Shown here: in pieces, positions 1 through 64,000 of the stretch
Position numbering within the stretch: position 1 is the first letter of the stretch
How the letters are laid out: each line of letters opens with the position of its first letter
NCBI RefSeq assembly: GCF_009429125.1
Contig: NZ_CP045529.1
Location: 434,001 to 498,000 of the forward strand
Source of the DNA: Luteimicrobium xylanilyticum
Lineage (GTDB): Bacteria; Actinomycetota; Actinomycetes; Actinomycetales; Cellulomonadaceae
Direction of reading: 5' to 3'
DNA: 64,000 nucleotides
Notes under the pieces: generated by a model
What the model was told of the DNA's origin: nothing
Seen by the model: the letters and a program-made list of their open reading frames with translations, nothing else
Database searches by the model: none
Program-made: the position numbers and the translations under genes

Positions 1-218
1 AGGGCGACGATGCGGACGCGGTCAAGGCCGCGCACGAGAAGCTCGGCGCGTCCAGCCAGAAGATCGGCCAGGCGCTCTACGCGGCGGCCGAGCAGGAGCA
101 GGCCGCGGGCGACCAGGCTCAGGCCGACGCCGACGCGACCGCCGCGGCGGGCGCGGGTTCCGCGCCTGACGAGGACGTCGTCGACGCCGAGATCGTGGAC
201 GAGGACGAGAACAAGTGA
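1..218 (+). CDS. dnaK: DnaK (Hsp70) chaperone, C-terminal end only
   Basis: Only the last 71 codons lie in the window, read in the frame that begins at base 3 and stops with TGA at 216-218. The residues form a helical lid segment followed by an Ala/Gln/Asp-rich flexible tail ending EIVDEDENK, the acidic C-terminal signature typical of bacterial DnaK. DnaK is the ATP-driven folding chaperone of the cytoplasm. Its stop overlaps the GTG of grpE by four bases, so the two are translationally coupled. The substrate-binding and ATPase domains and the operon promoter, where HspR would bind, lie upstream of the window. Confidence 0.9.
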   Translation, partial: GDDADAVKAAHEKLGASSQKIGQALYAAAEQEQAAGDQAQADADATAAAGAGSAPDEDVVDAEIVDEDENK

Positions 219-865
219 CGGACCCGACCGGGACCCCGGGCGTGCCGGAGGAGGAGTCCTCCTCCGGCGCCCCGTTCCACTTCACCGACAAGCGCAAGGT
301 CGACCCGGAGACGGGCGAGCCGCGCCAGGCTGCGTCGTCGGGCACGCCCGACGGCGCAGCGCCGGGGGCCGAGGGCATCGACCACCTCGACTTCGAGCCC
401 CAGGAGGGCGACGCCCTCGAGGGTGTCGACACCGCGCTGGCTGCCGCGCAGTCCGAGGCGGCCGCCCACCTGGACGCGCTGCAGCGTGAGCGCGCGGAGT
501 TCGTGAACTACCGCAACCGCGCCAAGCGGGAGTCGGAGGCGGCGCGCTCGCGCGGCGTCGAGGACGTCCTGGTGGCGCTGCTCCCTGTGCTCGACGACGT
601 CGACCGTGCCCGCGCGGCCGGTGACCTCACCGGGCCGTTCGCCGCCATCGCGGACAAGCTCGACGGCGTCCTGGCCAAGTACGGCGTCGAGCGCTTCGGG
701 CAGGTCGGGGAGGAGTTCGACCCGAACCTGCACCACGCGCTCATGCACCAGGCCGACGCGGACGCGACCTCGACGACGATCAGCATCGTCATCGAGGCCG
801 GGTACAAGATCGGCGACAAGGTGGTCCGCCCGGCGAACGTCGCCGTCGTCGGGCCCGAGAACTGA
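215..865 (+). CDS. grpE: GrpE nucleotide exchange factor
   Basis: A 216-residue protein of the usual actinobacterial GrpE length. It has an acidic, disordered N-terminus of about 75 residues, then a long coiled-coil helix (around 85-120, containing [11 protein letters not shown]) and the C-terminal beta domain ending in a [11 protein letters not shown]-type strand, which is the family signature. GrpE dimers release ADP from DnaK. The GTG start at 215 overlaps the dnaK stop, and dnaJ follows after 43 bases, so this is one dnaK-grpE-dnaJ-hspR heat-shock operon. Confidence 0.95.
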
Positions 866-908
866 GCCAGAGGAAGCACACGATCGAGAAGACGAGGAGG
901 GAGACGCC

Positions 909-1907
909 GTGACCGGGCAGGACTGGTTCGAGAAGGACTTCTACGCGGCTCTCGGCGTCCCCAAGGACGCGGACGACGCCGCCATCAAGAAGGCGTACCG
1001 CAAGCTCGCGCGCCAGTGGCACCCCGACCAGAACCAGGGTGACGCGAACGCCGAGGCGAAGTTCAAGGAGATCGGCGAGGCGTACGCCGTCCTGTCGGAC
1101 CCCGAGCAGCGTCAGCAGTACGACGCCGTCCGGGCGATGGCGGGCGGCGGCGCCCGGTTCTCCGCGGGCGGCGCGGGCGGCGGCACGGGCGGTTTCGAGG
1201 ACGTGTTCGGCGGCATGTTCGGGGGCGGTGCCCCCGGCGGCCAGCGCACCCGGTACTCGACCGGTGGCGGCGGCACGGGAGGCTTCGAGGACATCCTGTC
1301 CGGCCTCTTCGGCGGCGGTGCGGCCGGCCCGTACGGGCGCCAGGCGCCGGTGCGCGGCCAGGACATCACCGCGTCGACGACGCTCGCGTTCCGCACGGCC
1401 GTCGAGGGGGCCGAGGTGACGTTCGACGTCGACGGCCGGTCCGTCCGGACCCGCATCCCCGCGGGGGTGCGCGACGGGCAGAAGATCAAGCTCGCCGGCA
1501 AGGGGCGGACCAGCATGACCGGCGGCCCCGCCGGCGACCTCGTGGTCACGGTCCACGTGACCCCGCACCCCGTCTTCTCGCTCGACCCGGCGAACCCGAA
1601 GAACCTGCGCATGACCGTCCCCGTGACGTTCCCCGAGGCCGCCCTCGGCACGACGATCGAGGTCCCGACCATCGACGGGCAGACGGTGCGGCTCAAGGTC
1701 CCGGCGGGGACGCCGTCGGGCCGGACGCTGCGCGTCAAGGGCCGCGGCGTCAAGACGGCGAAGGGCACGGGCGACCTGTACGTCACCGTCCAGGTCGCCG
1801 TGCCGCAGAAGCTCTCCAAGGCCGCGAAGCAGGCCGTCGAGGAGCTCGCCGCCCAGACGTCGGGCGACGACGTCCGCGCGGACCTCGCGCAGCGCGCGGC
1901 CCAGTGA
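909..1907 (+). CDS. dnaJ: DnaJ-family co-chaperone lacking the zinc finger
   Basis: 332 residues from the GTG at 909, which starts the J domain directly; an open frame extends further upstream but only as antisense-like arginine-rich sequence inside grpE. The J domain (about 9-75) carries the HPD motif (HPDQNQ) that stimulates DnaK ATPase. A Gly/Phe-rich region follows (about 80-150), then the two beta-sandwich substrate domains. There are no cysteines at all, so the four CxxCxGxG zinc-binding repeats of classical DnaJ are missing and the protein has the CbpA/DnaJB layout. It lies between grpE and hspR in the heat-shock operon. Confidence 0.93.
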
Positions 1908-1932
1908 CGGCGCTCGCGGGAGGAGGCCCGGC

Positions 1933-2340
1933 GTGAACGACGACGAGCCACGGTTCGTGATCTCGGAGGCGGCCGCGCTCGCGGGCATGCACCCGCAGAC
2001 GCTGCGCCAGTACGACCGGCTGGGCCTGGTGTCCCCGCGCCGCGCCCGCGGCCGGGGGCGCCGGTACTCCCCGCGCGACGTCGCGAAGCTCCGCGAGGTG
2101 TACCGCCTCTCGCACGAGGAGGGCATCAACCTCGCGGGGATCAAGAAGATCCTGGCGCTGGAGGAGCGCGTGGAGCGGCTCGAGGGCATGCTCGAGGTGC
2201 TCGCGCTCCGGGCCGACCCCGGTCGTCGGGTCTTCGCGGCGGCGTCGTCGGGCGATGTCGTGATCGTGCCCCGCGGGCGCCGGGCGAGCGTGCCCGAGGG
2301 CGAGGAGCGCGCGGCGCTCGTCCGCTGGTCGCCGTTCTGA
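1933..2340 (+). CDS. hspR: HspR, MerR-family heat-shock repressor
   Basis: 135 residues from GTG 1933, preceded by a GGGAGGAGG ribosome site. The MerR-type winged helix (about 8-75) includes the LRQYDRLGLVSP signature, then a leucine-rich helix (EERVERLEGMLEVL) for dimerisation. In Streptomyces and Mycobacterium HspR represses the dnaK operon through HAIR inverted repeats, using DnaK as co-repressor. Its place as last gene of dnaK-grpE-dnaJ supports the same feedback loop here. The C-terminal 40 residues are basic and less conserved. Confidence 0.95.
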   Translation: MNDDEPRFVISEAAALAGMHPQTLRQYDRLGLVSPRRARGRGRRYSPRDVAKLREVYRLSHEEGINLAGIKKILALEERVERLEGMLEVLALRADPGRRVFAAASSGDVVIVPRGRRASVPEGEERAALVRWSPF

Positions 2341-2389
2341 GAGGCGCGAGCCGCTCGCGTGAATAACGCAAGCAGAATGTGACGCAAAG

Positions 2390-2439
2390 ACATTTCGCAA
2401 TAGCACGGGTAAGGCAGTACTACCTTGCTGGCGAAATGT
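2390..2439. promoter_or_regulatory. Nested dyad upstream of the DUF1540 gene
   Basis: ACATTTCGC at 2390-2398 is repeated in inverted orientation as GCGAAATGT at 2431-2439. A second, smaller dyad (AAGG...CCTT around AGTACT, 2411-2426) sits inside it. The stretch is AT-richer than its surroundings and lies about 60 bases before the ATG at 2499, so an operator or promoter is likely. The regulator is unknown. Confidence 0.45.
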
Positions 2440-2498
2440 ATTTCCGGGGTTTAGCGTGGAGAGCGGAAGCCGCCCAGACCACACCCCCGGGAGAAGAC

Positions 2499-2807
2499 AT
2501 GGCCACGATGGAGATGCCTCGAGTCGCCGAGTGCACCGTGCTCGGCTGTTCCTACAACGACCACACCGCGTGCCACGCCGCCGCGGTCACGATCGGGGGA
2601 CGTGACACCGGCGAGGCCGAGTGCGCGACGTTCATCCCGCTCGACGTCAAGGGCGGGCTCCCCAAGGTCATGACGTTCGTCGGGGCCTGCCAGCGCACCG
2701 ACTGCACCCACAACGACCACCTCGAGTGCGGCGCGGCGTCCGTCCGCGTCGGCCCCGGTGCCGCGAGCGCCGACCACGCGGACTGCCTCACCTTCAGCCC
2801 GCGCTGA
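2499..2807 (+). CDS. DUF1540 cysteine-rich small protein (two repeats)
   Basis: 102 residues from the ATG at 2499, chosen because GGGAGAAG lies just upstream and the first cysteine motif follows at once; an open frame upstream reads through the promoter. Two similar halves are visible: CTVLGCSYNDHTACHA with a later AECATF, and CQRTDCTHNDHLECGA with a later ADCLTF. Each thus has four cysteines plus conserved Asn-Asp-His, the DUF1540 pattern, which is presumed to bind metal. The function is not established. It stands alone between hspR and a convergent gene, with its own dyad-bearing promoter. Confidence 0.75.
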   Translation: MATMEMPRVAECTVLGCSYNDHTACHAAAVTIGGRDTGEAECATFIPLDVKGGLPKVMTFVGACQRTDCTHNDHLECGAASVRVGPGAASADHADCLTFSPR

Positions 2808-2829
2808 CCCTCGACCGACCCCCCAGCAG

Positions 2830-2881
2830 CGCGCCCCGCGCTCGCCGCGACCCTCGCCGGCCGCGATGAGTGCGGGGCGCG
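2830..2881. terminator. Long-loop hairpin between convergent genes
   Basis: CGCGCCCCGC at 2830-2839 pairs perfectly with GCGGGGCGCG at 2872-2881. It lies between the convergent ends of the DUF1540 gene (2807) and the next minus-strand gene (2900). The 32-base loop is long and there is no T tract, so termination is inferred mainly from position. Confidence 0.4.
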
Positions 2882-2899
2882 TCGTCGTGCCGGGAGGTC

Positions 2900-3670
2900 T
2901 CAGGTGGCGGAGGCGCCCAGCAGTGCGGGGACGTCGTCGACCGACGGCGGAAGGCCCTCGACCCAGACGCGCGGGGGGCGCCGGACGACGGCCGACACGC
3001 CACGCTCCTCCGCGGCCCGGTCGACCGCGGTCCGGAGCTCGCGCACCCGTGCGCCGAGCTCGACGTCGCGCGGCACCAGTGCGGCGTAGACGCCGGGGCC
3101 GACCACTGCCATCGGGTGCCCGTCGCCGAACGTGTCCGCCATGACCTTGCCCATGGCGGCTGCGCGAGCCAGGCGTTGGAAGCGGGTGACCTGCGTGACC
3201 GCGACGTCGACGACGACGAGCGCGTGCGTGGCCGTCACGTCCTTTCCCTGACGTGCGGCCTCGCCGTAGGTCTCGCGCAGCCTCAGCAGGAGGTAGTCCA
3301 GCGTCGGCAGGCCGGACCACGGGTCCACCAGGCCGACGGGCGCCGGGGCCGTCTCGTTGCCGACGACCCACCCGACGCTCAGCGCCCGCAGCACCTGGGG
3401 CTCGACCTCGGCCCCGACCACGGCGTACAGGCACGTGATGTCGTCCATCGCCTCGCCGATGCCCACCCCGAGCCGGGCGCGAGCGCGTCCCAGCCTCTCC
3501 GCGGCACCGGTGACGTCACGCTGCTCGACGACCCCCTCGACGAGGGCGTCCACGGCAGGGTGGTACCAGTCGCCGTCGTGCAGCCAGACCGCCGCGAGGC
3601 TCTCGTCCCGCCAACGGTCGCGTAGACGCTGCGCGGGCGCCTCGAGCGGCGGCAGTCGTCCCAGGGTCAT
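2900..3670 (-). CDS. Protein with a degenerate GGDEF-like domain
   Basis: 256 residues. The first 100 residues are helical and unassigned (a run around WLHDGDWYHPAVDALVEGV). From about residue 115 the sequence DPWSGLPTLDYLLLRLRETYG matches the opening helix of GGDEF domains (usually D-L-T-G-L-x-N-R). The later FGDGHPMAVVGPGVYAALVP resembles the domain's second half, but there is no GGDEF or GGEEF active-site motif, so diguanylate cyclase activity is not expected. It may be a sensor or nucleotide-binding relic. It is transcribed divergently from the ECF sigma fusion gene, with 178 bases between, and might share regulation with it. Confidence 0.45.
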   Translation of the reverse strand: MTLGRLPPLEAPAQRLRDRWRDESLAAVWLHDGDWYHPAVDALVEGVVEQRDVTGAAERLGRARARLGVGIGEAMDDITCLYAVVGAEVEPQVLRALSVGWVVGNETAPAPVGLVDPWSGLPTLDYLLLRLRETYGEAARQGKDVTATHALVVVDVAVTQVTRFQRLARAAAMGKVMADTFGDGHPMAVVGPGVYAALVPRDVELGARVRELRTAVDRAAEERGVSAVVRRPPRVWVEGLPPSVDDVPALLGASAT

Positions 3671-3848
3671 GGAGATGAGACCGGCCCGGAACGGATCTAT
3701 GACGCGATGCGAGCGGGTGAAACGCGGGTGCCATGAACTTGCCGTTGTGCAAGGTCACGATTCGGGGTTTCGCCCGCTCCTGGCATGGTTACCGAGGGCG
3801 CGCAAGTTTACGATGTGGGAGCGTCAGAAGACTGGAGCAACACCCCGA

Positions 3849-6800
3849 ATGACGGCCCTCGACCCCGGTACTCCGGGCACGGCGAGCGACGCCGAGCTCA
3901 TCGCGGCAGTTCGTGCCGGGGACAAGCACGCCTACGGCGAGCTGTGGGAGCGTCACAGCGCCGCCGCCGCGGCCGTCGCGCGGCAGTACGTGCCGCGCCC
4001 CGCGGACGCCGACGACGTCGTCTCGGACGCGTTCGCCAAGGTCCTGTCGGTGCTGCAGTCGGGGGGCGGTCCTGACGTCGCTTTCCGGGCCTACCTGTTC
4101 ACCGTCGTGCGGCACACCGCGTACGGGCTGACGGAGGGCAGCAGGAGGCAGCGGCCTACGGACGACTGGGCGATGTACGAGTCGGCGTTCGGGCTGGCCG
4201 CGTCGACCGAGGAGCCGGCGCTCGAGGGCTTCGAACGGTCCGTCGTGGCGCGCGCCTACCGCGAGCTTCCGGAGCGCTGGCAGGCCGTGCTCTGGTACAC
4301 GGAGATCGAGAGCCTCACGCCCGCGCAGATCGCGCCCCTGCTCGGTCTGACGGCGAACGGCGTCTCGGCGCTCGCGTATCGCGCGCGCGAGGGGCTGCGG
4401 CAGTCGTACCTCCAGCAGCACCTCAACGGGTCCGCGGACGAAGGCTGCCGCGGCGTCAACGGGCTGCTGGGCTCGTACGTCCGCGGCGGTCTGGCGAAGC
4501 GAGAGACCGCGCAGGTGGAGACGCACCTCAGCGGGTGCGGTGACTGTCGGGCGCTCGTCCTCGAGCTCGGCGACGTCGCCCACGGCATGCGTGGTGTTGT
4601 GGCGCCCCTCGTGCTCGGGACCGGCGCGCTGGCGCTCGTCGGGCACGCGCTCCCGCTGGGTGGCGCGGTCGGCGGCGCCGGGGTCGCGGGAGGGGCGGCC
4701 ACAGGCACGGGCTCCGCGACCGGGACGGGAGTCGCGGCGGGCGCCGGGACGACCGGCGCGGGCGGCGCCGGGGCGAGCGGGGCCGCCGTGGGCTCGGGCG
4801 GTGCTGCGGCGAGCTCGGGCGTCGGTACGGGCGTGGGCGCCGCGGCCTCGGGTGCGAGCGCCAGCGGAAGCGCTGCCGCGGCCGGCGCGGGCGGCACGGC
4901 GACGGCCGGCGCGACCGGCCTCGGCGCCTTCTTCGCGGCCGCGCCCATCACCGCGACCGTCGTCACCGTCGGGCTGACCGCCGCCGTCGGCCTGGGCGTG
5001 GCGGCGGGGCTGGGAGCGTTCTCGCACCGCGGATCGCCGGAGGCCGCCCCGGTTCCCTCCGTCGAGGTGCCCCTCGCGTCAGCGACGGTCCCCGCGACGA
5101 CCGTTCCCGTCGTCGGGCCCGATACCCCGGACCTCACGTCGCCGACGACTGTCGCGCCCACCCAGCCGGCCGATGTGCCCACGACCGAGGTGACCGCACC
5201 GGTCGTACCGCCCGTGACGCTCCCGACGGCCACGCCCACGACGCCTCCGCCGGTCCCGACCCCGGCGAACCTCACGCTCGGTCTGGACAGTGCTCCCACG
5301 TTCACGGTGGGGTCCGCGACCCAGGTCGCGTTGACCGCCTCGAACAGCGGCGGGACCTCGGCGCACGACGTCGACGTGACGCTGCAGCTCCCGCAGTCGG
5401 TCGAGGCGAGCGGTGCGTCGCTCGCACCGTCGGGGACCGGCGGGTCCGGCGGAGGGCTCGCGGGCGGCGTCGTCCGTCTCGACGTTCCGGAAGGGACCTG
5501 CAGCGTGTCCCCGCCGTCGTCCCCGACGAGCGGATCGGCCGTGACGTGTCATCTCTCGTCGCTCGACCCCGGCGCGAAGGCCGGCGTCGTCCTCACCCTG
5601 ACGCCGCGCTCGCGCAGCTTCGGCGGGTTCGCGTGGGCGATCTCCGCCGAGGGCTACGCGGCACCGTGGACGGGGACGTGGACCCCCGAGGACACGACGG
5701 TCCACAGCGCCAACCTCGTGCCGTCGTCGGCGTCCGACGTGACGGTCGCCAACCCGGGCGAGGGCGACGTGACCTTCGGGCTTCAGAACACGGGCGACGC
5801 GGGCGTCCCGTCGAGCGCGACGGTCGCACTCGCCGTGCCCGACGGCGTCGAGGTCACGAGCCTGAGCGGCGGCGGTTCGTGGACCGCCGTCGACGGGACG
5901 GGCGGCACGGTGTGGCAGGTCCCGGCCGGGTTCACGCTCGGGAGCGGGGGGTCGACCACGCTCACGGCGCACGTGGTCGCCGACGGGCCCGGAGGTGCGA
6001 CCGGGACGGCCCCGGCGGGAACCGGCCGCGCGACCCTGGCCGTGCGGGGCGCGATCGCCGACAACACCACACCGTCCGTCTCCGAAGGGCTGACGGTCGA
6101 GCAGCCGTGGCAGGGCGCGGCGGCGGGGACCCCTGCGCTGCAGTGCGTCGGGCCGGACAGCGTGGGGAACGCGACCGTGACGGTCCCCGTCGCGAGCACC
6201 TCGGCGGCGGCGACGACGGCGACCGTGACCCGCGACGCCGTCCAGGGTGACGCGGGAAGGTCGGGGGCCGCTACGGGCTCGGGCTCGATCGACGTCCCGG
6301 TCACCTACGCCCCGGAGGCGTCGACCGGGCTCACGGTGACCTTCCAGCGGACCGTCGCCGGTACGGTCCGGACCTTCACGGTGCTGACGAGCTACACCGC
6401 CGACAGCTGCGCGCCCCGCCTCGCCGTCGCCGACGCCGACGCGCCGTCGGCGTCGCCCGTGGCTCTGGCCAACCCCGACACCACGACGGTCACCGCGGCT
6501 GTGACGAACACGGGGTCCGTGGCCGCCAGCGGGCTGACCGCCACCGTACAAGTCGTCGGCGGCGAGACGTACACGGTGGGTGGCGACTGGACCCAGGTCG
6601 GCGAGACCACCAACGGGGCCAGCACGTGGACGTACAGCGGGACCGTGGCAGCGAAGAACGGCCGCGTCGCGCTTCCGGTCGCGCTCACGACGACCGACGG
6701 GACCGCGGCGGGCACCGGCTCGCTCTCGGTCACGTTCGCACCGGCAAACCCCGACCCGACCGTCTCCGACCCGACCGTGACGTGGACGCAGGGCCTCACC

Positions 6801-8135
6801 GTCGAGGGCCCGTGGACCGAAACGACGCTGAGCGCCGATGCGGCGATGCAGTGCACGGGCTGGGAGCAGCCGGGCCAGGGGACCATCACCATCGACGTGC
6901 ACAACGGGTCCGCGGTGGCCGCCTTCAAGGCCGGCGCGGACGGGGCCGACAGCGTGACCGTCGGACCGGGCGACTCGGAGCCCCTTGTCGTGCCGGTCAC
7001 GTACCAGCGGCACGGGTGGCACCACGCCCGGTCGGGGTCCGTCGACGTGACCCTGACCCGCGACGGGCGGACGACGACGCGCACGGTGAGCTACGTGCAG
7101 CAGCCGTGCCCCGGCAAGCCGGTGCTCGACGCTCACGACGGCGCGGGCGCGAGCGCGACCAACCCCGGTCACGTGACGGTGTCGGCGTCGGTGACGAACG
7201 ACGGCACCGCCCGGGCGCGTGACGTCGTCGCGACGCTCGACCTGCCCACCGGTTACACGGTGGACGACGTCGGCGGCGACTTCCATGGCCGCGGCCGCTC
7301 GATCGTCGCCGACCGGTCGCTCGCGGTGGGCGACACCGCGACGCTGACGCTCGACCTCACCGTCGACGTCGACCGAACCGCCGGTGCGACCGACATCGTC
7401 GGCGTGACGTTCGACGCACGTCGAGCAGATCCGTCCGACCCGGCGACGATCCAGGTCGCCACGGAGGCGCGCTGGCCGGTCGACGCGACCGCCGCCGCGC
7501 AGTGCGACGGCACCGTCACGGCGACGCTGACCAACGGTTCCGCGAGCGACGTCTCGGCCACGGTCGACGGGACGACCGTGACCGTGCCGGGCAACGGGAC
7601 GCAGCAGCTGACCGTGCGCGCGGACCGTCGTCACCACGTCGTCCAGGCCGGTTCGGTGCACGTCACGTTCCGGCACGACGGGTTCACGACGACGCGGGAC
7701 GCCGCCTACGACGCGCCCGACTGCACCCACCCGGCGGCGTCGGTCGCCTCGGTCGGCGACTGCACCTTCGACCAGGGGACGCAGCAGTCGTCGGCACCGG
7801 TCGCGATCCTCCTCGACAACAGCAAGTCGGCCGTCGCGGTCTGGTTCCGGGTGTCGGGCGGCGACGGAGTCCTCGTGCAGGCCGGCGACACCGCCACGGT
7901 CCAGCGCAGCGTGGGTGAGCAGGACGCCGTCTTCACGGTGCGGGCGGCAGGGCAGACGTTCACGCTGCCGGTCGACGGCGTCCAGTGCGTCCCCGAGTTC
8001 CACCCGTGGCGCTGGTACGACCGCGGCGACCGGGTCACCGACGGCAGCGACGTCTACGTGTCGACACGCCACCAGTTCGCCGTCGCCGACCCGCACACGT
8101 GGGTGGGCCACTTCACCTGGCAGGCCGAGGACTGA
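3849..8135 (+). CDS. ECF sigma factor fused to anti-sigma zinc finger, membrane segment and exported carbohydrate-binding region
   Basis: 1428 residues from ATG 3849 (GGAG at 3834); ATG 3813 would add 12 residues. Order: sigma-2 (about 15-90), sigma-4 helix-turn-helix (about 125-185, LTPAQIAPLLGLTANGVSALAYRAREGL), and a zinc-finger anti-sigma segment with HLSGCGDC preceded by a cysteine (about 195-235). Then come a Gly/Ala-rich stretch, a membrane helix (about 356-392), a Thr/Pro linker, and some 950 residues of repeated beta-sandwich modules resembling DUF11/CARDB. The last 45 residues (PWRWYDRGDRVTDGSDVYVS) look like a CBM5/12 chitin-binding module. The sigma part would be cytosolic and the rest outside. 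Actinobacterial ECF53-type sigma factors share this plan. Release of the sigma domain, perhaps by proteolysis after ligand binding, is inferred. Confidence 0.85.
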   Translation: MTALDPGTPGTASDAELIAAVRAGDKHAYGELWERHSAAAAAVARQYVPRPADADDVVSDAFAKVLSVLQSGGGPDVAFRAYLFTVVRHTAYGLTEGSRRQRPTDDWAMYESAFGLAASTEEPALEGFERSVVARAYRELPERWQAVLWYTEIESLTPAQIAPLLGLTANGVSALAYRAREGLRQSYLQQHLNGSADEGCRGVNGLLGSYVRGGLAKRETAQVETHLSGCGDCRALVLELGDVAHGMRGVVAPLVLGTGALALVGHALPLGGAVGGAGVAGGAATGTGSATGTGVAAGAGTTGAGGAGASGAAVGSGGAAASSGVGTGVGAAASGASASGSAAAAGAGGTATAGATGLGAFFAAAPITATVVTVGLTAAVGLGVAAGLGAFSHRGSPEAAPVPSVEVPLASATVPATTVPVVGPDTPDLTSPTTVAPTQPADVPTTEVTAPVVPPVTLPTATPTTPPPVPTPANLTLGLDSAPTFTVGSATQVALTASNSGGTSAHDVDVTLQLPQSVEASGASLAPSGTGGSGGGLAGGVVRLDVPEGTCSVSPPSSPTSGSAVTCHLSSLDPGAKAGVVLTLTPRSRSFGGFAWAISAEGYAAPWTGTWTPEDTTVHSANLVPSSASDVTVANPGEGDVTFGLQNTGDAGVPSSATVALAVPDGVEVTSLSGGGSWTAVDGTGGTVWQVPAGFTLGSGGSTTLTAHVVADGPGGATGTAPAGTGRATLAVRGAIADNTTPSVSEGLTVEQPWQGAAAGTPALQCVGPDSVGNATVTVPVASTSAAATTATVTRDAVQGDAGRSGAATGSGSIDVPVTYAPEASTGLTVTFQRTVAGTVRTFTVLTSYTADSCAPRLAVADADAPSASPVALANPDTTTVTAAVTNTGSVAASGLTATVQVVGGETYTVGGDWTQVGETTNGASTWTYSGTVAAKNGRVALPVALTTTDGTAAGTGSLSVTFAPANPDPTVSDPTVTWTQGLTVEGPWTETTLSADAAMQCTGWEQPGQGTITIDVHNGSAVAAFKAGADGADSVTVGPGDSEPLVVPVTYQRHGWHHARSGSVDVTLTRDGRTTTRTVSYVQQPCPGKPVLDAHDGAGASATNPGHVTVSASVTNDGTARARDVVATLDLPTGYTVDDVGGDFHGRGRSIVADRSLAVGDTATLTLDLTVDVDRTAGATDIVGVTFDARRADPSDPATIQVATEARWPVDATAAAQCDGTVTATLTNGSASDVSATVDGTTVTVPGNGTQQLTVRADRRHHVVQAGSVHVTFRHDGFTTTRDAAYDAPDCTHPAASVASVGDCTFDQGTQQSSAPVAILLDNSKSAVAVWFRVSGGDGVLVQAGDTATVQRSVGEQDAVFTVRAAGQTFTLPVDGVQCVPEFHPWRWYDRGDRVTDGSDVYVSTRHQFAVADPHTWVGHFTWQAED

Positions 8136-8147
8136 CCGGCGTCGGGG

Positions 8148-8825
8148 TCAGGCGTGCAGGACGACCTCCGCGGCCGTCGCGAACCGGTAGCCGACGCCGC
8201 GGACGGTCGTGATGACGTGGCCGATGTCGAGCTTCTCGCGGACCCGACGGACGTGGACATCGATGGTCCGTGTGCCCTCCCTGACGGCGTCACGGCCCCA
8301 CACGGTGTCGAGGAGCTCGTCGCGGGTGACGGGGCGCTCGGCCGACCGGGCGAGGTGGACGAGGAGCTCGAACTCCTTGTACGTGAGGTGGACGGCGCGG
8401 TCGTCGACGGTCACGGTCCGCGACCGGGCGTCGATGACGAGGCGCGGCACGGCCTGGATGTGGGCGAGCCGCTCGCGGAACGCCGACACGTCGTCCTGAC
8501 GGAGGGCGGGCGCGGGCTCGGCGCGCGGCAGGCTGCGAGCCGGCGCGGCCGCGGGAGCTTCGCTGCGGGCGGGGCTCGCCGGGACGTCGGTCTGCCGCCG
8601 GCGCGTGGGGGCGAGGGTGCCGCCGTCGGCGAGCCGCAGCGCGGTGTAGGTCTCGGCGTCGGGCAACCACTCACGCGCGAACTCGCTGAGGGTCTCGGCG
8701 AGCTCGACGAGCTCACCGCTCCGATGGGTGGCGCGGGGGTCGACACCGACGTACAGCACGAAGCCGGGCGGCGTCGCACGGGTGCTGCGCTGGGTGGTGG
8801 GACGGGAGTCGGAGACGAGCGTCAT
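8148..8825 (-). CDS. Orphan winged-helix (OmpR/PhoB-type) transcriptional regulator
   Basis: 225 residues. The C-terminal 95 residues are a complete OmpR/PhoB DNA-binding domain: LTYKEFELLVHLARSAERPVTRDELLDTVW, then RTIDVHVRRVREKL and TTVRGVGYRF. The N-terminal 125 residues are not a receiver domain: the phosphorylatable aspartate pocket is absent, and part is Pro/Ala/Arg-rich linker. No histidine kinase is adjacent. Such solitary regulators are common in actinobacteria and respond to unknown signals. The gene is convergent with the ECF fusion, ending 12 bases from it, and lies downstream of upp on the same strand, separated by two strong hairpins. Confidence 0.8.
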   Translation of the reverse strand: MTLVSDSRPTTQRSTRATPPGFVLYVGVDPRATHRSGELVELAETLSEFAREWLPDAETYTALRLADGGTLAPTRRRQTDVPASPARSEAPAAAPARSLPRAEPAPALRQDDVSAFRERLAHIQAVPRLVIDARSRTVTVDDRAVHLTYKEFELLVHLARSAERPVTRDELLDTVWGRDAVREGTRTIDVHVRRVREKLDIGHVITTVRGVGYRFATAAEVVLHA

Positions 8826-9027
8826 GGCTGAACCTCGGGGTGCTGCCGGGCCTGGTGGCCCGGGGCGGGCGTCTGGGTGCGTCGTGGGACGCGTGGTGCG
8901 CGGGGTCGCCGGAGGCGAGAGTCAGGCGCAACAACAGACGCGGTAGCACCGAGGCATGCCGACGGCAGCGCTCAGGGGCGCTGCGGGGGTCGGCTGCTCG
9001 TTCACAGTGGCAGAGTCGCACGTCTCA

Positions 9028-9076
9028 CGGTGCGGGCCAAGTGGTCCGCACCGATGTCTCGCGATGCGAGACATCG
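9028..9076. terminator. Two abutting hairpins between upp and the winged-helix gene
   Basis: The first hairpin pairs 9028-9039 with 9042-9053 (12 bp, one mismatch, two-base apparent loop). The second pairs CGATGTCTCGC at 9052-9062 with its exact complement at 9066-9076 around a GAT loop. They share two bases, so only one can form fully at a time. They sit 18 bases beyond the upp stop (9094), where a terminator is expected. They also lie about 200 bases upstream of the minus-strand regulator, so an operator role is possible. Confidence 0.55.
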
Positions 9077-9093
9077 TGACGTGCCCGGCACCG

Positions 9094-9729
9094 TCAGACG
9101 ACGCCGTACAGGCGGTCCCCGGCGTCGCCGAGGCCGGGCACGATGTAGCCGCGCTCGTCGAGCCGCTCGTCGACGGCGGCCACGACGACGGTGACCTCGG
9201 CCCGGTGCCCCACCGCGGCCTCGACGGCGGCCAGACCCTCCGGCGCCGCGAGCAGGCACACGGCCGTGACGTCGCGCGCGCCGAGGTCGAGCAGGTAGTC
9301 GATCGCGGCGACGAGCGTGCCGCCCGTCGCGAGCATCGGGTCGACGAGGAAGCACTGGCGACCCGTGAGGTCGTCGGGCAGGCGGTTCGCGTACGTCGTG
9401 GCCTCGAGGGTCTCCTCGTTGCGCACCATGCCGAGGAACCCGACCTCGGCCTTGGGGACCATCCGGGTCATCCCGTCGAGCATGCCGAGCCCGGCGCGGA
9501 GGATCGGGACGATGAGCGGCGGCGGGTCGGCGATGTAGACACCCTGGGTGACGGCGACCGGGGTCCGGATCTCGCGGGCCTCGACCCGCACCTCGCGGGT
9601 CGCCTCGTACGCGAGCAGCGTGACGAGCTCGTCGACCAGGTGCCGGAACGTGGGGGAGGGGGTGCTCTCGTCCCGCAGCACGGCGAGCTTGTGGGCCACG
9701 AGCGGGTGGTCGGCGACGATGGTGCGCAT
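9094..9729 (-). CDS. upp: Uracil phosphoribosyltransferase
   Basis: 211 residues from the ATG at 9729 ([15 protein letters not shown]), matching the usual 208-212. It converts uracil and PRPP to UMP in pyrimidine salvage. The PRPP-binding motif DPMLATGGT is intact (about residue 130), and the C-terminal [19 protein letters not shown] carries the conserved uracil-site residues. An open frame continues upstream but lies antisense to tadA. It is divergent from tadA with 66 bases between, an arrangement common in actinobacteria. Confidence 0.97.
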
Positions 9730-9795
9730 GCCCCCACGGTACCGGCGACAGGGGCTGAGAGGCGCGGAGCTGCGCCCGTCTGGGAGGCTGGGACC

Positions 9796-10260
9796 GTGTA
9801 CGGCGACCCGCGACGTTTCGACGACCTCATGGGCCTCGCGCTCGTCGAGGCCGCTGCCGCCCCGGCGACCGGGGACGTGCCCGTGGGCGCCGTCGTCGTG
9901 GACGCGGACGGCGCCGTCGTCGGGGCGGGCCGGAACGCGCGCGAGGCGACCGGTGACCCGACCGCGCACGCGGAGGTCCTCGCGTTGCGCGCCGCAGCGG
10001 AGACGCTGGGTCGCTGGCGGCTCGACGGCTGCACCCTCGTCGTCACGCTGGAGCCGTGCGCGATGTGTGCGGGCGCGATCGTGCTCGCCCGGGTGCCGCG
10101 CGTCGTGCTCGGGGCGTGGGACCCGAAGGCGGGCGCGACCGGGTCGGTGTGGGACGTCGTGCGCGACCCGCGCAGCGTGCACCGCGTCGAGGTGGTCGGC
10201 GGGGTGCGGGAGGACGAGTGCGGTGACCTCCTGCGGGACTTCTTCGAGAACCAGCGCTGA
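9796..10260 (+). CDS. tadA: tRNA adenosine(34) deaminase
   Basis: 154 residues from GTG 9796; ATG 9829 is an alternative. It deaminates A34 to inosine in tRNA-Arg(ACG). The zinc deaminase motifs are complete: HAEVLAL (about residue 60, with the catalytic Glu) and PCAMCAGAI (about 85-93). The C-terminus [13 protein letters not shown] is typical of bacterial TadA. It is transcribed divergently from upp and is followed by the LCP gene after 85 bases. Confidence 0.93.
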
Positions 10261-10345
10261 CCTGCGCGCTCGCTTCCCCAGGGTCCTCACAGTTCCAGCA
10301 CGCGCTGGATGGGAGAACCTCGCGAACCGGGCCTAGGCTGCGAAC

Positions 10346-11662
10346 GTGACGACCGCCACATCCCCTGCGCCCGACGACGGCCGAGCCCGCCCGCCCGCGC
10401 ACGCGCGCGCGGCGCGTACGCACCGGCTGGTCAGGGTCGTGGCACTCGTCGCGGTCGGGGCTGTGGCCGCCGTCGGATCCGGCGCGTGGGCACTCGCCCG
10501 CCACTACCAGGGCAACGTGACAGGCGTGAACGTCGAGGCCGTGCTGGGCAAGCCGACGCACACGCCCGACGACCCGAGCGACCCCGACGCCGGCGACGAC
10601 CTGAACATCCTCGTGCTCGGCTCCGACTCGCGCGGGGGCGCCAACGCGAAGGAGGTCGGCGACGGGGAGGTCGGCCAACGCTCGGACACGGCGATGGTCC
10701 TGCACATCTCGGCGGACCGGAAGCGGGTCGAGGTCGTCTCGATCCCGCGCGACTCGATGGTCCACATCCCCGCGTGCAAGGTCGACGAGAAGGGCACGAC
10801 GACCCAGGAGTACGCGGTCGGGATGTTCAACGCGGCGTTCGCCTACGGGGCGGACGCGACCGGATCCATCGCGGGTGGCGCGCTGTGCACCTGGCAGACC
10901 GTCGAGGCGGACACGGGCCTGAGCCTCGACGGGTTCGTCGTCGTGGACTTCGCCGGGTTCGCCGGCATGATCGACGCCCTCGACGGCGTGCCCATGTGCG
11001 TCACCCGGCACATCGACTCGCCCGAGGCGAACCACCTCGTCCTCGACCCGGGCTGGCAGACGCTCAAGGGCAAGAAGGCGCTCGGCTACGCGCGGGCCCG
11101 CAAGGGTGTCGGGCTCGACGGCAGCGACACCAGCCGCATCCTGCGCCAGCAGGAGATGGTCGGCGCGATGTTCACCAAGCTCGTGGACCAGAACGTCCTC
11201 ACGTCGGCACCCAAGCTGCTGACCTTCCTCGACGCTGCGACCAAGTCGCTCACCACGAGCAGCAACCTGTCGAGCATCAAGCGCCTCGTCGGGCTCGGGT
11301 GGAGCCTGCGGCACGTGTCGCTCGACGACGTCGTCTTCCTCACCATCCCGTACGAGGCCTACCCGCCCAACCACAACAAGGTGCAGTGGGCGCCGTCGGC
11401 CGACGCCGTGTGGAAGAAGCTCAAGGAGGACAAGCCGCTCGTGGCGTCCGAGACGAAGAGCACGGGCAGCACGCACTCGGGCACGTCGACGAGCGGTGGT
11501 ACGAAGGCGTCGAGCACCACGGCACCGAGCAAGGCTCCGACCACGAAGAAGCCGACCGCCCCGACCACCCCGAAGAACCGCGCCACGGACGGTATCGACG
11601 CCTCCGAGATCCCGAGCACCAAGGCCGCGTGCGAGGCGGCGATCAAGGCGGCACAGGGCTGA
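10346..11662 (+). CDS. LytR-CpsA-Psr (LCP) family cell-wall polymer ligase
   Basis: 438 residues. It has a short Arg-rich cytosolic N-terminus, one membrane helix (about 28-50), then an extracellular LCP domain with the signature runs LVLGSDSRGG, RSDTAMVLHI and VVSIPRDSMV, where the conserved Asp and Arg bind the polyprenyl-pyrophosphate substrate. LCP enzymes attach teichoic-acid-like or arabinogalactan-like polymers to peptidoglycan. The last 75 residues are a Ser/Thr/Lys-rich tail. GTG 10346 is used. It stands alone, downstream of tadA. Confidence 0.9.
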   Translation: MTTATSPAPDDGRARPPAHARAARTHRLVRVVALVAVGAVAAVGSGAWALARHYQGNVTGVNVEAVLGKPTHTPDDPSDPDAGDDLNILVLGSDSRGGANAKEVGDGEVGQRSDTAMVLHISADRKRVEVVSIPRDSMVHIPACKVDEKGTTTQEYAVGMFNAAFAYGADATGSIAGGALCTWQTVEADTGLSLDGFVVVDFAGFAGMIDALDGVPMCVTRHIDSPEANHLVLDPGWQTLKGKKALGYARARKGVGLDGSDTSRILRQQEMVGAMFTKLVDQNVLTSAPKLLTFLDAATKSLTTSSNLSSIKRLVGLGWSLRHVSLDDVVFLTIPYEAYPPNHNKVQWAPSADAVWKKLKEDKPLVASETKSTGSTHSGTSTSGGTKASSTTAPSKAPTTKKPTAPTTPKNRATDGIDASEIPSTKAACEAAIKAAQG

Positions 11663-11751
11663 CGTTCGCCCGGGCGGAAAAGGTGTGGGCCGCCGTCGGG
11701 CGGGGGAGTAGCGTGACGCGCGCCGTGACCCGACCGAGGAGGTGGTGCCCG

Positions 11752-11808
11752 ATGTCTGCAGCAACGACAGGTGCTCCGCTCGCGGTCGCGGCGGACCGGG
11801 TGGCATAG
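11752..11808 (+). other. Possible 18-codon leader reading frame
   Basis: ATG at 11752 follows a strong GAGGAGG ribosome site and runs 18 codons (MSAATTGAPLAVAADRVA) to TAG at 11806-11808, 41 bases before the hydrolase start at 11850. A small GGGAGC/GCTCCC hairpin lies between the two. The good ribosome site is the main support; it could be a translated leader or chance. The rest of 11663-11849 shows no other feature. Confidence 0.3.
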
Positions 11809-11849
11809 GGATCCCCGGGAGCACCGACGCTCCCGAGAGGAACAGGCCC

Positions 11850-12599
11850 ATGCACACCCTTCACATCACCAGCACGACGACCGTCGACGGCGTCGTGCAG
11901 CGCGAGTTCACCGTCGGTGACCTCACCGGGGCGCTCTGGTCGGCGGCCGACGTCGCCGGTCCCGCGCCCCTCGTCCTGCTCGGCCACGGCGGTGGGACGC
12001 ACCGCACCGCGCCCGCCATGGTCGGCCGGGCCAGGCGGCTCGTCGTCGACGGCGGCCTCGTGGCAGCGTCCCTCGACGCACCCGGGCACGGCGGACGTCC
12101 GCGCACTGCGTACGACGAGCGCGAGACCGACGCGATGCAGGAGGCGATGGAGGCCGGCGAGCCTGTCGGGCCGATCGTCGTCCGCTACAACGGGGTGATC
12201 TCCGAGCAGGCCGTGCCCGAGTGGCGGACCGTCCTCGACGCACTCCTGCAGCTTCCCGACGTGGACGGGCCGGTCGGCTACTACGGCATCAATATGGGGA
12301 CGGCCGTCGGCGTGCCCCTGATCGTCGCCGAGCCGCGGATCCGCGCCGCTGTCCTCGGCCAGTTCTGGCCTGACACGCTCGTGCCGCTGGCCCGGCGGAT
12401 CACGGTGCCGATCGAGTTCGACCTCCAGTGGGACGACCAGCACATCGACCGGAACGCCGGTCTCGAGCTGTTCGACGCGTTCGCGTCGACCGAGAAGACG
12501 CTCCACGCCAACGCTGGGCGGCACAAGGAGCTGCCACGGTTCGAGGCCGACAGCGCAGTGCGGTTCTTCGTCCGGCACCTGCGGGCGGGATCCCTCTGA
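11850..12599 (+). CDS. Alpha/beta-hydrolase (dienelactone hydrolase-like) with Asn at the nucleophile position
   Basis: 249 residues from ATG 11850, after a GAGAGGAA ribosome site. The fold is recognisable: LVLLGHGGG oxyanion strand (about 43), DAPGHGGR (about 80), and the nucleophile elbow at about 144-151. There the sequence reads YGINMGT, so the expected Gly-x-Ser-x-Gly serine is Asn148 (codon AAT, 12291-12293, rare in this genome and one base from AGT). A terminal-region histidine (GRHKELPRF) remains. Unless the elbow is misread, classical serine hydrolase activity is doubtful. It is convergent with another hydrolase across a terminator. Confidence 0.75.
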   Translation: MHTLHITSTTTVDGVVQREFTVGDLTGALWSAADVAGPAPLVLLGHGGGTHRTAPAMVGRARRLVVDGGLVAASLDAPGHGGRPRTAYDERETDAMQEAMEAGEPVGPIVVRYNGVISEQAVPEWRTVLDALLQLPDVDGPVGYYGINMGTAVGVPLIVAEPRIRAAVLGQFWPDTLVPLARRITVPIEFDLQWDDQHIDRNAGLELFDAFASTEKTLHANAGRHKELPRFEADSAVRFFVRHLRAGSL

Positions 12600-12605
12600 G
12601 AGGGG

Positions 12606-12637
12606 GCGGGTGGCCCTCCCGACGGAGGGTCGCCCGC
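12606..12637. terminator. Bidirectional terminator hairpin
   Basis: A 14-bp stem pairs 12606-12619 with 12624-12637 around a CGAC loop, with two G-T wobbles. It begins six bases after the stop of the plus-strand hydrolase (12599) and lies before the convergent hydrolase end (12695). No T tract follows. Confidence 0.6.
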
Positions 12638-12694
12638 TCGCGGGCGCACGGAGGGCCGCCGCCGGACGGTCGCGGGAACCGACGCCCGCCCCCG

Positions 12695-13522
12695 TCAGCG
12701 CTGCTGGAGCAGCCAGTCGATGGCCAGCGGCACGGCCGCGAGGACCGAGACGTGACCGTCGCGCGGACGGTGCCACAGCTCGCCCCGCGCGAGGTGCTGG
12801 ATGAGGGCCGTCCCGTGCGTCGGCGGGACCACGCGGTCGCGGCCACCCTGCACGACGAGCGCCGGCTGGGCGACCGCTCCCAGGTCCGCGCCCCACGGCG
12901 AGACGTAGGCGACGTCGTCGTCGACCAGGCCGTCCGGCCCCGCCGACTCGGCCTGCGCCGCGTCGCCCCCCAGCACGGCCCACGGCCCCTCGAGGGCGGC
13001 CCAGTCGTCGTCGACGAAGACGCTCGTGTCGAACGTCTCCGACAGCGCGTACACGGCTCGCGCCTCGCGGCCGTGCGTCGCCGCGCGCAGGCCGCCGGGA
13101 GCGGCCATGCCCTCCCACCACGGGGCGTCGTCCGTGAACGGTGCGACACCCGCGAGGACGGCGACCGCGGGCACCCGGTGCGCCAGCAGCGCCGCGCATG
13201 CGAGCGCGTGCGGCCCGCCGCCCGAGTAGCCGAGCGCGAACGCGCGGTCGACGCCCAGGGCGTCGAGGATCTGGACGACGTCCGTGGCGGCCGACGCGAC
13301 GTCCCGGCCCGGGGACGACGTCGACCCGCCGTAGCCCGGCCGGGCGTAGGAGATCACACGGGCGCCCCACACCCTGGCGGCCGCGACCACGGGCGGCAGG
13401 AGCGCACCAGTCGCCGGCGAGCCGTGGTGCCAGAGCAGCACCGGGTCGTCGTCGCGTCCCACGACGCCCGTGTCGTGCACGATCAGCACCCGGCCGTCGA
13501 GCGTCCGGACCTCGGTGCTCAC
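12695..13522 (-). CDS. Alpha/beta-fold hydrolase
   Basis: 275 residues from GTG at 13522, overlapping the sirtuin stop by four bases. The domain is intact: LLWHHGSPATG oxyanion region, SYARPGYGGS, nucleophile elbow GYSGGGPHA (Ser around residue 106), acidic residue near QGGRDRVVPP and a catalytic His in RDGHVSV. Sequence style is that of the broad proline-iminopeptidase/lipase-like group; the substrate cannot be told. It is co-transcribed with and coupled to the upstream sirtuin gene. Confidence 0.82.
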   Translation of the reverse strand: MSTEVRTLDGRVLIVHDTGVVGRDDDPVLLWHHGSPATGALLPPVVAAARVWGARVISYARPGYGGSTSSPGRDVASAATDVVQILDALGVDRAFALGYSGGGPHALACAALLAHRVPAVAVLAGVAPFTDDAPWWEGMAAPGGLRAATHGREARAVYALSETFDTSVFVDDDWAALEGPWAVLGGDAAQAESAGPDGLVDDDVAYVSPWGADLGAVAQPALVVQGGRDRVVPPTHGTALIQHLARGELWHRPRDGHVSVLAAVPLAIDWLLQQR

Positions 13523-14364
13523 GTCAACGCCTCGGCGAGGGCGGTCAACGTCTCGCTGGTACCGGCGTCGAGCTTGACCGTCGCGAGGTCGTCCCCGCGC
13601 GTCGGGCCGCGGTTGATGATGACCACAGGTCGGCCGTCCTTCGAGGCGCGGCGCACGAACCGCAGCCCGCTCATCACCGTGAGCGAGGACCCGGCCACCA
13701 GCAGCACGTCCGCGTCGGCGACGAGCGCGAACGCCCGGTCCACCCGCTCGCGCGGGACGTTCTCGCCGAAGTAGACGATCTCCGGCTTGAGGACCCCGCC
13801 GCAGAACTCGCACGGCGCCGGGCGGAAGTGCGAGGTCTGCTCGATCACCGCGTCCGCGTCCGGGGCGATCTCGACGTCCGCGACGTCGCCCGCAACCGAC
13901 TCCACGAAGCCCGGGTTCAAGGCGTCGAGCCGTTCGGCCAGGTGTTCGCGCGAGATCACACGCCCGCACTGCAGACAGATCACCCGGTCGTAGCGGCCGT
14001 GCAGGTCGATCACGTTCCGGGAACCCGCGTCCTCGTGCAGGAGGTCGACGTTCTGCGTGATGATCCCCGTCACCACGCCCGCGTCCTCGAGCCGGACGAG
14101 CGCACGGTGGCCCGCGTTCGGCGTCGTGCGGTGCACGTGCTGCCAGCCCACGTGGTTGCGCGCCCAGTAGTGACGGCGGAAGGCCTCGTCGCCCACGAAC
14201 TGCTGGTAGGTCATCGGGTTACGGGGCGGGGAGTCGGGGCCGCGGTAGTCCGGGATGCCCGAGTCCGTCGAGATCCCCGCGCCCGTCAGGACGGCGACCC
14301 GGCGACCGCGCAGCAGCGGCACGACGTCCTGGACGGCCGCGCGAGCTGCGGCGAGGGTCTCCAC
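13519..14364 (-). CDS. Sir2-family NAD-dependent protein deacylase (sirtuin)
   Basis: 281 residues from the GTG at 14364. The open frame extends upstream across the tRNA-Ser gene, which cannot be coding. NAD-binding motifs are complete: TGAGISTDSGIPDYRG, TQNVDLLHEDAG and the catalytic His in DLHGRY. The zinc site has CLQCG and CEFCGG. It removes acyl groups from lysine using NAD. Its stop overlaps the start of the downstream hydrolase, so the two form one unit. Confidence 0.93.
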   Translation of the reverse strand: METLAAARAAVQDVVPLLRGRRVAVLTGAGISTDSGIPDYRGPDSPPRNPMTYQQFVGDEAFRRHYWARNHVGWQHVHRTTPNAGHRALVRLEDAGVVTGIITQNVDLLHEDAGSRNVIDLHGRYDRVICLQCGRVISREHLAERLDALNPGFVESVAGDVADVEIAPDADAVIEQTSHFRPAPCEFCGGVLKPEIVYFGENVPRERVDRAFALVADADVLLVAGSSLTVMSGLRFVRRASKDGRPVVIINRGPTRGDDLATVKLDAGTSETLTALAEALT

Positions 14365-14440
14365 GAGGACGAGCCTACGGGTGGATTCGGAATCCGGCGG
14401 GGGGAGCAGGTATCCTTCTTCGGCCGGGTACAACCGGCGA

Positions 14441-14527
14441 GGTAGCGTGTCCGAGCGGCCTAAGGAGCACGCCTCGAAAGCGTGTGTGGGTGAAAGTCCA
14501 CCGTGAGTTCGAATCTCACCGCTACCG
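14441..14527 (+). tRNA. tRNA-Ser (anticodon CGA)
   Basis: The acceptor GGTAGCG (14441-14447) pairs with CGCTACC (14520-14526). The anticodon stem CACGC/GCGTG encloses CTCGAAA, giving anticodon CGA at 14475-14477. The T arm has GAGTTCGAATCTC. The long variable arm (GTGGGTGAAAGTCCAC) is the class II feature of tRNA-Ser. CCA is not encoded. Confidence 0.96.
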
Positions 14528-14534
14528 CCCACGA

Positions 14535-14568
14535 CGAAGGGCCCCGACCGTGTGGTCGGGGCCCTTCG
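14535..14568. terminator. Strong terminator after tRNA-Ser(CGA)
   Basis: A perfect 15-bp stem, CGAAGGGCCCCGACC at 14535-14549 with its complement at 14554-14568, has a GTGT loop. It starts eight bases after the tRNA and also lies just beyond the stop of the convergent chitinase gene (14585), so it probably serves both strands. Confidence 0.85.
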
Positions 14569-14584
14569 CGCATCTCGTGTGGGG

Positions 14585-15781
14585 TCAGTGCCGGTGCGCC
14601 CAACCCGTCGACGTGAACGGCTTGAACGCCTTGGTGAACGCCCAGGTGTCCTGCTCGATGCCGGAGCAGTTGTTCTGCGCGACGGTCGCGTCGGGGCAGG
14701 ACCCGTTGTCGCGCTGCAGCGCCCAGAAGCCGAGGTAGGCGAGGTCGTGCTGCTTCGCCCACTTCTCGAACGTCACGGCCTGGGCCGGGGTGAAGATGTC
14801 CGTCGCGACGCCTTCGGGGCTGCGGTAGTCGTCGGTCCCGATCATCTGGATGACGCCGACGTGCCGCCACAGCTCGGACTGCGAGGCGTGCGGCAGGATC
14901 GTCGTCTTGAGCTGACCTGTGAGAGCGGTGGCCGCCTGCTCGGCGTCGGCGACCATGTCGTGGACTGCGCCGTCCCAGTAGTCGAAGGTCATGATGTTGA
15001 CGCTGGCGAGCTTGACGCCGTGCGCGGCGGCCGAGTTCAGGAGGTCGAGACCGGACTGGACGAGGCCCGTGGTCGAGGACGGCAGCGTGTAGCTGATCTC
15101 GACGGTCCGATGGTTCTTCTTGGCCCACTTCTGGACAAGCGCCGCGGCCTCGTTGCGGCGGTCGACGCCCTCCTTGTTGGTGATGGAGGTGCCCTCGATG
15201 TCGAAGTCGAGCCGGGTGACGCCGTACGTCGTGACGACCTGCTCGTAGGCCTTGGCGAGCTTGTTCACGTCCTTGCAGGAGTCGGCGATCTCGGTGAGGT
15301 TCGCCGGGTTGTTCGCCCAGTCGACGATGTCGTTCGTGGCGTTGTAGCCGCCGAACGACGGGATCACGTCGCCGCCGGCCTTGCGGATCTTCGCGATCTC
15401 GTCGGCCAGGGCGCGGCTCGCGACGGACTGGTCGGGGTCGCCGGCCCAGTACAGGTCGCACGAGCCGGGCTTGTCGGCCTGCAGGAAGGCCAGGGTCACG
15501 TACTTCGCGCCGGACTCCTCGGACGTCTGGGCGATCGAGTCGACCGCGGTGACGTCGAGGTAGGGCGCGAAGACCTGGCTCGGGAGCGACTGGCCCGGTC
15601 GGAGCGGGCCGGTGCCGTGGCCCGGGTGACCGGGCACGTGGTGGCCGCCGGGGGTGCCGTGGCTCCCGGGGCCCTGGTGGCCGCGCGAGCCGCAGGCCAG
15701 CGCCGACGCCGCGAGCGGGGCGGCGACGAGCACGGTCGCGAGCAGGGCGCTCGCTCCCGTGCGAAGGACGGAACGCTTCAT
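14585..15781 (-). CDS. Secreted GH18 chitinase
   Basis: 398 residues with a GAAGGAG ribosome site five bases before the ATG. An export signal (KRSVLRTGASALLATVLVAAP, cleavage near ALA-C at about 28-30) is followed by a His/Gly/Pro-rich linker (about 30-60). The GH18 barrel carries FGGYNA and the catalytic TRLDFDIEGT (DxDxE, about 195-204), where Glu is the acid and the preceding Asp assists the substrate N-acetyl group. Later MTFDYW and LGFWALQRD are family strands. No separate carbohydrate-binding module is seen. It stands alone behind a possible operator. Confidence 0.9.
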   Translation of the reverse strand: MKRSVLRTGASALLATVLVAAPLAASALACGSRGHQGPGSHGTPGGHHVPGHPGHGTGPLRPGQSLPSQVFAPYLDVTAVDSIAQTSEESGAKYVTLAFLQADKPGSCDLYWAGDPDQSVASRALADEIAKIRKAGGDVIPSFGGYNATNDIVDWANNPANLTEIADSCKDVNKLAKAYEQVVTTYGVTRLDFDIEGTSITNKEGVDRRNEAAALVQKWAKKNHRTVEISYTLPSSTTGLVQSGLDLLNSAAAHGVKLASVNIMTFDYWDGAVHDMVADAEQAATALTGQLKTTILPHASQSELWRHVGVIQMIGTDDYRSPEGVATDIFTPAQAVTFEKWAKQHDLAYLGFWALQRDNGSCPDATVAQNNCSGIEQDTWAFTKAFKPFTSTGWAHRH

Positions 15782-15859
15782 TGCTTCTCCTTCGGGTCCG
15801 TCGTCGCCGGCAGACCGAGTGTCGGTCCCCGTCCCGCCGCAGCGGCCCGAAGACCATGT

Positions 15860-15874
15860 GTTAGCGCGCCTAAC
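15860..15874. promoter_or_regulatory. Short dyad upstream of the chitinase gene
   Basis: GTTAG at 15860-15864 and CTAAC at 15870-15874 flank CGCGC, about 80 bases before the chitinase ATG on the minus strand. The form TTAG-CGCGC-CTAA resembles operators of LacI-type regulators of sugar enzymes, but the regulator is not in this stretch. The rest of 15782-15978 shows no gene. Confidence 0.35.
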
Positions 15875-15978
15875 GAACGCAAGGCTGACGCTAGTACCAG
15901 GGAGTCGTCCTCACAAGAGCGACCCGAGGAGCCGTGCGCCCACACGGGGAAGAGACGGGCGCGATTCGAACCGCCGCG

Positions 15979-17577
15979 TCAGAGGCGGCCGGCCTCGCGG
16001 GCCCGCAGGTCCTTGCGCAGGATCTTCCCCGACGACGACTTCGGGATCGCCTCGACGAACTCCACCTTCCGCACCTTCTTGTGCGGCGCCACGCGCGCGG
16101 CCACGTAGTCGCGCACGCCCTGCTCGTCGAGCTCGTGCCCGGGCTGCACGACGACGTACGCCTTGGGCACCTCCTCGCCGTCCTCGTCACGCACCCCGAT
16201 CACCGCGACGTCGGCCACGTCCGGGCTGGAGAGCAGCAGCGCCTCGAGCTCGGCCGGTGCGACCTGGTAGCCGTGGTACTTGATGAGCTCCTTGAGCCGC
16301 TCGACGATCCGCACGACGCCCTCCGACGTCACGGTCGCGATGTCGCCCGTGTGCAGGAAGCCGTCGGGCTCGAGGGTGTCGGACGTCGCCAGCGGGTTGT
16401 TCAGGTACCCGGCCATGACCTGCGGCCCGCGGACGAGGAGCTCGCCGGGCGCGGACTCGCCGTCGTCGGGCACGGCGATCTCTTCGCCGGTGGCGGGGTC
16501 GAGGAGCTTGCACTCCGTGTTCGGCAGCGTGTAGCCGACGGAGTCGAGCGGCAGGTCGACCGACGGCGGGATGGCGTGCGAGACGGGGCTCAGCTCGGTC
16601 ATGCCGTAGCCCTGCTTCATGCGGCAGCCGATGCGGGCCTCGACGGCGTGCCCGAGCGCCGCGTCGAGGGGCGCCGCGCCCGAGAAGATCGTGTGCACGC
16701 TCGCGAGGTCGTGGCCCTCGACGAGCGGGTGCTTCGCGAGTGCGACGGCGATGGGCGGGGCGATGAACAGGTAGGTGCACCGGTGCTGCTCGACGAGCGC
16801 GAGGAACTGCTCGAGGTCGAACCGCGGCATCGTGACGAGTGCCGCGCGCTGCGACAGGGCCAGGTTGAGCAGCACCGTCATGCCGTAGATGTGAAAGAAG
16901 GGGAGCACGGCGAGGACGACGTCGTCGTGCACCATCTCGAGCGTCGGCGCGGACTGCGCCACGTTGGCGACGAGGTTGCGGTGGGTGAGCATGACGCCCT
17001 TGGCGAGGCCCGTGGTGCCCGAGGAGTACGGCAGGACGGCGAGGTGCGTGGCCGGGTCGAACCGGACGTCGGGGGCCGGCTGCCCGGCGGTGAGCCAGTC
17101 CCGCAGGCTCGGGTGCCCGTCCGCGGCCTCACCCGGTCCGTCGAGCACGACGACGTCGCCCGGCTCCAGGCCGACCTTCTCCGCCGCCGCGGACGCGCCC
17201 TGGGCGAGGGGGCTCACCGTGATCAGGAGCCGGGCCGACGAGTCCGCGAGCTGGGCGGCGATCTCGTCGGGCGTGTAGAGGGAGTTGATCGTCGTGACGG
17301 TGAGCCCGGCGCGCAGCGCACCGTGGAAGACGACCGCGAACGCCGGGGTGTTCGGGCACAGCAGCCCGACGACGTCCCCGGGCCTCAGGCCGCGCGCGGC
17401 GAGCGCCCCCGCGACGGCCACGGCCTGGTCCCGCAGATCGCGGTAGCTCCAGCGCGCCCCGCTCGGGCCGTCGATCAGTGCCGTGCGCTCGAGATCGTCG
17501 TCCGACAGCTGGGCGAAGAGGTAGTCGAAGACGCTGAGGTTCGGGACCTCGACGTCGGGGTAGGGGCTACGGAACAT
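15979..17577 (-). CDS. AMP-dependent acyl-CoA ligase (4-coumarate-CoA ligase-like)
   Basis: 532 residues from the ATG at 17577, with GAAGGAGAT placed six bases upstream. All adenylate-forming motifs are present: YSSGTTGLAKGVMLTH (P-loop, about 183), GYGMTELSP (about 330), the TGDIA strand and the C-terminal PKSSSGKILRKDL lysine (about 518). The overall style (start FRSPYPDVEVP, LPFFHIYGMTV, KYHGYQVAPAELE) matches the plant-type 4CL and long-chain fatty acyl ligase group, which forms an acyl-CoA via an acyl-AMP. The substrate cannot be assigned. It lies 69 bases downstream of the glycosyltransferase gene on the same strand. Confidence 0.88.
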   Translation of the reverse strand: MFRSPYPDVEVPNLSVFDYLFAQLSDDDLERTALIDGPSGARWSYRDLRDQAVAVAGALAARGLRPGDVVGLLCPNTPAFAVVFHGALRAGLTVTTINSLYTPDEIAAQLADSSARLLITVSPLAQGASAAAEKVGLEPGDVVVLDGPGEAADGHPSLRDWLTAGQPAPDVRFDPATHLAVLPYSSGTTGLAKGVMLTHRNLVANVAQSAPTLEMVHDDVVLAVLPFFHIYGMTVLLNLALSQRAALVTMPRFDLEQFLALVEQHRCTYLFIAPPIAVALAKHPLVEGHDLASVHTIFSGAAPLDAALGHAVEARIGCRMKQGYGMTELSPVSHAIPPSVDLPLDSVGYTLPNTECKLLDPATGEEIAVPDDGESAPGELLVRGPQVMAGYLNNPLATSDTLEPDGFLHTGDIATVTSEGVVRIVERLKELIKYHGYQVAPAELEALLLSSPDVADVAVIGVRDEDGEEVPKAYVVVQPGHELDEQGVRDYVAARVAPHKKVRKVEFVEAIPKSSSGKILRKDLRAREAGRL

Positions 17578-17646
17578 GGTGCATCTCCTTCGATCCACAC
17601 GCGGCACGCGGCGACCGTGCCGCGACCGTGGCCCCATTGGACCAGA

Positions 17647-19098
17647 TCAGGAGCGCTCGGAGGAACTCTCCCGGTACTGCGGGTCTCGGGAACCGGACGT
17701 TCGGGTCATCCCGCGTCGAGCGTGGCGTCCCAGGAGGATCAGCGAGCCCACGGCCAGCGCCAGGACGAGCACGTTCCGGACCGCCTCGAGGATCGTGTCG
17801 AGCGGCCGGGCCCCGAGGAAGTCGTTGTAGTGGTCGGGGAAGAGCCGGTGCGTGAGGAGCGCGACCACGAGCAGCGCCACCGCGAACGTCTCCCACGCAC
17901 GTGCGCCCGCCTGGTGCAGACCGGCCGGCCCGCGGCGGCCCGGCCACCATGCCGGCTCGGGGAGCGCCGTGAGCGCCACCGCGAGCGGCGGCGCGAACCA
18001 TGCGACGTACTGGGGGGACCCGACCTTGTCGAACGCGAACAGCACCAACGTCAGCGCCAGGGTCGACAGCAGCACCAGCTCGAGCTGCGGCGTCCGGCGC
18101 TCGACGGCGTCCGGCACGTCGCGACGCAACCGCACCGCCGCGCGCCACGTCACCACGGTCGCGAGCGCGACCGCCGCGAGCAGCAGCACGTCGAGCGCCT
18201 GCGCGAACCACGCCGTCCCGGGCCCGGTGATCTCGAGGACGTTGAGGGGCTGGTTGTAGAACACGTGGTACGCGTGGTCCCAGAGCCGGGCGAGCGAGAA
18301 CGGTGTCGCAGCCCCGGACTCGACCTGGAGACCGCGCGAGTCCTGCGTGCCCCAGAAGCCCAGCACGCGCGACCCGGCTCCGCCGAGCTCGGCGAGCCCC
18401 ACGACGACGGCCGTCACCGCGACCGCGGGCAGCACCACGCGCCGCCACGGGCGCCTCACGGTGAGGGCGAGCGGGATCAGCACGGCGCCGGGCGCGATCT
18501 TGACCCACGCCCCCGCCGCCGCGACCGCGCTGGCGGTGCCGGGGCGCCCCTCGGGGTGCCGCGCCGACGGGATCAGCTGGGCGAGCGCGATCACCGTCAG
18601 CGCGGCGGAGATGCCGTCGAGCCGCACGAGCGTGATCGGACCGAGGAACAGCAGGAAGACGAGCCACCACCACGCCCCGAGCGTCCGGCCGCGACCCGCG
18701 TGCAGGAGCGAACCCAGGGCGAGCCCGTCGAGCACCGCGACCAGGACCATGAACAGGTACCGGTAAGCCTCGGCGTCGACCGACACGAGCCCGGGCAGGG
18801 TCACCGGGACGAGCGCGCCGATCGGGTACACCCACGAGATGTCGAGGACCGGCCACACGCCGTCCTGCACGCCGCCCGCCGCCCACTGCCGGTACAGCTC
18901 CGGGTCCCCGAACAGCGCCTGGGCGTGATGGCTCGCCTCCCAGAACAGCACCGCGTGCACGACGACGAACGCCACCCACACGCCGACTCGCCCCGTCGCG
19001 GCATGCAACCACGGGCGGGCGCCGCCCGGACCGGACGGCGCTGCCGGTCGGGGTTCGGGACGGGAGCCCGCGGAGTCGGTCGACGCGGGCTCGCTCAT
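17647..19098 (-). CDS. Multi-pass membrane glycosyltransferase (GT87/DUF2029-like)
   Basis: 483 residues from the ATG at 19098. It has a cytosolic Pro/Gly-rich N-terminus of about 30 residues and then about ten hydrophobic segments. The first loop carries DPELYRQWAAGGVQDGVWPV, with acidic and aromatic residues typical of GT-C polyprenol-phosphate-mannose-dependent transferases. WVKIAPGAVLIPLAL and FDKVGSPQYVAWFAPP are conserved blocks of the DUF2029/GT87 group. Such enzymes add mannose or arabinose to lipid-linked glycans in actinobacteria. It precedes the acyl-CoA ligase. Confidence 0.75.
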   Translation of the reverse strand: MSEPASTDSAGSRPEPRPAAPSGPGGARPWLHAATGRVGVWVAFVVVHAVLFWEASHHAQALFGDPELYRQWAAGGVQDGVWPVLDISWVYPIGALVPVTLPGLVSVDAEAYRYLFMVLVAVLDGLALGSLLHAGRGRTLGAWWWLVFLLFLGPITLVRLDGISAALTVIALAQLIPSARHPEGRPGTASAVAAAGAWVKIAPGAVLIPLALTVRRPWRRVVLPAVAVTAVVVGLAELGGAGSRVLGFWGTQDSRGLQVESGAATPFSLARLWDHAYHVFYNQPLNVLEITGPGTAWFAQALDVLLLAAVALATVVTWRAAVRLRRDVPDAVERRTPQLELVLLSTLALTLVLFAFDKVGSPQYVAWFAPPLAVALTALPEPAWWPGRRGPAGLHQAGARAWETFAVALLVVALLTHRLFPDHYNDFLGARPLDTILEAVRNVLVLALAVGSLILLGRHARRGMTRTSGSRDPQYRESSSERS

Positions 19099-19227
19099 GG
19101 CGCACCACCCTAACGGCGGCCCCTGGGGGATCGGCGCGGGCCGACGACGGCGCGCCGGGAGCGGGACGCGCGGGGACGTCGTCGGCGGCCGGGCGAGCGT
19201 GGGTGACCCTGCGGCAGAGTAGGACGT

Positions 19228-20163
19228 ATGACGGATCACCCCTTTCAGCTCCGCGTGTTCACCGAGCCCCAGCAGGGCGCCACCTACGACGACCTGCTCG
19301 CCGTCGCGCAGGCGACCGAGCGGCTCGGGTTCGACGCGTTCTTCCGCTCCGACCACTACCTCGCGATGGGCACCGACGGTCTCCCCGGCCCGACCGACGC
19401 CTGGACGACGCTCGCCGGCCTCGCGCGTGACACCGAGCGCATCCGGCTCGGCACGCTCGTCTCGCCCGTGACGTTCCGCTATCCCGGGGTCCTCGCGATC
19501 CAGGTCGCCCAGGTCGACCAGATGTCCGGCGGACGCGTCGAGCTGGGGCTCGGCGCGGGCTGGTTCGAGCGCGAGCACGCCGCGTACGGCATCCCGTACC
19601 CCAAGAACCGCATGGACCACCTCACCGAGCAGCTCGAGATCGTCACGGGACTGTGGTCGACGCCGCTCGGGGACTCCTACTCGTTCGACGGCGACCTCTA
19701 CCACGTCGTCGACTCGCCGGCCCTGCCCAAGCCCGTGCAGCCGCGCATCCCCGTGATCGTCGGGGGCAGCGGGCCCAAGCGGACCCCGGCGCTCGCGGCC
19801 CGGTTCGCGTCGGAATACAACGCGTCGTTCCCGGAGCTCGACGACATCCCGACGCTGTTCGGGCGCGTGCGCGAGGCGTGCGAGGCGGTCGGACGCGACG
19901 CCGACGAGCTGCGGTACTCGGCGGCGCTCGTCCTGTGCGTGGGCGCTGACGAGGCCGAGTTCCGCCGTCGGGCCGCAGCGATCGGGCGCGAGCCCGACGA
20001 GCTGCGCGAGCACGGCATCGCGGGGACGGTCGACGAGGCGGTCGAGGTGATCGAGCGGGTGCGGGCCGCGGGCGCGAGCCGGCTGTACCTGCAGACCCTC
20101 GACCTGCAGGACCTCGACCACCTCGACCTGGTCGCGCGCGAGGTGGTGCCCCGCTTGTCCTGA
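19228..20163 (+). CDS. LLM-class F420-dependent oxidoreductase
   Basis: 311 residues from ATG 19228. The luciferase-like barrel is evident: ERLGFDAFFRSDHYL, RIRLGTLVSPVTFRYPGVLA, QMSGGRVELGLGAGWFEREHAAYGIPY and PRIPVIVGGSGPKRTPALAARFASEYN. The AGW-x-E-x-E block and the GG-x-G-x-K phosphate loop favour coenzyme F420 over FMN, as in many mycobacterial enzymes of this class. The substrate is unknown. It is divergent from the glycosyltransferase. Confidence 0.88.
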   Translation: MTDHPFQLRVFTEPQQGATYDDLLAVAQATERLGFDAFFRSDHYLAMGTDGLPGPTDAWTTLAGLARDTERIRLGTLVSPVTFRYPGVLAIQVAQVDQMSGGRVELGLGAGWFEREHAAYGIPYPKNRMDHLTEQLEIVTGLWSTPLGDSYSFDGDLYHVVDSPALPKPVQPRIPVIVGGSGPKRTPALAARFASEYNASFPELDDIPTLFGRVREACEAVGRDADELRYSAALVLCVGADEAEFRRRAAAIGREPDELREHGIAGTVDEAVEVIERVRAAGASRLYLQTLDLQDLDHLDLVAREVVPRLS

Positions 20164-20200
20164 TCCTGCGCAGCACTCTTCGTACGTCGCGCCGGTCGTG

Positions 20201-20235
20201 CTTGCGTATTTCTTGCGCTTGTCATGATCTTGCGT
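20201..20235. promoter_or_regulatory. Three CTTGCG repeats upstream of the glucanase gene
   Basis: CTTGCGT (20201-20207), CTTGCGC (20212-20218) and CTTGCGT (20229-20235) lie in the same orientation, 128-162 bases before the glucanase start, in an AT-richer patch. Direct repeats in this place suggest binding sites for a transcription factor. No matching regulator is adjacent. Confidence 0.35.
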
Positions 20236-20362
20236 GCTTCTGTCGAAAACCGTACGGTCGGTGGGTTGCAACCCGGGCGTGCCCTGTGGCGTGCCCGGTT
20301 CCTGTCACCCACCGCCCTGCGCCGACGACGACGCGGGCACGACGGACAGAGGAGTCCGACCC

Positions 20363-23245
20363 GTGAACAGAGCACGTAGCGCAACACCCCTGCACGACCC
20401 CGGGTCGCCCGGCGGCGTCCGCCGACTCCGGCGCCTGTGCGGCGTCGGGGTCGGCGTGGCCGTCGTGGGGCTCGTGGGGGCCGGCGTCGCCGCCGTCCCC
20501 GCCCTCACCGCGAACGCCGCGACCGCGGACCAGACGGCGGGGTCGCCGTCGCCGGTCGGCATCCCCGGACGAGGGGCGACCGTCCCGTTCGTCGAGCAGG
20601 AGGCCGAGGACGCCGCCACCAACGGAACCGTGATCGGCCCGGACCGCACCTACGGGCACCTGCCCTCCGAGGCGTCCGGCCGCGAGGCGGTCACGCTCGA
20701 CGCCGTCGGGGAGTACGTCGAGTTCACGCTCACCAAGCCTGCCAACGCCGCGGACTTCCGCTACTCGATCCCCGACAACGCGTCCGGCACCGGGCGCGAC
20801 GCGACGCTCGACCTCGAGGTGAACGGCACCAAGGTCCAGGACCTGCCCGTGACGTCGCGGTACGGCTGGTTCTACGGCGGGTACCCGTTCAGCAACTCCG
20901 TCGGCGACAACCCGCACCACTTCTACGACGAGGTCCGGACGATGTTCTCCTCGACCCTGCCGGTGGGGACGAAGGTCCGTCTCCAGGTGTCGTCGACGGC
21001 CGCATCACCCAGCTTCACGATCGACCTCGGTGACTTCGAGCAGGTCGCGGCGCCGATCGCCCAGCCCGCGGGCTCGCTCAACGTGGTCACCGACTTCGGC
21101 GCCGACCCGACGGGCGCCACCGACGCCACGCAGGCGATCCAGGCCGCCGTGAACGCGGGCGCCGCGCAGGGCAAGACGGTGTACGTCCCGGAGGGCAGGT
21201 TCAAGGTGACGGATCACGTCATCCTCGACAAGGTCACGCTCACGGGCGCCGGGCAGTGGTACAGCGTCCTCACGGGCAACCGGGTCGGCCTCTACGGCAA
21301 GGACGCGTCCGCCGGGGGCAGCCACGACGTGACCGTGTCGAACCTCGCGATCTTCGGGGAGGTCAAGGAGCGCAACGACTCGGACCAGGTCAACGGCTTC
21401 GGCGGCGCGATGAGCGACTCGACGATCGACTCGGTCTGGATCCAGCACACCAAGGTCGGCGCCTGGATGGACGGTCCGATGGACCACCTCACCATCGAGA
21501 ACAGCCGGATCCTCGACCAGACGGCCGACGGCATCAACTTCCACCTCGGCGTCACGAACTCGACCGCGACGAACAACTTCATCCGGAACACCGGTGACGA
21601 CGGCATCGCCGAGTGGGCCGAGCAGCCCGAGCACGACAACACCTTCACGTACAACACGATCGTCGCGCCGGTGCTCGCCAACAACATCGCGATCTACGGC
21701 GGGACCGACATCACCGTGTCGCACAACGTCGTCTCCGACACCGTCACCAACGGCGGCGGTATCCACATCGCCAACCGGTACCCGGGCGTCCAGGGCGCCG
21801 CTGCCATCGGCGGGACGATCACGGCCGACTCGAACACGCTCATCCGGGCCGGGAACTCCGACTACAACTGGCAGTTCGGCGTCGGGGCGATGTGGTTCGA
21901 CGGGCTCAACGAGGCCGTGAACGCCACGATCGACGTGTCGAACACGGACATCATCGACAGCTCGTACGAGGCGATCCAGTTCATCGAGGGCGGCACCAAG
22001 ACCGTCCACTTCACGAACGTCGACATCGACGGGACCGGCACCTTCGCGATCCAGGCGCAGGCGACGTTCGCGGCGACGTTCGAGGGCGTCACGGCCCGGC
22101 ACATCGGATACTCGAACGCGATCTACTCCTGCCAGGGCGCCGTGAACACCGGCATCACGCTGGTCGGCAGCGGCAACACCGGGTGGTACACCGACTCGCC
22201 CTACTGCGGCCCGTGGCCCGCGCCGAACTACGTGTACACCGGCGGCGGCACGACCGACCCGACGGACCCGCCGACCACGCCGACGGACCCCACCGACCCG
22301 CCGACCACCCCGACCGACCCGACGGCCTGCGTGGGCACGGGTGACGTCGCGCGCGGCAAGACGGTCGTCGAGTCGAGCCACGTCCAGACGTACTCGGGGT
22401 CCAACGCCGTCGACGGCGACGCCGCCACCTATTGGGAGAGCGCCAACAACGCGTTCCCGCAGTCGCTCCGCGTCGACCTGTGCGCGCCCGTCGCGCTCAC
22501 GAAGGTCGTGCTCGGGCTCCCAGCGTCGTGGGAGAAGCGGAGCCAGACGCTCAAGCTCGAGGGCTCGTCCGACGGCTCGTCGTGGAGCACCCTGGCCGCG
22601 TCGAAGAGCTACGCGTTCGACCCGGCGTCCGCGTCCGACACGGTCACGATCCCGGTGTCCGGGACGGCGCGCTACGTGCGCGTGACCGTCACGGCCAACA
22701 CCGGCTGGCCGGCGGCGCAGCTCTCGCGGTTCGAGGTCTACGGGACGGCGGACGACGGCGTGACGCCGACCGCGCCGCCGACCGACGACCCGACCGACGA
22801 CCCCACCGCTCCGCCGACCGATCCCACGGGGACGGACCTCGCGCTCGGGAAGACGGTCGCTGCAGGGCACGCGGACGTCTACGTGGCGTCCAACGCCGTC
22901 GACGGCGACGCGAACTCCTACTGGGAGAGCCCCGACGGGGCGTTCCCGCAGTCGATCACGGTCGATCTCGGCGCGTCCAAGAGCGTGTCGCGGCTCGTGC
23001 TGCAGCTTCCGCCGGCCACGGCGTGGGCGGCTCGCACACAGACGCTCTCGGTGCTGGGTAGCACCGACGGCAGCACGTTCCAGACGCTCGAGGCGTCGGC
23101 CGGGTACCGGTTCGACCCGGCGTCGGGCAACACGGTGACGGTCACGTTCCCGGCGTCCGACGCGCGGTACGTGCGCCTCACGTTCACCGGCAACACAGGC
23201 TGGCCGGCCGCGCAGCTCTCGGAGCTGGGGGTCTACGCGAGCTGA
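20363..23245 (+). CDS. Secreted beta-helix glycoside hydrolase, probable GH87 alpha-1,3-glucanase, with two discoidin modules
   Basis: 960 residues from GTG 20363. An Arg-rich signal peptide and hydrophobic core (about 20-50) precede a CBM35-like beta-sandwich (about 70-230, VEQEAEDAA...YVEFTLTKPA). A right-handed beta-helix follows (about 245-620), beginning DFGADPTGATDATQAIQAAV. It contains DGINFHLG and NTGDDGIAEW, whose Asp and paired Asp match the GH87 catalytic residues. After a TDPTDPPTTP linker come two F5/8-type (CBM32-like) modules (about 660-790 and 830-960), each with SNAVDGD-ANSYWES. Alpha-1,3-glucan of fungal walls or dental mutan is the usual GH87 substrate. Mycodextranase-type or other beta-helix activity is the alternative. 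Confidence 0.75.
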   Translation: MNRARSATPLHDPGSPGGVRRLRRLCGVGVGVAVVGLVGAGVAAVPALTANAATADQTAGSPSPVGIPGRGATVPFVEQEAEDAATNGTVIGPDRTYGHLPSEASGREAVTLDAVGEYVEFTLTKPANAADFRYSIPDNASGTGRDATLDLEVNGTKVQDLPVTSRYGWFYGGYPFSNSVGDNPHHFYDEVRTMFSSTLPVGTKVRLQVSSTAASPSFTIDLGDFEQVAAPIAQPAGSLNVVTDFGADPTGATDATQAIQAAVNAGAAQGKTVYVPEGRFKVTDHVILDKVTLTGAGQWYSVLTGNRVGLYGKDASAGGSHDVTVSNLAIFGEVKERNDSDQVNGFGGAMSDSTIDSVWIQHTKVGAWMDGPMDHLTIENSRILDQTADGINFHLGVTNSTATNNFIRNTGDDGIAEWAEQPEHDNTFTYNTIVAPVLANNIAIYGGTDITVSHNVVSDTVTNGGGIHIANRYPGVQGAAAIGGTITADSNTLIRAGNSDYNWQFGVGAMWFDGLNEAVNATIDVSNTDIIDSSYEAIQFIEGGTKTVHFTNVDIDGTGTFAIQAQATFAATFEGVTARHIGYSNAIYSCQGAVNTGITLVGSGNTGWYTDSPYCGPWPAPNYVYTGGGTTDPTDPPTTPTDPTDPPTTPTDPTACVGTGDVARGKTVVESSHVQTYSGSNAVDGDAATYWESANNAFPQSLRVDLCAPVALTKVVLGLPASWEKRSQTLKLEGSSDGSSWSTLAASKSYAFDPASASDTVTIPVSGTARYVRVTVTANTGWPAAQLSRFEVYGTADDGVTPTAPPTDDPTDDPTAPPTDPTGTDLALGKTVAAGHADVYVASNAVDGDANSYWESPDGAFPQSITVDLGASKSVSRLVLQLPPATAWAARTQTLSVLGSTDGSTFQTLEASAGYRFDPASGNTVTVTFPASDARYVRLTFTGNTGWPAAQLSELGVYAS

Positions 23246-23255
23246 GGGACCGAGT

Positions 23256-23359
23256 TGTCAGGCGCTCGCCGCTCTCGAGACCGGCGAGCGCCTGACAGCG
23301 CTGGCGGCAAGAAGCGTTGTCAGGCGCTCGGCGGACCAGGGTCCGGCGATCGCCTGACA
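23256..23359. repeat. Twin tandem hairpins between convergent genes
   Basis: Hairpin A pairs 23256-23271 with 23282-23297 (16 bp, perfect). Hairpin B pairs 23318-23334 with 23343-23359 (17 bp, two mismatches). The outer arms are shared: both start TGTCAGGCGCTCG and both end CGCCTGACA, so the second is a diverged copy of the first 62 bases away. They fill the gap between the glucanase stop (23245) and the GNAT stop (23371), where they may act as a bidirectional terminator. Confidence 0.75.
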
Positions 23360-23370
23360 CGTTCCGGGTG

Positions 23371-23997
23371 TCAGGAGAGGCGGAGCCCGTAGACGAGGCC
23401 CGGCGCCTGCGCGACGCGGCGGAACCCGACGTGCTCGTAGAAGCCCTGCGCGTTGACGTTGTCGGCGGCGACGCCGAGGTGCACGCCGGCCACCCCGCGC
23501 GAGCGCAGCGCGTCGAGCAGGGTCTCGATGAGGCGCCGCCCGTTGCCGCCTCCCTGGGCTTCCGGGAGGAGGTCGACGTGCAGGTGCGCGGGGTAGTCGG
23601 CGAGCAGCTCGGCCGGGGCGCGCGGCGGCTCGTGGATCAGCCCGACGACGCCCGCGTCCGGGCTGCCCTCGGGGAACGTGCCGCGCGGGTACCGACGGCG
23701 CAGACCCGGCCACCAGGACCGCTCGAGCTCCTCCTCGAACGCCGCGGTGTCCGCCGCGCCCAGGACGTACCCGACGACCCCGCCCGGGCCGCCGTCGAGC
23801 ACGAACGCGAGGTCGGGTGCGAAGCGCAGGTACGGGCCGGCGTAGACCTCGCCGAGGAGGCGCGGGTCCGCGAACTGGTCGGTGGCGTCCGCGCCGGACG
23901 CTCCGGTGCGCAGGCAGACGTCGTAGATCCGGTCGACCTCGGTGTCGTCGTCAGCGCGCGCGGGACGGATCGGGAGGGGCTGGACGGGCGTGGTCAC
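23371..23997 (-). CDS. GNAT-family N-acetyltransferase
   Basis: 208 residues from ATG 23997. The acetyl-CoA site is seen as HLHVDLLPEAQGGGNGRRLIETLL (about 137-160, the R/Q-x-x-G-x-G/A loop), followed by GVHLGVAADNVNAQGFYEHVGF, which is typical of the GNAT fold's last strands. The N-terminus IRPARADDDTEVDRIYDVCLRTG is the usual first motif. Similar proteins are annotated as O-GlcNAcase C-terminal-like acetyltransferases, but the acceptor is unknown. Confidence 0.85.
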   Translation of the reverse strand: MTTPVQPLPIRPARADDDTEVDRIYDVCLRTGASGADATDQFADPRLLGEVYAGPYLRFAPDLAFVLDGGPGGVVGYVLGAADTAAFEEELERSWWPGLRRRYPRGTFPEGSPDAGVVGLIHEPPRAPAELLADYPAHLHVDLLPEAQGGGNGRRLIETLLDALRSRGVAGVHLGVAADNVNAQGFYEHVGFRRVAQAPGLVYGLRLS

Positions 23998-24037
23998 CCG
24001 GTGAACCTACCGGTCGGAACCGGCCCGCCCGAACGGG

Positions 24038-24679
24038 TCACTTGCCCGACGACGTCTTCGTCGCCTTCGGCGCGGGCAGCAGCGGCTTGACCTTGGCGAG
24101 CGCGACGCAGTCCGGCGCGGAGGCCATCGCCTTCTTCGCGTTGAGGTGCACGTCCTTGGTCGCGAGCAGCACGTGCGCCTCGGACCCCAGCACGACGTCG
24201 ACCGACCTGTCCTTACGGGTGTCGAGCGCGAGCTTGGCGTCCTTGAACTGCGCGGCGACCGTGTACGCCTGCGCGAGGCCCTTCGGGCCGAAGACGATGC
24301 GTGGCGCCGCGACGTCGACCGTGCTGTTGCCCACCTTCTTCACGGTGAACCCGCGCTCCACCATCGCGTCGGACGTGCTGCGCGCGAGCCCCGGCTGACC
24401 GGACGCGTTGTAGACGTTGACGGTGACCTTCGCGTACTGGACGGGCTTGGTGCCCTTCGCGAGGCACGGGGTCGCGGTCGTCATGGCGTCGTCGGTGACG
24501 CTCGGGGTGGAGATGGGCTTGCTGATCGGGGAGCTGATCGCGCCGGTGATGATCCCCGCCGCGCCGACGCCGACGAGTGCGAGGGCCGCGATGAGCACGC
24601 CGAAGACGACGGCCTGGCGCTCGTGCATGTGGCGGCGCCGCAGCTCGCGCGGGGTCGGGGGTTGGTGCTGGTTCGCCAC
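24038..24679 (-). CDS. Membrane-anchored LytR C-terminal-domain protein
   Basis: 213 residues. After a basic cytosolic N-terminus (about 1-22) there is one membrane helix (about 23-47, VVFGVLIAALALVGVGAAGII) and an extracellular LytR_C domain (about 80-175) with the typical VTVNVYNASGQPGLARSTSDAMVERGFTV. This domain occurs at the end of LCP enzymes and alone in envelope proteins such as mycobacterial Cei. The C-terminus is Lys/Thr/Ser-rich. It lies downstream of the 98-residue conserved protein on the same strand, a pairing seen in other actinobacteria. Confidence 0.82.
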   Translation of the reverse strand: MANQHQPPTPRELRRRHMHERQAVVFGVLIAALALVGVGAAGIITGAISSPISKPISTPSVTDDAMTTATPCLAKGTKPVQYAKVTVNVYNASGQPGLARSTSDAMVERGFTVKKVGNSTVDVAAPRIVFGPKGLAQAYTVAAQFKDAKLALDTRKDRSVDVVLGSEAHVLLATKDVHLNAKKAMASAPDCVALAKVKPLLPAPKATKTSSGK

Positions 24680-24742
24680 GCGAAGAGCCTACGAGGTCGG
24701 GACGGTGGGGGCCCGTCAGGCGCGGCGTCGGTGCACGAATCG

Positions 24743-25039
24743 TTACGTGAGAACCAGAACCCGGGCGTGCAGCGCCGGCCGCTGCTGGAGGGCGGCGCGG
24801 ACCGCGCGGTGCAGGCCGTCCTCGAGGTAGAGGACGCCCTTGTACTCGACGACGTGCGCGAACAGGTCGCCGTAGAACGTCGAGTCCTCCGACAGGAGGT
24901 TGTCGAGGTTGAGCGTGCGCTTGGTGGTGACGAGCTCGTCGAGCCGGACCATGCGCGGTGGCACGTCCGCCCAGTCCTTGGGCGTGACCTTGCCGTGGTC
25001 CGGGTAGGGTCGACCGTCTCCCACGGCTTTGAAGATCAT
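24743..25039 (-). CDS. Conserved 98-residue actinobacterial protein (VapB/ParB-like annotation)
   Basis: The sequence starts MIFKAVGDGRPYPDHG and carries RMVRLDELVTTKRTLNLDNLL, DSTFYGDLFAHVV and LEDGLHRAVRAALQQR. Orthologues occur widely in actinobacteria and are often labelled VapB-family antitoxins, but no toxin gene is adjacent here. The DGLHRAVRA block instead recalls the DGHHR motif of ParB/sulfiredoxin-like folds. Its role is unknown. It is followed after 63 bases by the LytR_C protein. Confidence 0.65.
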   Translation of the reverse strand: MIFKAVGDGRPYPDHGKVTPKDWADVPPRMVRLDELVTTKRTLNLDNLLSEDSTFYGDLFAHVVEYKGVLYLEDGLHRAVRAALQQRPALHARVLVLT

Positions 25040-25123
25040 GGGCGGAAGTCTACGAAACGACCTGCGGGTCGCCCGTGAAGATGCGGTGAGCGTGCTGCAC
25101 GGCGGGGCCCACGACCGCTGCCG

Positions 25124-26809
25124 TCAGACGGCGGGGACGTCGCGCCGTCGGAGGCCGAGCGCGCCCACGAACCGTGCGTAGGCGAGCGCGTAGAACGCCG
25201 CCGCGACGAGGGTGAGGACCACGAGAGGCAGGGGCTCCGCGTGCTCGAGCGGGACGCGCGGCGTGTGCGTGAAGGGGGAGAGGTCGACCACCCACTGCGG
25301 CAGGTCGAGCGCGTCCCCGAGCAGCTCGAGCAGCAGGATCGCCGTGATCACGCCCCAGCCGACCGCGACGAAGCGGGGCCACCACGCGTAGCACGCGACC
25401 ACGATCCCGCCCACGACGAGCGCGGCCGGCACCTGGGCGGCAGCGCCGCCGACGGCGTCGGCGAACGCGGTGCCCCAGGCCCCGCCGGTGAGTGCGTGGC
25501 CGAGTCCCATGAGGACGCCCGCGGCGGTCAGGATCACGACGGCGCCCACCACCGAGACGAGCACGGCCACCCCGAGGTACCGGGCGCGGGTGACCCCGGT
25601 GGCGAGCTGGACCTCGGTGCGCCCCGACGCCTCCTCGGCGCGGAGCTGCGTCGCGTACGTGACGGTCCAGGCCGCCGCCGCGATGCCGACCCAGCCGAGG
25701 ACGAGGGCTGTCATGACGTCCTGCAGCCGGCCGGTGCCGCCGAGCTGCTCGATGAGCTTCGCGGCGTCCGCGTTGCCGCCGACCAGGTCGTCGGCGGAGC
25801 TGAGGATCAGTCCGAGCAGGAAGCAGTACGCGCCCGCGGCGTAGGCCCACGACGCGAGCGACACGCCCTGCAGCCGGCGGGTCAGGGCGAGGGGCGAGTC
25901 GAGGTGGGGTGCGTCCGCGGGGCCGGGGCGCGGCTGGACGATGCCGGCGCCGACGTCGCGCCCGACGGCGAGCCGCGCGGCCACGCCGAGGCAGGCCACG
26001 GCGAGCGCGAGGCTCAGGAGCGCGGGAGCGTACGAGTTCGCGCCGAACGGGTCCATCTCCTCGGCCCATCCGACGGGTGAGAGCCAGCGCAACCACCCGA
26101 GCCCGTCCCGGACGTCCCCGACGCCGCGCAGCGCGTACCCCGCGACGAGGACGAGCACTGCGATCGTGTTGGCCGTGCGCGAGAGCGTGGCCACCTGCGC
26201 GCCGACCGCGCCCAGGCCCGCACCGGCGAGGCCCGTCGCGAGGTACTGCACCCCGACGGCGAGCACGCCCGCGCCGTCGCCGGGAGCCTCCGCGACGGAG
26301 GCGAGCGCGCCCGCCATCCCGGCGGCCGTGACGATGCTGAGGATCGTCGCGACGACCGCGCCGGCGGCGAGGGGGGCGAGCGCGCCGACGGGAGCCGCCC
26401 GCACGAGCTCGAGCCGCTCGGCCTCCTCCTCCTTGCGGGTGTGCCGCACCACGGTCATCGCCGCCAGGATGCCCACGACGACGAGCATGAAGAGGCCGAT
26501 GCGCCACTGGCTCATGCTCGCGACCGACTGGGTGTGGCGCAGCGGGCCGAGCAGGACGCGGAACGCGGCGTTGGTCCCGAGCGTCGCCGCGGCGTCGTCG
26601 CGGTCGGCCTGCGTCCCGTACGCGGTGCTCACCGAGGAGATGGTCACGAAGAACGTGGCGACGAGCACGACGACCGTCACCGGCAGCGTGATGCGCTCTC
26701 GGCGCAGCGCGAGCCGCAGCAGCATCCCTGTGCCGGCCAGGGGGCGCCCCGGCCAGACGCTCGCGCGGGCCTTCCGCGTGGCGGGGGCGGGGGCGGCGGT
26801 CGTCGTCAT
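25124..26809 (-). CDS. ABC-2-type exporter permease, duplicated
   Basis: 561 residues from the ATG at 26809, which overlaps the ATPase stop by four bases. About twelve hydrophobic segments form two six-helix halves, each with a large loop after the first helix, as in the polyketide-antibiotic exporter permeases of actinobacteria. RHTRKEEEAERLELVRAAPVG and AEEASGRTEVQLATGVTR are the coupling-loop repeats, one in each half. It pairs with the ATPase below; export of a drug or lipid is the usual role, and the substrate is not predictable. Confidence 0.85.
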   Translation of the reverse strand: MTTTAAPAPATRKARASVWPGRPLAGTGMLLRLALRRERITLPVTVVVLVATFFVTISSVSTAYGTQADRDDAAATLGTNAAFRVLLGPLRHTQSVASMSQWRIGLFMLVVVGILAAMTVVRHTRKEEEAERLELVRAAPVGALAPLAAGAVVATILSIVTAAGMAGALASVAEAPGDGAGVLAVGVQYLATGLAGAGLGAVGAQVATLSRTANTIAVLVLVAGYALRGVGDVRDGLGWLRWLSPVGWAEEMDPFGANSYAPALLSLALAVACLGVAARLAVGRDVGAGIVQPRPGPADAPHLDSPLALTRRLQGVSLASWAYAAGAYCFLLGLILSSADDLVGGNADAAKLIEQLGGTGRLQDVMTALVLGWVGIAAAAWTVTYATQLRAEEASGRTEVQLATGVTRARYLGVAVLVSVVGAVVILTAAGVLMGLGHALTGGAWGTAFADAVGGAAAQVPAALVVGGIVVACYAWWPRFVAVGWGVITAILLLELLGDALDLPQWVVDLSPFTHTPRVPLEHAEPLPLVVLTLVAAAFYALAYARFVGALGLRRRDVPAV

Positions 26810-27756
26810 CGCCGCACCGCCGCGCCGTCGTCCTCGAGCAGCTCGAGCTCGTCGCCGTACTGCCGCAGGAACAGCTCCTCGAGCGAAGGCGGCGACACCG
26901 TGAGCCCGTGCGCGCCGAGGTCCGCGAGGACGCGCGTCGCGGCGGGGGTGGCCGCGTCGTCGAGGTGGAAGGTGAGGGTGCCGTCCTCGGGCTGCACCGC
27001 GACGTCGTGGACGCCGTCGAGCTTCTCGAGCGCGGCGCGGGCCGCGTCGGGGTCCTCGACACGGGCCGTGACCGCGGACCGGGTGAGGTGACGGAGCTCC
27101 CCGAGCGTGCCGGTCTGCATGGTGCGGCCCGCCCGGATGATCGTCACGGTGTCGCAGAGCGCCTCGACCTCGGCGAGCACGTGGCTCGACAGCAGGACGC
27201 TCGTCCCGGCCTGCGTCGCCTCGCGGACCGAGTCCTGGAACACGGCCTGCATGAGCGGGTCGAGGCCCGACGTCGGCTCGTCGAGCACGAGCAGCTCGAC
27301 GTCCGCGCAGAACGCCGCGACGAGCGCCACCTTCTGCCGGTTGCCCTTCGAGTAGGTGCGGGTGCGCTTGGTCGGGTCGAGCTCGAACCGGTGCAGCATC
27401 TGGGCCTTGCGAGACTCGTCGACCTGCAGCCCGCGCAGGCGCAACAAGAGGTCGATGGTATCGCCGCCCGTGAGCTGCGGCCACAGCGTCACGTCTCCCG
27501 GCACGTAGGCGAGGCGCTCGTGCAGCCCGACGCCGTCCGTCCACGGGTCCTTGCCGAACAGCCGGGCGGTGCCCGCGTCGGCGTGGAGGAGACCCAGGAG
27601 GACGCGGATCGTCGTGGACTTGCCGGCGCCGTTGGGTCCGAGGAACCCGGCGACCTGTCCGGGCTCGACGACGAGGTCGAGTCCGTCGAGCGCCTGGACG
27701 GTCCCGAACCTCTTGCGCAGGTCGTGCACCTCGACGGGTGGGGTGGACGCGGTCAT
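26806..27756 (-). CDS. ABC exporter ATP-binding protein
   Basis: 316 residues from the ATG at 27756. The nucleotide-binding domain has Walker A GPNGAGKST (about 41), the Q-loop near YVPGDVTLWPQL, a diverged signature YSKGNRQKV in place of LSGGQ, Walker B LLVLDEPTSGLDP and the switch His in LLSSHVLAEV. The C-terminal 80 residues form the DrrA-like accessory domain. It overlaps TetR upstream and the permease downstream by four bases, so the three genes form one autoregulated operon. Confidence 0.92.
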   Translation of the reverse strand: MTASTPPVEVHDLRKRFGTVQALDGLDLVVEPGQVAGFLGPNGAGKSTTIRVLLGLLHADAGTARLFGKDPWTDGVGLHERLAYVPGDVTLWPQLTGGDTIDLLLRLRGLQVDESRKAQMLHRFELDPTKRTRTYSKGNRQKVALVAAFCADVELLVLDEPTSGLDPLMQAVFQDSVREATQAGTSVLLSSHVLAEVEALCDTVTIIRAGRTMQTGTLGELRHLTRSAVTARVEDPDAARAALEKLDGVHDVAVQPEDGTLTFHLDDAATPAATRVLADLGAHGLTVSPPSLEELFLRQYGDELELLEDDGAAVRR

Positions 27757-28427
27757 CGGTCCTCCTGGTGCGGGGGAGTGGGGGTGGTGGTGGGCTGCTG
27801 GGCGAGGTAGCCGTCGAGGAAGCGACGGTCGGTGAACAGCCCCTCCGTGAAGACCTCGAGCCCGGCGAGCGTGCCGCGCGCTTGCATCCCGAGGACCCAG
27901 GCGGCGAGGTCGGTCGGGGGCTCCGGCTCGAGCGAGTAGGCGAGCAGCAGGTACCCGAGGCTCATGCCGGTGAGCATCTCGGCGCGGCCGTCGGGGTCGC
28001 GCGAGGGCCGGATGCTGCCGGCTGCGACGCCGTCGTCGAGGTTGGTGCGGGTCTCGTCGACGAGGTCCGCGACGAAGCGGCGCGCGAGGTCGCCGCCCGC
28101 CTGCAACGAACGCAGCAGGTAGGTGGCGAGCCACGCGTAGTGGGTGTCGCCCGCGAGCCGGAGGATCGAGACGGCCGGGTCGGCGGCGACGAGCGCCTCG
28201 GCCCGCGCGTCGTGGATCTGCGCGAGGACGTGCTCGTCGCACGCGCGGCGCAGGCCGTCCTTCGAGCGGAAGTGGTGGATCACGAGCCCGGGGCTCACGT
28301 CCGCGTCGGCGGCGATGGAGCGCAGGCCGACGCCGAACCCGTCGGTCGCGAACCGCGTGATCGCGGCGTCGCGGATCCGGGCGCGGGCGGTGAGGTCGTC
28401 GTCGGACGGGGCTGAACGCACGTTCAA
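27753..28427 (-). CDS. TetR-family repressor of the adjacent ABC exporter
   Basis: 224 residues, starting at a TTG (28427), or perhaps the GTG two codons later. The N-terminal helix-turn-helix (about 15-65) reads ARARIRDAAITRFATDGFGVGLRSIAADADVSPGLVIHHFRSKDGL. The C-terminal ligand domain is typical of regulators next to drug exporters. The start codon sits inside a TGAACG-CA-CGTTCA dyad and a TATAGC -10-like element lies six bases before it, so the message may be leaderless and self-repressed. It overlaps the ATPase gene. Confidence 0.88.
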   Translation of the reverse strand: MNVRSAPSDDDLTARARIRDAAITRFATDGFGVGLRSIAADADVSPGLVIHHFRSKDGLRRACDEHVLAQIHDARAEALVAADPAVSILRLAGDTHYAWLATYLLRSLQAGGDLARRFVADLVDETRTNLDDGVAAGSIRPSRDPDGRAEMLTGMSLGYLLLAYSLEPEPPTDLAAWVLGMQARGTLAGLEVFTEGLFTDRRFLDGYLAQQPTTTPTPPHQEDR

Positions 28428-28446
28428 CAGGCTATACAGTCGTTCA
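28413..28446 (-). promoter_or_regulatory. TetR operator and promoter
   Basis: TGAACG (28413-28418) and CGTTCA (28421-28426) form a perfect dyad over the TetR start codon. A third half-site CGTTCA lies at 28441-28446. TATAGC on the minus strand sits between them as a -10 candidate. The layout fits autorepression. Confidence 0.5.
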
Positions 28447-28490
28447 GCCCGACGGCAAGACCCTCGGCGGCACGTGCGTGTCGTGCCTGG

Positions 28491-29315
28491 TCAGGAGGCG
28501 AAGAACTCCGTGAGCGCGGGCGCCAGGACGGCGGGGTCGACGTCGTGCGTCTGGTCCGGGAGCGACCGGTGGGCGGCGCCCGGGACCGCGGCGGCCGTGG
28601 CCCGCGCGGCGTCCTGCAGCACGTCCGGGCTCGCGCTCCCCGAGACGACCAGCGTCGGGACCGTGACGCGCGCCGCGTCGGGCGGGACGGCGCCTCCCGC
28701 CAGGACGGCGTCGTCGTAGGCGAGCGTGGGAGCGATCGCCTCGAGCGTGGGCCAGCCGGGGCTCGTCCGGGCGCCCGCGATCATCGGCTCGGGCATGCCG
28801 ACGGACGCCATGAACAGCGCGACAGCGTCGCCGCGGCGGCCGTCGTCGAGCGCCTGGCGCAGGTTCGCCGTGTACGCGCGGGCGCCCGCGACGTAGGGGT
28901 TGCCGAGGACGGGCGCGAGCAGCGGCGGCTCGTAGAGCGCGAGCCGGGTCACCGCGGGCTCGACCGCCGTCGTCCGCAGCGCGAGGACGGCGCCCGACGA
29001 GTGCCCGACCAACCCCACTCCTCCGGGAGAGGCGGCGTCCGCGAGCCCGACGACGGCGCGCAGGTCCTCGATCTCGCGCTCCACCGCGAACGGCAGGGTG
29101 TCGCCGCTCGCGCCACGGCCGCGCCGGTCGTACGTCCAGACCGTGAACCGGTCGGACAGTGCCGCGGCGAGCCCGTCGGACGGGCCGGCGCCGCGGTAGC
29201 AGAGCGCCCCGTCGACCAGGACGACGCCCGGTCCGTCCCCGGTGCGCGTCCACGCGATCGTGGTGCCGTCGGGCGAGGTCGTGGTGCCGGTCGTGGTGGT
29301 GCTCGTCGTGCTCAT
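28491..29315 (-). CDS. Alpha/beta-fold hydrolase
   Basis: 274 residues. After a Ser/Thr-rich N-terminus the fold shows DGTTIAWTRTGDGPGVVLVDGALC, TYDRRGRGASG, the nucleophile elbow GLVGHSSGAVLALR (Ser about 105), the acid near VVSGSASPDVL and the catalytic His in PDQTHDVDPAVLAP. This is the broad haloperoxidase/esterase group; the substrate is not predictable. It lies 27 bases downstream of an SRPBCC gene and is probably in the same operon with the ArsR regulator. Confidence 0.82.
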   Translation of the reverse strand: MSTTSTTTTGTTTSPDGTTIAWTRTGDGPGVVLVDGALCYRGAGPSDGLAAALSDRFTVWTYDRRGRGASGDTLPFAVEREIEDLRAVVGLADAASPGGVGLVGHSSGAVLALRTTAVEPAVTRLALYEPPLLAPVLGNPYVAGARAYTANLRQALDDGRRGDAVALFMASVGMPEPMIAGARTSPGWPTLEAIAPTLAYDDAVLAGGAVPPDAARVTVPTLVVSGSASPDVLQDAARATAAAVPGAAHRSLPDQTHDVDPAVLAPALTEFFAS

Positions 29316-29342
29316 GGCGTCCTCCCGTCGTGGGGTCCGCGG

Positions 29343-29843
29343 TCAGGCGCGCGGAGGCTCGTCGGCGTCCGCGGACGCTCCGCCGACGAGCGAGGCGACG
29401 TAGGCGTCGCAACGGTCGAGGCTGGTCGCGAAGCCGGCACGTGCCTGCGGGCTGCGGTATGCCTCGGGGACGTTCGTCTGGTGCGTGACGACCTCGGTCG
29501 TCCCGTCGCCCAGGTCGGTGAAGGTGATCGTCGTGGTCATGCCGCTGCCGGGCTCGGACCAGACCAGCAGGTCGGGCCGGCGCACCTCCACGTAGACGGC
29601 GCGCATCGTGTACGCGGTGCCGTCCGTGTCGGAGACCATCGTGGTCTCGAACGCCCCGCCGGGCCGCAGGTCGACGACGATGCTCGTGACCGGCGTCGTC
29701 GTGCCACGGGGACCCCAGAAGTGCGCGAGGTGCTCGGGCGTGGTCATGCAGTCGAACAGGAGCTCGGGCGACGCGCGGTGGACGCGCGTGTACGTGAGCT
29801 CGCCGAGCTTGGTGGCGCCGTTCTCGGGCGCGTCGGGGGTCAT
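29343..29843 (-). CDS. SRPBCC (AHSA1-like) domain protein
   Basis: 166 residues. The START-like fold is recognisable from the opening YTRVHRASPELLFDCMTTPEHLAHFWGP, through GGAFETTMV, to GTTEVVTHQTNVPEAYRSPQARAGFATSLDR. Such proteins bind hydrophobic ligands and are very often encoded with an ArsR repressor, as here: its ATG overlaps the ArsR stop by four bases. No catalytic role is known for this subgroup. Confidence 0.85.
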   Translation of the reverse strand: MTPDAPENGATKLGELTYTRVHRASPELLFDCMTTPEHLAHFWGPRGTTTPVTSIVVDLRPGGAFETTMVSDTDGTAYTMRAVYVEVRRPDLLVWSEPGSGMTTTITFTDLGDGTTEVVTHQTNVPEAYRSPQARAGFATSLDRCDAYVASLVGGASADADEPPRA

Positions 29844-30181
29844 CGGTCGGCCTCCGGGTCGAGGGTCTCGAGGTGGGCGGTGAGGCGGTCGTGGCGTTCG
29901 GCCCAGATCCGCCGGTTGCGTTCGATCCAGCCGGTCGCCTCGTCGAGGCGGTGGCCGTCGAGCGTGACGGGCCGGGTCTGCGCCACGCGGCCGCGCGAGA
30001 CGAGCCGGGCCCGCTCGAGCACCCGCAGGTGCTTGGAGACCGCCTGTTGAGAGATCGCGAACGGTTCGGCGAGCTCGTTGACGGTGGCGTCACCGTGCGT
30101 CAGGCGCTCGACGATCGCCCGGCGGGTGGGGTCGGCCAGCGCGGCGAACACGAGGTCGAGGTCGTCGGGTGCGGTGTCCAC
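29840..30181 (-). CDS. ArsR-family transcriptional repressor
   Basis: 113 residues from GTG 30181. The winged helix is complete: LDLVFAALADPTRRAIVERLTHGDATVNELAEPFAISQQAVSKHLRVLERARLV (about 7-60). It lacks the cysteine metal site of ArsR/SmtB proper, as is usual for the SRPBCC-linked type. It heads the ArsR-SRPBCC-hydrolase operon; a perfect CAACCT/AGGTTG dyad sits 33 bases before the start. An open frame further upstream is not supported. Confidence 0.9.
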   Translation of the reverse strand: MDTAPDDLDLVFAALADPTRRAIVERLTHGDATVNELAEPFAISQQAVSKHLRVLERARLVSRGRVAQTRPVTLDGHRLDEATGWIERNRRIWAERHDRLTAHLETLDPEADR

Positions 30182-30213
30182 CCGTCCACCGTAAGCACAT
30201 CCGATCAGTTGTT

Positions 30214-30227
30214 CAACCTCTAGGTTG
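30214..30227. promoter_or_regulatory. ArsR operator candidate
   Basis: CAACCT (30214-30219), a CT spacer, and AGGTTG (30222-30227) form a perfect dyad just upstream of the ArsR start, overlapping the end of the hipA reading frame. ArsR-type regulators bind such 12-2-12-like sites at their own promoters. Confidence 0.45.
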
Positions 30228-31467
30228 TGGATGGCGTCGCCGAGCCCACCTCGCGGCCCGCGAGCAGGTTCGTGGTGAACCACTCGATCTGTGCGGCGAG
30301 GCCGGGGTGTGCGCGCTCGTGCGGCTGGTCCGACCGCACTGTGTCGAGCACGGCCGCGAGGGTCCTGTCGGCCAGCTCCGCGGCGCGCGCGAGCCCCCAG
30401 GCACGACCTTCCGCGGCGAGGTGCTCGAGGGTCACGGCAGCGTGGCGGTACTCGCCTCCGACGGCGAGGGCGAGCTCGCCGTCGTTCGGCTGGTGCGCCT
30501 GGGGGACGACGTCGTACGCGGGTGCGAGCGACATCGGGGCGTCCAGAGGGTGGAGCAGCGAGATGTTCTTGGTGTGCAGGTCGAGGTTCCCGACGGCGAC
30601 CGACACCACGACGAGTCGGAAGAGTCGCTCCAGGGACTCGCCGTCGCCCCGGCCGGTGAACGTGCGGGCCACGCGGTCGAGGCTGACCAGGCCGCCATAT
30701 CGCTGGTATTTCTGGATGCCGGCTGCGCCGAGCACCTGGCTGAAGTCCTCCTGGTGGACCCGGCCCTCGGGAGCATCGGCCGATCGGTCGTACCGTTCGA
30801 CGACGACGGCGGGCACGTCCTCGAACTCGACGATCCTCGTGTCGAAGTCGGTGAGTCCCGCTGCCCGGACAATACGGGCCCCGTACTCCTCGTCGAAGAT
30901 CGAGGTCTGGTGCTCACGAGACACGGGCTTGAGGATGTGTGTGGAGGGCCAGCCGTCGATCACCCGGTTCCAGCCGTCCGCGGTACGGGCGAGGACGATC
31001 TTGTCCTGCACGCCTGCCAGCGAGGTCTTGCCTCCGGCCGGCTTGTTGCCCAGCGGGTTGTCCTGGACGTGTCGCAGCATCTCGGCGACGCCCGCCTCCG
31101 TCAGCGGTTCCAGTGCGGGGTGCCGGGGTTCGCCGGGGACGTCCGGGTCCTAGATCTGCACGGCGCCCGCGACGTCGCGACCGTAGGCGCGCAGGAGCCC
31201 GATCACGTCCTGTTCTGGGACGGCCGCCTCCTGCGCGAGTCGTGAGAGCATCCTGCCCTCCGGTAGGAGCTCACGGAAGAAGTTCCGCCGGCGTTCCTTG
31301 CGTGCTCGCACCGGCGCCGCAACCAAGGGGATCGAGACCGACAGGATCGGGCTGTCGAGACCGAAGCGCTCTACCGCAGCGGGCTCGGGGAGGAAGTCGA
31401 AGGTGCGCCACGGGCCGACGAGCATGCCTACCCGGGTGCCGTAGAGCTCGACGACGAGGTCAGCCAC
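30220..31467 (-). pseudogene. hipA: hipA-type kinase toxin split by an in-frame amber codon
   Basis: The frame runs from GTG 31467 to 30220 without frameshift but meets TAG at 31150-31152 (codon 106). The first part (105 residues, ending GRDVAGAVQI) is the HipA N-terminal subdomain. After the stop, reading continues as DPDVPGEPRHPALEPLTEAGVAEM, exactly the linker expected of HipA, and on through a complete kinase domain. The kinase has the Ser-bearing KTSLAGVQDK loop, GNLDLHTKN catalytic loop and PAYDVVP metal-binding Asp. HipA phosphorylates glutamyl-tRNA synthetase. A restart at ATG 31080 would give a 286-residue kinase, so the order hipB, N-domain, kinase resembles tripartite HipBST. Either a fresh nonsense mutation or a split system is possible. 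Confidence 0.82.
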
Positions 31468-31699
31468 GGTCGTCAGCCGGTGTGATGGTCGCCGTCAGCT
31501 CCATGCCGGTCTCGCGCATCGCGGCGAAGAGCCGGTCCATGAGGATCGACGGCTTGCCCGCCTCGAGCTCCCAGACGTACTTCTGCGTCGTGCCCAGTCG
31601 CTGCGCGAGCTCCCGTTGGCTCAGCCCCGACAGCAGCCGCGCCTGCTGCAGGATCCGGCCGAGGGACTCCGGGCTCGTCACCGTGCCGCTGTAGGCCAT
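31460..31699 (-). CDS. hipB: HipB-type antitoxin, XRE helix-turn-helix
   Basis: 79 residues from ATG 31699, with AGGGAG upstream. The XRE domain is complete: LGRILQQARLLSGLSQRELAQRLGTTQKYVWELEAGKPS (about 12-50), followed by MDRLFAAMRETGMELTATI, the usual HipB C-terminal strand. HipB neutralises HipA and represses the operon. It overlaps the hipA frame by eight bases. The promoter carries nested repeats as expected for autoregulation. Confidence 0.9.
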   Translation of the reverse strand: MAYSGTVTSPESLGRILQQARLLSGLSQRELAQRLGTTQKYVWELEAGKPSILMDRLFAAMRETGMELTATITPADDRG

Positions 31700-31702
31700 G
31701 CC

Positions 31703-31786
31703 TGACTCCCTGTGACGTCGATAATGTAGTCAGAGTAGATGACTACGATATCCACGTCAAGGGACGTGACGTCGATAAGGGAGTCA
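31703..31786 (-). promoter_or_regulatory. hipB promoter with nested operators
   Basis: On the minus strand a -35 TTGACG (31760-31755) and -10 TACTCT (31737-31732) are 17 bases apart. GTAGTCA/TGACTAC (31726-31732 and 31740-31746) form a dyad over the -10. The 13-base GTGACGTCGATAA is directly repeated at 31712-31724 and 31766-31778. Outer 9-base inverted arms lie at 31703-31711 and 31778-31786; one includes the ribosome site. Confidence 0.65.
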
Positions 31787-31823
31787 GTCGGGCGCGGCTG
31801 TCGCCCTGAGGCGCAGGTACGAC

Positions 31824-31856
31824 GAAGGCCCCGGGCCTGTGCGGTCCGGGGCCTTC
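31824..31856. terminator. Terminator downstream of tRNA-Ser(GGA)
   Basis: A 14-bp stem (31824-31837 with 31843-31856, one G-T wobble) with TGTGC loop lies 24 bases beyond the 3' end of the minus-strand tRNA. It is very like the hairpin after tRNA-Ser(CGA) at 14535. Confidence 0.8.
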
Positions 31857-31880
31857 CGAATGTCTGAGACATCCGTTCTG

Positions 31881-31966
31881 CGGAGGATGGGGGATTCGAA
31901 CCCCCGAGGGCTGTTAACCCAACACGCTTTCCAAGCGTGCGCCATAGGCCACTAGGCGAATCCTCC
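31881..31966 (-). tRNA. tRNA-Ser (anticodon GGA)
   Basis: Read on the minus strand, the acceptor GGAGGAT (31966-31960) pairs with ATCCTCC (31888-31882). The anticodon stem ACGCT/AGCGT encloses TGGAA, giving anticodon GGA. A long variable arm (GTTGGGTTAACAGCCCTC region) and a T arm with GGGTTCGAATCCC are present. CCA is not encoded. Confidence 0.96.
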
Positions 31967-32104
31967 TCGCCGCGCTGCGTCGTCGGGCGGGCCCGGCACG
32001 CACTGCGGCCTCACGAGGATACCGGACGGACGGGGCCCCGCCGAAACCGGGGTTCGGGCCCGCCCCGGCGTTCGGGGGAGGGGCCGCCGTCCGGTACCCT
32101 GGAC

Positions 32105-32198
32105 CGCAGACCCCTCGTGCGGCGTCATCCTGCTGAACTCCCCCAGGACCGGAAGGTAGCAAGGGCAGGCGGGCTCTGGCGGGTGTGCGGGGGGTCCT
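32105..32198 (+). ncRNA. ffs: Small signal recognition particle RNA (4.5S-type)
   Basis: The conserved helix 8 core is seen as CCAGGACCGGAAGGTAGCAAG (about 32143-32163), with the GGAA tetraloop and the asymmetric internal loop that bind Ffh. The ends GACCCC (32109-32114) and GGGGTC (32191-32196) pair to close the long hairpin. Length about 90 bases, without an Alu domain. Location near dnaX is usual in actinobacteria. Ends are approximate. Confidence 0.92.
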
Positions 32199-32211
32199 TA
32201 CTTCTCCCCGG

Positions 32212-33066
32212 CTACAGCGAGCGCTCGGGGTCTCCCATCAGCGAGGTCGCGACGTCGGGCACGTAGGTGCTGAGCTCGCGCGGCGGACGCTCGTAGCCCC
32301 GCGACGCGGCGGGCCGTTCGGGCAGCTCGATCTCCTCGCCGGCGGCCACGTCCTCGTACGGGATGGTCGACAGCAGGTGGCTGATCATGTTGATCCGCGC
32401 GTGCTTCTTGACGTCCGACTCGACGACGAACCACGGGCTCCCCGGCAGGTCCGTGTGCACGAACATCTCGTCCTTGGCGCGCGAGTAGTCCTCCCAGCGG
32501 TGGATCGACTCGAGGTCGGTCGGGCTGAGCTTCCACCGCCGGACCGGGTCGGTGAGGCGGGAGCGGAAGCGCTTGAGCTGCTCGGCGTCGGACACGGAGA
32601 ACCAGTACTTGCGCAGCAGGATGCCGTCGTCGATCAGCATCTGCTCGAAGATCGGCGTCTGGCGCAGGAAGCGCGCGTGCTCCTGCGGGGTGCAGTAGCC
32701 CATGACCTTCTCGACGCCGGCCCGGTTGTACCAGGACCGGTCGAACAGGACGACCTCGCCCGCCGCGGGCAGGTGCGCGACGTAGCGCTGGTAGTACCAC
32801 TGCGACTTCTCGCGCTCGGTCGGCACCGGCAGCGCGGCGATGCGTGCGACACGCGGGCTCAGGTACTCCGTGATCCGCTTGATGGTGCCGCCCTTGCCGG
32901 CCGCGTCGCGCCCCTCGAACACCACGACGACGCGCGCCCCCGTCGCGCGGACCCATTGCTGGAGCTTGACCAGCTCGGCCTGGAGACGGAACAGCTCGGC
33001 CTCGTACACGTCGTCGGGCAGGCGGGGTGGCCGCTTGCCCTTCTTCTTGTTCTGCTCCTTCGCCAT
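32212..33066 (-). CDS. ppk2: Polyphosphate kinase 2
   Basis: 284 residues. The P-loop kinase fold has Walker A EGRDAAGKGGTIKRI (about 50-64), Walker B-type VVLFDRSWYNRAGVEKVMG (about 107-125), and the lid RRWKLSPTDLESIHRW. These place it with single-domain class I/III PPK2 enzymes, which transfer phosphate between polyphosphate and ADP, GDP or AMP. The start MAKEQNKKKGKRPPRLPDD is a typical basic N-terminus. It is divergent from dnaX and converges on the SRP RNA. Confidence 0.93.
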   Translation of the reverse strand: MAKEQNKKKGKRPPRLPDDVYEAELFRLQAELVKLQQWVRATGARVVVVFEGRDAAGKGGTIKRITEYLSPRVARIAALPVPTEREKSQWYYQRYVAHLPAAGEVVLFDRSWYNRAGVEKVMGYCTPQEHARFLRQTPIFEQMLIDDGILLRKYWFSVSDAEQLKRFRSRLTDPVRRWKLSPTDLESIHRWEDYSRAKDEMFVHTDLPGSPWFVVESDVKKHARINMISHLLSTIPYEDVAAGEEIELPERPAASRGYERPPRELSTYVPDVATSLMGDPERSL

Positions 33067-33174
33067 GGCCGAACGCTATGCCCGGGGGCCGCCGCACGGC
33101 GTGCCGGGCGCGGGTGAGATCGCGCCCCGTGGACGACTCCCGGAGCGTCGGGGGCGGCGTCTACAGTTGCCGGG

Positions 33175-35934
33175 GTGAGCACAGCCCTGTACCGCCGCTA
33201 CCGCCCCGAGACCTTCGCCGAGGTCATCGGTCAGGAGCACGTGACGGGGCCGCTCATGCAGGCGCTCCGCACGGGCCGCGTGAACCACGCCTACCTGTTC
33301 TCCGGGCCGCGCGGCTGCGGCAAGACGACGTCGGCGCGCATCCTCGCCCGGACGCTCAACTGCCACCGGAACACGCCCGAGCACCCGATCGACACGCCCT
33401 GCGGCGAGTGCCCCTCGTGCGTCGACCTCGCGCGCGGCGGCTCGGGCAGCCTCGACGTCGTCGAGATCGACGCGGCGAGCCACGGCGGCGTCGACGACGC
33501 CCGCGAGCTCCGCGAGCGCGCCACCTTCGCGCCCAGCCGTGACCGGTACAAGGTGTTCATCATCGACGAGGCCCACATGGTCTCGTCCGCAGGGTTCAAC
33601 GCGCTCCTGAAGATCGTCGAGGAGCCGCCCGAGCACGTCCGGTTCATCTTCGCGACGACCGAGCCCGACAAGGTCATCGGCACCATCCGCTCGCGCACCC
33701 ACCACTACCCGTTCCGCCTCGTCCCACCGGACGTGCTGATCCCGTACCTCGACGAGCTCTGCAGCGCCGAGGGCGTCGAGGTCGGGTCCGGGGTGCTGCC
33801 GCTCGTCGTGCGCGCGGGCGGCGGGTCCGTCCGCGACACGCTCTCCGTGCTCGACCAGCTCATCGCCGGCGCCGACGAGGCCCCCGGCTCCGGCGAGTCG
33901 GGCGAGCGGCGGCGGGTCCTCGACTACGAGCAGGCCGTCGCCCTCCTCGGCTACACGCACGCCACCCTGCTCGACGACGTCGTCGGGGCGCTCGCGGCCC
34001 GCGACGGCGCCAGCATGTTCCGCGTCGTCGAGCGCGTGATCGAGTCGGGCCACGAGCCGCGGCGGTTCGTCGAGGACCTGCTCGAACGCCTGCGCGACCT
34101 CATCGTGCTCGCCGTCGCGGACGGCGAGGCGGTCGCCGCGCTCGGCGACCTGCCCACGGACCAGCTCGACCGCATGCGGTCGCAGTCCACCGCGCTCGGC
34201 CTCGGCGAGCTGTCGCGCGCCGCCGACCTCGCGAACGCCGGGCTGACCGAGATGACCGGTGCGACCTCCCCGCGCCTCCACCTCGAGCTGCTCTGTGCCC
34301 GGCTCCTGCTCCCCGGGGCCGACGACGGCGCAGCCGGCTTCGGTGCGCGGCTCGACCGGTTGGAGCGGGGCTGGGTCGGCAGCGGTGGTGGCTCGGCGCC
34401 GGCAGCAGTCACGCCGTCCGGAGCCGAGCGGCCCGCGCTGCGCGTCGAGCAGCCGTCGGACGACGCGCCTCGTGCCGGCGTCCCGCGTTCAGTGCCGAGC
34501 GAGGTGCCCGCGGCCTCGGCGGTGGCCGCGACCGCCGCGCGGAGCACCCCTGCCGAGGACCAGTCCGTGCAGGACCAGTCCGTTCAGGACGAGCCCGCAC
34601 AGGACGGGTCCGCACAGGACGAGCCCGCACAGGACGGGTCCGTCCAGGACGAGCCCGCCGTGGGCAGTGCTGCCGGTGCGCCTGAAGCGGCCGCGCCGGA
34701 CGCGTCGGCGACCGACGCCGGGGCGACCGGGGAGGCGGCCGCGGTTCCGACGGCGCCCACGCCCGCACCCGCACCCGCGCCGGCGCCCGCCGGGTCGAAC
34801 GTCGCGCACGTCGAGAGCGAGCTCGTCCGACGCCGGTGGGACGAGGTGCTGCAGACCCTGTTCCGGATGAACAAGGGCGCATGGACGCTCGTCAAGCAGG
34901 ACGCCTCGGTGGCGTCGCTCGAGGGAAACGTGCTGACCCTGTCGTTCAGCTCGCCCGGCCTCCAGCGCGCGTTCCAGAGCGGCAAGGCCGAGTCCGTCGA
35001 GAAGGCCGTCTACGAGACCCTCGGGTTCCCGGTCAAGGTCAGCGCCGTGGTGGGCGCCGTGCCCGCCCCGGTCGCACGGCCACGCGCCGAGCACAGCCAG
35101 GCGTCGCGCGACGACGACGGCGGTGCCGACGCACCCGGCGACCGAGCGGGCGCGCCGGGCGAGCCCCCGGCGTCCGAGCCTGTTGCCGGTGCGGCCGACG
35201 CCGACGCGGCCTGGCTCGCCGGCTCACCGCGCAGCGGCGCGTCCGTCGGGCGCACCCCGCCCGAGGCCGACTCCGTCGCGAAGCCCGACACCGTGAGCAC
35301 GACCGAGGCTGCCCGCGCCGAGACCGTCGACCCGCAGGAGACTCTCGCCGAGGAGGCGCCGGCCGTTGCCGGTGCCGCCGAGTCCGGCGCTCGCACGGAG
35401 GGTGCGCAGGCCTCCTCCGGCGCGCGGTCGGTCGAGCCGGACGCTGACACCCCCGCGGCACCCTCGTCGGGCGCTCCGCGTACCGCACCCGCACCGCCGG
35501 CCCCCGACGAGCCCGCGGTCTACGACGGCATCCCCGTCGCCGAGCCGCCGGACGACGCCCCGTTCCCCGACGACGGCGGCTCCTGGGGACCGCGCGCGGG
35601 CGGTGCCGGTGGCGCCCGACCGGACGCCACCGCTTCAGCGCCGGCCGCGCGTGCCCTCTCGCCCGTGGAGGCCGCCCGCGCGGCGGCCGCCGGCTCGTCG
35701 GCGTCGCGCCCGCAAGGCGGCGCGCCGTCCCGGTCGGTACCGGCCCACGACGACGCGCCGCCGTGGGACGACGACGCGTCACCCGGACCTCGCGCGCAGG
35801 GCGGGCGCGGGGCCGCCCGGTCGGGGAACGGCGGCCCGGGTGGTGCCGCCCCGCTCAACCTCGTGGGGCCGGCGCTCGTCGCGCAGCTCCTCGGCGGGAC
35901 CGTGATCGACGAGATCGTCGAGCACCGCGAGTGA
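33175..35934 (+). CDS. dnaX: DNA polymerase III tau/gamma subunit (clamp loader)
   Basis: 919 residues from GTG 33175. The AAA+ module (about 1-220) has Walker A GPRGCGKTTSAR, a four-cysteine zinc site (CHRNTPEHPIDTPCGECPSC), Walker B IIDEAHM and sensor FATTEPDKV. Domain III follows to about 365. The rest is a long Pro/Ala/Glu-rich tau region, with repeats of a QDE(P/S)A-type pentapeptide at about 462-495, a folded domain at about 545-625 (RRRWDEVLQTLFRMNKGAW) and more disordered sequence. It loads the sliding clamp. Its stop overlaps the VOC gene start by four bases. Confidence 0.95.
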   Translation: MSTALYRRYRPETFAEVIGQEHVTGPLMQALRTGRVNHAYLFSGPRGCGKTTSARILARTLNCHRNTPEHPIDTPCGECPSCVDLARGGSGSLDVVEIDAASHGGVDDARELRERATFAPSRDRYKVFIIDEAHMVSSAGFNALLKIVEEPPEHVRFIFATTEPDKVIGTIRSRTHHYPFRLVPPDVLIPYLDELCSAEGVEVGSGVLPLVVRAGGGSVRDTLSVLDQLIAGADEAPGSGESGERRRVLDYEQAVALLGYTHATLLDDVVGALAARDGASMFRVVERVIESGHEPRRFVEDLLERLRDLIVLAVADGEAVAALGDLPTDQLDRMRSQSTALGLGELSRAADLANAGLTEMTGATSPRLHLELLCARLLLPGADDGAAGFGARLDRLERGWVGSGGGSAPAAVTPSGAERPALRVEQPSDDAPRAGVPRSVPSEVPAASAVAATAARSTPAEDQSVQDQSVQDEPAQDGSAQDEPAQDGSVQDEPAVGSAAGAPEAAAPDASATDAGATGEAAAVPTAPTPAPAPAPAPAGSNVAHVESELVRRRWDEVLQTLFRMNKGAWTLVKQDASVASLEGNVLTLSFSSPGLQRAFQSGKAESVEKAVYETLGFPVKVSAVVGAVPAPVARPRAEHSQASRDDDGGADAPGDRAGAPGEPPASEPVAGAADADAAWLAGSPRSGASVGRTPPEADSVAKPDTVSTTEAARAETVDPQETLAEEAPAVAGAAESGARTEGAQASSGARSVEPDADTPAAPSSGAPRTAPAPPAPDEPAVYDGIPVAEPPDDAPFPDDGGSWGPRAGGAGGARPDATASAPAARALSPVEAARAAAAGSSASRPQGGAPSRSVPAHDDAPPWDDDASPGPRAQGGRGAARSGNGGPGGAAPLNLVGPALVAQLLGGTVIDEIVEHRE

Positions 35935-36377
35935 CCGCAGCACCCGGCAACCCGCCCGCTCCGCACGGTTTGCACCACGTCGAGCTGTGGGTGCCGGTCC
36001 ACGAGCGCACGCTCGGACCGTGGGGCTGGCTCCTCGGCCGGCTCGGCTACGCGTGCACGTCGACGTGGGCGGACGGCTCCCGCTGGGACCTCGGCGACAC
36101 GTACCTCGTGCTCGAGTCCGGTCCCGACGTGCAGCCGGTCCCGCACGACCGGGTGCGCCCCGGCGTCAACCACCTGGCCTTCTGGGCGGGGGCGCCGGGC
36201 GACGTCGACACCTTGATGAGGGACGCCGTCGGGCGCGGGTGGCAGCCCTTGTTCGCGGACCGCTACCCGCACGCGGGCGGCCCGGACCACTACGCGGGCT
36301 ACCTCGAGGACGGCGACGGCTTCGAGGTCGAGCTCGTCGCCGCCCCCGAGGTCGTCACCCCACGACCGGCAGCGTGA
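35931..36377 (+). CDS. VOC-family (glyoxalase/dioxygenase fold) protein
   Basis: 148 residues from GTG 35931, coupled to the dnaX stop. One pair of beta-alpha-beta-beta-beta modules is evident, with likely metal ligands in GLHHVELWVP, VNHLAFWAG and DGDGFEVELVAAP. The last block, with Glu before the C-terminus, is the classical final ligand. Relatives are annotated as glyoxalase/bleomycin-resistance proteins; the substrate is unknown. Its 3' end overlaps the convergent hydrolase gene by 23 bases. Confidence 0.82.
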   Translation: MTAAPGNPPAPHGLHHVELWVPVHERTLGPWGWLLGRLGYACTSTWADGSRWDLGDTYLVLESGPDVQPVPHDRVRPGVNHLAFWAGAPGDVDTLMRDAVGRGWQPLFADRYPHAGGPDHYAGYLEDGDGFEVELVAAPEVVTPRPAA

Positions 36378-38205
36378 GCGACTGCGACGTCGAGCCCGTC
36401 CGGACGGTCACGAGGTTCGCGAAGAGGCCGCCCCGGTAGTTGGCGGACCCGGCCGCGACGACCAGCCGGAGCTGGTGCCCGGCCTCGAACCGGTGCACGA
36501 CGGCCGGCAGCGTCACGGTGAAGGGCTTCGTGACGTCCGGGACGCGCGCGGGCGCGACCTGGTTCGCGACGAGCGTGCTGGTGCCGTCGGGCGCGACGTC
36601 GAGAAGCTTCGCGAACAGGACGAGCTGCCCGGACGGTCCGAGGCCCTGCGTCGCGACGCTCGCCGGGGCGCTCACCGTCAGGTGCAGGCTCGGGGACCCG
36701 GCGACGTCGAGGGCGGAGCCGAGCGCGCCCGACGACCACTGCGCCGTCGTGCCCGGAAGGTCTGCCTCCGCCTTCGCGGGACCGCCGACGAGGTCGCCGA
36801 AGACGTCCAGCGGGTCGACGCTCGTCGGCAGTCCTCCGGCGGCGGTGACGAACGACTGTGCGCCCTTCACGACGTCGCCCGTGCCGCTGACGAGCTGCGA
36901 CGACGAGAGGTAGTAGCGCTTCGCGGTGCCGACCGGGAACGTGTCCGACGTCCCGTAGGCGGGGGTCGAGATCCCGGTGTAGTGCACCCAGTCGCGGAAG
37001 TACGCGAATGTCGGGCCGGTGGAGACGTCGTCACCGCGCAGGTAGTGGGCGAACCAGTCGAAGACCCGCCCGGTCAGGTACTGCGTCTGCGGGTCGAGGG
37101 CGCTGGAGTCCCAGTCCCCGGGGACGACTGACGCGTCCGAGTGGCCGGGCTGCTGCCAGATCATCTGGACGGGCGTGCCCTGCGCGTGGAGCGTCGCGTA
37201 CGTCGCCGCGGCCTGGTTCAGGTTGAACAGCGTGTCGTGCTCGCCCTGGATCAGCAGGGTCGGCGCCTTGACCTTCGCCAGGTAGCTCGCGGGCGAGACC
37301 CGCTCGAGCGCGGCCCGTTGCGTGGTGGTCGGGTAGCCCTGCACGACGCCGGTCAGGAGCGTCGGGCAGACCACCTGGATGAAGCGGTCGCAGCCGGGCG
37401 ACGTGAGCAGGCTCGTGTCGTCCTTGCCGGTCCCGGTGACCATGCCTGCCAGACCGAGGCCGAGCGTCCAGTGGAGCTTCATGGCCCCGGGGGTCGAGGT
37501 CGTCACCCCGGACGTCTGTGCCGTGCTGTTGGGGAACAGCGCGTACGAGAGGTCGTTCCACGTGATCATCGGGACGAGCGCGTCGATGCGGGGGTCCACG
37601 GCCGCGGCGGCGAGCTGGACGGCGCCCGCGTACGAGCCGCCGAGCATCCCGACGCGCGGGTCGTGGGCATGCTCCTTCCCGTCGAGGGCCGTCGGGTCGA
37701 GGGTGACGGCGTCGAGGGGTGCGGCCGCATGGGTGTGGCCGGCGTCGGTGAACGCGATGTCGTCCGCGCCGCCGAGGTAGCTGACGAGGTCGCTCGCGGC
37801 CCGGCCGTCGACGTCGGGGTCGTCCATCGAGATGGGGCAGGTCGAACCGCCGAAGCCGAGCCCGGAGTACGACAGGGCGACGTAGTCGTGTGCCGCGAAC
37901 GACTCGGCCATGGCGGCCTGGTCGTCCTTGGAGCCCCCGAAGCCGTTGGTCATGAGGACTGCGGGCACCCGGTGCGCGGGGCCGGCGTCGGTGGGGACGT
38001 AGAGGTCCGCGACGACGTCGCAGGTCGTCGTCCCTGCTGCTCCCACGGTCACGGCGAGGTGGAGCGTCGTGACCGTGTAGGGCGCGGCGCTCGCGGCGGC
38101 GGGCCCCGCGAGGGCGGGGACGGCGAGGACGGCGGCGAGCGCCGTCGTCGTGGCGAGGGAGGTGCGTGTGCGGTGGTGCGATGGGCGGTGTGGTCGAGCC
38201 GGCAT
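36355..38205 (-). CDS. Exported CocE/NonD-family (X-Pro dipeptidyl-peptidase-like) serine hydrolase
   Basis: 616 residues with an AAGGAGG ribosome site. A signal peptide (about 1-40, TSLATTTALAAVLAVPALAGPAAASA) precedes the alpha/beta-hydrolase domain: VLMTNGFGGSKDDQ, SYSGLGFGGS, the nucleophile elbow GGSYAGAVQ (Ser about 190), QGEHDTLFN and PGHSDAS for the other triad members. The C-terminal 160 residues form the jelly-roll domain (HLTVSAPASVATQG, FEAGHQLRLVVAAGSANYRGG) of the X-Pro/CocE family. It is an extracellular or cell-wall peptidase/esterase. A strong operator-like dyad precedes it. Confidence 0.85.
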   Translation of the reverse strand: MPARPHRPSHHRTRTSLATTTALAAVLAVPALAGPAAASAAPYTVTTLHLAVTVGAAGTTTCDVVADLYVPTDAGPAHRVPAVLMTNGFGGSKDDQAAMAESFAAHDYVALSYSGLGFGGSTCPISMDDPDVDGRAASDLVSYLGGADDIAFTDAGHTHAAAPLDAVTLDPTALDGKEHAHDPRVGMLGGSYAGAVQLAAAAVDPRIDALVPMITWNDLSYALFPNSTAQTSGVTTSTPGAMKLHWTLGLGLAGMVTGTGKDDTSLLTSPGCDRFIQVVCPTLLTGVVQGYPTTTQRAALERVSPASYLAKVKAPTLLIQGEHDTLFNLNQAAATYATLHAQGTPVQMIWQQPGHSDASVVPGDWDSSALDPQTQYLTGRVFDWFAHYLRGDDVSTGPTFAYFRDWVHYTGISTPAYGTSDTFPVGTAKRYYLSSSQLVSGTGDVVKGAQSFVTAAGGLPTSVDPLDVFGDLVGGPAKAEADLPGTTAQWSSGALGSALDVAGSPSLHLTVSAPASVATQGLGPSGQLVLFAKLLDVAPDGTSTLVANQVAPARVPDVTKPFTVTLPAVVHRFEAGHQLRLVVAAGSANYRGGLFANLVTVRTGSTSQSLTLPVVG

Positions 38206-38252
38206 CCGAGGCCTCCTTGCATCGGTGGGTCACCCGCGACGGTGCGGGCATC

Positions 38253-38289
38253 ACCGAAGTTAATACTTGGTAACTTCGGTACCAGGTAT
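38253..38289. promoter_or_regulatory. Two interleaved dyads upstream of the exported hydrolase
   Basis: ACCGAAGTTA (38253-38262) and TAACTTCGGT (38271-38280) form a perfect 10-base dyad. ATACTTGGTA (38263-38272) and TACCAGGTAT (38280-38289) form a second one with one mismatch. They overlap by half a site, lie about 50 bases before the minus-strand start, and are AT-rich, as expected of a tightly bound repressor site. recR begins 62 bases away on the other strand. Confidence 0.6.
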
Positions 38290-38350
38290 CTCGCGCCGCG
38301 AACTGTCGGAAGGCGGCCGGTCCGTGGGCGGCGGCGCATAGGCTTACGGG

Positions 38351-38950
38351 GTGTACGAAGGCGCTGTCCAGGACCTGATCGACGAGCTCGGCCGACTCCC
38401 CGGCGTCGGGCCCAAGAGCGCGCAGCGCATCGCGTTCCACCTGCTGGCCTCGGACCCGACGGACGTGCGCCGCCTGACGGACGCGCTCACGCAGGTCAAG
38501 GAGAAGGTCCGCTTCTGCGAGATCTGCGGCAACGTCGCCGAGGACGTGCAGTGCAAGATCTGCCGCGACCCGCGCCGCAACCCCGCGGTGATCTGCGTCG
38601 TCGAGGAGCCCAAGGACGTCGTCGCGATCGAGCGCACGCGCGAGTTCCGCGGCCGGTACCACGTGCTCGGCGGGGCCATCAACCCCATCGAGAACGTCGG
38701 GCCCGACGACCTCCGCATCAAGGAGCTGCTCACCCGCCTCGCCGACGGCACGGTCACCGAGGTCATCCTCGCGACCGACCCGAACGTCGAGGGCGAGGCG
38801 ACCGCGACCTACCTGGCCCGGCTCCTCACGCCCATGGGGGTCCGGGTCACTCGCCTCGCGTCGGGCCTGCCGGTGGGCGGAGACTTGGAGTACGCGGACG
38901 AGGTCACGCTCGGCCGCGCGTTCGAAGGCAGGAGGGTGATCGGTGCCTGA
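38351..38950 (+). CDS. recR: Recombination mediator RecR
   Basis: 199 residues from GTG 38351, full length. Order: helix-hairpin-helix ([20 protein letters not shown], about 13-32), zinc finger CEICGN...CKICRD (about 57-75), TOPRIM domain ([17 protein letters not shown], about 82) and Walker B-like C-terminus ending in [19 protein letters not shown]. With RecF and RecO it loads RecA at gaps. It overlaps the DUF5063 gene by eight bases. dnaX, recR and a DUF5063 gene are commonly neighbours in this group. Confidence 0.97.
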
Positions 38951-39521
38951 CGCGACGCCCACGATGGCGCCCGAGGAGCTCGCCGAGGTCGCGGCCTCGA
39001 CGAGCCGACACGCTCGCGCGTTCGTCGCGACGGTCGCCGAGGTCGCGTCCGGCCGCGCCGTCGACGCCGCGATCCCGCTGCTCCTGCTCGCGACGTCCGA
39101 CCTGCTCGCCGCGGGCGCCCGGCTCGGGGCGATGGTCGACGTCGTGCCGGACGAGCGCTTCGAGCCCGACTGCGACGCCGACCTCGACCTCGACCCGTTG
39201 CGGACCGCGCTCGCCCGCGTCCTCGACGGGCTCGACGGGTACGTCGAGGTCGTCGACCCGGTGCTCGGCCCCGAGACGGGGCAGGCGTCCCTGTCCGCCG
39301 ACCTCGCGACCGTCGCCGACGCCCTCACCCAGGGCATCGCCCACGACGACGCCGGCGACCACGTCGAGGCGCTGTGGTGGTGGCAGTTCTCCTACCTGTC
39401 GAGCTGGGGCGAGCGGGCGTCGTCGGCGCTGCGCATGCTCCAGCTCCTCCTCGCCCACCTGCGCCTCGACGTGGACGACGACGTCGCCGCCGAGGCCGAG
39501 TACGACGCCCTCCAGCCGTAG
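38943..39521 (+). CDS. DUF5063 domain protein
   Basis: 192 residues, mostly helical and very acidic. The [14 protein letters not shown] start and the [21 protein letters not shown] and [25 protein letters not shown] blocks are characteristic of the DUF5063 family found next to recR in actinobacteria. No motif of catalysis is visible and its function is unknown. The start overlaps recR by eight bases, so it is co-translated. Confidence 0.8.
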
Positions 39522-39541
39522 CGGCCGGAAGGCGCCGCGCC

Positions 39542-40813
39542 TCACGCCACCCGGGTGCCGCGGGGGAGCGTGCCCTGCGGGATGCGCAGGCGCCGGACCG
39601 TGAGCCAGACGGCGCCCGCACCGAGCAGCAGGTTGACGCCCAGACCCCACGGCCACACCGGGGCCGTGGACCCGGTCGTCCCAGCGACCGCGCCGTCGCC
39701 GCACCAGTCCTCACGGTCCGCGGGCCCCTCGCGCACCTCGCGCACGCCGTCGCGGATCTCTCCGAGCGGGTCGGGGACGCCGAACCGGGCCGCGGCGGGG
39801 GCCGCCGGGGCGGCGTCCGCGACGATGACGAACGGGTTCGCCGCGAGCAGCCACCAGGTCCGCTCGGTGTGGGAACGCGACGTGGCCTCGGTCGTCCAGG
39901 TGCAGGACGAGTCCGAGCTCGCGGCGTCGTCGTCGTCCGTGACCTGGAGCCCGGTCGTGGGGTCGACCTCGACGGTGTCGCCGTTCTCGTCGGTCTGGTA
40001 GACGATCCCGGGGTCGACCGCGGAGCTCTCGTACGTCGGCACTTCGTCGGTCTGCGTGATCAGCGGGAACGTCAGTCCGAAGAGGATGACGGTGCCCACT
40101 GTGAGCGCGAGGACGGTCAGGTACGTGAGGAGCGCGGACGCCGTCGTGCGGGAGACGAGCGCCGAGAAACCGAGGCCGATCGCGCAGACGACCCCCAGCA
40201 GCACGACGAGGAGCACGAGGGTCACCGCGAGCGACACGACCCGGACGCCACCGGCCGCGAGCGACACGATGACGAACGGCAGCGCGACCACGAGGAACGC
40301 GACGGCGGCCGCCCAGCCCGCGAGCAGCTTGCCGACCGCGATCTCGGCCGGGCTGAGGAGCGTGACCTGGAGCGTCGCGAGCGTCCCTGCCTCGCGGTCG
40401 CCGTTGATCGACCCGGCGCTCAGGGTCGGGGCGACGAGGAATCCGGCCAGCAGGACGAAGAAGACGATGAGGCCGAAGATGAGCGGACCTCGGGGCACGT
40501 GCATCGTGAGGTTCAGGTTCGACCCGAACGCCTCGTCCGAGTCGTAGTCGGCGTACCGGACGTAGTCGGGGCCGACGAGCTGCGCGGACGCCCGGAACGT
40601 CGGCCACGTGACGAGCCCGCAGACGACGAACCACGCCCCCAGCGCGACGCGCCACCGGGCGGACCGGACCCGCTGCCGCAGCTCGAGCTCCACGACGGTC
40701 CGGAGCCCCCGGGCCCGCAGGGTCCAGGTGCCGGTGGGGCGCGGGGTGCGGCGCGCCTCCGGGGCGGCGGGTGCTTCGCCCGGCTCGGGCACGACCTCGA
40801 CGACGTGACTCAT
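39542..40813 (-). CDS. ABC-2-type transporter permease
   Basis: 423 residues from the ATG at 40813. Seven or so hydrophobic segments follow a cytosolic RGLRTVVELELRQRVRSARWR helix. The cytosolic coupling motif GSINGDREAGTLATLQVTLLSPAEI is intact (about 145-170), typical of ABC2-type permeases. A long extracytoplasmic loop (about 270-340) contains an acidic DDDDAASSDSS run. It overlaps the ATPase gene by four bases; the exported substrate is unknown. Confidence 0.85.
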   Translation of the reverse strand: MSHVVEVVPEPGEAPAAPEARRTPRPTGTWTLRARGLRTVVELELRQRVRSARWRVALGAWFVVCGLVTWPTFRASAQLVGPDYVRYADYDSDEAFGSNLNLTMHVPRGPLIFGLIVFFVLLAGFLVAPTLSAGSINGDREAGTLATLQVTLLSPAEIAVGKLLAGWAAAVAFLVVALPFVIVSLAAGGVRVVSLAVTLVLLVVLLGVVCAIGLGFSALVSRTTASALLTYLTVLALTVGTVILFGLTFPLITQTDEVPTYESSAVDPGIVYQTDENGDTVEVDPTTGLQVTDDDDAASSDSSCTWTTEATSRSHTERTWWLLAANPFVIVADAAPAAPAAARFGVPDPLGEIRDGVREVREGPADREDWCGDGAVAGTTGSTAPVWPWGLGVNLLLGAGAVWLTVRRLRIPQGTLPRGTRVA

Positions 40814-41841
40814 CGGCGTTCCTCCTCGAGCGACAGATAGACCTGTTCGAGCGCACCGTTCGCCGGCGCGACCGACACCAGCGGCACCCCCGCGAGCACC
40901 GCGGCGCGGACCAGGCCGGCGGCGGACTCGTCGTCGTCCAGCTCGACCTGGACGGACCCGTCGTCGGAGGCGGCCGAGTGGTCGGGCTCGCCGGGCACGG
41001 CGTCGGCGGCCCGGCGGAACGTCACCCCGGTGTCTTCGAGCCAGGCGCCGAGCACGACGGGGTCGAGCGCGCGGAGCCGCCACGTCCGACGTTCACCGGT
41101 CGCGGACGCGAGCGTCGACTCGCGCACCGTGCGGCCGTGGGAGACGAAGACCGCGTCGTCGGCGAGCTCGTCGAGCTCGGTCAGCACGTGGCTCGAGACG
41201 AGGACGGTGCGCCCCTCGGACGCCAGCCGGCGCAGCAGGACGCGCAGGTCCACGCGGGACCGCGGGTCCAGGCCCGACGCGGGCTCGTCGAGCAGCAGGA
41301 CCTGCGGGTCGTGCACGAGAGCGCGGGCGAGGCCGAGGCGCTGCTTCTGCCCGCGGGACAGGACACGTGCGGGAGCGTCCGCGAGGTCCTCGAGGTGGAC
41401 GGTGCGGAGCAGCTCGTCGGCGCGCTCGCGCGCCTGGTCCGCCTCGAGGAAGTACGCGGCGCCGACCGTCGTCAGCACCTCGCGTGCGGTGAGCGAGTCC
41501 CAGGTCCCGAAGGTGTCGGGCATCCAGCCCGTGCGGGCGCGCGCCCCCGCGCTCTCGGTCACGGGGTCGTGTCCCGCGACGCGGAGCGTCCCGGCGTCGG
41601 GGACCAGGAGTCCCGCGAGCATGAGGAGGAGGGTCGTCTTGCCGGCCCCGTTCGGTCCGACGAGCGCCGTCACCCGGCCGGGGCGGGCCGTGAAGGTGAT
41701 GGAGTCGACCGCGCGCACCGACCCGAAGCTGCGGCGGACGCCCACGGCGACGATGCCGTCGGAGGCTGCGTCGCCGGGCAGGCGGGGTCTGGCGGGAAGG
41801 GGCGCTGGCGGGGCTGGGGGAGACGCATCGGCGCGAGACAT
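40810..41841 (-). CDS. ABC exporter ATP-binding protein
   Basis: 343 residues. The nucleotide-binding domain shows Walker A GPNGAGKTT (about 62), LSRGQKQRLGLARAL signature, Walker B LLLDEPASGLDP and the switch His in VSSHVLTELDEL. A Pro-rich N-terminus of 25 residues and an accessory C-terminal domain follow the DrrA/NatA pattern. It is upstream of and coupled to the permease. No regulator is directly attached; the next gene is divergent. Confidence 0.9.
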   Translation of the reverse strand: MSRADASPPAPPAPLPARPRLPGDAASDGIVAVGVRRSFGSVRAVDSITFTARPGRVTALVGPNGAGKTTLLLMLAGLLVPDAGTLRVAGHDPVTESAGARARTGWMPDTFGTWDSLTAREVLTTVGAAYFLEADQARERADELLRTVHLEDLADAPARVLSRGQKQRLGLARALVHDPQVLLLDEPASGLDPRSRVDLRVLLRRLASEGRTVLVSSHVLTELDELADDAVFVSHGRTVRESTLASATGERRTWRLRALDPVVLGAWLEDTGVTFRRAADAVPGEPDHSAASDDGSVQVELDDDESAAGLVRAAVLAGVPLVSVAPANGALEQVYLSLEEERR

Positions 41842-41958
41842 GCGGGGAATCTACCGTCATTGAGCGTTCCCTGTGGACGTGCAACGGTGGAGGTTGCGTG
41901 CGCGGTTCGCGCGGGTTGTCCGACCGATCACGGGTGCCGATCTCCTAGGCTTCCGTGG

Positions 41959-42903
41959 GTGAGCCTCGACGACGCCGTCACCGACCCCGCCTCCCTCGCC
42001 GCCCGCCTGGCCGACCTGCCCCGCGTCGCGCCCTACGGGGGCCTTCCCGTGCCCGCCGGCGTGGACGTCGTCGGGCTGGACGTCCCCGTCGGCCGCCTGA
42101 CCGCCCTCGTCGCGGCGCCCGACGGTCCGGCCCGCGGTGCCGCGCTGCTGGTGCCCGGCTTCACGGGGTCCAAGGAGGACTTCCTGCCGGTCATGCGGCC
42201 GCTCGCCGACGCCGGCTGGCTGGTCGTCACGTACTCACGGCGCGGGCAGCCCGACTCGGTCATGCTCGGCGGACGCGAGGACTACGCCGTCGAGCTCGAG
42301 GGACAGGACGTGCTCGACGTCGCCGCCCTCATCAGGGATGAGCTCGCGCCGGGGCTGCCGCTCCACCTGCTCGGCCACAGCTACGGCGGGATCGTCACGC
42401 GCGCCGCGATGCTCGCCGACGCGGCCCCCTTCGCCAGCTACACGATGTTCTGCTCCGGTCCGCGCGGCTGGGCGCTCACGGATGCACTGCCCGACGGCCG
42501 CCCCACGAGCCCGGAGCAGGTTCTCGCCGAGCTGCACGGCCAGGTGAAGATCGCGCGGGCCGCCGTCGGGCAGGGGCTCGACCAGCTCGACCCGGCCACG
42601 CGTTTCCTCACCGCCCGCCTCGCGGACGCGGCGCTGCCCGGTCTCGAGGTCGGGCTGCTGACCCTCAGGTCCGTCCCCGACCTGACTGACGAGCTCGCTG
42701 CGGCGACCCTGGCCCGGGGCATCCCCGTGCACGTCGTCCACGGGGAGACGGACGACGCCTGGCCGATCGCGTGGCAGCGCGACATGGCCGAGCGGATCGG
42801 CGCCCGCTACACCGTCGTGCCCGGTGGCGGCCACAGCGCTCAGGCGGACCAGCCCGCCGCGACGGCCGAGGCGTGGTCGGCGTTCTGGGCCGACGTGTCG
42901 TGA
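41959..42903 (+). CDS. Alpha/beta-fold hydrolase
   Basis: 314 residues from GTG 41959; a longer open frame upstream is antisense to the ABC genes. Fold motifs: LLVPGFTGSKEDF, VTYSRRGQPDS, nucleophile elbow LLGHSYGGIVTRA (Ser around 139), VVHGETDDAWPI with the acid and PGGGHSAQ with the catalytic His. It belongs to the lysophospholipase/esterase-like group; substrate unknown. The TauE permease gene starts 10 bases after its stop, so both are probably one unit. Confidence 0.85.
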   Translation: MSLDDAVTDPASLAARLADLPRVAPYGGLPVPAGVDVVGLDVPVGRLTALVAAPDGPARGAALLVPGFTGSKEDFLPVMRPLADAGWLVVTYSRRGQPDSVMLGGREDYAVELEGQDVLDVAALIRDELAPGLPLHLLGHSYGGIVTRAAMLADAAPFASYTMFCSGPRGWALTDALPDGRPTSPEQVLAELHGQVKIARAAVGQGLDQLDPATRFLTARLADAALPGLEVGLLTLRSVPDLTDELAAATLARGIPVHVVHGETDDAWPIAWQRDMAERIGARYTVVPGGGHSAQADQPAATAEAWSAFWADVS

Positions 42904-42913
42904 CGGCGCCGCT

Positions 42914-43699
42914 GTGACCGTCGGGGGGCTCGACCTCGACACGTGGACGATCGTGCTCGTCGTGGCAGGCGGGTTCGTCGCCGGCTGGGTCGACGCCGTC
43001 GTCGGGGGCGGCGGGCTCGTCCAGCTCCCGGTCCTGCTGCTCGTGCCCGGGATCAGCCCGGTGCAGGCGCTCGCGACCAACAAGCTCGCCGCGATCATGG
43101 GGACGTCCGTGTCGGCCGTGACGTACTACCGGCGCGTCGGGCCGGACCTGCGGACCGCGGCGCCCATGGCCGCGACCGCGCTCGTCGGCGCGTTCGGGGG
43201 AGCGGCGCTCGCGTCGCACATCCCCGCGTCCGCGTTCAAGCCGGTGATCCTCGTGGTGCTCGTCGCCGTGCTGGCGTACACGCTCGCGAGGCCGAGGCTC
43301 GGGACGCACACCGAGCTGCGGTGGTCGGGCAACGGGCACCACTGGGCTGCTGCGGGGATCGGGCTCGTGATCGGCGCCTACGACGGGCTCCTCGGGCCCG
43401 GGACCGGGACGTTCCTCGTCCTCGCCTGCGTGAGCGTGCTGGGGTACGCGTTCCTGCCGGCGTCGGCGATCGCGAAGATCGTCAACTTCGCGACCAACCT
43501 CGGCGCGCTGCTCTTCTTCGTGCCGTACGGGGCGGTCGTGTGGGGGCTCGGGCTCATGGTGGGCGTCGCCAACCTGTGCGGCGGGTACCTGGGGGCGAGG
43601 GCCGCGGTCGCGAAGGGGAGCGCGTTCGTGCGCGTGGTGTTCGTCGTCGTCGTGGGGACGCTGATCTGCAAGCTCGGGTGGGACGTGCTGCACGGCTGA
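42914..43699 (+). CDS. TauE/SafE-family sulfite/anion exporter-like permease
   Basis: 261 residues from GTG 42914. Eight hydrophobic helices are seen, with the repeated family signature GWVDAVVGGGGLVQLPVLLL (first half) and GAYDGLLGPGTGTFLVLACV (second half), the latter a strong TauE/SafE (DUF81) mark. Members move sulfite, sulfoacetate or other organic anions across the membrane. It follows the hydrolase and converges on an AraC gene. A second family member lies 850 bases further on. Confidence 0.88.
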   Translation: MTVGGLDLDTWTIVLVVAGGFVAGWVDAVVGGGGLVQLPVLLLVPGISPVQALATNKLAAIMGTSVSAVTYYRRVGPDLRTAAPMAATALVGAFGGAALASHIPASAFKPVILVVLVAVLAYTLARPRLGTHTELRWSGNGHHWAAAGIGLVIGAYDGLLGPGTGTFLVLACVSVLGYAFLPASAIAKIVNFATNLGALLFFVPYGAVVWGLGLMVGVANLCGGYLGARAAVAKGSAFVRVVFVVVVGTLICKLGWDVLHG

Positions 43700-43711
43700 G
43701 CCGCGCGGCGC

Positions 43712-44467
43712 TCAGGTGAAGCGGGACGGCGGGACGCCGAGCGCACGCGTGAACGCGGCGGTGAACGCCGACGGCGAGGCGTAGCCCAGCCGCGAAGCGA
43801 CCTCCGTCACGGAGCGCGAGCGCAGGAGAGGGAGGGCGGCGAGCAACCGCGCCCGTGCGCGCCAGCCGGCCGGGCTGGTGCCGGTCGCGTCCCGGAAGCG
43901 GCGGTCGAAGCTGCGCTCGCTCATGGCCGCGGCACGTGCCCAGGTCGCGTTGGTGACGGCGAGGTCCGGCTCCGCGAGATACGCGCGGCACAGGGAGCGG
44001 AACGGCTCGTGGCGCGGCAGCGCGACCGCGAGCGGCAGCGGGTTCGCCCGACGCAGCTCCTCGAGCGCGAGGTCGACGACGGCGCCGTCGCGTCCGGTCG
44101 GGTCGTAGTCCGCCTCGAGGTCGTTCGCGGCGCGCAGGAGCTCGCGCAGCAGAGGGGCGACCTCGATCACGGTGCAGGTCGTCGGCCACCACCGCGCCGC
44201 CGCCGGCTCGATGTAGAGGCTCCACGTGGAGACGCCGAGCATCCGGACCTCGTGGCCGACCTGCGGGGGGACGAGGACGCCGCGGTTGGTGGGGACGGTC
44301 CACGAACCGTCGTCCGTCTCGACCTGCATGACGCCGCTCGCGCCGTAGAGGAGCTGGGCGCGACGGTGGGCGTGTCGGGCCAGCAGGAAGTCGGGCGGGT
44401 AGTCCGTGCCGATCGGCAGGACGTCGACCGGGAGGTGGTCGAGGGCGTCGAGCGAGACGTTGTGCAC
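43712..44467 (-). CDS. AraC-family transcriptional regulator
   Basis: 251 residues from GTG 44467; GTG 44473 is equally possible. The N-terminal cupin sensing domain (about 10-130) has RRAQLLYGASGVMQVE and WTVPTNRGVLVPPQVGHEVRM. The two helix-turn-helix motifs are in WARAAAMSERSFDRRFRDATGTSPAGWRARARLL and VTEVASRLGYASPSAFTAAFTRALGVPPSRF. It is transcribed divergently from the second TauE gene, which it probably controls. Confidence 0.9.
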   Translation of the reverse strand: MHNVSLDALDHLPVDVLPIGTDYPPDFLLARHAHRRAQLLYGASGVMQVETDDGSWTVPTNRGVLVPPQVGHEVRMLGVSTWSLYIEPAAARWWPTTCTVIEVAPLLRELLRAANDLEADYDPTGRDGAVVDLALEELRRANPLPLAVALPRHEPFRSLCRAYLAEPDLAVTNATWARAAAMSERSFDRRFRDATGTSPAGWRARARLLAALPLLRSRSVTEVASRLGYASPSAFTAAFTRALGVPPSRFT

Positions 44468-44552
44468 GCACACCACCGTAGTGGCCGGAACTCGACAGAA
44501 GCTGGCGTACATGTGATTGCCCGCCGGTACCTCGGTCCGGTGAACTCGGAGG

Positions 44553-45350
44553 GTGCTGCTCCTCGTCCTCCTCCTCGTCGGGTTCGCTGTCGGCCTCGCC
44601 ACCGTCCTCTTCGGCTTCGGGGGCGGCTTCGTGACCGTGCCGGTCATCACGGTGGTCGACGCCGGGCTCGGCGGTGACGCGGTCCGGGTCGCTGCGGCGT
44701 CGTCGGCGCTCGTGATGGTCGTCAACGCGCTGGTGGCGACGGCCGCGACGCGGCGTGACGTGCTCGACCGGCTCCGCGGGCGTCACGCCCTGCTCGCACT
44801 GCTGGCGGTCGGCGGGGCGGCGGGTGCCCTCGCCGGGCGGTTCGCGCCCGACGCGCTCCTGCGGTGGGGCTTCGTGCTCTACGTCGGTGCGACGGTGGTC
44901 GACCTGGTCGTACGGCCCGGTTTCCTCCGTCCCGCCGTGGCCGGGAGGATGGCGCTGCCCGGTAGGGCGACTGGGCTGCCGACGGCGCTCGGTCTCCCGA
45001 TCGGCACGGTGTCGGCGTTCCTCGGGGTCGGTGGCAGCGTCATGACCGTGCCCCTGATGCGCCGTGCCGGGGCACCCATGCCGGTCGCCGCAGCCCTCGC
45101 GAACCCGCTCACCGCCGCCCTCGCGGTGCCCGCGCTCGTCGTCGCGCTCCTGGCACGCGGCGCGAGCCCGGCCGCGAACGGGCTAGTCGGCGGGGTCGAC
45201 GTCCGCTCCGCGGTGGCGCTGCTCGCCGGGTCGCTGCCCGTCGTCGTGCTGCTCCGCCGCCGTCCGCCGCGGATCCCCGACGCCGTGCACGCGGGTGGGT
45301 ACGTGGTGCTGCTGGTCGCGGCCGGAGCGACGGTTGCCGTCGTGGGCTGA
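44553..45350 (+). CDS. TauE/SafE-family permease (second copy)
   Basis: 265 residues from GTG 44553. It has eight hydrophobic helices, with GLATVLFGFGGGFVTVPVITV in the first half and TALGLPIGTVSAFLGVGGSVMTVPLMRR in the second, both matching the family repeat. It shares little detailed sequence with the copy at 42914, so it is not a recent duplicate. Divergent from the AraC gene with 85 bases between; vapBC follows. Confidence 0.85.
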   Translation: MLLLVLLLVGFAVGLATVLFGFGGGFVTVPVITVVDAGLGGDAVRVAAASSALVMVVNALVATAATRRDVLDRLRGRHALLALLAVGGAAGALAGRFAPDALLRWGFVLYVGATVVDLVVRPGFLRPAVAGRMALPGRATGLPTALGLPIGTVSAFLGVGGSVMTVPLMRRAGAPMPVAAALANPLTAALAVPALVVALLARGASPAANGLVGGVDVRSAVALLAGSLPVVVLLRRRPPRIPDAVHAGGYVVLLVAAGATVAVVG

Positions 45351-45384
45351 GGAGCGTCTTGCTCCTCGACTCGGTCTCGAACGC

Positions 45385-45406
45385 ACGTATATCCTTGACG
45401 TATATC
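45385..45406 (+). promoter_or_regulatory. Tandem ACGTATATC repeat at the vapBC promoter
   Basis: ACGTATATC occurs at 45385-45393 and again at 45398-45406, a 13-base period. TTGACG (45395-45400) and TATATC (45401-45406) lie within. The site is 22 bases before the vapB ATG, so it probably combines promoter and VapB/VapC autoregulatory operator. Confidence 0.5.
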
Positions 45407-45428
45407 CCACTCGATCCCGGGAGGCGTC

Positions 45429-45659
45429 ATGGTGACGACCACGGTGTTCCACAGCAACCGCACCCAGGCGGTGAGGCTGCCCAAGGATGTCGCGCTGCCC
45501 GACGACGTGCGCGAGGTCGAGATCGTGGCCGTCGGCGACGCGCGCGTTATCGTCCCGGCGCGGCGGCGGTGGGAGTTCTGGTTCGCCCACGGGCTCGAGG
45601 TCTCGACGGACTTCATGTCGCACCGCGACCAGCCCGAGGCCCAGGAACGCGCCTGGTGA
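45429..45659 (+). CDS. vapB: VapB-type antitoxin
   Basis: 76 residues, with a GGGAGG ribosome site five bases before the ATG. The AbrB/SpoVT-type swapped-hairpin DNA-binding domain reads TTVFHSNRTQAVRLPKDVALPDDVREVEIVAVGDARVIVP, as in VapB antitoxins. The tail (WEFWFAHGLEVSTDFMSHRD) would wrap the toxin. Its stop overlaps the vapC start by four bases. Confidence 0.9.
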   Translation: MVTTTVFHSNRTQAVRLPKDVALPDDVREVEIVAVGDARVIVPARRRWEFWFAHGLEVSTDFMSHRDQPEAQERAW

Positions 45660-46069
45660 CGGCGCGGCAGCTGTTCGTCCTCGACACCGACGTCGTCATC
45701 GACGTGCTCCGTTCGCGATCGCCCCTCATGTTGGAGCGGTTCTCCGAGCACGGCGACGCGCTCACCGTCTCCGCCGTGACCGTCGCCGAGCTTCACTTCG
45801 GCGCAGCCCGGTCGAGCGCTCCGTCGTCGAACCGCGCGGCCGTGGAGGAGTTCCTGGCGTTCCTCGAGGTCCTGCCGTTCGACGCCGCAGCGGCCGCGCA
45901 CGCGGGGGAGATCCGTGGCGCGCTCACCGCCGCGGGAACGCCCATCGGCGGCTACGACGTCCTCATCGCGGGGCATGCGAGGTCGGTCGCGGCGGTGCTG
46001 GTGACGGGGAACGTGCGGGAGTTCTCGCGCGTCGACGGGCTGCGGGTCGTCGACTGGGGCGACCGCTGA
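45656..46069 (+). CDS. vapC: VapC-type PIN-domain ribonuclease toxin
   Basis: 137 residues from GTG 45656. The PIN acidic residues are complete: first Asp in FVLDTDVVIDVL, Glu in VTVAELHFGA, and the C-terminal Asp pair in GGYDVLIAGHA and the Asn/Glu of VTGNVREFSRVDGLRVVDW. VapC toxins cut tRNA or rRNA. It is coupled to vapB and lies between the TauE gene and lysC. Confidence 0.93.
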   Translation: MTARQLFVLDTDVVIDVLRSRSPLMLERFSEHGDALTVSAVTVAELHFGAARSSAPSSNRAAVEEFLAFLEVLPFDAAAAAHAGEIRGALTAAGTPIGGYDVLIAGHARSVAAVLVTGNVREFSRVDGLRVVDWGDR

Positions 46070-46177
46070 GCGGACGATCCCGGCGAGCTCCCGACGGCGC
46101 CCGGTAGACTGCTTCACGCATCACACGCCCCGGCGGGCCGTTGAAAGAGACGGAGGTCGGCGACATCGGAGCAGACA

Positions 46178-47497
<1,320 letters not shown>

Positions 47498-47534
47498 CTC
47501 CTCCTCTCCCCGAGACTCCAGTCCCGCACGCGCC

Positions 47535-48779
<1,245 letters not shown>

Positions 48780-48786
48780 GGGCGGC

Positions 48787-51255
48787 TCAGGGCGCGCGCA
48801 CCTCGAGGACGCCGGCGAGGTTGAAGTTCCGGTCGTCGTGGCGCAGGTGGCAGTACCCGTACAGCGAGTTCCCGACGACCTCGAGGTCGCTCACCGTCCG
48901 CAGGGTGACCCCGCCCGACGACGCCCGGTAGCGGATGACCACCTCGGTCCCGTGCACGACCGCATGCGCGAGCTGACGCGCCTCGGCCCGGGTGATCCGG
49001 GGTGCGGCGAGCACGATGCGGTCGGTCGTCGCGGCGACCTCGTCGGTGTCGACGGGCGCGTCGCCCGCAAGCAGCCGTCGGGCGGCGTCTCCGGGAAGCT
49101 CCGCCGTGCGCCCGGCGGCGTGGTGGGTGCCCAGCAGTGCGCGCACCGCCTCGTCGGTGATCGTCGCGAGCTCGGCGTCGACCTCCTCCGGTACGTCCGG
49201 CGCTGCCGGGACGCGGGCCAGACGGAGGACCTGCTCGCCGTCGTCGTCGACCTCCATGGGCAGGTAGCCCGCTTTGCGGAGCGCGGCCAGCACGGGCGCC
49301 GGCTCGGCCGACCCCACCAGGACGGTCGGTGCGACGAGGCGCAGGCCGAGCCGCGCGAGCGACCGGTGGGCGGCGACCTCGGCGACGAGGGTCTCGTCGT
49401 CGCTGGTGAGCACGGTTCTCGCCGCGCCGATGCGCAGCCTCCCGTAGCGTCGGCCCAGGTCCCGCAGCAGGTACTCGAGCGGCTGGGGGAGGGGCTTGTC
49501 GCTGAGGGCGCGCAGCCGAACCAGCATGCCCTCGACGCCGTAGCCGCGGTCGAGTGCGTCGCGCAGGCTGACCTCCGTGAACCGCCACGTGCTCGCCGTC
49601 CCGTGACTCTCGCGGGTGCCGATGTCGTCGAGCAGGTCGACGACGTCCGGCGCGGGTGAGCCCGTGACGACGGCCGTGAGGTCCGACCCGAAGAGGACCG
49701 TGCGCTGCTCGTCGGGGATCGCGTCGGCCACCGCGTCGCGCCAGGCACGTTCGTCGGTGAACCACGCTCTCCCGATCGGTGCGAGCGCGCCGAGCGCGAC
49801 GACCCCGACTCGCTCGGCCTCGCGCAGAACCGTCCGGACGCGGCCCTCGACGTCGCCGACCAACGGTGCCTGCCAGGCCAGGCGCGCGGCGACGTCGTCC
49901 GCGGACACCAGGGCGACGTCGTCGGGGAAGGCGGCGAGCGCGGCGAGGGTAGCGCTCCGCGCGTCGACGACTGCGGCGGACCCCGCCGCCAGGAGGACCG
50001 GCCGCACGCCGCCGTCGTCGAGCCGGTCGACGCTCGGCTCGTAGGGGAGCTGCAGCCACGTCAGGAGTAGGTCGGCCGCGCGGTCCTGGAGGCTGCGGGC
50101 CCGCCAGCGGGAGAACGCGTCGGAGACGGTCAGCCCGTCGGCCACCCTGTCGAGGAGGCGGAGCGGCGCGGCCAGCTCGAGCGCGAACCGCACCTCGACG
50201 GGTTCCACCTTGAGCGCTTTCGCGACCCGCCCGAGCTCGCGCGCCCCGATGCCGCCGCTCGACCGGAGCACCGCGAACGGGCGCCGCGACGCCGACTCGA
50301 GGACCGCGACGACGACCGCGAGGAACGCCGTGAGCGCGGCAGAAGCGGCGCCGCGCACCTGGACGGGTGCGACGGCGGCCGTCGGCACGGGCGGCGGTTC
50401 CGGGTCGAACGGCGCCCGGTACCCGGGCGGCTGCAGCGCCAGTGAGACCTCTGCAGGCAGGGCGACCGTGCTGAAGCCGTAGCCCCACGTCTCCTGCTCG
50501 ACGGCGAGCCCCGCGTCCGCAGCCCAGCGCGCGGCCTGCCCGTGGCGCCGGGCGGCCGCCGGGTCGCTCACGTACGACGGGAAGTACGCCATCGGATCGT
50601 CGTCGGGGTCGTCGTCGGCGGCCGGGCCGGCGGTCCGGGTCACGGCGTCGACGAGGGACTCGAACACCCCCGCGGGCGCGTCGGCGAGGACGCGGCGGAC
50701 CTGGGCGGGGTCGGCGAAGCGCCGCTCCGCCGCGTCGAGGAGGTCGGCCTTGACCTTGCGGACGTCCTTCCCGACGAGCTTCTGCAGGCGGGCGACCGTG
50801 AGGTCGGCGAGCAGCACCCGGCTGGGTGCACCGAGACCCAGCGGCGACACGAGCAGCGCGTCGACACCCGGGTTCACGCGCCACCGTCCCGGATCGCCGG
50901 CCACCGGCCACACGATCGCGAGGTCCACGAGCCCGTCCACGGCGGCCTCGACGGCGGCGCGGGCGTCGGGCGTCTGCGCTCCCACCAGCTCCGCCGCACG
51001 GTCGGTCGTCGCGCCGGCTCCGAGCGCCGAGAGGACCTGGAGGATCTGGACGAGCGGCGTCGGGGCGTGCGTCAGCACCTCCGAGACGGAGGCGGGGTGG
51101 GTGACCCGGTCGGCGAGCTCGTCGAGGTCGCGGACCGCGGCGCCGCCCAAGAGATCACTGCGCGCGTCGAGGAGTGCTGCGAGCGCGTCGGGGGACAGGG
51201 TGCGAAGGTGCGCGACCAGCTCGTCGCGCGCAGACAGAGGTGGCATCGCCGTCAT
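48787..51255 (-). CDS. Large helicase-associated (XPB/Ssl2-like) and WYL domain protein
   Basis: 822 residues from ATG 51255 (ATG 51246 possible). It has no Walker motifs, so it is not itself a helicase. The middle region (about 300-700) matches the XPB/Ssl2-like N-terminal and Helicase_C_3 annotation common to this actinobacterial family (LYGRLRIGAARTVL-type runs, LARVPAAPDVPEEVD). The C-terminal 60 residues (EVVIRYRASSGGVTLRTVSDLEVVGNSLYGYCHLRHDDRNFNLAGV) form a WYL-type ligand or nucleic-acid-sensing module. DNA repair or transcription regulation is suggested, not shown. Confidence 0.8.
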   Translation of the reverse strand: MTAMPPLSARDELVAHLRTLSPDALAALLDARSDLLGGAAVRDLDELADRVTHPASVSEVLTHAPTPLVQILQVLSALGAGATTDRAAELVGAQTPDARAAVEAAVDGLVDLAIVWPVAGDPGRWRVNPGVDALLVSPLGLGAPSRVLLADLTVARLQKLVGKDVRKVKADLLDAAERRFADPAQVRRVLADAPAGVFESLVDAVTRTAGPAADDDPDDDPMAYFPSYVSDPAAARRHGQAARWAADAGLAVEQETWGYGFSTVALPAEVSLALQPPGYRAPFDPEPPPVPTAAVAPVQVRGAASAALTAFLAVVVAVLESASRRPFAVLRSSGGIGARELGRVAKALKVEPVEVRFALELAAPLRLLDRVADGLTVSDAFSRWRARSLQDRAADLLLTWLQLPYEPSVDRLDDGGVRPVLLAAGSAAVVDARSATLAALAAFPDDVALVSADDVAARLAWQAPLVGDVEGRVRTVLREAERVGVVALGALAPIGRAWFTDERAWRDAVADAIPDEQRTVLFGSDLTAVVTGSPAPDVVDLLDDIGTRESHGTASTWRFTEVSLRDALDRGYGVEGMLVRLRALSDKPLPQPLEYLLRDLGRRYGRLRIGAARTVLTSDDETLVAEVAAHRSLARLGLRLVAPTVLVGSAEPAPVLAALRKAGYLPMEVDDDGEQVLRLARVPAAPDVPEEVDAELATITDEAVRALLGTHHAAGRTAELPGDAARRLLAGDAPVDTDEVAATTDRIVLAAPRITRAEARQLAHAVVHGTEVVIRYRASSGGVTLRTVSDLEVVGNSLYGYCHLRHDDRNFNLAGVLEVRAP

Positions 51256-51341
51256 TCTCTCGTGAGCCGCGGGTGCCCGGCCAGGGGCTGTGCACAGGGC
51301 GGTGGGGCGCTCCCGTGCGGGGCACCTGGCAGGCTGGACCC

Positions 51342-52154
51342 ATGGGTTCCTACGCGACGCTCGAGCGGTTCGACTTCCCGGTGGCGTTGGCGGTGTCCTC
51401 TGCGCACGAGGTGCTCTCGGACGACGGGGACGTCGAGCAGGTGTTCGCGTGGAAGTCGGTCACCAAGCCGCTCACGGCGCTGGCCGTGCTGGTGGCGGTG
51501 GACCGAGGCAAGCTCTCCCTCGACGACCCCGCCGGCCCCGACGGTTCCACCGTGCGGCACTTGCTCGCACACGCCTCCGGCCTGCCGTTCGAGGCCGGGG
51601 CCGTGCTGCAGCGTCCGGGTCTGCGGAGGGTCTACTCCAACCAGGGCTTCGAGGTCCTGGGGGAGCACGTCGCCGAGGCGGTGGGGATGCCGTTCGCCCG
51701 GTGGACCCGGGAGGCCGTGCTCGAGCCGCTCGAGATGACGAGCGTCGTCGTCGAGGGCAGCCCCGCGCACGCCGCGAGCGGCTCGACCCTCGACGTCCTC
51801 GCGCTCGGCCTCGAGATGCTCACGCCCACCCTGATCTCCGCGGAGCTCGGCGAGACGGCCCGCACCGTCGCGTTCCCCGGCCTGAGCGGGGTCCTGCCCG
51901 GGTTCGGGCGTCAGGACCACAACGACTGGGGCCTCGGCTACGAGATCCGGGACCACAAGTCGCCGCACTGGACCGCGGACTCGAACTCGCCGGGGACCTT
52001 CGGGCACTTCGGTCAGTCGGGCAGCTTCGTCTGGGTGGATCCCGACGCCGGCCTGGTGGCCGCGTTCCTGGGTGCCCGCTCGTTCCGGTCCGAGGTCCAT
52101 GGTTCCCTGTGGCCGGTGCTGAACGAGGAGATCCTCACCGCGCACCGCGGGTGA
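51342..52154 (+). CDS. Serine hydrolase, class C beta-lactamase fold
   Basis: 270 residues from ATG 51342; upstream open frame unsupported. The catalytic motifs of the penicillin-binding fold are intact: SVTK in FAWKSVTKPLTALA (Ser about 44), YSN in RRVYSNQGFEVLG and HFGQSGS near the C-terminus as the third motif. No signal peptide, so it is cytosolic. Such enzymes are esterases or peptidases more often than lactamases. It is followed 40 bases later by the M24 peptidase gene. Confidence 0.85.
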   Translation: MGSYATLERFDFPVALAVSSAHEVLSDDGDVEQVFAWKSVTKPLTALAVLVAVDRGKLSLDDPAGPDGSTVRHLLAHASGLPFEAGAVLQRPGLRRVYSNQGFEVLGEHVAEAVGMPFARWTREAVLEPLEMTSVVVEGSPAHAASGSTLDVLALGLEMLTPTLISAELGETARTVAFPGLSGVLPGFGRQDHNDWGLGYEIRDHKSPHWTADSNSPGTFGHFGQSGSFVWVDPDAGLVAAFLGARSFRSEVHGSLWPVLNEEILTAHRG

Positions 52155-52194
52155 CGCTCGGGTCGGGGTGGTTTGCTGGGGCAGGGAGGTCACC

Positions 52195-53326
52195 ATGCCC
52201 GACGACGCAGCGCCGCCACCGTTCACCGCCGACGACTTCGCCGCGCGCCAGGAGCGCGCGCTGCGGGAGGCGCTCGACGCCGGGCTCGTCGGCGTCCTCG
52301 TGACGCCCGGCCCCGACCTCGTGTGGCTCACGGGGTACCAGCCCACGGCGATCACCGAGCGGGCTGACGTTGCTCGCGCTCACGCCCGACGCGCCCCCGA
52401 CGCTGTTGGTCCCGCGCCTCGAACGGGGCGACGCCGAGGCGGCAGTGGGTGCCCCGGCCCTGACCTTCGCGGACTGGGCAGACGGCAGCGACCCGTACGC
52501 GGTGGCGTCGGACTTGCTACGACCGGCCGGACGGTACGGCATCTCGGACTCCGCGTGGGCGCTGCACCTGCTCGGGCTGCAGGCGGCTCTGCCAGCGTCG
52601 TCGTACCGGGCGCTGACCGACTGCCTGCCGATGCTGCGTGCGGTAAAGGGGCCGGACGAGCTGGCCCGGCTGGCCGCCGCCGGGGCGGCCGCCGACCGCG
52701 CGTACGAGGAGATCGTTCACATGCGATTCGCGGGGAGGCGGGAGACAGAGGTCGCGGCCGACCTCGCCGACCTGCTGCGGCAGTTCGGGCACGAGCAGGT
52801 CGACTTCACGGTCGTCGGGTCGGGACCGAACGGCGCAAACCCGCACCACGAGGCGGGCTCGCGGGTGATCGCCGACGGCGACCTGGTGGTCCTCGACTTC
52901 GGTGGGCTTCGGTACGGGTACGGGTCCGACACCACGCGCACCGTGAGCGTCGGGGAGCCGAACGCGAAGCAGCAGGAGGTGCACGACGTGGTGCGCGCCG
53001 CCCAGCAGGCCGGGGTCGACGCCGTCCGGCCGGGCGTCGCGTGCCAGGACATCGACCGGGCCGCGCGTGCCGTGATCACCGAGGCCGGGTACGGGCCGCA
53101 GTTCCTCCACCGCACCGGGCACGGCATCGGCGTCACCACCCACGAACCCCCGTACATGGTCGAGGGGGAGACGCAGCCGCTCGTCCCGGGGATGTGCTTC
53201 TCCGTCGAGCCCGGCGTCTACCTGGCCGGGGAGTTCGGCGTGCGGATCGAGGACATCGTCACCGTGACCGACGACGGCGTCCGGGGGCTGAACACCACCG
53301 ACCACGGGTTGCGGGTGGTGGGGTAG
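52195..53326 (+). pseudogene. M24-family (Xaa-Pro aminopeptidase-like) metallopeptidase, frameshifted
   Basis: Starts at ATG 52195 after GGGAGG. The first 56 codons (to GYQPTAITER) read a creatinase-like N-terminus; then the frame is lost at 52361-52363, where GGG stands for GG. Reading one base later (LTLLALTPDAPPTLLVPRLE) the protein continues in full to TAG 53326. The catalytic part keeps all five metal ligands: Asp in VVLDFGG, Asp in YGSDTTRT, His in RTGHGIG, Glu in VEPGVY and Glu in RIEDIV. So one extra G inactivates a gene otherwise intact. A sequencing error in a G run, a true mutation or a slippage site are the choices. Confidence 0.85.
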
Positions 53327-53347
53327 GGCTCGGTGGCGGGTCGCGAG

Positions 53348-53412
53348 GATAGGTAAAACTCCTTGACACGTGGCTCGGACGTGTAAAAATCTGGCGCGAT
53401 TCTTTACCTATC
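53348..53412. promoter_or_regulatory. Promoter-like region inside nested inverted repeats
   Basis: GATAGGTAAA (53348-53357) and TTTACCTATC (53403-53412) are perfect inverted arms. Between them are TTGACA (53363-53368), ACACGT-N7-ACGTGT (a second dyad, 53366-53384) and an A-rich TAAAAAT (53384-53390). The region is far AT-richer than its neighbours. No reading frame follows before the hairpin at 53444. Confidence 0.5.
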
Positions 53413-53443
53413 GGGCCGAGGCCCGCCGGTGCTGCCCCCCGAA

Positions 53444-53470
53444 TGAAGGCTGAGCGGGCCTCAGCCTTCA
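53444..53470. terminator. Hairpin facing the small minus-strand gene
   Basis: TGAAGGCTGAG (53444-53454) pairs perfectly with CTCAGCCTTCA (53460-53470), loop five bases. It lies beyond the stop of the 54-residue gene (53518) and also 32 bases beyond the inverted repeat on the plus strand, so it could end transcripts on both strands. Confidence 0.6.
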
Positions 53471-53517
53471 GGCTCTTCATCGTGGGGCAGGGTGCGGTCG
53501 GAAGCGAAGTCCGGGAA

Positions 53518-53682
53518 CTACTCACGCACCTTGTGGATGGCCGCCGCGAGCTCGGGGATGACGCGCGGCTCCTCGTCGAGCACGGCCTCGAGCTGGTCCG
53601 CTTCTTCGGGGCTCAGGTAGATCACGCGCTCCGACTCGGGGAGTTCGAACCACACGGGGTCGGGGTACTCGGGGGTGGGCAT
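53518..53682 (-). CDS. Uncharacterised 54-residue acidic protein
   Basis: From ATG 53682, with GAGGAG seven bases upstream: MPTPEYPDPVWFELPESERV followed by LSPEEADQLEAVLDEEPRVIPELAAAIHKVRE. It is acidic and mostly helical at the C-terminus, with no known domain. It lies downstream of the XRE gene on the same strand, separated by a hairpin, and heads away from the methyltransferase. It might be a partner of the XRE protein. An upstream start at 53721 lacks a ribosome site. Confidence 0.55.
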   Translation of the reverse strand: MPTPEYPDPVWFELPESERVIYLSPEEADQLEAVLDEEPRVIPELAAAIHKVRE

Positions 53683-53780
53683 GGTGCGCTCCTCGCGATC
53701 GGTGAACCCAGCGTCCCGCACCCCATGATGTTGTGGCTTGTTGATTCCGGCCCCCAGGGGATTCGCGACACACAGTGCCG

Positions 53781-53799
53781 GCCGGACACGGTGTCCGGC
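53781..53799. terminator. Terminator after the XRE gene
   Basis: GCCGGACAC (53781-53789) and GTGTCCGGC (53791-53799) form a perfect 9-bp dyad with one central base, nine bases beyond the stop of the minus-strand XRE gene. So short a loop would open by two or three bases; operator function is an alternative. Confidence 0.45.
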
Positions 53800-53807
53800 A
53801 GTGCCCC

Positions 53808-54122
53808 TCAGTGCAAGCGATGCGGCTCGGGGACCTCGATCGTGATCCCACCGGGACGGTTCTGGAAGATGTCGATCACAAAGGCAGGGACAGAAGTGTC
53901 GTAGACGTCGCAGAGGGCCACCAGCGTTGAAAGACGGGGGTTCGCGGGCGTTCGTTTTGTCCGGTCCGACAGCCCGGACTCGAGGAGTTGGTAGTGGTTG
54001 CGGTTCATACCCGCCCGGTGGGCGACCTGCTCCTGCGTCAGCCCCGCCGCCGCCCGCAAGGCACGCAGCCGATCGGCAAGGGCGTCGGCGAGCCGACGCT
54101 CGAGCTGCGATTCCTGGGGCAC
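53808..54122 (-). CDS. XRE-family helix-turn-helix regulator
   Basis: 104 residues. The helix-turn-helix reads LRALRAAAGLTQEQVAHRAGMNRNHYQLLESGLSDRTKRTPANPRLSTLVALCDVYDTSVPAFV (about 18-85), similar to controller proteins of restriction-modification loci and to antitoxin HigA types. The C-terminus (IDIFQNRPGGITIEVPEPHRLH) is short. It is transcribed divergently from the methyltransferase with 131 bases between and probably controls both promoters. Confidence 0.85.
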   Translation of the reverse strand: MPQESQLERRLADALADRLRALRAAAGLTQEQVAHRAGMNRNHYQLLESGLSDRTKRTPANPRLSTLVALCDVYDTSVPAFVIDIFQNRPGGITIEVPEPHRLH

Positions 54123-54253
54123 CTGTTCACCCTCGCCGGGTATGCACGGCGCGTCAGCCTTGTAAACACGGTATTGGCCTGGCTAACCTCCGGGCGGGAG
54201 GCCGTGCTCATGCGGTCCCCTCAGACTCGCGCACCACCTTGGGGGACACTGCC

Positions 54254-57200
54254 ATGTCGGCTTCCGACTCCTTTCTGGCGGACTTCCGGCGGCGTCACTG
54301 GGCGGCGGACGGCGAGGTTGTCGCCGGGCTGAAGCCGCTCGGCTACTACAGCCCAGCGTCGGGTCGGGCGCTCGAGGTCGCAGTGGCGCATGCGGAGTCG
54401 AAGCCGACCAAGGCGGACGCTCGGCGGTTGTGGAACGAGCGGCACCGCGGACGGTCGACGGGTGTGCTGCTGGTCGTCATCTATCCCGGCCCTGACGGTG
54501 AGGACCGTGCGGAGGTCGTCGGCCTGTACGACGACAGCGCTGTCGCCGATCTCGAGCTGTCACTCATTGAGCGCCGCCTTGCGGAGGCGCTCGACGCCGC
54601 GGCCGTCCATGAGGCCCAGGAACTGATGACCGGCCTCTTCGAGATCGCAGAGGGCGGCGTACAGGGGCTGCGTAACAAGGGCCTGTTTGCATCGCACGCG
54701 CTCGAGGTGAACACACCGGAGCGAAGCGACTGGGGCGAGGCCGCCTCATCGGCCCGAGTGGTGCGAGGAACGCGCGGCGAGGACTTGCTGCGTGCACTCG
54801 GTTGGGCGATCACGCCGGCGGGCGGCGATCTGCTGCTCCGACCCCAGGGCCGCGAACGCGACCGTGCTGTCGCGGTGCTGCTCGAGGGGGATGAGGTCTT
54901 CGACCGTCCCGCGTTCCGCTACGGTCTTGGCGTCTCTCCGGTCGAGCACGGGCTGGAGGTCGCCCGCCAGCAGGAGCTTCCCTGGGTCCTCGCCGTGCGC
55001 GGTTCGACGGTCCGGCTCTACGCGGCTGATCCGGACGTCGGCGTGACACGCACGGGAGCGGCATCCTTCACCGAGCTCACCGTCGACCTGCTCGACGATG
55101 ACAATCTCGCCTACGTGTGGCTCCTGCTCACGCCGCGAGCTCTCGACGTTGACGGCACCGCGGATGACATCCTGCGCGACTCGCGCGAGCATGCCACGAG
55201 CCTTGGCGAGCGGCTGCGGGAGCGGATCTACCGTGACGTCATCCCGGACCTCTCAGAGACAATCGCCGCAAAGCTCGGCAAGCTCGACGAGAAGGGGCTC
55301 GACGACGCGTACCATGACACGCTCGTCGTGCTGTTCCGATTGCTGTTCGTCGCCTACGCGGAGGACCGTGGGCTTCTTCCCTTCGGCCTTCGCACATCTG
55401 CTGGTGCCGTGTATACGCGGGTCGCGCTGAAGACTCGGGCGATCGGCTACGCGGAGCAGCTCCGCGATGGCGTGGCCCCCAGGTATGACGGTCACGCGAC
55501 CGACGTCTGGGACGACCTGGCATCGATCTGGGACGGCATCTATCACGGGCACGTCGGCTGGGGCGTGCCGGAGTATGGCGGTGCCCTGTTCCGCCAGGAC
55601 TCCGGTCCCGGCCGGGAACTCGCTGGCATCACACTGGGCAACCGGGAGATCGAGCCCGCGCTCGTGGCGCTGCTCGTCGACACCGGTCGTGACGGGACGC
55701 TCGGCCCGGTGGACTTTCAGGCCCTGTCGGTGCGTGAGTTCGGAACGATCTACGAGGGGCTGCTCGAGTCGTCGCTCTCGCTCGCGCCGACAGACCTGAC
55801 GCTCGACAAGAACGATGCGTACGTGCCCGCGAAGCCGGGCGACGAGGTGATCGTCCCGGCAGGAAAGGTCTACTTTCATAACGCGTCCGGGGCGCGCAAA
55901 GCCAGCGGTTCCTACTTCACGAAGGAATTCGCGGTCGAGCACCTGCTCCAGACGGCGCTCGACCCCACGCTCGCCGAACATCTCGACCGCGTCGCGGTGC
56001 TCCTCGACGACGGCAAGGAGGGGGACGCCGCCGAGGCGCTCTTCGACTTCCGTGTTGCTGACATCGCGATGGGATCGGGCCACTTCCTGGTCGCTGCGGT
56101 AGACCACCTCGCGGCAGCGATCAGTGGGTTCCTCGATCGCCGACCGATCCCAGAGGTCCGAGCGGAGCTCGATCGGATCCGGTCCGCAGCGTTCGAAAAG
56201 CTCGCAGCCGTCGGGATCAGCGGTGCCGATGCTCCCGAGATCACACACGAGGCGCTTCTTCGCCGTCAGGTCGCTCGACGCTGCATCTACGGCGTCGACA
56301 TCAACGAGATCGCCGTCGACCTCGCGCGGCTGGCACTGTGGATCCACACGTTCGTCCCCGGCCTGCCCATGTCTTCCCTGGATCACGGACTGGTCCACGG
56401 GAACTCACTCACCGGGATCGGCACGATCGACGAGGCGCTCGACGCGCTGGAGCCGGAGCGGGTCGGCGGGTTCGCTGGGGTCCAGAGCCTCTTCGGCGAC
56501 GCTATTGCGGATGCGATGGCTGCGACCGGTGAGCCGCTCGCGCGGGCGGCCCGGATCAGCGAGGTCTCGGTCGCTGAGACGCTCGCGGCGGAGAAGCTCG
56601 CGGCCAACGCTGCTGCGGAGGTCGCTCCCGTTGCCCGCGTGTTCGATGCGATCGTGGCCGTACGTGGTGGCGTGAATGCGCTCCGCCTGCGGGAGATCGC
56701 GGCGACGGGCTGGGAGCGACTCGTCGCGGCCGGAGGGCGAGCCGATGTCCGGGAGGTCGTCGGCTCGTTGAAGCCTGTCCACTTCCCGGTCGCGTTCCCC
56801 GAAGCCTTCCGGCCGGGGCGGGCTCGACCGGGGTTCGACGTGATCCTCGGCAACCCGCCATGGGAAGAAGCTACCGTCGAAGAGGACAAGTTCTGGGGGA
56901 TGCATGACCCGCACCTCCGCGCTGCGTCCTCGGCCGAGTCCAGCAAAAGGATCGAGGTCCTGCGGCGAGCCCGCCCCGACCTCGTTGCCGAGCTCGACGA
57001 TCAGCGCGCTGTTGCCGAGAGATATCGCCGCTACCTTCTCGATGGCCCGTATCCCGGGATGGGCACGGGGGACCCCGACCTCTACAAAGCGTTCTGCTGG
57101 CGGTTCTCCAGCCTCGTTCGGAGCCAAGGGCGGATTGGCGTGGTCCTCCCTCGAAGTCCCTTCGCAACCAAGGGTTCGGCGCCGTGGCGACTGTCGCTCC

Positions 57201-58315
57201 TTCCGGCGGCTGCGACGACGATCTACTTTGCGGTGAATGAGAAGGAGTGGATCTTCACCGACGTCAACCCTGGCTGGCCAGTTGCGCTGATGACCTCTCA
57301 GGTCGGTGCCGCGAGCCCCCTGCTGCGTGTGGCAGGCCCGTACCGCGACCAGCGGTCCTTCGAACGCGGCCGAGCAGCTGCCCCCACCGACATACCGCTC
57401 GCTCGATTGGCTGAAGTCGATCCGCTCATGTGTGTGCCGGTTGTCGACAGTGACGAGGCGCTCAGCATTTTCGCCCAGCTCATCACTCATCCGCCAATCG
57501 GAGTGGCGCGGCCGGATTTTGATGTGCGACCAGCGACGGAACTTCATGCCACGAACGATGGGAAGAAGCGCTTCTTCACAAACCGGGCCTCGGACTGGCC
57601 GGTCTATAATCACCTCAACGTTGGGCATTTTGTCTTTGAACCCGGTGTTGGCGCCTTCAATTATGTGGACTGGACAGCGGTCACGACAGAGTTGCAACGG
57701 CGACGCTTGAGCACGTTTATGCGCAGCGACTCGCCAATGCGTGGAATCTCGCGCGATGTCGTGGCAGATGCATCGACTCTTCCCGCGCGACACGCCCGCA
57801 TCCTCATTCGCGACGTAGTGCATTCGTCAAACCCGCGCAAGATTTGGGCGGCACTGGCGCCTGCTGAGACGTTGGTGACAAACACGGCTCCGTACCTGCA
57901 TTTCGCAAGCGGGACGCAAATGGCACAGGCCTACCTGCTCGGAATTCTAAATTCCGCTGTCTGTGACTGGTTTGGACACCTTCGCGTCTCTCTTCACTTC
58001 AATTTCTTTATCTTCAACACTGTTCCAGTGCCATTGTTCGATGATGGGGACGCGCGTTGTGTTCATCTGGCGGCGCTCTCAGGGCGACTTGCCTTGGCGG
58101 CGCGTGACGGCTATGGCGAATGGGGAGCCTTTGGACGCCCTATCGAAGTTCCCAGTGAACGCGCTGAGTCGATCGCAGAGATCGATGCCATCGCTTCACT
58201 TCTGTATGGCTTGTCCGACGCGCAGCTCGAGTTTGTCTTCGACCGGCCCACTCGGTCTTCCGTGGCGCACGTTCGGCGCTACCGCGAGAAGTGGTCGGCG
58301 GGCGATGTCGCATGA
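54254..58315 (+). CDS. Large N6-adenine DNA methyltransferase (Eco57I/PglX-like)
   Basis: 1353 residues from ATG 54254, with GGGGGA eight bases upstream. The first 380 residues resemble the nuclease-like start of type IIG enzymes (VLLEGDEVFD...ELPWVLAVRGSTVRLY) but no PD-(D/E)xK set is clear. SAM motif I is VADIAMGSGHFLVAAVDHL (about 599), another conserved strand is RCIYGVDINEIAVDLARLALWI, and catalytic motif IV is GNPPWEE (about 866-872). The last 450 residues would be the target-recognition part; there G+C falls to about 43-53 % in the rows counted, against 73 % at the start of the gene. Its stop overlaps the helicase start by four bases. It probably marks self DNA. Confidence 0.88.
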   Translation: MSASDSFLADFRRRHWAADGEVVAGLKPLGYYSPASGRALEVAVAHAESKPTKADARRLWNERHRGRSTGVLLVVIYPGPDGEDRAEVVGLYDDSAVADLELSLIERRLAEALDAAAVHEAQELMTGLFEIAEGGVQGLRNKGLFASHALEVNTPERSDWGEAASSARVVRGTRGEDLLRALGWAITPAGGDLLLRPQGRERDRAVAVLLEGDEVFDRPAFRYGLGVSPVEHGLEVARQQELPWVLAVRGSTVRLYAADPDVGVTRTGAASFTELTVDLLDDDNLAYVWLLLTPRALDVDGTADDILRDSREHATSLGERLRERIYRDVIPDLSETIAAKLGKLDEKGLDDAYHDTLVVLFRLLFVAYAEDRGLLPFGLRTSAGAVYTRVALKTRAIGYAEQLRDGVAPRYDGHATDVWDDLASIWDGIYHGHVGWGVPEYGGALFRQDSGPGRELAGITLGNREIEPALVALLVDTGRDGTLGPVDFQALSVREFGTIYEGLLESSLSLAPTDLTLDKNDAYVPAKPGDEVIVPAGKVYFHNASGARKASGSYFTKEFAVEHLLQTALDPTLAEHLDRVAVLLDDGKEGDAAEALFDFRVADIAMGSGHFLVAAVDHLAAAISGFLDRRPIPEVRAELDRIRSAAFEKLAAVGISGADAPEITHEALLRRQVARRCIYGVDINEIAVDLARLALWIHTFVPGLPMSSLDHGLVHGNSLTGIGTIDEALDALEPERVGGFAGVQSLFGDAIADAMAATGEPLARAARISEVSVAETLAAEKLAANAAAEVAPVARVFDAIVAVRGGVNALRLREIAATGWERLVAAGGRADVREVVGSLKPVHFPVAFPEAFRPGRARPGFDVILGNPPWEEATVEEDKFWGMHDPHLRAASSAESSKRIEVLRRARPDLVAELDDQRAVAERYRRYLLDGPYPGMGTGDPDLYKAFCWRFSSLVRSQGRIGVVLPRSPFATKGSAPWRLSLLPAAATTIYFAVNEKEWIFTDVNPGWPVALMTSQVGAASPLLRVAGPYRDQRSFERGRAAAPTDIPLARLAEVDPLMCVPVVDSDEALSIFAQLITHPPIGVARPDFDVRPATELHATNDGKKRFFTNRASDWPVYNHLNVGHFVFEPGVGAFNYVDWTAVTTELQRRRLSTFMRSDSPMRGISRDVVADASTLPARHARILIRDVVHSSNPRKIWAALAPAETLVTNTAPYLHFASGTQMAQAYLLGILNSAVCDWFGHLRVSLHFNFFIFNTVPVPLFDDGDARCVHLAALSGRLALAARDGYGEWGAFGRPIEVPSERAESIAEIDAIASLLYGLSDAQLEFVFDRPTRSSVAHVRRYREKWSAGDVA

Positions 58316-61300
58316 GCAACCGTCCGGAGTTCGCCACCAACAGTCCAGCTACGCCGGGCTCGACGATTCCGGGGGAGACGGTCGCTGACGCGATCACGGG
58401 CGTCCTTGAAGGACTGGTCGCCAAGCTCAAAGAGCCTCCGCGGTTGGACGTTGCGACGGCGTACTTCAACGTCGGTGGCTTCAACCTCCTGGCCGAGGCG
58501 CTTGAGACCGTTGGCTCGGTTCGTCTACTTCTGGGCACCGAGCCATCGGAGTTCGAGGTCCGCAGCACCATCACCCCGCTGAGCGTCCGCGAGGCGCACC
58601 GTGGCGACCCGCGACGAGACGAGGCCAACGCCGCCTACCTCGGTGCGCTTGCCCAGGACCGCGATCTCGTGGGCTTCGGTCGCGAGGCCGACGCGGCGTC
58701 CGAACGGCTCATCACCTGGCTGCGTCGGGGCGATGTTGAGGTACGGCGACTTACCCGGGGGTTCCTGCATGGCAAGGCCTTCATCCTCCGTCACGACGGC
58801 GACGCAGCTCTCGCAGGATCCGCCAACCTCACGTACGCCGGGCTCGCCCGGAACAAGGAGCTTGTTCTCGGGGTCTACCACCCGTCCACCGTCGACCGGG
58901 TCCATGAGTGGTTCGAGGAACAGTGGGGCGAGGCCGAGGACTTTGACCTTGCGGATCTCTACGAGGCGCGCCGTGTTCCGCACAACCCGTGGCACGTCTT
59001 CCTGCGCATGCTTCTCGCTCTCTACGGCAACGACCTCGAGACGGATCTCAAGACGACCAACGAGCTCGGACTGTCCGACTTCCAAGTGGACGGAGTGTGG
59101 CGCGCGCAGCGCATCCTCGACCGACGGGGCGGCGTGATCGTCGCGGACGAGGTCGGCCTCGGCAAGACGTTCATCGCCGGTGAACTCATTCGGCAGGCGG
59201 CGGTTGTCCGACGACAGAAGGTCCTCGTCATCGCTCCTGCGACTCTGCGCGACTCGACCTGGAACCCGTTCCTGCGCGAGAAGAACATCCGCGCTGACGT
59301 CGTTTCGTACGAAGAGTTGGTCCGAGAGCTCGAAGCCGCCGGGACAGCCGCGTCGAAACTTCAGGACCTCGACGAGTACGCGATGGTTGTCGTCGACGAG
59401 GCGCACAACCTCCGCAACGCCGCGACCCAGCGTGCTGACGCGATGCGGGAGCTCCTCGGCGGATCAGTGGGGAAGGACCTGCTCCTTCTAACCGCGACTC
59501 CGGTCAACAACAGCCTCCAGGATCTGCAGACTCTCGTCGGCTTCATCAGCCCCTCGGATACCGCCTTCGCCGACGTCGGGGTACGCAGCGTCCGCCAGTA
59601 CATCGGCGCCGCCATGGCGCTCGACCCTGAGGAACTCAGCGGACAGCACCTCTTCGAGCTGCTCGACGCCATCGCGGTCCGTCGCACCCGACGCTTCATC
59701 AAGACCCAATACCCGAACGCACTGATCAACGGCAAGCCGATCGTGTTCCCACAGGCCGTCGTCCAGCGTGTCGACTACGACCTCGACGCGGTGCTGCCGG
59801 GCTTCTTCGGAACCTTCGCGCATGCGCTGGGCGCCGACCGCGACGAGATCGGTGCGGTCCGCTCTGCCGGTGAGCCCGACCCGGACGTCCTCACGATGGC
59901 GCGCTACGTGCCTTCGCGCTTCCTCCTCGGCTCGGCCCCGGAGGAGCAGTTCCAGGTGCAGAATGCGGGGCTGCTTCAGTCCGCCCTGCTCAAGCGCTTC
60001 GAGTCGTCGGCAATCGCCTTCACGCGCACCGTCCGCACGATGATCGCGTCACAAGACCAGTTCCTCGCTGCGCTCGACGGCGGCTGGGTGCTGACGGGAG
60101 ACGCACTGCGGTCCTGGGTTGCGAGCGACACGGACGACGTCGACCAGTTGGTCGCCGAGCTCGACGACGAAGCGCGGGACAACGCACAGCTCGCGGCCAT
60201 CTACGACGTCGCCGCGCTGCGTGCGGCGGTCGAGTCCGACCGAGCCCTGCTCGACCGGCTCGCCGCCGCGTCGGGCACCGTGACGGCAGCGAACGACCCC
60301 AAGATCGACGCACTCGTCGAGAGACTCGCCGAGATCGCACACTCCGCGCGGCAGGAGGGGATCGGTGACGAGGACACCCGTGATCGGCGCAAGGTCCTGA
60401 TCTTCACGTACTTCGCCGACACAGCGCAGCACATCCACGACGCGCTTCGGGACCGCATCGATACCGACGACCGCCTGGCGGACTACCGAGGGAGGCTTGT
60501 CATGGCCACGGGTCGTGACCGGGACGAGCGCCAGAAGGCTATCGTCGGCTTTGCTCCACGCACGGCGGGCACCGCCCAGGACGAGGACCTGTTCGACATC
60601 GCCGTCGCGACCGACGTCCTCTCCGAGGGGGTCAACCTTCAGCAGGCCGGCCGGATCATCAACTATGACCTGCCGTGGAACCCGATGCGGTTGGTGCAGC
60701 GGCACGGCCGCGTCGACCGCATCGGTTCGACGCACCGGCACATCTACCTGGCCTGCTTCTTTCCTGATGATGAGCTCGAGGACCTGCTTGACCTTGAGGC
60801 GCGCCTCCAACGCAAGATCAACCAGGCAGCGGCCGCGTTCGGTACGTCCGCGATCCTGCCGGGAGTCGAGGAGGTTGACCGTGTCCTCGCGGAGACCCGC
60901 GACCAGATCACCCGGCTACGGGAGGAGGAGGCGTCGCTGTTCGGCGACGAGGTTGGCGCAGCGGCTTCGTCGGAGGAGTTTCAGCGGCGTCTCGCGCGAG
61001 CGTTCGGGTCGTCACCAGTGACCAAGAGGGCCGTCGAGAACCTTCCCTGGGGTGCGGGTTCGGGGATCGTTCGTGACGGCCACGGACCGGGGATCGTGTA
61101 TTGCGTGCGGATCGCGGACCATCCGAGGCCGCAGTTTCGATACGTGCCGCTCGAACACGCCGACGACGGGCACTACGAGCCGCGAAGGCTTGAAGGTAAG
61201 CCCGAGATCATCGACAGGTTGCTCGCCTGCCTCAATCATGCCGACCCAAGAAGCCCGGACGCGGGAGCGGTGCTCCCGCGAGCGTTGCACGACGCCATCC

Positions 61301-61677
61301 TCGACACGTGGCCGCTCGTCCAGCAGGCGATCTACGACGACTGGATGGCGCAGGTTGACCCCGCGGCCGTCGAGCCGTCGATTCCCCGCGCGATGCTCGA
61401 CGCGAGCGAGCTCATCCGACGGCACGGGGGAATCGTCGGTGAACGCCAGGACGCGCTCGTCCAGCGCTACGGTCAGGTCGTCGACAACCGGATCGTGCGC
61501 GATGTCCGAGGAACTCTACGGCGTTACGAGGGCGACGCCGAGGCAGGAGTGCGGGCGCTCGCGGAGCTCGCCGACGCGCTGCGACTACCGATCCCTGTTC
61601 CCGTCGAGCCGCTGCCTGAGATCGAGTTCGACGACGTCCGCGTGCTCTGCTGGATGGCGGTCCAGGGGGCGCCCTGA
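58312..61677 (+). CDS. PLD-nuclease/SNF2-like helicase fusion
   Basis: 1121 residues from ATG 58312, coupled to the methyltransferase. Residues about 30-200 are a phospholipase-D-type module with a single HxK motif: HGKAFILRHDGDAALAGSANLT (His153, Lys155, later Gly-Ser-x-Asn at 168-171). One HKD half per chain implies a dimeric nuclease. The SF2/SNF2 engine follows: Walker A DEVGLGKT (279-286), VVDEAHN (about 360), TATPVNN, then the C-terminal lobe with VATDVLSEGVNLQQA and QRHGRVDRIGS (about 796). A further 300 residues have no assignment. It would move on DNA and cut unmodified invaders. Confidence 0.88.
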   Translation: MSNRPEFATNSPATPGSTIPGETVADAITGVLEGLVAKLKEPPRLDVATAYFNVGGFNLLAEALETVGSVRLLLGTEPSEFEVRSTITPLSVREAHRGDPRRDEANAAYLGALAQDRDLVGFGREADAASERLITWLRRGDVEVRRLTRGFLHGKAFILRHDGDAALAGSANLTYAGLARNKELVLGVYHPSTVDRVHEWFEEQWGEAEDFDLADLYEARRVPHNPWHVFLRMLLALYGNDLETDLKTTNELGLSDFQVDGVWRAQRILDRRGGVIVADEVGLGKTFIAGELIRQAAVVRRQKVLVIAPATLRDSTWNPFLREKNIRADVVSYEELVRELEAAGTAASKLQDLDEYAMVVVDEAHNLRNAATQRADAMRELLGGSVGKDLLLLTATPVNNSLQDLQTLVGFISPSDTAFADVGVRSVRQYIGAAMALDPEELSGQHLFELLDAIAVRRTRRFIKTQYPNALINGKPIVFPQAVVQRVDYDLDAVLPGFFGTFAHALGADRDEIGAVRSAGEPDPDVLTMARYVPSRFLLGSAPEEQFQVQNAGLLQSALLKRFESSAIAFTRTVRTMIASQDQFLAALDGGWVLTGDALRSWVASDTDDVDQLVAELDDEARDNAQLAAIYDVAALRAAVESDRALLDRLAAASGTVTAANDPKIDALVERLAEIAHSARQEGIGDEDTRDRRKVLIFTYFADTAQHIHDALRDRIDTDDRLADYRGRLVMATGRDRDERQKAIVGFAPRTAGTAQDEDLFDIAVATDVLSEGVNLQQAGRIINYDLPWNPMRLVQRHGRVDRIGSTHRHIYLACFFPDDELEDLLDLEARLQRKINQAAAAFGTSAILPGVEEVDRVLAETRDQITRLREEEASLFGDEVGAAASSEEFQRRLARAFGSSPVTKRAVENLPWGAGSGIVRDGHGPGIVYCVRIADHPRPQFRYVPLEHADDGHYEPRRLEGKPEIIDRLLACLNHADPRSPDAGAVLPRALHDAILDTWPLVQQAIYDDWMAQVDPAAVEPSIPRAMLDASELIRRHGGIVGERQDALVQRYGQVVDNRIVRDVRGTLRRYEGDAEAGVRALAELADALRLPIPVPVEPLPEIEFDDVRVLCWMAVQGAP

Positions 61678-61704
61678 GCGCGGTCGCAGGTCGCGGGTTA
61701 CTGT

Positions 61705-61733
61705 CGGTAGTGAGGGTTACCGTTCACCTACCG
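61705..61733. promoter_or_regulatory. Dyad upstream of the 61/240-residue gene pair
   Basis: CGGTAG (61705-61710) and CTACCG (61728-61733), with partly matching TGA/TCA inside, flank a GGTTACC core. It lies 20 bases before the ATG at 61753, where an autoregulatory operator would be placed, and shows that the pair has a promoter apart from the helicase gene. Confidence 0.4.
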
Positions 61734-61752
61734 TCGAGAGCAGGAGTTGGGC

Positions 61753-61938
61753 ATGGTCCCCATCGTCGTCACCAGCATGACACCCGCCGAGGCACGAGTC
61801 CGGCGCGAGGAGATCGTCCGTCGTGTCGGTGGCGACGAGTCGGCGTTCCGTGACCGAGCGGAGGCGTATCTGCTGTCCGCTGAGGAGCTCGCGCTGTACG
61901 ACGAGCTCGAGAACCTCGACTTCCTCCTCGGGGAGTGA
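61753..61938 (+). CDS. Small helical protein, first of a coupled pair
   Basis: 61 residues from ATG 61753, six bases after AGGAG; TTG 61747 would add two residues. The sequence SMTPAEARVRREEIVRRVGG then FRDRAEAYLLSAEELALYDELENLDFLLGE is charged and helical, with no cysteine and no known domain. Small proteins of this kind precede a ~230-residue partner in other actinobacteria, as far as I recall, but I cannot name a family. Its stop overlaps the next start by four bases (GTGA), so they are made together. Confidence 0.7.
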   Translation: MVPIVVTSMTPAEARVRREEIVRRVGGDESAFRDRAEAYLLSAEELALYDELENLDFLLGE

Positions 61939-62657
61939 ACGACGAGGGGCTGATCGGCGAGGCGCGGCAATTCGCCACCGAGCTCTCCGCCACGGTGCAG
62001 GGCCTCGTGCCTGACTGTGCGCCCTTCTCGGTTCAGAGTGTCGGGCGCCGCATCGCGGTCGAGCAGGAGCCTGGCACCGGCATCCCCTTGCGGGTGACTG
62101 GGCGTCCGCTTCTGACGCTCAAGGTCGTGATGCACCTTGAGGGCGATACGTCCGGTCAGTACCTCGCTGTCGAGAGCTCGAACTTTGTGGTCTACGAGGG
62201 CGACAGGGCTGCTGGCGAGCCACTGTTCCGCTATGACTACGTCCGGTCGCCGGTGTCGGAGATCCCGGCCGCCCACCTCCAACTGCACGCTCACCGCGAC
62301 GCGATCGCCTACGTCATGGCACAGACCGGCACGTCGTCAGCCCGTGGGAAGCGCCGGGCGAAGAAGGCATCCGTACCGCATCTTGCTGAGCTGCACTTCC
62401 CGCTCGGTGGCCATCGGTTCCGCCCCTGCCTCGAGGACCTACTCGAGATGCTGGTCTCCGAGTTCGGCGTCGACTGCTCGAAGGAGGGACGCGAGGCGCT
62501 TCGCCGGGGTCGTGAGAAGTGGCGACGACAACAGACGCGCAGTGTCGTCCGCGACGCGCCCCAGGATGCGGTCGACATCTTGAGGGAACTGGGCTATCGA
62601 ATCGAGCCTCCCGCGCCGGAGCCGGCGAGCAACGTCGCTCGGCTCCGCGCACTGTAG
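61935..62657 (+). CDS. Uncharacterised 240-residue protein, second of the coupled pair
   Basis: 240 residues from GTG 61935. Visible elements: a beta-rich first half (IPLRVTGRPLLTLKVVMHLEGDTSGQYLAVESSNFVVYE), HLQLHAHRDAIAYVMAQTG with two His, a basic linker (ARGKRRAKKAS), HLAELHFPLGGHRFRPCLEDLLEMLVSEFGVDC and a basic helix (EALRRGREKWRRQQTRSVVRD). I do not recognise the family. Paired conserved His and the small acidic/helical partner could fit a toxin with an antitoxin, but no catalytic set is proven. It ends the island; the next gene has its own spacing. Confidence 0.65.
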   Translation: MNDEGLIGEARQFATELSATVQGLVPDCAPFSVQSVGRRIAVEQEPGTGIPLRVTGRPLLTLKVVMHLEGDTSGQYLAVESSNFVVYEGDRAAGEPLFRYDYVRSPVSEIPAAHLQLHAHRDAIAYVMAQTGTSSARGKRRAKKASVPHLAELHFPLGGHRFRPCLEDLLEMLVSEFGVDCSKEGREALRRGREKWRRQQTRSVVRDAPQDAVDILRELGYRIEPPAPEPASNVARLRAL

Positions 62658-62709
62658 CGTCGCGGGGCGGGGTTCCCCCCGCCTGACGGCCCGCCCGTAC
62701 GCTCGAACC

Positions 62710-64000
62710 ATGCCCAAACCCCGACGCAAGCGTGCCCACCCGCGTCCGCAGCGCCGTCGGGCACCCGCACACCCGGCGCCGCTCCACGACGCCAGCCCTG
62801 AGGACCTGGAGCTCTTCCAGTCGCTGCGCCGCGGGCTCCGGGCTGACGAGCCGCTGGACCTGCTCGTCCTCGTCAGCGGGATGCTGGCGGTCTCCGACGC
62901 CCGCGTCGTGGACATGGCGGCGGCACCGGACGTGCGCGCGACCATGCGCGGCGACCTCGTGGAGTCGCTGATCGGAGCGGCCTTCGCGGAGACGACGGCG
63001 GCCCTCACCGCGTTGCGGACGCTGCTCCCCGACGACGACTCGGACCTGGTCGCCGCCGTCGACACCGAGCTGCGTACCCGCCGCCACCCCATGCCGGCGT
63101 GGCTGTCCACGCTCGGCCAGGCGCGCGTCGTCGGGCCGGTGTGGAAGCTCACCGAGGTTCTGGGCGACGGCGACGACTACGTGTGGGCCGTCGAGCTCCC
63201 GACCGGTGAGGCGCTCACCGCGCTCGTCTACGTCGACCACAACCTGGGCGGGCTCGTGAAGGACGCGTTCGTGGCGCCGACGACGCTCGACGAGTTCGTC
63301 AGTGCGATGCGCGTGAACCTCGACGACCGTCAGACGCTCGCGCCCGCGGACCCCGCGGAGGTGCGCGCCGTCGTCGACGACGCCATCCGGCTCGGTCTCA
63401 TGACGTACCCGCCCGTGGAGTCTGACACGTGGCCCGTCGCGCGGCCGCTGGTCGAGTGGATGCTCTCCCTCCTGCCCGACGGCGGCCACGCACCCGAGGC
63501 GCACGAGTGGACTCCCGAGGAGCTCGAGTCGCTCGAGGAGGAGTTCTTCGCGTCGTCGTTCGGGCACGGGGTGGACCGGCCCGAGGCGCGCGGCATGGCA
63601 CGCCTGCTGTTCGAGTTCGCGGCGAGCTACACTGGCGGCGACCCGCTGCGGTGGAGCGGCGTGAACGTCGAGATCCTGCTCATGGACCTCGTCCCGAGGA
63701 AGGTCATGGCGCCGGCCGAGGACCTGGCCGTGGTGCCCGACCTCATCCGCGCGATCATCCCGTTCGCGCACGCACGGCGCGGCGTCAGCCCGCAGGGGAC
63801 CGTCACGGCACTGGAGTCCCTGGACCACTTCGAGCCCCTGTACCGGGATCTCGTCGCCTCCGACGACCGAGGCGAGGTCTTCGGGGCGCTGCGCGACCTC
63901 ATCGACCCGGAAGGCTTCATGGTGGACGAGCTCGCGACGCTCGTCGGCGGGCGCGAGGCGCTCGACGTCCTCGACGACGAACCGCTCCCCGACGAGCCGT
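62710..64000 (+). CDS. Uncharacterised actinobacterial protein, 3' end beyond the window
   Basis: At least 430 residues from ATG 62710, still open at base 64000. A basic N-terminus (MPKPRRKRAHPRPQRRRAPAH) is followed by helical, acidic sequence: LFQSLRRGLRADEPLDLLVLVSGMLAV, LGQARVVGPVWKLTEVLGDGDDYVWAVEL, and NLGGLVKDAFVAP. No motif of a known enzyme is visible, and no membrane segment. Such proteins are called hypothetical in related genomes. It is not obviously part of the defence island, from which it is separated by 52 bases. Confidence 0.7.
   Translation, partial: MPKPRRKRAHPRPQRRRAPAHPAPLHDASPEDLELFQSLRRGLRADEPLDLLVLVSGMLAVSDARVVDMAAAPDVRATMRGDLVESLIGAAFAETTAALTALRTLLPDDDSDLVAAVDTELRTRRHPMPAWLSTLGQARVVGPVWKLTEVLGDGDDYVWAVELPTGEALTALVYVDHNLGGLVKDAFVAPTTLDEFVSAMRVNLDDRQTLAPADPAEVRAVVDDAIRLGLMTYPPVESDTWPVARPLVEWMLSLLPDGGHAPEAHEWTPEELESLEEEFFASSFGHGVDRPEARGMARLLFEFAASYTGGDPLRWSGVNVEILLMDLVPRKVMAPAEDLAVVPDLIRAIIPFAHARRGVSPQGTVTALESLDHFEPLYRDLVASDDRGEVFGALRDLIDPEGFMVDELATLVGGREALDVLDDEPLPDEP

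Follow-up and report, generated by a model that had tools for sequence, protein, structure and literature searches.

The window that we analyzed, a 64,000-nucleotide stretch of the Luteimicrobium xylanilyticum genome (contig NZ_CP045529.1, positions 434,001 to 498,000), contains two overlapping genes on the plus strand and a divergent regulator gene on the minus strand. The first of the two (54254-58315, with its ATG at 54254 and its stop at 58313-58315) encodes, as judged by Pfam, PADLOC and alignment, a 1353-aa N6-adenine DNA methyltransferase with a C-terminal target-recognition region. The second (58312-61677, with its start codon ATG at 58312 and a stop codon that ends at 61677) encodes a 1121-aa protein in which an N-terminal phospholipase D (PLD)-type nuclease domain is joined to a SWI2/SNF2 ATPase motor. 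Stop and start share an ATGA at 58312-58315 on the plus strand, an overlap that points to the translational coupling proposed in the first-pass annotation. The divergent XRE-family HTH regulator (53808-54122, minus strand, 104 aa; HTH_31, 48 bits) also lies where it had been described. It is probably a local controller, with a dN/dS of 0.057 against its Luteimicrobium album orthologue, and a search of 54100-54300 for an inverted-repeat operator found none. Because L. album alone among the loci compared carries it beside the pair, we place it outside the conserved system and reject it as a core component. The downstream genes at 61757-62657 were rejected likewise, since other Actinomycetes have them without the pair; the immediate downstream neighbors gave no above-cut-off Pfam match. 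The locus is a low-GC island (0.60-0.70 vs 0.71-0.77 in the left flank). Compared with the same-genus genome G002, homology ends with the M24 peptidase gene at 53326; no clean empty site was obtained from G002, in which the right flank is not collinear.

The catalytic part of the methyltransferase is well defined. Its Pfam match to Eco57I (47 bits, cut-off 25) marks it as an Eco57I-type N6-adenine enzyme and, with the open reading frame, bears out the earlier description of its activity and length. Motif I, for SAM binding, reads D603-x-A-M-G-S-x-H-F611 (56060-56086, plus strand), and D603, A605, M606, G607, S608, H610 and F611 do not vary in 16 homologs; the N6-adenine catalytic motif IV, NPPW (residues 867-870; 56852-56863, plus strand), is invariant in 16 homologs as well. 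The N-terminal part is less readily interpreted. An AlphaFold model of residues 1-545 is confident (pLDDT 85.6), a fold search of the PDB with this region returned nothing significant, and a PDB sequence search with the methyltransferase gave no match; the N-terminal part may therefore contain a nuclease or sensor of unfamiliar type. In several Acidimicrobiia metagenome-assembled genomes, the methyltransferase gene is split. Taken together, the features of the protein suggest a modification subunit that would also serve as the specificity subunit.

The second protein has the fusion of a PLD nuclease motif to a SNF2-like helicase that had been claimed for it, with PLDc_2 at residues 69-205 (40 bits, cut-off 27) and both SNF2 and Helicase_C above their Pfam cut-offs. 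The HKD-type nuclease motif H153-x-K155...G169-S170-x-N172 (58768-58827, plus strand) is invariant in 31 homologs. The motor motifs, all on the plus strand, are similarly intact: in Walker A (motif I, D279EVGLGK285; 59146-59166), D279, G282, L283, G284 and K285 show no variation in 31 homologs; in the DEAH of motif II (residues 362-365; 59395-59406), D362, E363 and H365 are invariant and A364 almost so in the same number; and in motif VI (Q796-R-H-G-R-V-D-R803; 60697-60720), which contains the arginine finger, Q796, R797, G799, R800 and R803 are invariant in the homolog alignment. There is one HKD motif per chain, and cutting would therefore require dimerization, as is known for BfiI and SauUSI. 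Fold searches match the protein to chromatin remodelers and RapA, and the characterized families that match it best by profile are DISARM DrmD and the HKD+Snf2 family of PADLOC (PDLC01075, C3a139; 167 bits, partial). A literature search on the name C3a139 found nothing.

The same two genes recur in bacteria, archaea and plasmids. The methyltransferase query found relatives in 6 of 72,556 plasmids and in 2 of 395 genomes of the host's class, and the identical six plasmids and two genomes carry the close helicase group. The pair is present in Actinomycetota, Gemmatimonadota, Rhodothermota, Planctomycetota, Chloroflexota and haloarchaea, mostly at 37-54% identity across phyla; wherever a close relative has sufficient upstream sequence, the methyltransferase or its remains are encoded 5' and on the same strand; and the closest group is monophyletic (support 100/100). 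Methyltransferase and PLD-SNF2 protein are thus near-exclusive, reciprocal partners that form a conserved unit, and this unit has spread horizontally. It is under purifying selection, with dN/dS against L. album of 0.10 for the helicase and 0.09-0.11 for the methyltransferase core, which together with conservation across phyla argues that the pairing is not due to chance. In L. album itself, an IS lies within the methyltransferase gene and the helicase frame stays open, a state that is tolerable if cutting requires the methyltransferase; frameshifts in that copy may be assembly errors, and the completeness of that genome is 81%. In relatives, SIR2 with a HerA-like ATPase, ImmA/IrrE-PIN, SLATT with a nucleotidyltransferase, or DUF262 is inserted between the two genes, and restriction operons are known to harbor other defense-type genes. 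Phage records yielded no close relative and a single distant helicase. We found no name for the pair in the defense-annotation tools and literature searched.

The most informative variation is confined to the target-recognition region of the methyltransferase (approximately residues 991-1315; 57224-58200, plus strand), which is variable and repeatedly exchanged and has a weak, below-cut-off Pfam match to TaqI_C. Between the window and L. album, DNA identity drops at about 57.6-58.2 kb, from 95% to 71%, before it recovers, and dS is 0.62 in the recognition region vs 0.11-0.23 in the methyltransferase core. Sharp drops also occur in Microbacterium (95% to 22-40%, helicase 95%), in Nocardioides/Paenarthrobacter (88% to 46-64%, helicase 89-93%) and in haloarchaea (88% to 40-69%, helicase 87%), so that in four lineages the region is swapped in the methyltransferase only, with the putative restriction subunit unchanged. 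A control pair (L028/L132) shows no such drop. Across 120 pairs, amino acid identities of methyltransferase residues 1-990 follow those of the helicase closely (r=0.96), vs r=0.45 for the recognition region. Such swaps beside a near-identical PLD-helicase suggest that the cutting protein probably owes its specificity to the methyltransferase, in the manner of Type I and Type III restriction. Recognition-region exchange is also known in methyltransferases that serve mainly epigenetic switching.

Two readings had been offered for this locus, a remnant of DISARM or BREX and a compact restriction-like system, and it is the second that the exclusive partnership, the intact active-site motifs and the exchange of recognition regions in the methyltransferase alone support, the last of these fitting methyltransferase-guided restriction. 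On sequence evidence, we consider it reasonably probable that these two genes make up a complete ATP-dependent restriction-modification system, which would follow a Type III-like logic and use a PLD nuclease together with a SNF2 motor. The large protein would methylate adenine within a short target read by its C-terminal recognition region, thereby shielding host DNA; on an unmethylated target, the recognition region would license the PLD-SNF2 partner to load, and this partner, a dimer-forming nuclease with a SNF2 motor, would move along DNA at the expense of ATP and then cut. The logic would be that of Type III (Mod/Res) or Type I (M-S/R) enzymes, with the PLD nuclease and SNF2 motor as the cutter. 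Methylation, complex formation, translocation, cutting and the exclusion of phages or plasmids are all steps that we infer for the pair.

The strongest competing explanation holds that the methyltransferase only marks self DNA with m6A and that the PLD-SNF2 protein senses DNA structure (ends, forks or single-stranded DNA) or the absence of the mark alone, with no sequence-guided complex. The profile kinship of the helicase to DrmD and the HKD+Snf2 family lends this some weight, as DISARM reportedly senses DNA structure, methylation acting as inhibitor (PMC9142583), and DrmAB has been proposed to recognize invading DNA in this way. The uniform conservation of the helicase across recognition-region swaps is compatible with it too: a sequence-independent helicase sensor, as proposed for DISARM, would equally be unaffected by them. 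However, the repeated exchange of recognition regions in an otherwise intact module points to selection on sequence specificity, a stoichiometric complex would best account for the ATGA coupling and the exclusive pairing, and drmA/drmB-like partners are absent. We therefore regard structure sensing as unlikely.

Less probable again, and in our estimation very unlikely, is that the methyltransferase is a true Type IIG enzyme that cuts alone, the PLD-helicase being an accessory or a separate defense gene. The best PADLOC model for the methyltransferase is indeed REase_MTase_IIG (PDLC03620; 651 bits, residues 59-1330, essentially full length), but this label is a filing of similar proteins and not a test. 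Conserved PD-(D/E)xK residues were sought in residues 1-300 across 16 homologs and none was found, Pfam gave no nuclease domain, and the two genes were never apart in the sets searched. A Type IIG identity is thus rejected despite the label.

We give slightly less credence still to a locus for orphan or regulatory methylation, with the PLD-helicase acting in repair or recombination and not in defense. SNF2/RapA-like proteins can serve housekeeping, and the fold matches are to remodelers and RapA, but the rare, patchy and plasmid-borne distribution, the low-GC setting and the other defense-type genes carried as cargo argue otherwise. The weakest proposal, that the pair is what decay has left of DISARM, BREX, ARMADA or a DUF499-based BREX-related system, has in its favor the common parts (an N6-methyltransferase, a SNF2 helicase and a PLD domain) and the separate ARMADA-I-like operon of the host at 2.25 Mb, but it is hardly tenable and largely refuted by genome-wide family searches and by a pair that is intact, under purifying selection and, on plasmids as in several phyla, made up of the same two genes, with no adjacent DrmB-type, PglZ or DUF499 gene.

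DISARM needs DrmA/DrmB, BREX needs BrxC/PglZ, and BREX-related systems carry DUF499. Should two proteins be enough here, the pair would offer a minimal setting for studying the way in which a SNF2-driven nuclease is licensed by an N6-methyltransferase, a question that DISARM and BREX pose as well, and the natural recognition-region swaps would be ready-made experiments on target specificity. Annotation would also be corrected, as the methyltransferase is annotated as a "hypothetical protein" on each of the six plasmids and filed under "Type IIG" in PADLOC, and defense censuses therefore miss its PLD-helicase partner. We see an even chance of an unnamed ATP-dependent restriction-modification type, in which an Eco57I-like methyltransferase would both place the mark and recognize the target, with motor and cut supplied by an HKD-SNF2 protein; if so, some single-gene "Type IIG" entries would be the modification halves of two-gene pairs. 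A different HKD-SNF2 group (L138) likewise has a methyltransferase next to it that is classed as IIG by PADLOC.

Among known systems, several share pieces of this plan. Like DISARM class 1 (drmD, drmMI, drmA, drmB, drmC), the pair has a DrmMI-type methyltransferase (211 bits), a DrmD-type SNF2 helicase (148 bits in PADLOC; 181 bits in NCBIfam, far under the 610 cut-off) and a PLD nuclease; unlike it, the pair has no drmA/drmB, and its PLD domain is fused to the helicase. For BREX, the PglX profile gives the methyltransferase 22 bits against a curated cut-off of 500. The absence of drmB-type and pglZ partners, already noted in the first pass, stands up to a search of the whole genome: in searches for drmA/drmB (DUF1998/MZB), MZB occurs solely at 571 kb and 2256 kb, with the pair at 488-496 kb, and the only PglZ match is a marginal one (PF08665, 24.8 bits, 2.2 Mb). 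No named system with further genes just outside the pair was found. Type-2 BREX-Related (BR) systems combine a DUF499 ATPase, an N6-MTase, an HKD-Swi2/Snf2 helicase and DUF3780 (PMC12839542), and their proposed action is restriction-modification-like. The pair resembles them in its N6-methyltransferase and in an HKD nuclease N-terminal to a SNF2 helicase, but its methyltransferase is directly 5' of the helicase and DUF499 (PF04465) has no match anywhere in the host genome. DUF499 occurs in 13 of 33 genomes searched, the best matches checked being at least 0.2 Mb distant or on a different contig, and the DUF499-linked HKD-Snf2 helicases L145 and L151 branch outside the pair's helicase clade (support 100/99). 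ARMADA type I (YprA helicase, BrxHII-like helicase and PglX-like MTase; PMC12458937) likewise sets a SNF2-type helicase beside an N6-methyltransferase, but no YprA-family helicase was found within 75 kb of the pair; of the host's two YprA-type genes, one is about 76 kb and the other 1.8 Mb distant, and one of them belongs to the separate ARMADA-I-like operon.

Restriction enzymes provide precedents for the proposed mechanism. CglI and NgoAVII have a PLD nuclease powered by an SF2 ATPase (PMC4267653) and adjoining a methyltransferase, but the methyltransferase is C5-cytosine, the cutting subunit carries a B3 domain for recognition itself, and the DEAD/Z1 ATPase is encoded separately in these two systems; the pair, with no B3 or Z1 match in Pfam, is N6-adenine (NPPW) with PLD fused to SNF2. 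The Type IV enzyme SauUSI, a PLD and SF2 motor precedent (PMC7913695), has in a single chain a PLD nuclease N-terminal to an SF2 translocating ATPase, but it cuts modified DNA and has an SRA recognition domain of its own, whereas the pair has its recognition region in a second protein, the methyltransferase. Type ISP enzymes (LlaGI-like) are single chains that include nuclease, motor, methyltransferase and TRD, whereas the pair is two chains. The PADLOC models that cover the methyltransferase full length (PDLC03620) and the helicase partially (PDLC01075) are separate and, going by the search output, do not form one system. In its proposed logic the pair resembles Type III (Mod/Res), with two genes, recognition and methylation in one and motor and nuclease in the other, and with recognition-region exchange confined to Mod or its methyltransferase counterpart; it differs in having a PLD in place of a PD-(D/E)xK nuclease, a SNF2 motor and an Eco57I-like methyltransferase of 1353 aa.

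The XRE regulator, the 1353-residue methyltransferase and the overlapping PLD-SNF2 gene of the first-pass annotation are all present as described, in the sequence and by Pfam. The regulator lies on the minus strand (53808-54122); the methyltransferase (54254-58315) matches the Eco57I-type methyltransferase family and the 1121-residue PLD-SNF2 protein (58312-61677; hereafter the helicase) matches PLDc_2, SNF2 and Helicase_C, all above cut-off, with the two genes overlapping at ATGA. The window covers positions 434001-498000 of a genome assembled as one contig of 4.21 Mb, and within the searched set the helicase is 96% identical to that of the nearest named relative, Luteimicrobium album. Horizontal acquisition of the module is suggested by its GC content, 0.60-0.70 compared with 0.71-0.77 in the left flank.

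The methyltransferase and helicase genes are one unit. In GTDB genomes, a methyltransferase relative lies 5' of close helicase relatives, on the same strand, wherever upstream sequence suffices. In the plasmid and class-level searches, each gene was sought without conditioning on its partner. The methyltransferase query alone recovered 6 of 72,556 plasmid records, identical to the six with a close helicase; on all six the methyltransferase is annotated as 'hypothetical protein'. Among 395 genomes sampled evenly from the class, not a census, the query recovered the same two that carry a close helicase, with the genes adjoining in both. The helicases form a single branch with 100% support, drawn from Actinomycetota, Gemmatimonadota, Rhodothermota, Planctomycetota, Chloroflexota and haloarchaea.

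Across 120 pairs, helicase identity tracks that of methyltransferase residues 1-990 (r=0.96) and only weakly that of the variable C-terminal recognition region (r=0.45). The methyltransferases of Microbacterium enclense and M. schleiferi share 95% identity as far as residue 850, beyond which successive stretches drop to 40%, 24% and 22%; their helicases, by contrast, are 95% identical, with every 100-residue stretch at least 88% up to residue 1100. Comparable breaks occur in Nocardioides/Paenarthrobacter and in haloarchaea, and the break is absent from the control, Actinoplanes versus Rhodococcus. Between this window and L. album, too, DNA identity falls from 95% to 71% and recovers inside 57.6-58.2 kb; dS is 0.62 in the recognition region compared with 0.11-0.23 in the core. 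A cutter reading its own sequence would need matching changes with each exchange, and none were seen in the compared pairs; the simplest inference is that the methyltransferase guides the cutting protein. It is possible that the cutter instead senses DNA structure or a general lack of methylation.

Although the best PADLOC model for the methyltransferase is a Type IIG family, the nuclease is most likely the PLD domain of its partner, because the homologue alignment revealed no conserved PD-(D/E)xK residues in the first 300 residues of the methyltransferase (METHYLTRANSFERASE), no Pfam nuclease domain was found in the protein, and its confidently predicted N-terminal model (pLDDT 85.6) had no significant match to solved structures in a fold search. 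All 16 methyltransferase homologues compared retain motif I (D603...F611) and NPPW (867-870), and all 31 helicase homologues retain the HKD residues H153, K155, G169, S170 and N172 along with SNF2 motifs I, II, III and VI. Comparison with L. album gives dN/dS values of 0.10 (helicase) and 0.09-0.11 (methyltransferase core). In L. album itself the methyltransferase gene (locus L001, 4501-9998) is broken by an ISL3-like transposase element flanked by an 8-bp target duplication, yet the helicase frame is open and conserved; errors in assembly could account for additional frameshifts at this locus, in a genome of 81% completeness. Split methyltransferase frames also occur in seven other loci, mostly from Acidimicrobiia MAGs (L006, L007, L009, L013, L017, L024 and L037), near the recognition region in most, and L006 and L013 hold the C-terminal part in two copies; either gene decay or an arrangement for switching recognition regions could explain these.

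Several relatives carry other defense-type genes between the pair: SIR2 and a HerA-like ATPase (L035) and ImmA/IrrE and PIN (L027), both assigned by eye without a profile, DUF262 in Deinococcus, and a nucleotidyltransferase with SLATT in Microcystis. Such inserted genes are familiar in restriction operons. Upstream of the methyltransferase, three Microbacteriaceae-type loci (L014, L021 and L029) share extra genes of a 356-403-residue family, the latter two also encoding a 427-466-residue protein, DndB-like by eye. Downstream of our pair, overlapping ORFs of 61 (~61757-61939) and 240 (61935-62657) residues have no match in Pfam, NCBIfam, PADLOC or PHROGs. The 240-residue protein occurs in 25 of the 395 class genomes, mostly without the defense pair and often with the small ORF immediately upstream; in L013 its gene lies between methyltransferase and helicase. 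Together the two ORFs (61757-62657) resemble a mobile two-gene cassette and may be toxin-antitoxin-like.

Among known systems, Type-2 BR (PMC12839542) is rejected, since DUF499 is absent genome-wide and DUF499-linked HKD-Snf2 helicases branch outside the group. DISARM and ARMADA (PMC12458937) are likewise rejected, because the nearest YprA/DrmB-type gene is more than 75 kb away. The tests for PglZ and PglX were negative as well. Elsewhere on the contig, at ~2249.5-2261 kb and thus outside the window, lies an ARMADA type I-like operon encoding a YprA-family helicase (1740 aa), a SNF2 helicase (955 aa) and a methyltransferase-like protein (1078 aa), with a second SNF2 gene (1114 aa) close by. 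Remoter HKD-SNF2 groups are likewise paired with methyltransferases, in gene orders unlike the one here, and some of those methyltransferases are also filed as Type IIG. In one, on Rhodococcus plasmids (L138 and L158), the helicase precedes a methyltransferase of 915-921 residues; that of L138 scores 911 bits against a PADLOC Type IIG model beside its HKD-SNF2 gene, and other IIG families may therefore be halves of two-gene systems. Restriction by PLD and SF2 domains has precedents in SauUSI (PMC7913695) and CglI/NgoAVII (PMC4267653), whose cutting proteins contain their own recognition domains, unlike the cutter proposed here. A methyltransferase that guides its cutter would instead resemble Type III systems, in which Mod guides Res.
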